Shown here one piece after another: positions 1 to 64,000 of a stretch of 64,000 bases of DNA (position 1 is the first letter of the stretch; each line of letters begins with the position of its first letter). The notes beneath the pieces were generated by a model. The model did no database searches. It had not been told where the DNA came from and saw only the letters and a program-made list of their open reading frames with translations. The stretch comes from Impatiens glandulifera (Eukaryota; Streptophyta; Magnoliopsida; Ericales; Balsaminaceae). The stretch covers positions 6,097,389-6,161,388 of the forward strand of contig NC_061864.1 in NCBI RefSeq assembly GCF_907164915.1, given 5' to 3'. The position numbers and the translations under genes were made by a program.

Positions 1-3000
1 AATACTTACAACAAAATAGTTGAATATTTTTTCTAATTATAATTAAAAGTTATATATCAAACCTAAATGATAAATCTTTAAAATATTATATATTAATAAT
101 TGATCAAATTAAATATAACAATAATATATATTATAATATGATATAATTTTTTTATTAAAATATTTTTTATTTAACTTTTTTAATATTTTTGAAATATTAT
201 TTTTATACAAAATTGTTATTTTATTTTTAAGTTTTTATATCTTAATTAAGTTATTATGATTTTATTATTAATATATAATATATATATAAATTTAATCATA
301 TAAAAATGATTATATTATTATTAGTTATTTTAATTATTATTAAAATTTTATTTTATTTTAAATAATTTTTTAATATTATTTAAATAATCAAAATAATTTA
401 TTTTAATAAATAAATTACAAAATTATTATTAATATAATTATAAAAACTATATATATAATATGATTATTATAATTAGGAGAACATAAGAAAGTGGATATTA
501 TATGAGATAGAAATTGAATCAGAATCATCCCAATTGAAAGAAGAATCCCAATTGAGAGATGAATTGATGATATAATAATATAATATATTATAATAATATA
601 ATATATTATAACATAGAAAAAAAAATAACAGGGTGACACAAATAAGGATTTGAAAAGAAAATTATTAAAAAAAATTAATACTTAATTTAAAAAATTAAAT
701 TATATTAAAACCGAACAGTAAAATCAAAACCAGTAAAATTGATACCAATATTAATCGGTTAACTGATTTAATCAAAACCAATTAGCTCGTTAACATATTA
801 ACCATGTTAACCGACCAGTTGAACACATACTTAAAACCTACAACCAAATATCTAGACATGCAAACCTACACTTTCGTTAAGAGAATAGTCCTATTATCAA
901 GCAATATGTAGTGCATAATATAATTAATAACTTTATTCAAATTATAAATTGTAATAATGTAATAATTGGTTACAATAATTTTAGCAAAAAAAATTATTTA
1001 ATATAAATAATATAAATATTATTGAGCATCATTTGAGTCAAATCGAATTTTAAAATAATTCGAATTCAAGTAAATTTTTCAATTTGATTTTCTTGAAGTT
1101 TTATTTTTTTTTATTATATATTGTATATTATTAGATGTTTTATTTTTTTTTTATTATCTATTATAATTTATTAAATATAAATAAATTTTGAATTTGAAAC
1201 TTTGTTTGAATTTGAATAATTTGAATTTAAAATTAATTTAACAATAAAAGTAAAAAAATTGAATTTATTTAGAATTGGAACCAAAATTAAATTTTAATCC
1301 GTTCATGATATGCAAATTTATTCAGAAACTTGAATAACCTAAAAATTGCAAACATCCTAGTTGATCTGAAATAAATAAAAAGATAAGTTAAAATGATTAA
1401 ATAAATCAAACACATTTCAAATAAGTAAAACATTAAAAAAAACTTTAGTCAAAATTAAAATAAATATACCTTTTAATAATTTGGACCTTAAAATACATAT
1501 TATAAGTTATCATATTCCTCTCTTTTTACCGTTTAACAAATAAATATTTTATTTTTTCAAAAAGTTTTACATTTATTTTTTATAGGATATATTTAGTTTT
1601 TTATTTTTCCATCATCAAATTAGCGTTGGTGATAAGTAATATTTCTTGAAGGGTGTGATATTATTTATCATGTCCAAATTTCCATTTCAAAATTTTGTAA
1701 TAAGTATAATCATCCTGGATTTTTTTTTTTGCTCACAGGAGTTATTATATTTAATATTTTTTATATGTAGACTTTTTTTTTATAAATATATATTTTTTAT
1801 TATAATTTACATCATATATGTAAATTTTGTTTAGAATTTGATATGATATTATTTATAATTTTTTCCCACAACAGTTCGTTGGCGGATACATCTACCCTCA
1901 TAATTAAGTAATTCAAATTAGTTTATCTTTAGATTCAACAGTTGTAATCATCAACAAATTGTTGATTGTCATCTCTATTCTATTTTAATTTTATTTAGAG
2001 TAACTCTCTATTCATTCTACTTTTATAATTTGTTTATTAAATTTGATATTTAAATTATTAATTGTTTGTATTATTTTGTAAGTATCATTTTATATTTTTT
2101 TATATAATATGTAACTCTCACCTTGATATAATCAAGAATAAAAAGTAAATATATTTACTAATACGAGAGCTTATTAAAAATATTTTTTCCTTATCATTAA
2201 AAAGTATTATAAATATACATTTGTGATACATTTTGTGTGGAATAAATCTAAAAAATTAAAAATTAAACATAAAATAAGAAAAAATAAAATAAAATAATTA
2301 CAAAATATTAAATAAGAATAAAAACAAAAATACAAACCCTTTCAAAATATATTAACCCTATTTATAAAACATATAAAAGAGTTGAGAAGAAACTAAAGTT
2401 GAATGAACAAATATTTGTTAATATATATATACCTAATTAAAATATATTTTCAAATATTATTTCATCTTTATAATTTTTTTAAGTAAATAAAAATAAAAAT
2501 TCAACCAAACCCTGCTACAAAACTGGTCAAACCAACCTGATAGTATTAAACTCTCATATTTTGAAGGAGAACAATTAATTATTCAACCGAACACATCTTT
2601 CTCGAAATTCAAATAGCATAGTAAAAATAATTTTCAGAATTAAAATGATATTTTTCCTGAATATAGGTTTTATTTTGTATTATTTTTTTTTGTGAGTTAT
2701 CAAATAAACTTGTACATAAATAAAAAAAATAAAAATACATCAAATCATATTATGAATGGAAGGATTTTTTTTTCTAATAAACTCTTATAAACAAAACAAC
2801 AAACCTTATAATAAAAAAATGACATAAATAAATAGAAAAATCTAAATCCTAGAATAGAATAAACAGTGAAGAAAGAAAAATATCAAAACAAACATATTAA
2901 AATAAAACTTGCATTGTTTCTTTAGATTTTTAACTAATTCAAAATCAATTTTTCAATCAACCACTTATCAACAATTACATCACTTATTTCATTAATTAAA

Positions 3001-3850
3001 ATATTGAATACCCTTTATTTTTAATTATTATTTTTTATTTTATTCATATATATTAATACATTTAAATCTTTTCATACAAAATAATCACCTTCTCAAAATC
3101 ATCACAAAATTATTACTTTTTTTTCCTCTCTATATCTTTTTCAAAAATTTAAATCCGAACAAGCCTAGATATATTCTTCCATTAACCTATATATGACATA
3201 TATGCTTTGAAGATAAGGTTTTATTTATTTATTGTTTCCACGCCTCCACTCCAGAGTCGTCATTTCGGTGAAGGCCTGATTCGTGTGAAGCGGTTGAAGT
3301 GATGGACTGACTCGGCCACTCTTTCTTCTCTCTAATCATTTATGAGATCTTTTTTTTATATAATTAAAAAATATATTATAATATTCTTCTACTTGTATAC
3401 AAAGACAAACTCACCCTCAAGCCTTTCATAAAATAAGAATGAAAAATATGTTTTCTTTAACAGCAAGCAAACATATACTATTACTTTAGATATATAGAAT
3501 GTATTGAATACAACAAACATTCTCCAAAAAATATAACTAACAAACAAACTGCCATTACTTCATTATATATCAGAGCGGTTGTACTTTTATTGCAATTGCT
3601 CAATACAACCCAGCTTTAGAGACTGAGAGAGATTATAATATTTTACTAGTATTATTATAATTCAATTTTTCAAAACATACCTTATTCACTTCCATATTTC
3701 TTCTAACCGTCCATGTATACTCTCTCTCTCTCACCTTTGACCACCATGGCTCGGTTGGAGGAGCACAACCCATTTCTCCGATTTGAAAAATTCAAAAAAT
3801 GGTCTAGAAAATCTTTTTGTTATTAGAAAGGATCACCCTTTAAATAATTA
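1..3850. other. AT-rich intergenic region, no gene seen
   Basis: This stretch is very AT-rich, with stop codons frequent in all frames. The few open frames are short, low-complexity and rich in Phe, Ile and Tyr. I saw no splice-consistent coding segments and no RNA gene. At about 700-830 there is a stretch rich in AACCG/CGGTTAAC words, and at about 1020-1330 one rich in GAATTC/GAATTTG words; both look like degraded dispersed repeats. A MITE copy near the right end is listed separately. Confidence 0.7.
2911..3166 (-). mobile_element. MITE family 2, copy 1 (reverse orientation)
   Basis: The reverse complement of this 256-bp segment matches two other places in the window (about 23311-23570 and 57843-58106). 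All three share the order: a TGATGATTTTGAGAA-like block, GGTAAAAAGACTTAAA, GGTATTGATATATATAAATAAAATAAAAAATAATAATTTAAA-type sequence, then ATGAGTAATGTGAT. The ends (GCATTGTTTC at the left, reverse complement AGGCTTGTTC at the right) form short imperfect inverted repeats. There is no coding capacity. Length, AT content and terminal inverted repeats suggest a non-autonomous DNA transposon. I saw no clear target duplication at this copy. Confidence 0.6.
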
Positions 3851-3870
3851 GTGTATTTTTTTTCTTTCTT

Positions 3871-3880
3871 TATAAATATA
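3871..3880 (+). promoter_or_regulatory. Candidate TATA box of the ATX-like gene
   Basis: TATAAATATA lies about 270 bp upstream of the chosen ATG at 4141, after a pyrimidine-rich stretch. It is the best TATA-like word in the proximal region, but AT-rich DNA gives many such words by chance. Confidence 0.35.
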
Positions 3881-4140
3881 TATATATATCATCTCCCAAC
3901 CCATGTAGTAGTATTCAGAGATCCTTATTTTAGAGAAAAGAAAGAGAAAGGAGTCACTTTCTTCCAAGCCCAGACTCCTTGGTTCTTGTTAAGCTCAATT
4001 TTCATTCCGGGTAATCATTTTTTTTTTATCTCCTACTTTCTCGCGGAGGCAGGCAGGCGGGTTTTACATCCAATTAGGGCTCCGAGAAGGTTTTTAATTG
4101 GCATTGGGATTTGGGATTGATATTTTACATAGAAAGAGAG

Positions 4141-7100
4141 ATGATAATAAAGCGTAACTTCAAATCGGTAATGCCAAGACTGAAGCGGTGCCGAGTTAGC
4201 GAGTCTGGTGGCGTTGAAGAAGACGAAGAATCGGATTATCGGAAGAAGAGAAAAGTTAATGGACATTATCCTCTGCATCTCCTTGGAGAAGTCGCCGCAG
4301 ACATAATTTCATTAAAAGACCAAACTCCTTCCTCGGTTAAGGAGGAACAGCGTAAACTGATTGGTAGCTTTAAAGTGATACGCGATACAGCTGTTACTGC
4401 GGAGGTGGTTTCACGTCCTGCATTGGTCAGGACTTCAAGAGGAAGAGTTCAGGTATTGCCGTCTAGGTTTAATGATTCAATTATCCATCATTGGAAAAAG
4501 GATAAGACCAAAGTTTGTGATAATAGAGAATTCAGTTTGAATCCTGAATTCGCTCATCATAAAAACAAATTAAACTTCAAGAACCTCAATATCCGAAGCA
4601 ACCAAAGAGAGGAATTAATGTCCCCTAGATCGAAGAAGAACTCTAGTTTACATTTAACTTCCCGTGGCTCTGTTAATTCATTCTGGGAGCAATGGGTTGA
4701 AACAGAGAGGTCGCACCCTATCAAACATGAACAACCTAGTCGATCATTACAGGACAGGGACATGGACAGCGAGAGGACAAGAGAACTATATGGTCCTGAA
4801 GATTTTGTTTCTGGTGATATAGTCTGGGCTATGTCTGGGAAGAATGATCCTGTTTGGCCAGCTATTGTTCTTGATTCAAAAACCCAAACTCCACGTCAGG
4901 TCTTAACCTTCCAGATTGACAAAACAGTATGTGTGATGTTTTTTGGATATTCAGGAAATGGAACGCAACGGGTAAATTTGTTTCTTCCAATTTAAGTATT
5001 GCCGCTATTCCTACTCTGTAACTAAGATAATTTAATGATAATAATGCCAGGATTATGCTTGGGTCAAAAGAGGAATGATATTCCCATTTCTTGATTATGT
5101 GGACAGGTACTTTTAATATATTTTTTTATTGTTGTTTGTCTTTGAAATCTGAACGTAACAACACGTTTCTTTATTCAGATTTCAGTGTCAAACTGAGTTG
5201 AATAATAACAAACCCAGTGACTTCCGGTATGCTATAGATGAGGCCTTTTTAGCAGAACAAGACTTTAATGAAATGTTGATGGTGGAGATTAATGCAGCAG
5301 CTGGGAACTTCGATTATCTAAATTCTCTAAGAGACAAGATCCATGAACCTAGTTCTTCGGGTCAGCATAAAGAACTTGAAACTCAGAAACATGTGAGTAT
5401 CTTTCTGATCTGCCTTGTTCCTCTTCTATTTGAATAAATGACTTACATACACCATAGACCAAAGCGGGTAGTTTATTAATGTTTTCATATGAACTTTGTA
5501 ATTTGTAACAAGTGCTTTGGTGTGCTATGAGAAGAAGGTCATTGGGTGGTCTTAAAGAGAATTTCTGTAGGTGGTTAATCAATTAACTTTTCACTAAAAA
5601 TCATATAAGCATGTGTTAACGACTTTACTGCAAGAAATGTTTTTCATGAATAGTTGGAAAATCACAATATTATCCAACACCATTAAATTGGTCAATTTGC
5701 TAAATATTTGACTTTGATTATATAGTAATAATTTATTCCATGCAAGGAATGTTATGATTTCAGCTTCAGAACACATTTATGCTCTTCTCTCTTTGCATCG
5801 CCTAAGGAAAAATTATTCTTCAGGAAACTCTTAAGAGAAAAGGGATGGAATCGTGTGATAGTTGTGGATCCAGTTTGTATGATAATAAACTTTCTTGTAA
5901 GGCGAAGGATTTATCCGCCGGAGGCCGACTGTGCGAGTCATGTGCAAGGGTTAGTTCTTATTTTGACCTCCAATTTTTTCGATTCATTAGACAAACTAGC
6001 GATTGTGGTGTTTACTTTTCTCCACTTGTTTGCAGTTGAAAAAATTAAAGCGTTCTTGTAGTGTATGTAAGAAGATTCGACATCATTCTGACAATACAAG
6101 CTGGGTGAGTTATTAGTCTCAAATGATGTTCTTGTTTTTTTCCTTTTTCTTTGAGAAAAAAGGTCGTTAAGATAACAGGTAACACAAAAATTGCTTCAAC
6201 CATAGAACTGGATCCAACAAGATACAACACAGATCTCAAATGCTACAATGAGATCCAAAATAATTACACTTCCTTAGAAAATTGTATTCTTATTATATAC
6301 AATATTTGTTAAGCTACATATATAACTTTATACAGCTCTATTTTTGTCTTACTTATTATATTCTCTTTCAGAGACAATTCTATAGACTATGTGATAAGAA
6401 TGTGTGCTCTCATGACTTAGGTGCGCTGCCATGGTTGTAAAGGTTTGTTACATGTTGCATGTGATAAAATTCATAGCAGCCTTGTGAAGGTATAATCATG
6501 AGTCTATTAGTGATATTTTTCTATGACTTTGTATATGTATGACTTATGGTTATTAACCTTATTTTTTAGGATCATGCTTCTTCTGATTACAATTGTCCCG
6601 AGTGCAGAGCAAGGTTCAATTTCGAGTTGTCAGAATCAGAAAATTTTCAGTCTAAAGTCAAGTGAGTCCTTTTAACTTAAGGCCTGCTTATAGCATCTGT
6701 ACATTTTTATACCGAATTTTACATTTCAGATTTCTTTATAACTCTTAATACATTTGCAGAAACAATAAGAAAGATCTGCCTGACAAGGTTACTGTCATAT
6801 GCTCTGCGGTGGAAGGCATATATTTTCCGAGTCTTCACTTGTAAGTGCGGGTGATCTGTTATTATTAGATATAGAAGTGTATTAGATATATAAAACTTAT
6901 CATTCTGTTGTTTCTAGACTGTTTAACTTTGACCTATTATAATCACAAGTATAGAATATGCCTATTAAGCCTGGGCTCACACTTTCATTGATACTTGGAA
7001 CTATTTCCATAAATTATGAGCCCTTGCTATTTGTTACTATTTGTGAGTGAACATATATGTGGGTTATTAAGTTGTATATTCCTGATTAATTGTAATAATA

Positions 7101-10100
7101 AAATTCTCAAGACTCATGCATATTCCTTACTGAAGATCTCGTGACTTTATTTTTTTCCTTTTTCTCTTTGACTCATATTTTTTTCCTTTTCCTATCATGG
7201 TAGGGTTGTGTGCAAATGTGGGTTATGTAGCTCAGAAAAGCAGAGTCTTAGTGATTGGGAACGACATACTGGATCCAAAGCAAAAAGTTGGAAAACTAGT
7301 GTGCGAGTGAAAGGTTCCATGCTATCACTGGAGCAATGGGTTTGTATTTCCTCCATTCTAGTCCTTTTCCCAAGTTATCAACTAATATGCATGTATAATT
7401 CTATCTAAACATGGTTCTTCTTACTGACCTTTTCAAGTTGCAGTATTTTTCAAGCAAATCAGTTTGTTACTAGAATTTGTCTACCATCTTGACATGATAT
7501 TTTTTTTTGTTTCTCATGCTATCCATGACATAATATTTTAGAGGCCTATCTTTTGGCTCAATTGATGGATGAATATTTGACTGGCCGAGTACAAGATCTG
7601 ACATATATCTCACCATCTTCCTTCAATCTGCAGATGCTGCAGATGGCAGAGTTTCATTCACGGAGTCTTGTTTCAGTGAAAACTCAGAAACGTCCTTCAG
7701 TAAAGATTCGAAAGCAGAAGCTGCTTACGTATTTACAGGGTATGCTTAGCAGTTGGGGCATCAAAGACTATTTTAATTGACTGAAATAGTTTAAGTAACA
7801 CAGTTATACTTTACAGAGAAATATGAACCTGTTTACGTGAAGTGGACAACAGAGCGATGTGCTGTCTGTAGATGGGTTGAAGATTGGGAGTACAACAAAA
7901 TTATTATATGTACAAGGTTGGTCTTTGATGTCATATTCTCTAAATGAATTCTTGCATAATTGTTTAAATTCACTACTAGATTCCTTACTATTATGGTCGA
8001 ATTAATTTCCATATAAAATAGTTAGCCTTGTTACTAGTATTTGACAACTCCCTAGTTAAGAAATGTTTATTTTTTTAGTACATGGTTTGGATTTACCAAT
8101 GTTTTGAAAAAAGCTTACATTTACACCACTTATCTAACATCTATTGGATGTGTACATACAGTGTAATGAAAATATCGTTACAAAATTTTCTCAAAAAAAA
8201 AAGATTGTTTGAGGAGTTGTTTTATTTGATATAAATCAGTCACTGAATGAATCATCACCATTGGTATTCCTTGTTAGATGCCAAATAGCTGTGCATCAAG
8301 AATGCTATGGAGCGAGGCATGTAAAGGATTTCACTTCATGGGTTTGCCGTGCGTGTGAGACACCAGATATTAAGCGCGAGTGTTGCCTCTGTCCTGTGAA
8401 AGGTAGAATTCTTTTCAGTGGAATTTCATTGTGGATTTATTTATCTTACTATTATGGTTAAATTTCAAAATGCTAAAGGAGGGATAATGTACTTCACCTA
8501 TTGAATACATATTATATAAAATTATGCCATTATATCTCAGATACAGTGTCACTGATTTGAACCCAAAATTTAGTATAGTTGTTCGAAACAAACTCTCAAG
8601 TGAGACTTGCCTATAACATATATATACACACATTATCATTGCTTCAAATATCACTTACATCATGTCTGTCTGTGTATATTATCCCACGTCTATTGTTATC
8701 TGATAACTAAATGATTGTATCAATCTACATTGTCCTTCACTGTTTTGCCACATATTGCCAAAAATACTAATAAGATTTTGTTGGATCATTAGCATTTTTC
8801 ATATCGTATTGCCACTTAACTACTAAGATTATGCTTGTGCGATGCACAAATAATTTATAGTTTCTGCATAAATATTTTAGGTTGATCACTAACAAAATTC
8901 TCAACATTATACATGATTCACGTATACGTGTGAGAAGTAATTTAAACATTGTATCTGCTTTGGGTCACTTGACGATTAGTTCAATAAAACCTTTTTTGGA
9001 TTTAACATCTGTATTATGACTTTATCTTGATCTATGTATCTAAATATATTTCTATCTTATTAAGTCATCTTTTTCTGCTTTTAGGAGGTGCTATGAAACC
9101 TACTGATGTTGGATCATTGTGGGTTCATGTTACTTGTGCTTGGTTTCGCCCTGAAGTTGCTTTTTCCAATGATGAAAAGATGGAGCCTGCTGTTGGAATT
9201 TTAGGAATTCCATCAAATTTCTTTGTAAAGGTAGTCATGAGCTAATATATTCTGTTATTATCCTTAGAAATGGAAGTCAGTCTACTATGTTTATTTGTCA
9301 TCTAGTTGGATTTTAGATGGTTCCTTTTTGTTGATTTGGTTTTGCGGATATAAACAAATACTTTTCATACTTTGCTTCAGATCTGTGTGGTTTGTAGACA
9401 AATTCATGGTGCCTGCACACAGTGTTTTAAGTGTTCCACTTATTTCCATGCCGTGTGTGCATCAAGAGCTGGATACTGTATGGAGGTGAGTCAAATCTAG
9501 TGGTTTAAATTTGTTTTCAATCTAAAATTTTCAGACTTCTATATTTAGCTGTGATATGTTGTAGAGGAATGCTTTACATATTCATGGAGCTTTTATTTTT
9601 ATGCTTTTCTTCTATAGATTAAGGTACCTCTATAGATTATTGTCATTGAAATCATATTATTTATTGCTTAAGGATCTTTCTCGTAAAATGATTATTTTTA
9701 ATTTTTGATATTTTCAGTTTCTTAGAGGTGTTGCATAAATGTATACAAGATAGATTATAGCTTTTTTTATATATGTAGGCTATTTGATGTAGTGACTCTG
9801 TCCCTATTTGGAAAAAGTTGTTTCCATTTCTGAAAATTCATACTAAGGCTATAATATGTAAACATCATTTGTAAACGTTTCTCAAATTCAAATTAAACAG
9901 TCACATACATATGAATCCATTGTACCACACCTATTATTAACTGTTTCCAAATGGGCTTAATATTAGAGAACCGCTGACCATGACAATGAGTTTGGCATTA
10001 GGGTTGTTTGACATTTTCTTAGCCCTGTTCTATCATTCTTTTGCACAGTTCAAAAAATTTACTCAAATGGAGAATGTTCTGTTTTATGAAGATTTGATTG

Positions 10101-11967
10101 TTACTTGTTGCATAGTTACCCTTGCTTTATATAGATTGAGAAAATACATTAGTTATTTTGGCATTCTGTAAAACAAAATTTTATTCTATGTTCTTTGTTC
10201 ATCTTCCTGTTCTTTTCTTATTCTTATATTTCCTGTTATTTTTGTAGCTGCACTGCTTGGAAAAAAATGGAAAGCAAGTTACAAAAATGATTTCTTATTG
10301 TGCTTATCACAGGTAAAACGATTTTCCTTGTTTTAGTTGAAAGGAAGAAATTTAACGGCACTTTTTTACTATTACCCTTTTTTCATTATAGGGCTCCAAA
10401 TCCAGACAATGTTCTGATTGTGCAGACTCCGCTAGGGGTTTTCTCCACCAAAAATCTTATCCATGATCAGAAACGAACTGGTTCACGGTTGATTTCCAAT
10501 AGGTTGAAACTTCAAGAGGCTCCTCCTACAACTGTGGAGATCACCGAGTTTGATCCATTTTCTGCAGTGAGATGTCGTATTTCTAAAAGAATGAACAACA
10601 AGGTATTTGATAATTGCAGAAATATACTTACAACTGTACCGAAGATAATATATTTATTTTTGTGAAAAACAATGCATATTTCGTCTTTTTGTTTATTTAA
10701 TACATAGTCTTGAGAACTTGACAGCCTTTGATGAATCTTATGGAGCATTAAGCTCCTGTTGAGAATCTGTAATTAGCTCCCTATGATGAATTCTTCAACA
10801 CTGATTTGATATTTCATTTTCATTTTTTGGTAGAAGACAGGTGAAGAGGCTATTATTCACCGAATAAAGAGACCTTGTCATCACTCTGTAAATGTGATGC
10901 TGAGATTGAACAGTTTCATAGTAATTTCTTGTCTCCTGATGCTCTTCTTGAGTTAGTTTTCAGCATAAATAACAATTATAGCTGATAATATACTTTAATG
11001 TTTGGTCAGAAAATTGAAGAACCCAAAGCCTTTTCCACTTTCAGGGAACGGTTGCAGAACTTGCAAGTAATTTCTTCCTTACATATATTACCATGTAGTT
11101 TTCTAAATTAACTATTACTTTGTACCATTTTGGGAATTCAGAAAAATGAAAATGATCGAGTGTGCTTTGGGAAGTCAGGAATACATGGATGGGGTCTATT
11201 TGCTCGTAGGAATATTCAAGAAGGAGAAATGGTATTTCTATTTAGTTGCACATTTCCATTGATCTTGGAAGCTTATCTATGACCCTGAATTGCTGTGGCA
11301 GGTTATTGAATATCGTGGTGAACAGGTTAGACGCAGTGTTGCTGATCTGAGAGAGGCACGCTACCGTTTGGAAGGCAAAGATTGCTATGTAAGTTTTTTT
11401 GCATGGTTATTTATTACTAAAACATTCGAACCCTCTTAGAATTATCATATCCCAAACTTGTAGCTATTCAAGATAAGTGAAGAAGTTGTGGTGGATGCTA
11501 CAGATAAAGGGAATATTGCACGTCTGATCAACCATTCTGTAAGTTTTCCTGCCAAAATCTGACTAGTCATTCTTATGTGTTTATATGCAAATGATTCTTA
11601 TGAATATTTCTTTCTTTGTTGGGCAGTGTGTACCGAACTGTTATGCTAGGATTATGAGTGTAGGTCAAGACGAGAGCAGGATTGTTCTGATTGCAAAGAT
11701 TCATGTGTTTGCCGGTGATGAACTGACGTACGTACATACATTACCTATTTACCCCTCTTTCAGATTTCTATCCAAATAGGCAATTGCATTCATATCCTTA
11801 ATAGTTGGTTCTTAATATGCTAATTGTATTTAAGTGACTACATTTATGTTCTGACATGTGTTTGCGGTTTTGTTAGGTACGACTACTTATTTGATCCAGA
11901 TGAGTGTGATGAATTCAAAGTTGCTTGCTTGTGTAAGAATGCAAACTGCAGGAAGTTCATGAACTAG
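4141..11967 (+). CDS. ATX4: Histone H3K4 methyltransferase, ATX3/4/5 group (PWWP-PHD-ePHD-SET)
   Basis: Nuclear SET-domain methyltransferase of the trithorax-like ATX3/4/5 group, expected to methylate histone H3 lysine 4. I read 23 coding exons: 4141-4971, 5051-5106, 5179-5392, 5824-5949, 6036-6104, 6421-6489, 6570-6661, 6760-6840, 7204-7339, 7544-7739, 7817-7916, 8278-8402, 9085-9230, 9381-9485, 10249-10312, 10392-10602, 10834-10920, 11010-11066, 11142-11231, 11302-11388, 11464-11538, 11627-11727, 11877-11967, all GT-AG. The start MIIKRN is typical of the group. The PWWP begins near residue 220 ([10 protein letters not shown]). A first PHD-like Cys/His region spans exons 4-7, a second PHD starts near residue 633 (ERCAVCRW) and an extended PHD follows. 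SET lies at about 922-1045 with NHSC split across exons 21/22, and post-SET is CLCKNANC. No FYRN/FYRC region was seen, which argues against ATX1/2. Length is about 1069 aa if the frame is intact. Exon 10249-10312 is one base short of the conserved frame (see findings). The symbol marks the group; I cannot separate ATX3, ATX4 and ATX5. Confidence 0.88.
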
Positions 11968-12880
11968 TTATATACCCGATTGGGAGAGAGCTGTAACAAT
12001 TTTTTTCTCCGCAAGGAGCACTAACCACCGACCAAACTAAATGGACCTCACAAGCCTTAACCCGATTTTGTTCTTTTTGAGTTTAGGTTCAAATGCAGAT
12101 TTTCCTTTTTGTTACAATTTCTGTTGGATAACTATTAAACTATTGGTTAGATATGGGCACTTCTTTTGGATCTTCTGTACATAAACCTTCATGTTTTTTT
12201 TCTTAATCTTTCTTCTTGCTGTTTTAACTTGATGTTATTTTAGCCATGTGTTAATGTGTTATATATTATTTATGTAAAAATGTCTTTTTAAAACTATTTA
12301 TTTATTCACATAGTAAACATTAATATTAATTTTTACAAATAAAATTTATAGTTTATAGTTGTTATAATTAACTCTTTGGATGAATGTTTTCATCTGTTAT
12401 TTATTTATTTATATCCGCTTACAGATGACTGACTGTTATCTAGATACACTCAACAAAGTCAGACAAAGCTTTCCATTGGATATAGACGTCATTAGGGCTA
12501 TATTCACCCATCTCTTTTATTTTAAGAATTAGCTTCATATTTTCAGTTCAGTAATTTTAAGATTTTAAAAAAGTGATATTTTATTATAATTAACATTCTC
12601 ATAATTATTAAATTAAAAATAAATTTATTTTATTTCTATTTAATATAAAAAAAATAAGATATTTTTTTATTAAATAATGTTTTATAGGAAAATAGATTAT
12701 TTGTTTATTTTTGTAACTTTCTATTCATTTATTTTATATATTTTGCCGGGAAGCGGTAGATATTTGGGGGGGCTAGTTGGGCGCAGGCAGAAGGGATATA
12801 GACATGCGAAAGACTCGTGTTGCAACGATGTTAGCGTGTTCTTCCACGCATCTCTCACGCTCAACCTTCCTTCCACGCAT
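11968..12880. other. ATX 3' flank and PAP14 upstream region
   Basis: The first few hundred bases are T-rich and probably hold the 3' UTR and poly(A) site of the ATX-like gene. The rest is AT-rich, with a GC-richer patch at about 12740-12880 that probably belongs to the promoter of the next gene. No additional coding segment is seen. Confidence 0.5.
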
Positions 12881-12883
12881 CTC

Positions 12884-12895
12884 TCTATATATATA
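12884..12895 (+). promoter_or_regulatory. Candidate TATA box of the PAP14-like gene
   Basis: TATATATATACA follows a CTCTC stretch and lies about 80 bp before a good splice donor (CATTAG|GTAAG at 12966/12967). That position fits a core promoter feeding a 5' UTR with an intron. Confidence 0.45.
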
Positions 12896-12966
12896 CATAC
12901 AGATTACGACTATCTTTACGATTGATTGCGGATCTTCTACTTCAACGTAAATTGACTTCTCATTAG

Positions 12967-13487
12967 GTAAGCTACTCTTTCGACTCGATTCTTATTGTGT
13001 CTTCCGTTCAAATTCAGGTCTCATGCGGTATTGCGATCTTCCGTCCTGCTGTTTTCTTCGTCAAATGAGGGAATAACGTTCGTACTTGTGCATTTTGAAT
13101 TTTGCTTTGTGGTTGTTTTTTAATTGTTTCTATTAGTTTGATACGAAGTTTTAGTTACCTGTTCCGTTGGATTCAGGTAGTTTATTGACTGATTAAGCTT
13201 CTTTACGATTCCTTGAAATTGAACTTAGTTCCACTTCCATGTATATATTTAACAAGGAAACGCTTACTCTGTTACTGTTATATGATGCATCATTATTGTT
13301 GTTTATCTATTTCAGTAATCATGGAAAAGGAGAGAGGGAATTAAGACATAATATATATATTCTACCCAACAGATCTAGATTGAATCATTGTAAGTTCAAT
13401 TTGTCTTCATCTTGCTGTTTTTTTTTTAAATTTGTCTTTGGAATTTTAAAATCTAATTCTCACTCTGTTTTTATGTTTGTCTTACAG
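12967..13487 (+). other. Predicted 5' UTR intron of the PAP14-like gene
   Basis: The donor GTAAGC at 12967 and the acceptor TTACAG ending at 13487 bracket a T-rich 521-bp segment. The acceptor lies four bases before the start codon at 13492. No upstream coding exon was recognised, so I infer that the intron lies in the leader. Confidence 0.5.
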
Positions 13488-13491
13488 AATA

Positions 13492-16400
13492 ATGGCATTA
13501 TGTGGGATTAACATGTTCCCAAGTATGGAGAGCAGTGAAATATTGAGTGCGCGCCCTAATTTGTCTGCATTACAAGTTAGACCGTCTTTATATCCTTTGA
13601 TAAACAAGTATAATCATTTCTGCCAAAGGCGAAGCCTGAGACTAAGGTGTCAATCTTCAAGAGAAAATGTGTTACCCATTGAATCTGAGGAATGTGGCAA
13701 TTCTAAGGTGTCAATTTGTACAGAGGAAGATACAGGGAATGTTATAAAGTTTAACATGTCTGATTTTGAAATACATGATCGTGTCAGTGTAGGGCTCAGT
13801 GGAAGGGTATAAGGAAGCTGAATAATTTATTCTCATAACATCATTAGATATCATGTTATTTGAGATATTCACCAAAGTGTGCCTTATTGCAGGTTGATGA
13901 AGTGATTTTTGAAGCTGTTGTGAAGAATATTAATAGGTCAGTTTCATGCATTTTTTTTGCAAACTATATCATGTCAACATTAGGCTAACAGCTGAACTTT
14001 TTATTCAGCCCATTGTATAACTCAAGAGTTGTACTCCGACGTCTAACAAGTGTCCAAGCTCAAAGAAGAGGAAACCGTGCAATAGAGGTCGTCATAGATG
14101 AAATAACAATTTGGTGGATGCCACGTGATGGATAGTCCTTTATTCACTTACCTTATGTTGACAATGTAATTGAACTTCAAACTTTGATTTTTGCATGTCT
14201 AATAGGTACTAAAGAAGCTAGCTCGTCGAAGACTCCTTTATCACTCTTATTCCATGCAAGTGTATGGCTATGTTTGTCCATCAACCAGTGGTCATCATGA
14301 CTCATTTACCCTTGTTCACGGGGTAAGTAATTAACAAGTAAAGGTTGATTATGTTGCTTTTAACTTGTTCTCCCATAGTATAAACTAGTAAGTATAGAAC
14401 TAAAAACTAACTTATCACTTCATATTATCTGGGTTTGAAAAAGGCAGTCAAGATATGATTTATCAATCATATTATTGTAGCTACTGAAATCTGTTTTGCA
14501 TTTATAGTGAATAGTCTGTGGTTCATTCCTGAATTGAATAAAAAGGATTTCCCTAGCAAGTCTAGAAAAACTAGACTGAATTACTTTAATTCAACTTTAT
14601 CTTGATTTTATTCCCATCTCAACAAAATATGAATCTCTTATTTTTTCAATACCTAGTTTTTAGCTTTTAGCAATTAAATTTCAGTCTTATCAAACAATCT
14701 TGTTTCTCATTGCACAATAAATGTGTTTCTCATTACATTTTTTTTTGCAGTATCATGGTAGTTATTCTTTAAGGCATTGGCTTCAACAGTCAGATTGGCT
14801 TCCTACACTTGAAGCTACTCTGTCTTTGGACGAAGAATCTGTTCGAAGGGTAGGAGATGACACAGTTGGCGGCCCTACTGTATCCAGACAATTGCGACTT
14901 ATTCGATTATTGATGAGGGACCTTTTAATTGGAGTATGATGAGGATAATTTCCCTTATTTCTTGCAAGTTCATACCCTTGTATTTTCATTTAACACCACT
15001 TTGATATAGTCCTTTATATCTGTTGTAGGTCAATTACTTGCACAGCCATGGTCTTGCTCATACAGAACTGAGGTTGGAGAATGTACATATTTGCCCTGTG
15101 GATAGACACATTAAGGTGAGTTTCATTTTGCTACAATTAGTCATTTATTTATTGGGCTATGATGGCTTTCATCTGTCCAATATGATGTATAGTGTTTTCT
15201 GGAGATCTTGAACTTCGTCCATCTGTTAGGCTATTCTTGTAGATTGACTGGTGATATAAAAAATGTAAACATGATGAATGTGAGCATGTCCCAATCAATT
15301 TATGGTAAAGTCATGAAGTATAAGTTTTAATGTGCACTTTCCAGGTAGGGATACTGGGAAATGCTGCTGATTTTTATGATAGCAATCTTAGTGATAACAA
15401 TGTTGATGCCAACATGGACAGACGACAAATGATGATTGCCTTTGATATGAGGTATGGTGCAGGAACTGCATGATGTTTGAGACATTCTATGAGTAGAGAG
15501 TTGCACTTGTTTAAGATAAATTGTCATTATTCTTCATTTTGAGTGGCAGGCACAAAGACAAAATTGGTGCCTTTGATTAGTTATATGTTGTTTAATTAAT
15601 AGTTTTTTGCAGATGTGTGGGCTTCATCATGGCAAAAATGGTGTTACGAGAACTTATGGACCCATCTGCATTCGCAAAATTCAAATCATTTCTTACAAAG
15701 GTAACAAGCTAAGAGTTTCTATTTGGATTTTTGTTGTCAATATTAAAAAGTTATATCAGTAACCTATTTCACAATTCACCTTTAAGTACTCAAGCATAAA
15801 TTTGATGTTTTCAGGGGAATTATCCTGATTGCCTGCGTGAGTTTATATTGCAAAACTTGGGTTGCAATTTGTCATATAGAAATGTTGGACTACAAGTTAG
15901 TGAATCTTTCTTGCCATAAATTATTGTTCTCTTTTCAACATGGAATGTACAAACTATAATTTGTAGCAGATACTTGACAGGAATTGGGGTGCTGGTTGGA
16001 ACCTGCTTTCCTTATTGCTTGCAAATAAGCCCTCTGAGAGAATAAGGTGTGATGATGAAATAGTTTAGATGCTTCACCTTATATTTTATTGGTGAGCTAT
16101 TCCCAGATGGTTTGAGCAGCTCTAGGAAGCTCATTTCGTAATCAAATTCTTCTTTACATTCTGTTGCTATTCATACTTTGTTAGATAGACGCTCAAATTA
16201 TGCTTAAGCATATTGTCAGTCAAACATTACAAAGAATCAGATCACACACACATATATGCATAATATGAAAATTAAAAAGAAACATAAAAAAATCAAAGGA
16301 AGGCATGTATCTTCAAACAACATGTACTTGGATATGTATGGCTTCTCTTGATGATGGTTCCATCTTTTATGGTGGTTGCAGGTGTCTTGATGCATTAAGG

Positions 16401-17391
16401 CATCCATTTTTGTGTGGACCAAGATGGCGGGTGTATCCTTCAATGGATTTAATTAGATGGGGATTAGGCTCAACAGCAGTCAGGATCTCTGAGGAGTATA
16501 TTTATGGCCACCAGCAGGTATGAACATTCTCCTTAAATTAGCTGATTATTCAATTTTATCAAAGATTTGTATATTCTGATGCTTACAACATTGGAAAAAA
16601 AGATGCTTTATATCCCATTTAGATGGCATAGTAACAACCCCATATTTTACTTTTTTAAAAGCGGAGAAGGCTTGCCCATTTCATTGAACTCATGGAGACA
16701 TTGAATGCTCATAAAAGACCAAGGGTAAGCATATTTCTCATATTGATTTCTTTTTATTGAATATCTTTCTCTTTATTTATTTATCCCTTTTTTTCAATGC
16801 TCATAGGATTGGCTGGAGTTGCTGCCTGGAAAATGGCGCCTATTATACTGTACAGGAAGACACATAGGGCTAACCCTGCGCCAACCACGAGCAAGAGTCC
16901 TGATTGGCAACGTTCATCTGAATGTAGTAAGATCATCATCAAAGTCACAAACAGATTTTTCATTCAGCTCCGATATTGGTTTCAAAGTCTTGGTTGGAAA
17001 GGAATGGCCCCATGACAAGAACGGTGTAAATGGTCGATTAAGTATTGAGTCAAGTTTCAGAATGAGAGCTGGGAGAAGGTTATATTTGAAAGAAGAACGG
17101 GTAAAGAAGTGGGAAAAGGCAATCCCAAATGAATTCCCTTCTAGCGTTTCGATTGCAAGACTTGATTCTAGTGAAATTGATGTGACGTTACATCTGGGGG
17201 ATACGGCAGTTGATGATGCAAAGAATGTGATTCAGGAAGTTCGGAAACAGATTCCAAATGAGATTTTTGACCTGTCGAGGCTGGTGTGTGGAACATACTT
17301 AGACTCTAGACTTCTGGTCTTAAGAGGGGTTGATGGATCAGCACTCTTTTTCACTAGGTCCCATTTACTAGATGAAAGTAGTAGTAAGTAA
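13492..17391 (+). CDS. PAP14: Plastid-lipid-associated protein 14 / fibrillin 11: pseudokinase-fibrillin fusion
   Basis: Protein-kinase-like domain joined to a C-terminal PAP/fibrillin domain, the architecture of Arabidopsis PAP14 (FBN11, ORG1). Expected in the plastid, with fibrillins binding lipids at plastoglobules and thylakoids. Coding exons: 13492-13806, 13893-13936, 14009-14087, 14206-14322, 14751-14933, 15029-15115, 15345-15451, 15613-15700, 15815-15895, 15970-16046, 16382-16517, 16662-16724, 16807-17391; all phases agree and give 653 aa. The Ser/Arg-rich first 60 residues suit a transit peptide. The kinase-like part runs from about 95 to 440 and ends in a C-lobe-like CLDALRHPFL. The fibrillin part (about 460-650) contains LPGKWRLLY. 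Catalytic motifs are degenerate: the HRD position reads HTE (257-259) and the DFG position lies in VGILGNA (276-282). The donor after exon 3 (GAG|GTCGTC) is weak but needed for the frame. Acceptor 15966 rather than 15969 would add one Gln. Confidence 0.9.
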
Positions 17392-19899
17392 TAGTTAACT
17401 TGTAATATTGTTGTTGTAAGTTATTTCTTCCATTTTTTATTATTATTCTTACTTTGCAGTTTGCATTGCATGGATGGGTAAATATTTCTTTCTCACTAAA
17501 CTCATTCACTAGTATATAGTTCAGTATTCAAGATTAGATCAAAATTCAAAGACTTCACATAACCTGCATTTATAAATTTTAATGGACTGAAGGAAACCCA
17601 ATATATATAAGCCTAGGCCCGGTACAATCTAATGACGTAACTGGCCCAATTTATTGGAAATATATAAATTGGGCCCAAAAGTCCAAAAATTGATCACTAA
17701 AAATATTTGTGAGCTTAATAATACATTAATACCCCTGAATTGAATTGATTGTATAAATAATATTGGACCCAACGTAACCTAAATTATATTATTGGACTCA
17801 TTTGATAATTCACATATGAAAGTGATTTTATTTTTGTGTGTATTTAAATAAAAATTGTTAAATTTTAATAATAAATTGGAAAATTGCTAAATTTGGGAGT
17901 AAAAATTGTGTTTTTTTAACCATAATAATTGTATTTGATTCCTCATAGTCAACTTGTCAAAATTCCTTCCATAATTGAACCTTAGACTAATCGTGAATTT
18001 GATTCCTCATTGTTGTTCCCCATACAATATGTCGGTATGTCGGAGTTATGAATCCCTTCAAAAGAGGTGTAACTATCATTCTAAATAGTATATACGAATC
18101 TTGACAAGAGATGTTAACTCTCTAAATTTAAAATAAAATAAAATAATAATAATAATAAATTTATTGCAGAAGAGAAGAGAAGAAAATGAACAAATAAACC
18201 TAATATGCACTAGGGTCACAAAATATATAAGCCAACAGTTTCTTTTATGATTCAAATAATAGTGTAAGTGGGCCAAATCTTTTTTGACTTTAGGAAGAAG
18301 ACGTGCATATATTTGTATCAATTTTATAATAACTTGTTTAATTTTCCACATAGCCAATTTTGACTCATGATTATTTAGTTGGTCGATCGGGTCCACCCCA
18401 TGTTATATATTTATATCTTTCTCCCCCTTTCACTTCACCAAGAGAGATGCCTGTTACCGTCACTAATTTAGATATTCCATTAATAAATCAATTTAAAATA
18501 TTTTAAACATTTTGACTGAAAATGAAATTAAGACTCTTTATATTTAAGCTACCCTGATAACTATGCTGATGTGTTTCATTCATTAAGATGGATCAGTTAG
18601 GATAAGAGTGAAAAATGGAAATAATATGTAATAAAAGAAAGCTCTTTATTAGATAGGTAAACTGTGTCATTCCCAATAAAAGCTTCATTTATAAACTATG
18701 TCATTCTTGAATTTCTAATGGTAGGTAAGTTGAGGTCTTTATCATTTTATTTTTATTTTAACAATTAAATTCATTTTTTTCTTAAAAATCCAGAAGGATT
18801 TTAATTTGATAATCTATGCATGATTTTTTAAATAAACTCAAATCAAACAAGCATTGATAAGTTATTTATTTTTAGGGTTCATAACCATATGAATTTTGTG
18901 ATTACTTTTGATGATTGGAATTTCCCTTTTTACATTATTCTTGTGATTATTATATACTTTTCTGAACGGTTGAAAAGAGAATAATCTAGAGAGATGAGAG
19001 AGAATTACTCTTTAAATTTAATAATTTTCATATTTTTGAAAGGTATTTTCGTCATCTTCTGTGTATTCTCAACCTAACTTTTTACAAAAATCAAAACAGG
19101 AAACAGACAAGGCAAACAGACATGAAAAATATTATTTTATTTTTCACATATTTAACGGACAAGACTATAGACTATAGAGTCCAGCAAGACTTCAATTTAG
19201 AGTTTATTTCACTATTAGGTTTAAAAATTATTTTATCAAGTTATTTCATTATATTTATTAAATTTACTTAATTTATCATTTAAAATATCAAAATATTATT
19301 ATTTTACTTTAATTAATTTTAAATATAAAATAATATTTTATTAATTTATTCTACAAAAATTCCAAATAATATTTTTTTTATCAAACAAAATTCTTATAAA
19401 AAAATCCAAAAAAAACTTGAACACCAAACAAACTCTTAATTTGATTGTTTACATTTTGTTGATTTATTTGTTTGTGAGTCTTTTATACACATTAAAATAT
19501 GATCACGCCTTGATTTAATTTGGTAGAAGATCACAATATTTAAGGAATATTATAATCTTTTAAAAAATAAAGTCGTGCTAATAAAAATAGAAAATAAGAA
19601 GAGTATAGTATGAGAACATCACAGTGTTAGTTTTCTAGCCTTTGGTTTTTCCATAAAAAAAATTAATAAGTTATGTAACAACCTGTTTTCTATTTCAATA
19701 AGTTGTGTAGCAAAATTAAAAATAGTAACCATTTTAGTTACAGAATTAACATATACAATAATATTTTACCCTAGAAGAGTATTTTTGACGGAAAAACATA
19801 TTAATTACTTAAATACCAACAGAATATAAAATATGAATGAAAAAGAATTACTACTAATTTGTTAACTCTTCAAATTAATTTATGTTTTCACTCTCTACT

Positions 19900-19920
19900 C
19901 TATTATATATATATATATAT
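19900..19920. repeat. Short (TA)n microsatellite
   Basis: An uninterrupted run of about ten TA units in intergenic DNA. Confidence 0.85.
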
Positions 19921-21029
19921 GGTCCATGTATATTAAAAATAAAATAAAAATGTTTAAACATAACAATAAATCATGACATTAAAATAAATAAATAAAAATT
20001 AGTACTCAAAAAGTTGTCGAGCTTATAAATTTTTCGAGAAAAACGATAAACTCCCGACAAACTCTACTACTTTCCTAGACAAATCTCAGAAAACGTCGTA
20101 ATAATAGTATTATGAATTATATACATCGAACGACTATGATCAGTTCGGTGATTTCTCTCTAATCAGATAATCTACTAATAAAATAAGATGATAACCTAAA
20201 TATATAGGTATGTTATATAGCCGTATAAATATAAACTTTCCAACAACTACCCAATGAATTTCATTACTATAATTTTTTTTATTAGATTGCAGGTCTTTTG
20301 GTATATAATGGGACGACAGATTAAGCACATAGCCCGCAAAGCAGAACTTGTCGTTTGACAGGATCGAACCTAAAACATTAAAAAAATTGAGAATATTCAC
20401 CTATTATTGTCGTTAGGCTAGAAAAATAATAGTTATAACTCATTTTATACATATTTATAAAGCTTAAACTTAAAGTTTTTTTCCTCTGTTACTTAATTAA
20501 CAATTAATTTAGTTAGATTAGATAGTACTAATTGAAAATAATATATATGCATAGATATTAAAAAAATCATTTATAAACACAAAAAATTGATGAATTTATA
20601 AAAAAGTTATATAATAAATAGAGGTGGAGAGACTAAGAAGTAGTTATTGGCCTCATTAAAAAGTGTAAGATTTGGCTCTTGTGGCGTCGTATGATCAACT
20701 TTATTGGCCTTTAGAGGCAGGAAAGAGTAAAATATTCAACTTCTCACACATTTGAATGGTCACACGACCCAAACGCAACGCATGTCACGTCTCTGTCTTA
20801 TTATATTATATTGGCGGCGCCCATATTCTTCATTATTTCTCAGTCCCACGGGATTTTTATTTTAACCCATGCAGTCCAATTATTTAACCAGCATAGGCAT
20901 GAAGATGTGAGATGGAAACTGATTAGTTAAAAAAATAAAAATTACTATTTTTTATTTATTTTTTTTTAGCCATTATTTATTCTCCTATCCCTTCAATCAA
21001 ATTCACTCCTTGGTATTGTTTTTTTAAGT

Positions 21030-21294
21030 AAAATTTTTTTGGGTTTTATTTGGTTTTATCTTAAAACTCTTTATTTGATAAAAATTAAGAAAAAATTAGT
21101 TTTTAAAATTTGAATATTAATTTATCCTTTGACTTTAGAAGGTGTGGTATAGGTGAGAGAATGATGGTTTAGAGAGAGAATAAAATTAAAAGGTAATTTT
21201 GATATTTAAATGATAAAATTATTTGATTTGATAGTTGATAAGATGTTTGGGTTTTGGCCGAATTTTATCTCAAAAACTCTTTCATCAAACGAGC
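21030..21294 (-). mobile_element. MITE family 1, copy 1 (reverse orientation, ends eroded)
   Basis: The reverse complement of this segment closely matches 48732-49027. Shared words include CCTTTGACTTTA, GTGAGAGAATGATGGTTTA, TTTAAATGATAAAATTATTTGATTT and GTTGATAAGATGTTTG. The right end TCAAACGAGC corresponds to the GGCCTCGTTTGA terminus of the other copy but lacks the last GC-rich bases, and the left terminus is not well defined. It has no coding capacity. I infer a non-autonomous TIR element related to the copy at 48.7 kb. Confidence 0.65.
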
Positions 21295-21820
21295 TACTTC
21301 TGATTTTTCTTAACCAATACCATATACCTGTATATAAATTTATTACATTCTAAATAAAAATAATAATAAGTATTTTAGTCTAAACATCTAAATTACTTAT
21401 TTTTTCTCAATTTTTTACAGCAAATTTAAATATCATCTCACATAATGAAATGTTTCATTATAAATAGAAATTGAAAAACAAAACTATTAAAATTAATTAA
21501 TAGTTGTTAAACTAACTAATTAACAAACTGATTTAATTATTTTCACAAAAAGGTCAACAAGAACCAATATTATAATCTTTAACTTCAATTGGTTATAATA
21601 ACATATTTGTTCTCTTAGTTATGATTCTTTTACTTAAATTAGCTTAATAAATTAGGAGCAAATTAATTAATATTAATTTAGAAATATAGCACCTCACGAT
21701 AATGACTTTTAATTATTATTATTTTAATTTGAAAAATTAGCACGACAATACTTTTAATTCAATTCAGCTTAAAGCATTTTTAGTGGATATTTGTGTTATC
21801 TTAAATATAACTTTTGTTAC

Positions 21821-21904
21821 TTAAATTGTTCTATAATCATAACTCACAACTATAGTTTAAAATTAAATTGTTCTATAATCATAACTCATAACTATAGTTT
21901 AAAA
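21821..21904 (+). repeat. 42-bp tandem duplication, two copies
   Basis: TTAAATTGTTCTATAATCAT begins both units, at 21821 and 21863. The units differ at one position (CTCACAAC versus CTCATAAC). The near identity points to a recent local duplication. Confidence 0.9.
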
Positions 21905-23310
21905 CGTTTTAGTAAATACTTTGTCTAAGCAGAGTGCACGACTATTATCATTTAAGTTATTTTTGGATTATCGATTAAATTAATTAACTATAAATATAAT
22001 TAATTTAATTTAAATAATTGACACAACATTCTAAAGAATGGTGGGTTATGAGTAAATTAATTAATTATTGTTACTTTTTAATTTTAAAAACTATCACTAC
22101 CTCTATATTTATAATTTTATAATTTAATTTAAATTATTAGTAGCAAAAGTGTTTTTTCCTCTTAATCACGACTCTAAACAATTGAGTTAAATACTCGTGA
22201 ATTACTATTTATTATTATTATTTTTAATTAAAAAAATTATCACGACAAAGTAGTCATAACTCATCGTCTTGACAAACTTAAAATATTTTAAATATGATTT
22301 TTTTTATTTTTTTGTATGCACTCCTCTTATTGATAGATTATTTAATAAATTAATTAGTTGAACTATTTAATGAACTTGTTTCATCATCCTCTTGTATAAT
22401 TGATCTCAATAATGCATTATACAGTTACAACTGCTAGAGTGAGATCACAAAAATACAGACCACTAACATTGAAGCAGAAGACAACAAATTTGCGTGGATC
22501 ATCCCTTCTCTCAGCTTTGTGTCTGACAAGTTGTTTCTTCTGTTCTGTTCGCCGCATACACGTCTTTATAATTTAATTATATATATATAATAATATAATA
22601 ATATGTAGACAGCTACCAAAGGTATAACCAATCATCCACTTGACAATACTAATTAACCAGCGTAAAGCCCTAGGTCAATCACAAATGAATTTATCATAAG
22701 TTCTTATTTAATTTTTTAAGTCGTTGTTTAATTTGATGCGATTTTTTATTTAATCCAAATAAGGTAATATTTCATTATCATATTTTATTCCTTTATTTAT
22801 TCATCAAAAGTATATATTTTGTAATTTTTATATTAAATATTACTTATAGTTTTACTATTTTATCTATACAAATATTTTTTACATCAACTCATTTTATATT
22901 GGAATTTTAGGGTTTTATGGGTCTTTTTTTCTTTCATAAAAATACATTTTTTTTGATAAAAAAGAACATTTATTATTTGAAATTTGTTTAATATAAACTA
23001 TTCAAGTGTTCTTTTATATTGAAAATGTAATTAAATTTAATAAGAGTAAATATGAGTATTATATTTTAATAGATGAATTAAGTAATTTAATAAAAATCAA
23101 TTCTTAAAAATTTAAAAAGACTAAAAAAATTGAAAATCAAACTACCTCCAAATAATCCTAACTCAATAAACTTCTTAGTTTTAAAACTAAATATACCTGT
23201 GATGTCAACACATTTTTACATATGACTCTTATATTAGGAGATATTTATTAGAAAATCTAATGAAAATATATAATAAAATAATTTTGCAGTATCTTTAATT
23301 TATTTTCTAA

Positions 23311-23570
23311 GGTTTTTGTTCAGATTGGGGTTATTTGAATAACCTAGAGGGAGAGAAAAATAACGATGGTTGATGATTTTGAGAAGATAGTGATTATTTT
23401 TGGTAAAAAGACTTAAAGGGTATTGATATATATAAATAAAATAAAAAATAATAATTTAAATATAGAGTATTTTAGTATTTTGGTTAATGAAATGAGTAAT
23501 GTGATGGTGAAAAGTAATTAATTGAAAACTGATTTGGTATAGATTAAATAAAAAATCTTACAAGACATAA
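23311..23570 (+). mobile_element. MITE family 2, copy 2
   Basis: This has the same internal order as 57843-58106 and the reverse complement of 2911-3166: TGATGATTTTGAGAAGATAG, GGTAAAAAGACTTAAAGGG, TATTGATATATATAAATAAA, then GAAATGAGTAATGTGATGG. The left end GGTTTTTGTTCAG resembles the other copies' terminus; the right end is unclear. It is non-coding. Confidence 0.6.
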
Positions 23571-26500
23571 GGGATTTCCTGCCCCAGAAAAATGTTGATA
23601 AACTTGTGAGAAACTTTTGACAGAATGTGTAGTTTTAGTTTGTTCGGTAAAATAAACTGATTAAATTGTTAAATTTGAATTGAAATTGTTCAAATCAAAC
23701 CAAATATCAAATCGAATCAGCCAAATTGAATTTATTACCGTTTTCTTTTTGCCAAACTGATTCCAACTGTTCGGCGAATCGATTTGTCGGTTCAACACCG
23801 CTCAAACGACCAGATATTTTAAAAATAATATTTTAATAGACATGAATCAAAATTAAACTTTAAACCTAAGTAATGTTTTATAATTATTAGGCTATAACAC
23901 ATTTAAACTAAGAATAATGAGAGAATATTATGGCTTAAAAGCTTGATAGTAGATTATAAAATATTAACTATTATTAGTATACAGATTTAATTTTATAATT
24001 GTTGATTAATTTTTAATGTGATGTTGAGTAAAAACAAATCTTACTATAATTTATTTGTATTTTGAAAATTATGCTAATAATTCATTAATTATTTTATCGT
24101 ATCTTATTCATAATATTTACATTTCGTTTATATATATTAAAATATGTATCGGTTGTTATTGATTCATATTTAATTTATTTTAACAAATTTGTTAATGGAT
24201 CAAAATGATTCAACCGATCTTGTAAACGTTCAAACTGAATTGATCCAACCGGCATCAATGATTTGGATTTACATTTCGGCTAATAAACCAACCAAACAAA
24301 ATTGTTTACCTCTTAGTTTGTCCAATGATTTAGTGACTAGGAATAAAGAAGTATGAATATTTGAGATGAATTTTTCAGAATTTTAATTTAAGATATTTGA
24401 AAACTTATAACTTAGAAATAGTGATTACTGAAATTACATTTTTATAGGATTCAATTACAAACAAATCTTTCTACAGAAAATGATTTTTGTTGTCCCTTGA
24501 CTCTAATCGAATTGGAATATACTTGTCAAAATATAATAATTTGGAATATACAGTACATGGGCTCCACCCCCCACATCTCTCTTAAATTGAGTGGAGTAAG
24601 TAATTAAATAATTTGATTAAAAAAAATGTTTGAAAGATTCTAATGGGTGTTAAAGGCTTGTTTGGCATGGCAGCTGATCACTTTGAAAGTTTTAAATTTA
24701 CTAATTAAAATATAGTTGATGCCCATTGTCTTAATTTTATTTATTTTTTGAGATATGTATAGTCATCTCATTTTATACTTAAAGTTTTATTTTTCAGATT
24801 ATTTTATTTTAATGTTAGGTCATTTAATAAGTTAAATAATCATTTTAAATAATACAAGATAGTTTAAGAGTTAATTTGACATTTGTATGTCAAATTCTAC
24901 TTTATTGGATATATCACTCGTAAAAGCATAATAATATAAGTCATTTTACTTTTATGTACTTCTTGGGAGTTTTCTTATTATGTTCATTCAAACTACATCA
25001 AAGGAGATGAAATCCATGTGACTCTATTATCATAATCATCTTATTCATTCTCATGGTTATTTAGTATATTGTTTTCTTTAGGCATTATAACTTATTGATT
25101 TACACAAATAATACGAAAACACTCTTCCACATTCAATCTTATGAATTTGCACGAGTTGTGATTCCACCCACTCTACTCAAGAATTGATCCATAAATTAAA
25201 GTTACGACAAATTAAAAAAGAATAAAGAAAAAAATTGGAGTGTGGAGAATATAATATGTAGATTGAGAGAAGCATGATATATAAAATTTGTTACACTAAC
25301 AGTTAGACAACTAATATTATTATTAATTGTAAGAGGTTACAATATATATATTAATTTCTTACATAATATATTTTTTTATTGGACTTCAGCTCAATACTAC
25401 ATTTATGTAGATATGTCATTTACTCTATTACCCTCTGATTCTAGGGTCTTACCAACTTAGTTTGTATCAACAATTTTGTTCTCTAATCTACATTGAACAT
25501 ACAATTTTAGTTATTAAATGATGTTGACACATAATGATTTAAATGAATAAAAAGAAAAGTTTATAATTTCATATTGGTTAATTTGTTTTTTTATCCAAAA
25601 TTTAGATGTATATATTTTGATGTGTATCTTTTATTTTTATTCATTATTTTATACTAAAACGCTTTCTTAGTCATGTTGCTTCCATGGCCGCCATCCATCA
25701 CCGTATTTTTTGGGTTTTGTATTTTCTACCATAACACCTCCGGTCTGGTCTTTGTGACGGACAATAATCTTTAATTTTGAGTCTTTGACTACAATAGAAC
25801 ATTTAAGAAAAAAGTTTATTTATTTATTATGTCTACTTTGTTTATATCCTCTTTTTTTTATTATATATTTGTTTATACCATGTATAACTTTCTTTACCCC
25901 AATAACTCATTTTGTATAACATCAAAATAATAAAATGAACAAAGTTATTTAAATATAATTCTAATATAACCCATAAACAAACAAGCCTTTGATTAAATTC
26001 AAATAATCACGTGCACATCAAACAAGCCCTAATAATACTTTTTCCTTCTACCAACCAAAATTTAAGAGGAACTAATCAAGTGCCTCAAGGAGGGTTGCAG
26101 ATAATCATGTAATAGGTATCGCAGAGAAATAATTACATAGGAACAAGAAAAGACATTAATTGTCATAATTGTTGAATTTATGACAAAAAAAAAAAAAATA
26201 ATTAATAGAGGGGACCGCAGTCCACGTCTGGGTAACAATTTTTAGAATCAATTTATTTATCTTAAATTATATTAATATATGAGTTAAAAAATTTCACCGC
26301 ATATACTGCATACATACATTAAAAATATCTGTGATAAACTTTGAAAATGTGAAAATATTGCTTGTAATTAAAAATAAATGTAACATTATGTAAACTAATT
26401 GAATTGTGGAGAGATATTGGTCAAATGGGAGTTGACAATTAAGTACAAACTCTCAAAACAAGTGAGTATGAGGAGTGAAATTGAATTTATCACATATAAA

Positions 26501-26689
26501 TAGTTAAATATATATGTCCAATAGAGTTCAAAATAATTAGACAAATGATGTTTGAATAATTAAAATATCTTATTTTTTAAAATGAATTTTGAATATCTTA
26601 TTTTATATATTAAATTATTTACACATTTTAGTAAATTAATTTTAAAATAATTAATCAAACTAAATATTTTGTTTATAAAGATAAAAGGT

Positions 26690-26715
26690 TTATAAAGATA
26701 AAAGGTTTATAAATA
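26690..26715 (+). repeat. Short tandem repeat AAAGATAAAAGGTTTAT
   Basis: A roughly 17-bp word (GATAAAAGGTTTATAAA) occurs twice in a row just upstream of the long TA run. A trivial local duplication. Confidence 0.7.
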
Positions 26716-26791
26716 GTAATAATCATGTGAATTAAAATTGTGTACTAAATAAAAATCAATAAATAATTAAATTGTGTAACAATTATAAAAG

Positions 26792-26847
<56 letters not shown>
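26792..26847. repeat. (TA)n microsatellite, about 28 units
   Basis: A perfect TA run. Both strands translate it as Ile-Tyr repeats, so the open frames crossing it are not genes. Confidence 0.95.
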
Positions 26848-26850
<3 letters not shown>

Positions 26851-28491
26851 TTAACACACTTTTTATATTTAAAACAAATAAAAATGATAATAATAAAATA
26901 AATATTCAACAAGTTAATTATTATCAATTTAATCTAAAAACAAAATTTTCAAATTTTAACAAACTTGATTTATATTTTAAAATAATTGTGTCCATGATCA
27001 TAATATTAATATGTTTGGAGGATATAGATCAAGTTAATATGGTTATTTAGAAAGACCTTAAATACTAGCATAATATATTATTTTTATTATATCAAAATCT
27101 TATATGCAACATCATATATTTTTTGATTCAGTATAACAAAGTAATTGATAAATCAGATGAGTTTCAATTTTCACTCCTAATACAAATCAATAACCAAACT
27201 TCTTAAATAGACTTCACTTGCTATCAATTTACACGTCACAACATTTAAAATTATAATTTTAAAAAGAATTAATGTCAAAATGTTTTATAGTTTAATTCCT
27301 AAAAATGGAGATAAAAAATATACTAAGATAGTTTGATGTGATTTTCTTTTTTATATTTTACTTATAATCTAACCATTACATTATATATATTTTCAACTAT
27401 TAAATCACTGCACTCATTAAATAAATTATTATTATTTTTTTAATTTAAGTTTTAAATAGAAAAGATATTATAATAAGTTAACCAATTAAAAACTCAAATA
27501 ATATACTTTTTAATTGAAACAATTTTCTTTTAATTAAAACTCACTTTACAAAGACTAAAATAACCAACTAAATTTGTTTAATTAGTCCACCTCAATTGTA
27601 TGTAAAGAATAAAAATAATTGAATATTATTTAGAACAATATTATTATTGACTTTTCAAAACTAAAAGCTTTGGTATAATTAGATATTTTTTTTTATTATG
27701 TTTTGAATATTAGAAAGTTAGTCAAATAATTTAAATTAATGCCTTCATATATACTTTAATTTAAGATGTTTTTAATAAAATTAAATAAAAGAATTTTAAT
27801 TTTTTAAATAAGACTAAAATAATTTATTATCTTTATTATATATGACTTGATATAGACTTTAAAAAAGAAGTTTGTTCATGCTCAATAGTCTATATAATTA
27901 AAGTATATATATAGCCCTATGTTATTGAATTGTCAACAATATAAAATTTGAATTAATACTAATTTATTTACATATAACAAATTTATTATAATTAATATAA
28001 TATATTTTATAAGTTGCATTTGTGTAATAAATTACTTTAGAATTTTTAACTAATAAATTATGAATAAAATTTATAATCAAAGACACTTTGTATTTAAAAA
28101 GTAATTTTCTTCTTACTTACCTTTTCTATTTTAAGTTTATAGAACATTTCTCTATTTATTCTCATTTTATAATTGTATTTAATTATTACAAAAATAAATT
28201 ATATAACTTTTATTATATATTTACTACATTAATTATATAAATGGATTATAGAAACATAGATTTACATTTTAATATAAATAAAAAATATTATTTTATATAC
28301 ATATAAATGCTTATTATCTATAAGAATATTTTTGTTTGGGAGTTCATAACATATTTTTCGTTCATTTATTAATTTATTATTTATTTTATTTTGATATTTG
28401 TTTTCTTTCTTATTTGTTTTAATGTATATTTTTCATCTGATATATTTTTTTTTGTGTGTTTAGACTATTCTCTTTTTTATATAATATATAG

Positions 28492-28497
<6 letters not shown>

Positions 28498-28532
<35 letters not shown>
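28498..28532. repeat. (TA)n microsatellite
   Basis: A perfect TA run of about 17 units, one of four in 26.8-29.1 kb. Confidence 0.95.
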
Positions 28533-28537
<5 letters not shown>

Positions 28538-28607
28538 TTATAATATTCTGAACATTTAAAAAAATATGCAATTGATCAACTGTAAAAATAAAATGGTAGA
28601 TTATTTG

Positions 28608-28610
<3 letters not shown>

Positions 28611-28646
<36 letters not shown>
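28611..28646. repeat. (TA)n microsatellite
   Basis: A perfect TA run of about 18 units, separated from the preceding run by about 80 bp of AT-rich sequence. Confidence 0.95.
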
Positions 28647-28651
<5 letters not shown>

Positions 28652-29063
28652 TTTATTACTATAGCTAGAAAATAAAATGGTATATGTTTGTATTTATTTT
28701 TATTTAATGTCATGTTTGTTTAGTTGTACTTAAATCACTCATATCATATTTTATTAATGTATCATTAAATAGTGAGTTATTTATTATTAATGATTTATAA
28801 AAGTTATTAAAACAATTATAATGATTAATATTTAAAAATTATATATGTATATATATAATATTAATTATTAAATATTGTTGCAAATGTAAAAAAATAAAAA
28901 TATGATAGGAAATATGCTAAATCAAACTAGCCATTATATATACATTATTAAAGTTTTATTTAGATGTGCTGAATATTTTGTAATCTTCCTTTGTATATTA
29001 ACTGAATTTACAAACTTCATTATAAGAAAATCATAATTAAGTAAGCATCATAAATAGACTCAA

Positions 29064-29069
<6 letters not shown>

Positions 29070-29113
<44 letters not shown>
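29070..29113. repeat. (TA)n microsatellite
   Basis: A perfect TA run of about 22 units. Confidence 0.95.
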
Positions 29114-29119
<6 letters not shown>

Positions 29120-30792
29120 AAAAAAAGATTATTAATCAAATTAGTTTTACATGTTAAGATTTCAAAGAAGTGAATATTATATTGATTTGTAAGATTAGGA
29201 AAATATTTAGTCAACAATGAAAAGATTATCAAGAATAAATTTTAATTAGAAAAAAAGTAAGCTTAAATAAATAAAACTAAATATCAAGTGTCTGTAACTT
29301 ATTATGAATGGAATATTTGGATTTGTAAAACTTTCTTATTATATATTTCTACATAAATAAATTTAATTGATTTAAAAAGATTTTTTAATATTATTTATAA
29401 ATATAATTAATAATAAATTTAATTGATGTATTTTGTATTACTAATGTATATTTCATAAACTTATTTAGTATTTGATCATATAATTATAATATTTAAGTAA
29501 ATAGTTTTAAATATACGAAACTAAAATTTTTCTCGAATGTATAATATTTGAGATTAAATCAAACTTTTATAAATAAAAGTAAAACAATTTTCAATAAAAG
29601 TAATTATTTAAAATTATTAATTATTTATATATTTATATAAATAATTGACAAACAAAATTAATTAAAAAATTAAAATTGATATATTTTAAAATAATTATAT
29701 ATTAGTTATAATAATTCATATAAATATTAGGATGATAAGTTAGAGAAACAAATTATAAGGAACTGACAAATTCAAACTTTTAAATATTTTAAAAAATAAA
29801 AATTAATAAAAACTATATATTATAATTTATATTGTGGTTATGAAAATATTATTTTATTAAAATTAATAAATATTTTAACTTTTAATTAATTAAATACAAA
29901 ATTAATTTTGAGTGATATATTGAATTTTTGGATTCAGAGATATATTTGAGTTAAAAATTGAATATCTTATAAATGAAATTAATTAATATATATAATCTTT
30001 ATTATATATAAAGATTTTGTAAATCTAGTATATTTGGTTATTTGAAAACAAATTAAGTTATAAATTCAAATAATTAATGCCAAAATAATAAAATTCTATA
30101 GTATAAAAATGAAAAATTTATTCGAAAAGGAATATGATAAATTTTTAATAATTAATTAAAATCTATTTAGTTACTAAAAATTGTAAAATTCTGATTAATG
30201 TAATTAGATTTTTTTCTAAAAATATTGAATTAGATTTGTTAATAATACATTACCCTATACTCTTTTTTCCCTTAAACTGTATATGAATTTTTTATCTTCT
30301 TGTGTATGAATTCTAAAATTATTTTTTAAAATATTTAATATCTGATTTTACTTATTATATTATTATTTAAATATACATTTGATTTATTTTTTAAATTTGT
30401 TATTTTACAATTTCCCACAAAAAATAACGGAAAACAGGGGAATTAATAACTGGTTTTACCCAGAGCCGCAATGACTGTGCTAAGAGTTTAACGGTGTGGA
30501 ATGGACCCACCATGAACGGTTGTCTCGTGCCGCATACATAGAAATAATGACGTCATTTATCAATAATAATAAAATTTTATGATTTTATTTTTTAAAATTA
30601 GTAAATTATCATTATCTTATCTCAATTTAATACGTTTTAAGAAAGAATTAAATCGTATATTAATATAATTTAGATTAATAAAAAAAAAAAAGAAATCAAA
30701 CAAACCGTTGGAATGGGTTGTGGATAAAAAAAAAATTAAATCCAACAACCCCGGTGGGGTCCGTGTCGACCTCCTTGCACTATTTTTCTCTC

Positions 30793-30800
30793 TATAAAAA
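30793..30800 (+). promoter_or_regulatory. Candidate TATA box of GLT1
   Basis: TATAAAAA follows TTTTTCTCTC, in the first GC-richer DNA after the long AT-rich region, about 390 bp upstream of the GLT1 start codon. That leaves a long leader, which could include a spliced 5' UTR; I could not settle its structure. Confidence 0.5.
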
Positions 30801-31185
30801 GAAGCTAAACCCACCCTTCTTGAGAGACTTGCCGAAGAACGGAAGAGCTGCCCCCTCCCTTGTCGGTCATTGCGGCGGCCTTCTGTTTATCTTCTCTCTA
30901 TCTAGATACGTCAACATACTTCTTTTCTTTCTTACGAGATTCCTTACGTTTTCCTTTATCTTGATCTTCTCAACGGATATACAGGTTCATTTGAAAAGTA
31001 AATTCAACGACCAATCGTAGAATTTAATTTTCAATCTGAACCGATACTTCCATTCTTCGATTCTCTATCTACTTGTATCATTTGTTTGAAATATCTCTAC
31101 ACAACATTGTTAGATTTGATAGATATCTGTAGATCTGCAACTACTGAACTTGAAAGATCACTTTACTATCTGTAACTTATCGACA

Positions 31186-40645
<9,460 letters not shown>

Positions 40646-41742
40646 ACAGTTCTCATTTAAACTGTGTTTTTTTAATTTTTTTTTTAAGTAATGTTTTTAG
40701 AGAAAAGGACCCCTACGAATGAGATCTTAATGGGTTTGGTGTGTGGATGTTGGGATTATATGCTTTCTTTGTGATTTTGATTCTCCCTTGTTTTTGTTAT
40801 AAGCTTTTACTTACTGTTGTTTGGAATTGGAACCACCTTCAGTGAGAAAGTGAATGAATAAACAAACAATATGTACAGCTAGCTATCTTCTTTGTTATTC
40901 AGGGGGTTTTCTAATTAGAAAATATTGATTTGAAACTCTTCAACTTCTTAGATATCATCAAAAGTTTGTTACAAATAACTTGATGTAAAATATATATTGA
41001 GCTTAGTACATGTTACAGATTCAAACTTTATTATCAAAAAATAAGTAGACGTAAATGATAGTTTCATGTTAAAATATATATTGTTTTGAAAATATAAATT
41101 AATACAATATGATACTTTATTTTATTCATTTTTATAAGTTCATCTTTGTAACCATTTCTTCTCTTAGTGCTTGTATGATTGATGGTTATGCTATTTAGAA
41201 TTATTATATTGATATTTTATAATTAAAATTTTAAAAAAATAAAGTAGAAATAATTTTAATAATTAATTGATTAATTGAAAATAAATAAAATATATTTTTA
41301 TTTAAAAAATAATAATTTAAAATACCCTACATTCTTAATTATTAGATTTTTTTGATATAGGTTATTTGAGGACTTAGTGAGGTTTTATTAAGAAAAATAA
41401 CTTAAAAAAAAAAAGTTATTTGAGTTTTTAATGGATTAAATTACTATAATTTTATTTTATATTTAAAATTTAAGTTTTATAAAAATATAATAAGAGTATG
41501 TTAGTATTTTATTTGATAAAATAAGAGATTAAATGATTAGAATAATAATGATGTGATATCAAATGTGTAAAACCCAAATTTAAAAAAAAATATCAAACAA
41601 ACAAGCTCTAAGAAGTCAACTTTTTAATTTATTAAAGGTCAACTTTTTTTTAATGATAATTATTTGATCCCGAAGTGTTTAAAATGTAGTCCATATATAT
41701 ATGGCGGCCAGCTGAACTTTCTACTCCCCAAACTCAGAAACC
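40646..41742. other. GLT1 3' flank and intergenic AT-rich DNA
   Basis: The first 250 bp are T-rich and probably hold the 3' UTR. The rest is AT-rich non-coding DNA without a recognised element, up to the TATA-like run before the next gene. Confidence 0.6.
41693..41702 (+). promoter_or_regulatory. TATA-like run upstream of receptor kinase A
   Basis: TATATATATA lies about 41 bp before the ATG at 41743, so it fits a TATA box only with a very short leader. Confidence 0.35.
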
Positions 41743-44270
41743 ATGTTTGAGGTGAGCAGAAGAAGCAACTTGCTTTCTGTATCTTCAATCGTTCTTCTTC
41801 TTCTCCTTCTCCTTTTGGTACTAAATTGCCGTGCCAGTTCATGCGGAGATATTCACAACATCAGCTTTCCTTTCCGATTAGGAGGAGGAGGAGGAGGAGG
41901 CAATAAACGATGCTTATTTGACGACTATTTCTCTCTGTCCTGCGAGGAGGATAATCGGACGTATCTCTCCTTACACTCCGTCAAATACCACGTTCAGTCC
42001 ATCAATTACGGCAATAGCTCCATCCGTCTCACCCCTGTCGGCCTAGATACGACCAATTGTTCATCTCTCCCTCTCTACTCTGTGAACCTAAATAGTTTTA
42101 ATTTATACTCTCTTCCTATTAGCATGTATTACATTAAATGGCCTTTCCCTCGGGTATATTCCGTCTCTTCTACATGGCCCACACCTGTGACATTCTTAAG
42201 CTGTGAATCTCCACTTCCTGCAAAATCATCTAGATACTATATTGACGTTTCCGCTTCTTGTAATCTATCATCATCTTCGTTCAGATCCGGAACATCTTTG
42301 TACGCTGTAGTGGGCAATATAACATTGATGAACATTGAGGATTCCTGTACGGTGGAAACCACGGGATTGACCTCTGATCCCAACTTATTAGCTGGTAGTA
42401 GAGTTAGGAGTAATCTTTCCTACCAAGATGTACACAACGCTTTGGCCTTGGGTTTTGATACTTTTTGGCAATTTAAAATCTGTGGAGAATGTGAGAAAAG
42501 GGCCTATTGCCTGGGTGGTGGTGATGCGTCTAGCCTGTGCCAAAAAGGGTGTTTTGAACGGTCAGGTATCATGAGTACTGAATACAACTTCATTTGTGTG
42601 TGATTGATATCATCATGGAGGTTTGCTTCTTCCTAACAAGTCTCGTTTAATCATATCAAAATATTTTTACTCAAGGAACCTTCTGGCTAATATTTGATGC
42701 TACTATTAGAAGAACGTCTATCTCCGTCCTTAGCTTTTTCTTGGTAGAGCCGCTAATAGGTGTGTAATTCTTCAATCTGCTTATTTGTGTTATTTGATAT
42801 ATAACTACGTACTGGGTTTGCATGCTCTTCCTAAGTCTAACCACACTAATTTATAAAATTTCAGATGAATATTTGAGTTGGACTCGGGACAACCAAGTCT
42901 TCTCACTTATTGTGGGTAAGTAGAGTACGTAGTTTCTCTTTCATTAAACCTGCAGGTTGTACTTGTACTTGTTTATTCATTATCATGGTCTAATATCGCA
43001 ACAGATTGCTCGGTCTTTCTTCTGCTAATCACAGGTAAGAGTAAGACTTTATTAATTTCCTAATTTGAAAATATAGGTGAAGATATCATAAACTGTTACT
43101 TTGTTTGGATGGTATTGTCTTACTCCAGTTTTTGATCAACTATACACAGTTTTGTGGTTCCTTTTAAGAATTCTTTGCATGCCATGCATCTTTGGCTTTC
43201 TGATCTACAAATTCAAGAGGAGACATTTCTCAACCTTCGACAATATCGAAGGTTTCTTGAGGGGTGAGAACAATTTCATACCTATAAGGTACTCTTTCTG
43301 GGAGATTAGGAAGATGACTAATGGGTTTCGAGATAAGCTGGGGGAAGGAGGATACGGTTGTGTATACAAAGGAACTCTTCGAAGTGGAACTCTCGTTGCA
43401 GTAAAGATGCTGAGCAAAGCTAAAGCTGATGGACAAGAATTCATTAATGAAGTCTCTACCTTAGGAAGAATTCATCATTTGAATGTGGTTCAACTGATTG
43501 GATATTGTGCCGAGAGACATCAACGTGCTCTGGTTTATGACTTCATGCCCAACGGTTCTCTTGAGAAGTATATATTCTCCAAAGAGGATAATCCTTCCTT
43601 GAGTTACGACCAACTCTTTGAAATTTCCCTTGGAGTGGCTCGCGGAATAGAGTACTTGCATCGAGGCTGCGATATGCAAATCTTGCATTTCGACATCAAG
43701 CCCCATAACATTCTCCTTGGCGAGGATTTTACTCCAAAGGTTTCTGACTTTGGTCTTGCAAAACTTTATCCCGCACAAGACAGTATTGTGCCTCTAACTG
43801 CAGTTCGAGGAACCATGGGTTACATCGCCCCAGAGCTATTCTACAGAAATATCGGAGGGCTTTCTTATAAAGCAGATGTTTATAGTTTCGGGATGTTGTT
43901 GATGGAAATGGCTAGTAAGAGAAAGAACTGGAGTTCCTCGGTCAGTCACTCGAGCCAAATTTACTACCCTTCTTGGGTTAACAAACAATTCAGTGATGGA
44001 ATAGATGTTGAAATGGGAGACATGACTAATGAGGAGGCAAAGATTGTGCGTAAGATGATGTTGGTGGCTTTATGGTGCATTCAAATGAAACCTAGCGATC
44101 GACCTACCATGCATAAGGTTGTGGAGATGCTTGAAGGTGATGCAGAGGTTATAGAGATTCCTCCAAAACCATTTTTGTTTGGTGAAGATATGGTATTAGA
44201 GAATAATAATATCTTTAATATATCTGGTGCTGGTGTGGATGCTATTACTATGGATTTCAGTGCTCGTTAA
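41743..44270 (+). CDS. Receptor-like kinase A, LRK10L / rust resistance kinase Lr10-like
   Basis: Plasma-membrane receptor kinase with a galacturonan-binding-type (GUB_WAK) ectodomain. Family members act in defence or stress signalling; the ligand here is unknown. Exons: 41743-42565, 42676-42759, 42865-42915, 43005-43034, 43150-44270, with consistent phases and 702 aa in total. A Leu-rich signal peptide (about 1-30) precedes [13 protein letters not shown], and the ectodomain is Cys-rich with many N-glycosylation sequons. Three short exons and the start of the last encode the juxtamembrane and membrane segments, ending at [14 protein letters not shown]. The kinase has the glycine loop GEGGYG, Lys in VAVKML, DFG and APE. 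The catalytic loop reads HFDIKPHN, so it is a non-RD kinase that keeps the catalytic Asp. It is the first of a three-gene direct array, and its 3' UTR is similar to that of disrupted gene C. Confidence 0.88.
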
Positions 44271-45082
44271 ATGTTTCTTATGTAAGAAAACATTCTCAAT
44301 TACATGTAATTTGTGGTGATAAATGTTTCTTACATTATAAAATATTGCTTACATCTATTTTGTGATAAATTAGTATTTTGTTGTGATATCAAAATTATTT
44401 TACAAAAATGTGTTATTTTTTTTTTTGTGTTAATAATTCTGAAAGTAATGCAAAAAAAATTCAAGAATAATCAAAATTTGACAAAATCAGTGTCTTCTAA
44501 TTTGCATCGACGCAAACTATACACTGCGTCCTCCAAACAAATAAGAAGAAGAAAATGAATTTGAAGATATTTATGATGGAATTGTATCGAATATTTGAAC
44601 ACCTTCAATCAGATCAAGGACTTTTACGAAGTTAGGTCCATAGAACTTCTTCCGTACCGGCGAAATGAAGAAAATAAGATAAATATATTAAGGACAAATG
44701 AGTCATACCCAAAAGGTTATTTTTTTAAAAAAAAATTATGAGAATATGTTATATTTGGAATTTGTTATGTTCTTAATGTCATTTCTATCATATTTCCATT
44801 CTCCTCAATTAAAAATAAAAAAAAGGGTTCAATCCAACATTTATTTAAGGAAGTGGGAACATTGTGAATGTGCCAACAAATTTTCAATCTTCTCAATTTC
44901 CACGTCAAAGACTTTTATTTTTATTTTTATTTTGTTTGACTGTAATGTCAACTTATCAATAAACCGTTTCAAACAAGCCCCCATTGGTTCCTCCTTCTTC
45001 CCTGGAACTTTCATGGACTTTTCTGTTCTTTAGTTAAATAACACCCTTTGAAACATAGACTTGTCTTAAAAGCAACAGCATC
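44271..45082. other. Spacer between receptor kinases A and B
   Basis: It begins with the 3' UTR of gene A, including ACATGTAATTTGTG and ATAAATGTTTCTTACAT words that recur after gene C. The rest is AT-rich and probably includes the promoter of gene B. No gene is seen. Confidence 0.6.
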
Positions 45083-47451
45083 ATGTCTGAAGGCAGCAGA
45101 ATCATCATCCTACTTGTTGGATCTTCAACCCTTGTCCTTCTTTCCTTACTAAAATGCAACGCCAGTTCTTGCGGAGGAGATATGCATAACATCACCTTCC
45201 CCTTCAAATTAAAGGACGTCAGTAAACAACAATGCTTATTTGACAATTTCTTCGCTCTCTCCTGCGAGAACAACACAACATACATCTCCTTATACTCCGG
45301 TAAATACCACGTTCACTCCATCAATTACATCAACCATTCCATTCGTCTCTCCCCTGTCGGCATAGATCATAAATCCAACTCATGTTCATCTCTCCTCTAC
45401 TCTGAAAACCTCAGAACTACCCATCTTCACGATCATTACAGTTTGTTATCTCAATTTATAAGCTCTGCACAAGTAATATTCTTGACCTGCAAATCTCCAG
45501 TAAAATCTCGACCCTACTACATAGAAATTCCCACTTCCTGCAATCTATCATTGTCTAGGGGGGGACAACAAGTGTACGCTATGGTCGCCACTGCAAACGT
45601 AGTGGGTGATATTGAAGATTCTTGTACGGTGGAAACAATCGCTTTTACCTCTGATCCGAAATTGGTAGATGGAATCAAAAGACACGGTCTGATTTCTTAC
45701 CAAGATATTCATAACAGTTTGGCTTATGGGTTTGATCTCTCTTGGGGATACCGGTTCTGTGGAGATTGTGAGAGAAGGGCTTTGTGTATGGGTGATGATC
45801 CAAATCTTTGCTCGAATGAAGGTTGCTGGAATCGAGGAGTCTTATTGAGTATGTTTCTTCAACCGTTCTGAAACTGAATTGGTTTATATATTTTTCAGTT
45901 TACTGATAAACAATTTGATCATGTTAATTTTGCAGTATACTCGCCGGCAATCTTTGCACCTATTGATAAAATGATTCATCATGTCCTAGTCTTTATACAG
46001 GGAGAGAAGCTACATGGTGAGTAGAAGCTTTCTGTGATTTTTTTGCTCTTCCTAAAACTAATCATAGACTTTTCTGCAGCTGAATTCTTGCATTGGGCAA
46101 CCAACAACTTAATCTATTCACTTATTGTGAGTAAGTGGAGTCATTCATCTTGAGTTTTATTTTTTTTAATCTTTGGGAGATATCTAATTCTATGCAATGG
46201 TTATATCCCTACAGATACCCTGGTCTTCATCGTACGAATCATAAGTAAGACTTCATTTCTTTCGATCATGCATGCATTGCTATTTTTGATATTTTCTTAC
46301 TTCAATTTCGTTTAATGTGTGCAGTTATATGGTTCCTTTTAAGATTTTGTTGTATGCCATGCACATTTGGCTTTTTGATCTTCAAATTTAAGAGGAGGCA
46401 TTTCTCAACGTTTGATAATATTGAAGGTTTCTTGAGGGGTGAGAACAATTTGTTACCTATAAGGTACTCTTATTGGGAGATTAGGAAGATGACTAATGTG
46501 TTTCGGGATAAACTGGGGGAAGGAGGATACGGTTCTGTATACAAAGGAACTCTTCGTAGTGGAACACTCGTTGCTGTAAAGATGTTGACCAAAGCTAAAT
46601 CGGATGGACAAGAATTCATGAATGAAGTATCTACCCTAGGAAGAATTCATCATGTCAATGTGGTTCGATTGGTTGGATATTGTGCAGAAAGGTATCAACG
46701 TGCTCTTGTTTATGAATTCATGCCCAACGGATCACTTGAGAAGTATATATTCTCGAAAGAAGAAAATGTGTCATTGACTAATGACCAAATTTTCACAATT
46801 GCCTTAGGAGTGGCCCGTGGAATCGAGTATCTGCATCGAGGTTGCGACATGCAAATCTTGCATTTCGATATCAAACCACACAACATCCTTCTTGATCATG
46901 ATTTCACCCCCAAGATTTCAGACTTTGGGCTTGCGAAACTTTACCCTGCACAACATAGTATTGTGCCCCTAACTGCAATAAGAGGAACCATGGGCTACAT
47001 TGCACCCGAACTATTCTATAGAAATATCGGAGGGGTATCGTATAAAGCAGATGTATATAGTTTTGGTATGTTGTTGATGGAAATGGCTGGTAAAAGGAAG
47101 AACTGGAGTTCATCTGTTGATAGATCAAGCCAAATCTTCTTTCCTTGTTGGGTTTACAACCAAGTTGTTAGTGTTCATGGTCCTATTGAAATGGGAGACC
47201 AAATTATAAACAAGGATGAAGAGATTGTACGCAAGATAATGTTGGTGGCTTTGTGGTGTATTCAAATGAAGCCGAGTGATCGACCTCCCATGCACAAGGT
47301 TGTGGAAATACTTGAAGGCAATATCGAGCACATCGAGATTCCTCCTAGATCTTTTTTGTTCGATCGGGACATGTCAACCCCAAACAATATGTATGACAAT
47401 CTATCGGGTGCTGGTGTGGATGCCATAACTATGGATTTAAGTGCACGATGA
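45083..47451 (+). CDS. Receptor-like kinase B, LRK10L / rust resistance kinase Lr10-like
   Basis: Tandem paralogue of gene A with the same five-exon structure: 45083-45848, 45936-46016, 46080-46130, 46215-46244, 46325-47451; phases agree and give 684 aa. The signal peptide (about 1-28) is followed by ASSCGG and MHNITFPF, the GUB_WAK signature. Short middle exons encode the stalk and membrane region, and the last exon starts in the hydrophobic segment [10 protein letters not shown]. The kinase has [20 protein letters not shown] (non-RD), SDFGLAK and IAPE, and ends in [14 protein letters not shown] as in genes A and C. All key kinase residues are present, so it should be active. Expected at the plasma membrane as a receptor; the ligand is unknown. 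Confidence 0.88.
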
Positions 47452-49049
47452 TAATGTTTTCATACTAATGGATTGATTTTTGGTGTAAACAATTATTATC
47501 TTTAAGTATTGAAGATCTACAAATATTGGGATATTGCATAATACAGAAAAGACATTAATTTACTTTAAATCATTTGTATGAATGGATATTCCTGATTAAC
47601 TATAGCATTTGGTTTATGTTTAGTCTGCTGTATTCATTTGTTTAATAAATATGACATTTGTGGCCTTATTTTCCTTACCTAAATAGATTTATCCAATATA
47701 ATATTGTTAACTAATCAATCTAGTAGTTATTGTACCTCAATATTTTATTAAAAAAGATAATAATCAACTATATTTAGATAATTATTAATAAAATAAGACT
47801 ATTTATTATATCCCATTTTTAAAATGCTTTTATTTTATTACATAAATATTATATTTTTTTATCATTAAATCAACTAATCAGTTTAAATCAATAAAATTTA
47901 AAATAATTTGATTTTATTAAAATTGAATAATTAATTATTTTTTTTCAAATAGTGATGTTTAATAGAGGCCTCTATTGTTGGGCTACCCTGACATATAAAC
48001 TCTAAGGAGGTTGTTCCTTCTGATGTGGGTGACAAAGTTTGTTGTCTCGGAATATTATCCACCGCCCGGTTCGTCTCATTCTCACTGAAATATTTATTTT
48101 ATATATCAAATTTATTTAAAATAAGTAATTATACGTATCAAATAAAAAGACAAATTAGTCTATGCATTTTAAAATTGCGTTGCAGCGAACATTGAGACTC
48201 AAAATTTAGCAATATTAATGACTTTTGAAATATAGTATATATGTTTTCATTTTATATAAATTATTAATCTATGATTTTTTAGGGATTGAAAATTATAAAA
48301 GTATCTCCCGAAAAAATATTATTTTATAATTTTATCGAATTTTTCAATTTTTTACATTTACCTAAGTCGGGACCTGGACAAATTTATTAATTTATTAAAT
48401 ATTAATTTAAATAGTCAAATTTATGTTTAAGATATCAAATCATTTTTTATAGATCATTATTGAGTGATGAAGTTAACTTTTTAAATAAATTATGTTATCA
48501 AAAGTTTGTGAAATTTTGAAGTGGTTGTATTCCAATAAAGTTAATATGTATTTATTGACTCTGTTTGTTATTTGAATAGTGATTAATAGATTGTCTGGTA
48601 GGTTCTAAATAAAATATATTTGACAAACTACATAAAAAAAGAACAAACCAATCTACATCAATCCATGGCCACATTATTATCATAGCTAGGTAGAAACCAA
48701 AGACAAAGACTTATTGACTTATTGACTTTAAGGCCTCGTTTGATGAAAAGGGTTTTTTTGGAATAAAATTCAATTTTTATCCTAAAATTCAAACATCTTA
48801 TCAACCATTAAATCAAATAATTTTATCATTTAAATACCAAAATTACTCTCTAATTTTATCCTCTCTTTAAACCATCATTCTCTCACATACACCGTACCTT
48901 TAAAGTCAAAGGACAAATTAATTTTTAAATTTTAAAAACCAATTTTTCCTACTTTTTATCAAACAAAGTTTTTTTTGGATAATACCCAGATAAAATAAAA
49001 AATATATATATTTCCTCAAACAGGGCCTATTGGAAAATTTGATCACTTA
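47452..49049. other. Spacer after receptor kinase B
   Basis: AT-rich non-coding DNA. The left part should include the 3' UTR of gene B. A MITE (48732-49027) and a Helitron-like element (from 49050) occupy the right end almost back to back. No gene is seen. Confidence 0.6.
48732..49027 (+). mobile_element. MITE family 1, copy 2
   Basis: A 296-bp non-coding element with terminal inverted repeats: GGCCTCGTTTGA at the left and TCAAACAGGGCC at the right (reverse complement GGCCCTGTTTGA). The interior matches the reverse complement of 21030-21294. The termini resemble Tourist-like or hAT-like MITEs. Flanks TTTAA and TATTG do not give a clean target duplication, so the superfamily is uncertain. Confidence 0.75.
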
Positions 49050-50345
49050 TCTATATATATATAATGATGCTTAATTTTTAAAGTGTCCGGATTGCCGGGT
49101 CGAAAGCTGTGGTTAATTTGGATACTTGGGTCGGATTGTGGGTTGACCCGTTTTTAAATTTAAAACGGTTAAAAATAAAATTAAAAATGTTAGAGGTATG
49201 TTTCGAACTTGCAACCTAACAAAACAAGTACAACTCTTTAACCAACTAGGCTACAAAGACTTTATATTTTAAATTCAACACCAAATTTGATAAACGCGGG
49301 ACGTTTTAATATTAATATAAGTTCAACTTTTTAACTAACTAATCTATATATATATAATGATGCTTAATTTTTAAAATGTCCGGATTGCCGGGTCGAAAGC
49401 TGTGGTTAATTTGGATACTTGGGTCGGATTGTGGGTTGACCCGTTTTTAAATTTAAAACGGTTAAAAATAAAATTAAAAATGCTAGAGGTATGTTTCGAA
49501 CTTGCAACCTAACAAAACAAGTACAACTCTTTAACCAACTAGGCTACAAAGACTTTATATTTTAAATTCAACACCAAATTTGATAAACGCGGGACGTTTT
49601 AATATTAATATAAGTTCAACTTTTTAACTAACTAATCTATATATATATATAATGATGCTTAATTTTTAAAGTGTCCGGATTGCCGGGTCGAGAGATGTGG
49701 TTAATTTGGATATTTGGGTCGGATTGTGGGTTGACCCGTTTTTAAATTTAAAACGGTTAAAAATAAAATTGAAAATGCTAGAGATATGTTTCGAACTTGC
49801 AACCTAACAAAACAAGTACAACTCTTTAACCAACTAGGCTACAAAGACTTTACATTTTAAATTCAACACCAAATTTGATAAACGCGGGACGTTTTAATAT
49901 TAATATAAGTTCAACTTTTTAAGTAACTAATCTCTATATATATAATGATGCTTAATTTTTAAAGTGTCCGGATTGCCAGGTCGAGAGTTGTGGTTAATTT
50001 GGATACTTGGTCGGATTGTGGGTTGACCCGTTTTTAAATTTAAAACGGTTAAAAATAAAATTAAAAATGCTAGAGGTATGTTTCGAACTTGCAACCTAAC
50101 AAAAACAAGTACAACTCTTTAACCAACTAAGCTACAAAGACTTTATATTATAAAATCAACACCAAATTTGATAAACGCGGGACGTTTTAATATTAATATA
50201 AGTTCAACTTTTTAACTAACTAATATATAATGATGTTGAGTAAATGAATACTTGTGTCGGATTGTGAGTTGACTCACCCATAAACTTAAAACGGTTAAAA
50301 ATAAAATAAAAAATGTTATCCGTAATTTTTTTTCACGATTTTTAT
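49050..50345 (+). repeat. Tandem repeat of about 293 bp, four copies plus a partial
   Basis: The anchor AATGATG recurs at 49063, 49356, 49651, 49944 and 50229 (spacings 293, 295, 293, 285). Units share GTGTCCGGATTGCC, GTCGGATTGTGGGTTGACCC, AAACGGTTAAAAATAAAAT and AAACGCGGGACGTTTTAATA with only scattered substitutions. The last fragment is shorter and more diverged, and carries the element's 3' end. On the minus strand each full unit contains TAGCCTAGTTGG and AGTTCGAAA, spaced like the A and B boxes of a tRNA gene. Confidence 0.9.
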
Positions 50346-50381
50346 ATTATTACTCGTGCAAATGCACGGACTAAATGCTAG
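49050..50381 (+). mobile_element. Non-autonomous Helitron-like element built of tandem units
   Basis: It starts TCTATATATATATAATGATG after an A and ends in CTAG before a T, as Helitrons do (insertion between A and T, TC 5' end, CTRR 3' end, no target duplication). A hairpin CGTGCA-AA-TGCACG (50355-50368) lies 13 bp before the end, also typical. The interior is four copies of a roughly 293-bp unit plus a degenerate fifth fragment. There is no helicase or replication-initiator coding sequence, so it is non-autonomous. It ends 93 bp before the chosen ATG of receptor kinase gene C and therefore occupies its promoter region. Confidence 0.7.
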
Positions 50382-51788
50382 TAATCTTTAATTTCCCTAC
50401 TGGACTGAATGAATGAGTTCATCATATTACCTTTAGTAGGATATTTATTCCTTTTACTCATATCATTCTCTGTCATGTTTGATTGCATTTCTTCTGTTAA
50501 TGGATCTTCAACCTTTCTCATTCTCATCATCATCATCCTCTCCGTTCCAAAATGTGATTCTAGTTCTTCCTGCGGCCATATTCACAATATCAGCTTCCCA
50601 TTCCAATTGATCAAGAACAAGCCTCATCACAAACATTGCTTGGACGAATTTTTCTCACTCTCCTGCGAGAATAACCAGACATACATCTCTTTATCCTCCG
50701 GAAAATACCACGTTCGGTCCATTAACTACGCCAACCATTCCATCCGTCTATCCCCTGTCGGCATAGATCATAACACTCACTGTTCCACTTTCCTTAACTA
50801 CTCTCTACACCGCCAAAAACTCGGATTGTTCGATCTTTTTGGCTTTTATTACTTCAAAGACAAATGGCCCACAATGGTAAGCTTCTTGACCTGTGAAATT
50901 CCTGTCAAATCTGGAATACCCACCTACGTAAACGTTTCCGATTCGTGTACTTCTTTGTCGAAATCCGATAGATTTGTCTATGCTCTTCTGGGTAATAATA
51001 ATACAACATTGGGGGAAATTGAGGATTCTTGTTCGGTGAAAAGCGTTGATCTTTTTACTTCTTATAGTGAATTAGCTACAATTAAAAGTAATATTTCCTA
51101 CAAAGATATACACAAAGCTTTGGCCTTTGGCTTTGATGTTTCTTGGCGATTTTACCTTTGTATGGTTTGTAAGAAAAGGGCTTCGTGCTTGGGAGTCGCT
51201 AAAAGCCTTTGCCAGGAATCTTGTGCTTTGGGTGCGTAAATTTACTGTTTCTTTCGTTCATTCATTCATGGAATTTTATAGTATAATTTGATTGACTAAT
51301 TCATTTGCTATGCAATTAATTAATTAATTGCAGATAGATTGATCATTGGTTTGGGAAGCGGTAAGTATGATTTTCTTCTATACACTTAACTTGGTTTCTG
51401 TTTAGCTGTTTTACAGATACAGATATTAATAATCCTTTAATTTGTCCATGCAGTTGGATATGCTGGTTTATTGGTGATTATCATAGGTAACAAATCCTGG
51501 AAACATCGATTTTGTTTTTAGAACATTTAGTGATCTGATCTCTTACTTAAAGTATGAAATTACACAGTTGTATGGTTCCTTTTAAGAATTTGTTGCATGC
51601 CATGCATCTTCGGCTTTCTGATCTACACATTCAAGAGGAGACATTTGTCGTCCTTCCAAATTATCGAAGGCTTCTTGAAGGGTCAGAACAATTTGATTCC
51701 AATAAGGTACTCCTATTGGGAGATTAAGAAGATGACTAAAAGATTTCAATACAAGTTAGGGGAAGGAGGATTCGGTTCTGTATACAAA

Positions 51789-51793
51789 GGAAC
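51789..51793 (+). repeat. Target site duplication GGAAC, left copy
   Basis: GGAAC precedes the LTR start here and is repeated exactly after the other LTR at 56499-56503. A 5-bp duplication is what copia integrase makes. Confidence 0.95.
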
Positions 51794-52107
51794 TGTTAGA
51801 ATCCAAACCACAATAAAAGAGAATAAAAGCGATAAAGAAGAACGAACACCAAGATTACGTGGAAAACCCTTTACGGGTGAAAAATCACGGGCAGAAGAGA
51901 AGATTTCACTATAACGAAGATTGTACAGTATTTTGGTGGACAACGTAAAACTGTTCTTAAAGAGAAAAGACGGCCGCAACCTCTATATATTGTTTAACCC
52001 TAGAATATGATGTAAATTAAAAGGGGCAAACCCATTAAGACTACAGGTCCATATAGTGCGGGCAAAGCCCGCTGACCCAACAAGAATTCGGGCCACAAAC
52101 TCTAACA
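51794..52107 (-). repeat. Copia 3' LTR (in element orientation)
   Basis: 314 bp, TGTTAG...CTAACA termini, identical to 56185-56498 except at 51885. The sequence just outside on the internal side, read on the minus strand, is CAAGGTGGAGAT, a purine-rich polypurine-tract candidate at 52108-52119. Confidence 0.95.
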
Positions 52108-52191
52108 ATCTCCACCTTGAAACGAATTCCAATCTTTGATAGCATAACCACAAAATCAAACCTCTTCCACCAAAGCCCCTAAGGGCATAAC

Positions 52192-55100
52192 TCAGCAATG
52201 AAGACCAACCAGGTTCAAGCAATGCTCAAACTTGGTAATAGGAAGTGACTTGGTCATCATATCTGCAGGATTATTGTGTGTACTCACCTTGCTCACAACA
52301 ATATCACCACGAGCAACCACATCACGCACAAAATGATACCGTACATCAATGTGCTTAGTCCTCTCGTGAAACATCTGATCCTTTGTCAGAAAAATAGCAC
52401 TCTGGCTATCACAAAATATTGTAGAAATCTGCAAATCATTACTAAGTTCGCCAAACAAGCCTTTCATCCAAATTGCTTCTTTGCAAGCTTCTGTAATCGC
52501 CATGTACTCTGCCTCTGTAGTAGACAAAGAAACTGTAGCCTGCAACATAGCCTTCCAGCTAATAGCGCAACCACCAACACAAAAAATGTAACCAGACAAT
52601 GATCTTCTCTTATCAAGATCTCCAGCGTAATCTGAATCAACGTAACCGACAACTCCATCTCTACTTTTCCCAAACTGTAAACAAACATCAGTAGAACCAC
52701 ATAAGTATCTGAGAATCCACTGAACTGCTTTCCAATGTTCCTTACCAGGGTTTGCCATATATCTACTAACAACACTAACTGCATATGCTAAGTCAGGTCG
52801 TGAACAAACCATAGCATACATAAGGGAGCCAACGGCACTAGAGTATGGCACTCGCGACATATAATCATCATCACTATCTGAATGTGGTGACAAAGAAGAC
52901 GAAAGTCTAAAATGAGCAGCTAGTGGAGTACTTACCGGCTTGGCACTTTGCATGTTAAACCTACTAAGGACTTTCTCGATGTATCTCTTTTGACTTATGT
53001 ATAATTTACCAGCCGGTCGATCTCTAAGAATCTCCATTCCAAGCATCTTCTTTGTTGCACCTAAATCTTTCATCTCAAACTCGCTACTCAACTGTGCTTT
53101 CACCTTTCTGACCTCTCTCTGATCTTTAGCGGCAATTAACATATCGTCAACATACAACAACAGGTAAACGAACGACCCATCATTACATACTTTAAAGTAG
53201 ACACAACTATCGTAATTGCTCCTCCTGAAATCATGAGTGGTCATAAATGTATCAAATCTCTTGTACCATTGCCTAGGTGACTGTTTCAAACCATAAAGAG
53301 ACTTTTTCAGCTGACATACATAGTCCTCCTTTCCTAAGGCTACGAATCCCTCTGGTTGCTGCATGTAGATGTCTTCCTCAAGTTCTCCGTGTAAGAATGC
53401 AGTTTTTACATCTAACTGCTCAAGCTCAAGATCGTGGTATGCTACAATACCTAGTAAAGCCCGAATAGAACTATGTTTCACAACTGGAGAAAATACATCA
53501 GTAAAATCAACACCTGGAGTTTGACTATATCCTTTTGCAACAAGCCTGGCTTTATACCTGGCTTCTTCAACTCCCATCGTACCTTCCTTTCTCTTATACA
53601 CCCATTTGCAGCGAACAACCTTCTTGCTCTTTGGTAACTTCACTAGATCCCATGTAGCGTTCTTGTGAAGCGATTCTATCTCTTCCTGCATAGCAATCAT
53701 CCACATACCAGAGTTTTCGCAGGTAATCGCCTCTGAATATGTCGCAGGTTCTTCTTCTGAATCAATCTCTTCAGCCACAGTTAATGCATACGCAACTAAA
53801 TCAGCCTCTGCATATCTTTGAGGGCGTCTAATTTCTCTACGAGGCCTATTTTTAGCAATTGAATATTGTGGAGGTGCTTCTGAGGAGTTAGCACCATCCA
53901 TAGAAACTGGAATAGGCCCTGGAATTTGTTCTGGTGTAGGTTTCAACCCAATCTCAAGCTCCACCTCAATACTTGACTTCTGATGATTTCCCTCGGAGGG
54001 AGTTGAAGATGGAGACCCCTGAAGCATGCTAGTCTCATCAAAAACAACATCTCTACTGATGACGACTTTACTAGTCTCAGGACACCACAACTTATATCCC
54101 TTCACACCTTGCTTGAACCCTATGAACACACACTTCACCGAACGAGGCTCTAACTTCCCATTATCCACATGAGCATACGCAGGACATCCGAAAATTTTTA
54201 AATCAGAATAACTAGCAGGAGAACCAGTCCATACCTCTTGTGGAGTTTTCTTATCAATAGCAGTCGAAGGAGAGCGATTAACGAGATGACATGCATACGC
54301 AGCGGTCTCAGCCCAAAACGACATCGGTAGCCCAGCATTAAGTCGCATACAACGCACCTTCTCCATCAAAGTCCTATTCATCCTCTCTGCAACTCCATTC
54401 TGTTGAGGATTATGTCGAACTGTATGATGCCTCACAATACCTTCAGTTCTACATAAAGTATTAAACTCATTAGAACAAAACTCCAAACCATTATCAGTTC
54501 GGAGATGCTTCACTTGCCTCCCTGTCTGCTTCTCAATCATTAACTTCCACTCTTTAAAGGTAGAAAACACGTCACTCTTTTGTTTCAAAAAGAATGTCCA
54601 AACCTTCCTGGAGAAATCATCTATAATAGTCAACATATAGAATGCACCACCTTTAGATGGTACTCTAGAAGGCCCCCACAAATCAGAATGAATGTAGTCT
54701 AGTGTCCCCTTCGTATTATGAATACCAGCCGAGAACCTAACTCTTTTCTGTTTACCAAAAACGCAGTGTTCACAAAACTTCAGCTTTGTAATACCCTGCA
54801 CATCAAGAAGCCCTCTCTTGTTCAATTCGACCATGCCATTCTCACTCATGTGACCTAGACGCATGTGCCATAATCTTGTTGCATCAGAATCAGACAAAGA
54901 CGAACTAGCAACAGCAACATCACCTGTAATCGTAGAGCCTTGCAGAACATATAAATTGGCAGTTTTCTTGAGTCCCTTCATCACAACAAGAGACCCCTTG
55001 CTGACCTTCACAACTCCACCTTCACCAGTGTATTTGTACCCTTTAGAATCAAGAATACTCAATGAGATCAGATTTCTCTTCATGTCAGGAACGTGTCTTA

Positions 55101-56142
55101 CATCACCAAGTGTTCGAATAGTGCCATCAAACATCTTAACTCTAACCGTACCAATACCAGCAATTCTGCAAGATGCATTATTACCCATCACAACGGTACC
55201 TCTAGAGACCACTTCATATGTAGAGAACCAGTCCCGATTAGGACACATATGAAACGTGCATCCAGAATCAAGAATCCATTCGTCGCTCTGTTTCGAATCA
55301 ATATCAGACGTAACGAGGAGTTCTCCATCATTGTACTTTTCAGCAACATCAGCTTCGCCATATTTCTCTGGTTGATTGCTCTTATGATCCTCACCAGCCC
55401 TCTTATTTTTATTCTGTAATTTATAACACTCAACAACAATATGACCTTTCTTCTTGCAGTACCTACACGTCTTATCTCTGTTCTTGGATTTTGACCTGCC
55501 ACGGTTATTGTTGCTAGAATACCTCTCCTGCTGTCTGCCTCGTGCAACAAGGCCTTCAGCCATATTATCTAAACCAACAAGTTTATGCATCTTTTCTTTC
55601 GAGAAGAGTGCATCATAAACCTCATCTAGAGTCAAAGTCTCACGACTATAGAGAATGGTATCTCTAAAATTAGCATACGAAGGAGGTAGTGAACACAATA
55701 ATATGAGCCCTAAATCTTCTTCATCGTACTTAACCTCCATAGATTCCAAATCAGAGACTATTTCTTTAAAAACAGTTAAATGATTTTCTAAAGACGTACC
55801 GTCAGACATACGTTGGGAGTACAAGCGTTGCTTCAAGTGTAGCTTGTTAGTCAGCGTTTTCGTCATGCATAATTGCTCCAATCTTAGCCAGAGTGCAGCA
55901 GCTGTTTTTTCCTTCAAACAGTCTTGAAGAATCTGATTCGACAGATGCAGATAAATCTGCGATAGAGCCTTACGATCTGCTCGTTGCTTCTCTTCATCAA
56001 TCCACGAAGACGGCATCTTGTCAGCGCCATATAGCGCATCTTCCAGATCCATCTGTGCCAAAATAGCTCGCATCTTCACTTGCCATAACGCAAATCTGGT
56101 GTTACGATCCAGCAGCGGAATGTCGTATTTCATCGTGGTCAT
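52192..56142 (-). CDS. Copia gag-pol polyprotein
   Basis: A single uninterrupted 1316-aa frame. I start it at the ATG at 56142, just inside the primer binding site; the same frame is open further upstream into the LTR, but that part is unlikely to be translated. Domains in order: gag with a CCHC zinc knuckle (C-x2-C-x4-H-x4-C, about 55441-55475); aspartic protease with DSG (about 55255-55280); integrase with an HHCC-type N-terminal region and a core beginning near HSDLWGP (about 54670-54692); reverse transcriptase with YVDD (about 53140-53156); and RNase H at the C terminus. Integrase before reverse transcriptase is the copia order. I saw no stop or frameshift, which is unusual for a plant element and fits recent insertion. 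Confidence 0.95.
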
Positions 56143-56167
56143 GACCAAAAAATAAAACAAACAAATT

Positions 56168-56181
56168 TGGCTCTGATACCA
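56168..56181 (-). other. Primer binding site, initiator tRNA-Met type
   Basis: On the minus strand this reads TGGTATCAGAGCCA, starting 3 bases after the 5' LTR. It is the complement of the 3' end of plant initiator tRNA-Met and the commonest copia primer site. Confidence 0.93.
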
Positions 56182-56184
56182 ATT

Positions 56185-56498
56185 TGTTAGAATCCAAACC
56201 ACAATAAAAGAGAATAAAAGCGATAAAGAAGAACGAACACCAAGATTACGTGGAAAACCCTTTACGGGTGAAAAACCACGGGCAGAAGAGAAGATTTCAC
56301 TATAACGAAGATTGTACAGTATTTTGGTGGACAACGTAAAACTGTTCTTAAAGAGAAAAGACGGCCGCAACCTCTATATATTGTTTAACCCTAGAATATG
56401 ATGTAAATTAAAAGGGGCAAACCCATTAAGACTACAGGTCCATATAGTGCGGGCAAAGCCCGCTGACCCAACAAGAATTCGGGCCACAAACTCTAACA
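56185..56498 (-). repeat. Copia 5' LTR (in element orientation)
   Basis: 314 bp with TGTTAG...CTAACA ends. It contains a TATATAG word on the minus strand at about 56376-56382 that could serve as its TATA box. It differs from the other LTR only at 56276. Confidence 0.95.
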
Positions 56499-56503
56499 GG
56501 AAC
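56499..56503 (+). repeat. Target site duplication GGAAC, right copy
   Basis: An exact repeat of 51789-51793 immediately after the LTR; the interrupted kinase frame continues from here. Confidence 0.95.
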
Positions 56504-57842
56504 TCTTCGTAGTGGATCTATAGTGGCTATAAAGATGTTGAACAAAGCTAAATCGGATGGGCAAGACTTTATGAATGAAGTCTCTACCCTAGGAAGGATT
56601 CATCATGTTAACGTGGTTCGACTTATTGGATATTGTGCAGAAAGCTCTAAACGCGCTCTAGTTTATGACTTCATGCCCAACGGGTCTCTTGAGAAGTACA
56701 TATTCTCCAAAGAAATGGAAACACCATTGACTAATGACCAAATTTTCAGGATTTCCCTTGGAGTGGCTCGCGGAATTGAGTACTTGCATCGAGGCTGTGA
56801 TATGCAAATCTTGCATTTTGACATCAAGCCTCATAACATTCTTCTTGATGAGGATTTTACTCCAAAGGTTTCTGATTTTGGGCTTGCAAAACTTTATCCC
56901 GCACAAGACAATATTGTGACTCTAACTGCAGCACGAGGAACCATGGGCTACATTGCCCCAGAACTATTCTATAGAAATATTGGAGGGATTTCCTATAAAT
57001 CAGATGTTTATAGTTTTGGGATGATGCTGATGGAAATGGCCAGTAATAGAAAGAACTGGAGTTCTTCTGTCAGTCACTCGAGTCAAATTTATTACCCTTC
57101 TTGGATTTACAAACAATTAAGTGATGGAACAGATGTTGAATTGGGAAACATGACTAATGAGGAGGCAAAGATTGTGCGAAAGATGATGCTGGTGGCTTTA
57201 TGGTGCATTCAAATGAAACCTAGCGATCGACCTCCCATGCATAGGGTTGTGGAGATGCTTGAAGGTGATATAGAGCTTATCGAAATTCCTCCAAAACCAT
57301 TTTTGTTTGGTGAAAATATGGAATTAGAGAATAATAATATCCTTAATCTGTCTGGTGCTGGCGTGGATGCTATTACTATGGAATTCAGTGCTCGTTAATG
57401 TTTCTTACATAAGATAAAATTACTTAATTACATGTAATTTGTGATGATAAATGTTTCTTACATAAAACAAAATATTGCTTGCATCTAATATCAGTGTTGT
57501 AGTAGTGTATCTAAACAAAACCCGCAAGCGGGAACTTCACTCATTAATTATTTCCACGTCTTTTTCCTGTGTTTTTTTTTTATTTTATAATTACTTGAAT
57601 GATAGGTCAAGTTTGGAGTATATTGAAAATATGAAAAGTCTCTCCTATAAAGCGGAACCATGACTCAAATTTTGTCAAAATTTTCTGGCTCCATATCATT
57701 TCTCTTTTAATATTTAAAAAATTACTTTGATATTAGCTTAAAACCATAGAATAGGTAATATAAATAGATATATGTTCAAGGAGATTGGTTTTTATTTGGC
57801 TAGTCTAATGTTTGAGTTCTTTCTCTATGGTAGAAAAATTTA

Positions 57843-58106
57843 GGCATGGTTCAGTCGTGGGTTTTTTTAAAAAATTAAGAGAGAAAGATTGGATGATGAG
57901 TGATGATTTTGAGAAAATAATGATTATTTTTTGGTAAAAAGACTTAAAAGGTATTGATATATATAAATAAAATAAAAAATAATAATTTAAAATAGAGAGT
58001 ATTTTTGTATTTTGATTAATGATATGAGTAATGTGATTGGTGAGAAGTGATTGATTGGAAAATGGATTTTATATAAATTTTTTAAATAATCCAAAGAGAA
58101 CAATGC
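57843..58106 (+). mobile_element. MITE family 2, copy 3, with likely target duplication
   Basis: Left end GGCATGGTTCAG, right end reverse complement GCATTGTTCTCTTTGG, giving short imperfect inverted repeats. TTTA lies immediately outside both ends (57839-57842 and 58107-58110), which could be a TTA duplication of Tourist/PIF-Harbinger type. The interior matches copies at 23311-23570 and, reversed, 2911-3166. Confidence 0.7.
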
Positions 58107-58309
58107 TTTAATGTGTGGAACCAAAAAATTGTGTACTCTTTCTTTATGATTAGGATTAGAGAGTAATATGATATAAAAATGATGATATTTATGTTATCCT
58201 AACAATTAAAAATAACTTAAATCTTCTAATTTTTTTTATTTCTTTAAGAGGTTTATCTATTATCCAGCCCATCTAACGAAAGTCTAGAACATCCTAAAGA
58301 ATTAGCTGA

Positions 58310-58580
58310 AACCGAGTCAACTCGTCTCACCCAAGCCAAGTCCAGACCGATTCAAACCCAGACTTTATTAACACGATTAAAACTCGAATTGAGTTCACTC
58401 GACTCACATTTAACTCCTGAAATCATACTCAAAATGAGTCCACGTGACTCAGTCCGAAACTGAGTCCACTTCACTCGTATGTATTCAACTGAGTCAATGT
58501 AACCTACACTCCATTGAGTCGCCTCGACTCAACTTGACCTAGCCAACTCAATTTGAGTCATTCAACTCAACATCAATTGG
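58310..58580. repeat. Degenerate GAGTC/GACTC-rich repeat
   Basis: About 270 bp in which GAGTC or GACTC recurs roughly every 15-30 bp (for example CTCGACTCAC, ATGAGTCCAC, GTGACTCAG, ACTGAGTCAATG, TTGAGTCGCC, TTGAGTCATT). Units are unequal in length, so this is a degenerate, both-strand repeat rather than a clean tandem array. Function unknown. Confidence 0.6.
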
Positions 58581-58939
58581 ATTATTCAAATGATACATTA
58601 TTAGAATATTGTAAATTTTATTTAAAATATCAATTTATAAACTAAATCACAAAATTCACATTTTTGTAAGAAGCATGGTAATTAAAACCTTTCTTACTAG
58701 TAAAATATCATAACAAAAACAATAACATGATATCATTATCATGATTTGCACATTGCACAATGTTAAGCTCTCAAGGGTTCGTGCAAATTTGATACTCAAT
58801 TTATTATTCCCACCTATATTTCATATACATTTTTACCATTATATTCAAAAAAAAAAAAAAAAACTTTACATAACCACTATATAAGTTCGAAATAAACACT
58901 ACTTGTGAGGAAGTGCTATGAAACAATGTTTATAGTAAC

Positions 58940-60835
58940 TTATTCAACTATAACTTCCAATTGGCTATTGAAAGAAAGTCTATCGGGATTTGTTGTCACA
59001 AAAGGATTAGAAGGTATGGTAAGTGAGCTCCCTCCGTTTCCCTCCAGCATTTGTACCACAACATTCATCGATGGTCGATCGATTGGATACCACTGGATGC
59101 ACCAAAGTCCCACGATAGCCAGTTTTCTCACTATCACGTCATCTCCTTCATCCATAACTTGGACTCCAACGAGCCCTTCGCCGCCATCCAATTGGTTGTA
59201 AATCCACTCAGGATAATATATTCGGTCCACATCATCATTCTTCTTCTCCTTCCCTCCCACCATCCCAAGTAATAACATCCCAAAACTATACACATCAGAT
59301 TTGTGAGAAACACTGCCAAAGTTTCTAGAGAACACTTCCGGAGCAATGTATCCAATTGTGCCTCTTGCTGTGGTCATTGAAACAGCGCCTTGTTCTTTCG
59401 AGCATAGCTTTGCTTGTCCAAAATCAGAGATCTTAGGGATTAAGTTACTGTCCAAGAGAACGTTATGGGGCTTTATGTCGAAGTGAACTATGCGTTGCTC
59501 GCATCCCTGGTGAAGGTATTCAATTCCTTTGGCTATGCCAAGAGCAATACTCTCTAGATTCTTCCATCCTAGCGACGATTTCTCCGCATCAGACAATATG
59601 TACTTTTCAAGCGAATCATTTGAAAAGAACTCGTAGATAAGAGCTCTTCTGAATCCATCGGCACAATACCCAACTAGCCTCACGATGTTGACATGGTGGA
59701 TTTTACCCATGATTCCTACCTCATTGATAAACTCTTGTCCATTTCCTTTCGAACTGTTTAGGATCTTAACAGCAACATGAATATCGTTGGAAAGGGTTCC
59801 TTTAAAAACAGTTCCATATGCTCCTTCCCCTACTTTCTCCTTAAAATCACCTGTAATTTTCTTGATATCAGCATAAGAATACCTTGCAGGCCTGAGAGCT
59901 CTATAAGCTTCAAGAAATTTCTCAATCTTGGCTTCATCTTTTTTCTTTTGTTTCCGTATATAACACACAACACCAGTTGATGTCAACAGAATAAATAATC
60001 CAACAACGATCAACGCTATCACTACACTCTTGTGTACACCTGCAGAGTAGAAGAAGAAGATGAAGATGGCTTAGATCATTATACACATATTTTCAATAAT
60101 GTTTTCAAATAATTCACCTTGTTGGTCGGTTGGTACTTCAATTTGGCCATAACATTCGGTTCCATTGCCGCTGGCAATGTTATTTCTGAATCTGCAATAT
60201 TTGCCCTGTGCTTCACAGTCTCCACATATACGATGAGGCCACTGTAACCTAATATCATAGTCTTGAACAAGTACATAAGATGGAACTCTTGAAATGTTAT
60301 ACATCTTCTTGCAAGACAAAATTGGGGCCGAATCGATGCCAGTAAACGAGTCAATGGCGTAAATTCTGCGAGCAGGGTCATGAGGATCATCGAGGCAGGT
60401 TTCGATGAGACGACGCTGAGAATCATTATCTTTTGGTAAGCAGCTGAATATGGTGAAGTCATCAAGTCGAGAATTAGTTCCGGTGAAATTGAAATGGGAG
60501 GCAGATAGGTTAAGGAATCGTATTTGCGTAAAGCAACCGCCGTGTTCCTGAATATGTATGAACTGGGTTGAATAATCGATCTTGGTGATGTGAACTTGAA
60601 CAGAAACAGGAAGGAGAAGCATGGCGTCGTTGCTGTCGGAACAGGAAACATCGAAACCGGGATAGCCGCAGTGTTGGGGCTGTCGTTCCTTTAATCGAAA
60701 TGGAAATCGAATTATTGGTCCATTCTTACTGCACTGAATGGGAATGCAGTCATTATGTGCGAGGGTTGATTGCAGCAGGGACAGGAAAACGATAATTCCG
60801 AGGAAGAAGGACGTTCTTCCCTGGTTGAGCGCCAT
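58940..60835 (-). CDS. Receptor-like kinase D, LRK10L-type, minus strand
   Basis: Two exons on the minus strand: 60835-60118 and 60039-58940, with phases agreeing and 605 aa in total. I start at the ATG at 60835 (MALNQGR) because it opens a typical signal peptide ending near LAHN; an in-frame ATG at 60886 adds a polar leader. The Cys-rich ectodomain (CSKNGPIIRFPFRL, then CGDCEAQGKYC) is of GUB_WAK/WAK-associated type. The membrane helix VIALIVVGLFILLTSTGVVC is followed by a basic stop-transfer. The kinase has [21 protein letters not shown] (non-RD), SDFGQAK and IAPE, with all catalytic residues present. It differs clearly from A-C (two exons instead of about five, different C terminus), so it is an older relative. 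Likely a plasma-membrane receptor kinase; the ligand is unknown. Confidence 0.88.
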
Positions 60836-61517
60836 TAATTCAAATTTCCGATTAGTGGATGGATGATGATTCCGGCATTGGATCATGTAGCTAGCTAGCT
60901 AGCTAGATAAGAGAAGAGAAACAGAGTTCCAAATTAGTGGTAATGGTTTGGTCAACTGTCAACTGCGGGCTTCCACGAAGGACAGTCTTTTTTTTTTTTC
61001 TTCTTTTTTCAATTTTGTTTATTTATTATTATTATTTTAATACAAACATTGTTTATTTTTATTTTTATTGAATCCATGTTAATCAAATATTACTTTTAAA
61101 ATTCAAATTACTAAATTCCACGAAAGTTATGAATTGTTATTTTGATCAAATTATAGTCGATTTCAATTATTAGTTTAATAATATTTTAATAATATAGATA
61201 ATAAATATTATAATTGTATTTATTAAAAAAATAAACTTAGAACTAAAATTATAATTCTCATTAAAATTATGAATTTTTATTTTTATAAAAATTATAAAAT
61301 TATAATTCAATTTCAACTAATAAGTTTAAAAAAACTTTAATAAATACAATTTTAATATATATTATCTATATTATTAAAATATTATTTTTAGATAATTTAT
61401 TAGGTTAACTTGTGTTTTTATTATATTAATTAGGTTAAGAAAAAATTATAAATTTCACATGTTAACTTTTTAATTAATTAACCTTCTAAATTCAAAAATT
61501 AAAATAGAAGTCTATTG

Positions 61518-61520
<3 letters not shown>

Positions 61521-61554
<34 letters not shown>
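61521..61554. repeat. (TA)n microsatellite
   Basis: A perfect TA run of about 17 units. Confidence 0.92.
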
Positions 61555-61560
<6 letters not shown>

Positions 61561-62169
61561 GTTAACTTATTATTATTATATATATATATATTATAAATGA
61601 TAAAATAATAAAATATTTTATTTGAACATTATTTGAATTCTATTTAAATTTTAATTTTAATTTTTAATCTTAAATGGAGTATAAACTTAATCATTTGAAT
61701 TATACCTCAAATTTTAATTACAATCGACAAACACACCTAAGTCTTATATAAATCTTTTTAATTTTTGGACAAATTAAATTGTTTATTCTATCTCATATTC
61801 CAAAATTACTTTCATTATCATTTTTTAAATAACCTATAAAACTCTGATATCTTGTGGGCTAGTTTCATTTTGGATTATTTTATTCCATCATTATTATAAT
61901 AATAATTAAATCACTTAATTTATTAATAAAATAATTTTATTATTAAATTTAAATTTTAGTAATTTATCTTAAACCATTTTTAAATTATTTTTATTAAAAT
62001 AAAATACTTTTAAATAAAATCCTAAAACCATAAAAGCAAACAAGTAACACTGGTTTTTCAATGATTAAAAGATGTAGGCATTTAAAATCCACATTTGATA
62101 AAATAAATAATTGTTTGAATTTATTTATATTAATATTTGGATTGTGAGATTAAAATGATTTGATTTTTC

Positions 62170-62177
<8 letters not shown>

Positions 62178-62220
<43 letters not shown>
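62178..62220. repeat. Compound (AT)n(GT)n microsatellite
   Basis: About fifteen AT units run directly into six GT units. Confidence 0.92.
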
Positions 62221-63233
62221 TTTAACAAGATAATATTTAAAATAAAAAATGTTTAGGTCTATAGAGTTACAGTAAAATTTGAATAGTAAATGGTGAAAAT
62301 TTCTTGAAGAACTTTAAATAAAGAGCTATTGCAATTATGATATAATTAAGATGTAAATAACTAAAATGTTTATTTGACACTACTACAGTAATGCCAAAAA
62401 TAAATATCAAGATTAATAAATCATTTCCCTCTGCTATTCATCCCCATCCACTCCTTTCTCCGGTAGCCTTCTCTTACTGCCTCAGTCTCTATCCGCTAGG
62501 ACCGCTACTCATCTGTTTAATTATTTTTACAAATTTCATTTTTTTTTCATTTAATAATTTTTAGTAGAAGACAATAAATCGTATATTAAAATCATCTGAA
62601 AAAAAAGTATACAATGATATAAATTAATAATGATCCAAATTAATTTTATTTAAATAAATATATTATTATTTTTATTATTAACAAATCAAACATATCAATA
62701 ATAATGATAATAATTTCACTAAAACCAAACAAAACAACATTAATAATAATAATAATAATAATTTTTTTTTGAATTAACCAGAATTGGCATGACACCTTAA
62801 AGCATGATCTAATTATAATAATAATTATTATAACCTAACCTAATCAAGTTCTTCTATCAATAATTTCCATTATCATTTCTTTGAATAAAGCTTCACATAT
62901 AAAATCTTGCAACATCTTTTTCATTTTCCCCCTAAGCCTGCCATCATCCTCCTTTGACACAAAAAAAAATATCAAAACTGAAAAATATAATTATTTGAGT
63001 ATATTTTATTTAGTTCTCTATTTAATTTATCTTCCACATTCAATAATAATGAGAATTTAAAAAATAAGTTGTTTGAACTTTTAAGGTTTGACACCTAAAA
63101 AAATCTAGATTATTTTATTATATTTATTGGTCTGGAGTCTGGACAAAAAAATATCTTTTTAGGCCAAATTCTTTATAAAAAAAAGAAAGAAAGACGTAAA
63201 CAGTATTTTCTCTTTCTTTAAGCGGCGCAAAAC

Positions 63234-63356
63234 GCCACGTAACACTGCTTCGAGAGGGGGAAAATAGCACCAAATTGACACCCGCCTAAATCAAATAATT
63301 AACTCTCTATATTTTATCCACGTGTCCAAGATTCAATCGAGTGCGTCCACGTGTTC
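63234..63356 (+). promoter_or_regulatory. ABRE/G-box cluster upstream of PP2C
   Basis: Three ACGT-core sites: GCCACGTAAC (about 63234-63243), CCACGTGTCC (63318-63327) and CCACGTGTTC (63347-63356). The last two are full CACGTG G-boxes with ABRE-type flanks and lie about 215-255 bp before the ATG. Paired ABREs are the usual mark of abscisic-acid-induced promoters, including those of clade A PP2C genes. That this promoter responds to ABA is inference. Confidence 0.65.
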
Positions 63357-63571
63357 CCGTTTCAGACCGGATCAAGGTGCGAATTTCAGTGTAGACGGCC
63401 GTCTAATCTACAGGTGGCAGATATCCAACGGAATAAAATATTTGAGCGGTTCAGATACAAAGTGAACTTTTGAATTATCATCTCCTTTTTCAATCATCAT
63501 TCTCTATTTATTCTCTCTCCTCACAATGTAATTTGCACTTTTTCGTTTTCAATTCAAAATCTCGATTAACT

Positions 63572-64000
63572 ATGAAGAATCACGATAAACGGCTGACAAC
63601 TGGAACGACATTGACAGGACTCCGGCGATTGAAGCCGGCTTTCGCCGCCGACGACGGGGACGAACAAACGTTCGCCCATGCGGACGATAAATCTACGAGG
63701 AAGCGACGATTGGGGAAGGAGATTGCCTTGAAGCAACGTAAAACCGTTCATTACGACGATGATAGTGCGTCGGAGATCTCGCTGTCGTACGGTTCGTCGT
63801 CCGACCATTCCTCCGAAGACGACGTCGTCGTCACGAAGGGGATCTCCGGTGTAGGCACGTGTCTGTCACATGGATTCATGTCCGTGATTGGAAAGAGAAG
63901 AGAAATGGAGGACTCTGTAGCAATAGAGCTAGGGTTTATGACGATAGGTTCAAGAGACTACGACTTCTTCGGCGTGTACGACGGTCATGGAGGATCGCGA
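63572..64000 (+). CDS. Protein phosphatase 2C, N-terminal part (continues past window)
   Basis: Start of a Mg/Mn-dependent Ser/Thr phosphatase cut off by the window edge after 143 codons. The first 90 residues are charged and low-complexity (acidic and Ser-rich, with basic runs). The catalytic domain then begins at [16 protein letters not shown], and the metal-binding motif [10 protein letters not shown] is present. The GKRREMED and GVYDGHG wording resembles clade A phosphatases, the co-receptor phosphatases that inhibit SnRK2 kinases in abscisic acid signalling. The upstream ABRE cluster supports this, but the diagnostic C-terminal part is not in the window. No intron in the visible part. 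Confidence 0.85.

Follow-up and report, generated by a model that had tools for sequence, protein, structure and literature searches.

The last exon of a receptor kinase gene of the LRK10L type in Impatiens glandulifera was found to contain a complete LTR retrotransposon of the Ty1/copia type, which lies between the sequences for the glycine loop and the catalytic lysine of the kinase domain. The window, as we call the whole 64-kb stretch of DNA that was analysed, represents the filled state of this receptor locus. The uninterrupted product is identical to a protein on record for the same species (P0001), so that both states of one locus may be recorded.

The interrupted receptor kinase gene

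The host gene spans positions 50475-57398 on the plus strand. Its three introns all have GT-AG borders, and the last exon (51568-57398) is split by the element. The features of the gene and of the insertion site are the following:

50475-51231, plus strand: host exon 1, signal region and GUB_WAK_bind ectodomain (Pfam PF13947, 1.2e-14); open frame, GT donor
51334-51360, plus strand: host exon 2, 27 nt, AG/GT borders; required for the exact match to P0001
51454-51486, plus strand: host exon 3, 33 nt, AG/GT borders; the hydrophobic, putative membrane segment begins here (by eye)
51568-51793, plus strand: host exon 4, left part; end of the putative membrane segment, juxtamembrane region and glycine loop; open frame
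51789-51793, plus strand: target-site duplication GGAAC, left copy
51794-51914, plus strand: read-through tail; the host frame continues into the LTR and reaches a stop there after about 40 codons, giving a product of 387 aa in total
56499-56503, plus strand: target-site duplication GGAAC, right copy
56504-57398, plus strand: host exon 4, right part; catalytic Lys, HFD, DFG, C-terminal lobe and stop

Pfam searches with the pieces assigned a GUB_WAK_bind ectodomain and a kinase domain to the gene, and its named relatives are of the LRK10L type. The kinase match (Pkinase, 9.6e-44) was obtained with the ORF 56448-57395, which covers the right part of exon 4. A hydrophobic stretch, recognized by eye in the alignment of the host protein, represents a putative membrane segment. 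The motif GEGGFGSV of the glycine loop is encoded at 51759-51782 and the lysine of the VAIK motif at 56532-56534 (both counted by hand), and the element is located between them, which confirms the position given in the first-pass annotation. In the right part of exon 4 the first in-frame methionine follows only after the catalytic lysine.

Joining of the flanks of the host gene results in 1938 bases with 645 codons in frame before a single, terminal stop, and no stop or frameshift was detected in these 1938 coding bases. The kinase gene is therefore otherwise open, as had been claimed. The absence of other lesions had been connected with the survival of a functional allele, but the observation is of little value in this respect, because few disabling changes would be expected in such a short time even in a dead gene.

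Structure and age of the retrotransposon

The element occupies 4705 bp on the minus strand (51794-56498) and comprises:

51794-52107, minus strand: 3' LTR, 314 bp
52192-56142, minus strand: gag-pol ORF from the first ATG at 56142 to the stop; open frame, motifs and Pfam domains
56185-56498, minus strand: 5' LTR, 314 bp; TATATA starting at base 119 (element orientation)

The LTRs are direct repeats with TG...CA ends, both starting with TGTTAG and ending with CTAACA, and they differ by a single mismatch in 314 positions (T at 51885 versus C at 56276; 99.7% identity). An LTR pair of this identity, flanked by a duplication and enclosing a complete coding region, is far beyond chance. In element orientation, on the minus strand, the 5' LTR is followed by AATTGGTATCAGAGCC, which we take to contain a copia-type primer-binding site. 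The site of primer-binding type adjoining the LTR, TGGTATCAGAGCC, was judged by eye and is presumably of the initiator-Met type with respect to the tRNA. A purine-rich tract just before the 3' LTR was also identified by eye.

The coding frame on the minus strand is open from 56373 down to the stop at 52192. It contains the Pfam domains Retrotran_gag_2, Pol_BBD, gag_pre-integrs, rve, SH3_retrovirus and RVT_2. The Pfam search of the element matched no protease family and no RNase H family, and these two activities are represented by short motifs only (LDSG in the case of the protease). Short motifs in the same frame also cover the zinc knuckle, the integrase and the reverse transcriptase (YVDD). 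Since the integrase (rve) precedes the reverse transcriptase (RVT_2) in the single pol frame, an order with which the motifs agree, the element was classified as Ty1/copia. Taken together, the LTRs, the duplication and the domains confirmed to the base the earlier description of a complete 4705-bp copia element with a perfect 5-bp duplication and LTRs differing at 1 of 314 positions. The element is full-length and probably autonomous. Further copies or solo LTRs of it were not detected within the 64-kb window (blastn, E 1e-3), and a search with Rfam at gathering scores gave no match across the window.

A comparison with plant Ty1/copia elements revealed no essential difference. Shared features are the LTRs, the 5-bp duplication, the presumed initiator-Met-type primer-binding site and the arrangement of gag, integrase and reverse transcriptase in one frame; protease and RNase H were recognized in the element by motif only. 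Among the 120 listed of 7561 matches, the reverse transcriptase region of the element was closest to P0123 (95%) and P0126 (85%). P0123 is a copia polyprotein encoded on a metagenome contig of 4312 bp, and it is 95.5% identical over 782 aa when compared with the element. The element is an ordinary member of the copia family, and the mechanism and class of the insertion are ordinary as well.

LTR dating makes use of substitution rates of 1.3e-8 and 7e-9. Based on one difference in 314 sites, the former rate results in an insertion age of 123,000 years (95% Poisson interval 3,100-682,000) and the latter in 228,000 years (95% Poisson interval 5,800-1,270,000), and both values indicate no more than the order of magnitude. 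The single LTR difference supports a recent insertion, as proposed before; the age of about 100,000 years named at that time holds as an order of magnitude and not as a figure, as the interval spans 220-fold.

We propose a single integration event, in which the Ty1/copia element entered, in antisense orientation, the last exon of one LRK10L-type gene within a tandem cluster. The duplication would have been left by a staggered cut of 5 bp at GGAAC, for which the integrase of the element was presumably responsible. As judged from the sequence, the ATP-binding glycine loop would thereby have been parted from the catalytic lysine, and neither half would be expected to encode a working kinase. We regard the insertion and this effect on the kinase as very probable, a grading which does not include the existence of an empty allele.

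An uninterrupted protein from the same species

Using the joined host protein as a query, 7968 candidates were scored, 7925 matches were obtained and 120 of them were listed. The best match among those listed was P0001 (NCBI/UniRef, I. glandulifera, 645 aa), which carries the NCBI name 'rust resistance kinase Lr10-like [Impatiens glandulifera]'. This protein is equivalent to the flanks joined with one GGAAC, and 645 of 645 residues are identical. Two additional I. glandulifera proteins, P0006 (702 aa) and P0008 (651 aa), match the window exactly via GT-AG introns.

Eight equivalent single junctions in the window yield P0001, since the shared sequence comprises the duplication and one further base on either side. 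Each of these junctions excises 4710 bp, corresponding to the element and one GGAAC. Canonical splicing across the element was rejected as the source of P0001: none of the eight junctions is of the GT-AG, GC-AG or AT-AC type. Splicing via one internal microexon was rejected as well. A scan which combined GT/GC donors at 51660-51796 with AG acceptors at 56490-56560, and which allowed a single microexon with no more than 160 bases missing, tested 33 donor-acceptor pairs, and P0001 was restored by none of them. As no canonical splicing route was found, P0001 would originate from an empty haplotype, from transcripts of such a haplotype, or from a predictor bridging the element.

In our judgement P0001 rather reflects an empty allele, either sequenced or transcribed, and on the basis of this protein we consider it likely that an uninterrupted allele still exists in I. 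glandulifera. It is nevertheless quite conceivable that P0001 is an annotation artefact, produced by a predictor which was guided by homologous proteins and took the element together with one copy of the duplication for an intron. Under these circumstances P0001 would carry no information on empty alleles, and the insertion might have reached fixation. P0001, P0006 and P0008 show zero residue differences from the window, and this exact identity of three neighbouring proteins fits a single assembly, counts against a different haplotype and favors the artefact. The contigs carrying the three proteins are also equal in length (65,853,558 bp), which fits one assembly as well. A low diversity of British and mainland European I. 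glandulifera, as reported in one study (PMC7335094), would also explain the perfect identity, provided that the plants used for sequencing were from these populations. Plant annotations by NCBI Gnomon do hold minor non-canonical introns, with a mean of 0.09% of sites, but such introns are rare and are absent from some of these annotations (PMC6310983). Further points against an artefact are the precision of the excised piece, which is exact to the base with no canonical border at any of the eight equivalent junctions, and the name of P0001, which as far as listed (the end of the name is not shown) bears no low-quality mark. Thus, the surviving empty allele considered in the first-pass annotation has gained indirect support from a protein equal to the joined flanks, and an artefact would explain this protein too.

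Condition of the host gene before the insertion

That the host gene had already lost its function, in which case the insertion would have been without consequence, appears unlikely to us. The 1938 coding bases without stop or frameshift and the presence of the kinase motifs argue against a prior loss, and so does the dN/dS of the kinase exon, which was 0.24 (dS 0.35) and 0.16 (dS 0.82) in comparison with two paralogues from the window. The changes on the individual lineages, which were assigned by parsimony using the third gene to root the comparison as outgroup, point in the other direction. In the kinase exon of the interrupted gene 35 replacement and 32 silent changes were counted, compared to 21 and 24 in the sister paralogue, which amounts to a slight excess of replacements. 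Ahead of the putative membrane segment, the linker of the interrupted gene is shorter than that of its paralogues in the window, which would be consistent with a prior loss, but short linkers are also present in some relatives. At 177 near-invariant columns P0001 deviates 7 times, and the 24 relatives, which we picked from the matches listed, deviate 1 to 16 times. Overall, these comparisons speak for a host gene that was presumably under constraint until recently, and function is not proven thereby.

A possible truncated product and comparison with known receptors

The statement that the insertion destroys the receptor kinase is valid for the kinase and goes too far for the gene as a whole, from which a 387-aa product with ectodomain and putative membrane segment could still be made. 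This product, an ectodomain anchored in the membrane and extended by about 40 residues from the LTR, might act as a receptor-like protein or as a decoy, and we consider this improbable. The host frame is open to 51914, and since the final exon of the gene model contains the stop, no exon junction would follow downstream. A precedent for a shortened receptor is available from rice, where Xa21D is truncated by Retrofit, likewise a copia-type element within a receptor kinase gene; its product consists of the extracellular domain only, and partial resistance is reported for it (PMC3036077). On the other hand, the transcript, with its greatly extended 3' region, may be subject to degradation. A search with the 387-aa product gave 531 matches, and the 120 that were listed included no truncated I. 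glandulifera form. The interrupted balsam gene also differs from Xa21D in that the putative membrane segment and the glycine loop stay in frame.

With the LRK10L family the balsam copy has the GUB_WAK_bind ectodomain, the hydrophobic segment, the HFD kinase and the location in a tandem cluster in common. Unlike the members of this family, it is split by a retrotransposon.

Possible relation to rust and possible use as a marker

According to a paper on Coffea arabica, the name LRK10L originates from a wheat kinase that was identified at a locus for resistance to leaf rust. As described in the same paper, genes of this type have been connected with the response to rust in wheat as well as in coffee, and in Coffea arabica an LRK10L cluster is located within an introgressed region of rust-resistant lines (PMC11018527). 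In the case of the balsam gene the name, LRK10L or Lr10-like, is annotation only and is no evidence for a function in rust response. British populations of I. glandulifera vary in their susceptibility to released rust strains, according to the study cited above (PMC7335094). The combination of this variation with the link between LRK10L genes and rust makes the locus a fair candidate for typing host populations, and no more than that.

Young and intact copia insertions in genes are a known type of event, and the value of the present one lies in a candidate presence/absence marker in a weed. The insertion may still vary between I. glandulifera plants, and as both states are possibly on record, a three-primer PCR provides a direct test for presence or absence. 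A much more far-reaching scenario would combine a segregating insertion, an empty allele encoding a working LRK10L receptor, a filled allele encoding a kinase-less anchored ectodomain, and a different response of the two to the rust used for biocontrol; we regard this combination as highly improbable. In the literature we found no paper joining transposon insertion polymorphism, receptor-like kinase, copia, resistance gene and exon.

Neighbourhood of the interrupted gene

Four LRK10L-type genes are clustered in the window at 41743-44270, 45083-47451, 50475-57398 and 58940-60898, three of them on the plus and one on the minus strand; for the last gene the ORF bounds are given. P0006 and P0008 correspond exactly to the genes at 41743-44270 and 45083-47451. 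The model of P0008 begins at 45182, and the window encodes 33 additional in-frame residues (45083-45181) with a signal-like stretch.

An alignment of the kinase exon of the first paralogue (43150-44270) with the joined kinase exon of the interrupted gene (51568-51793 and 56504-57398) showed 89-94% identity in columns 500-1100 and 78-88% in columns 0-500. Between the same two genes, dS is about 1.0 in the ectodomain versus 0.35 in the kinase exon. This mosaic similarity suggests that gene conversion or unequal exchange may have taken place. Directly upstream of the interrupted gene, a unit of 293 bp is repeated four times head-to-tail with 96% matches (49045-50229). The region 35322-39609 contains coding exons of a glutamate synthase, with the NAD-binding domain identified by Pfam in the last ORF scanned.
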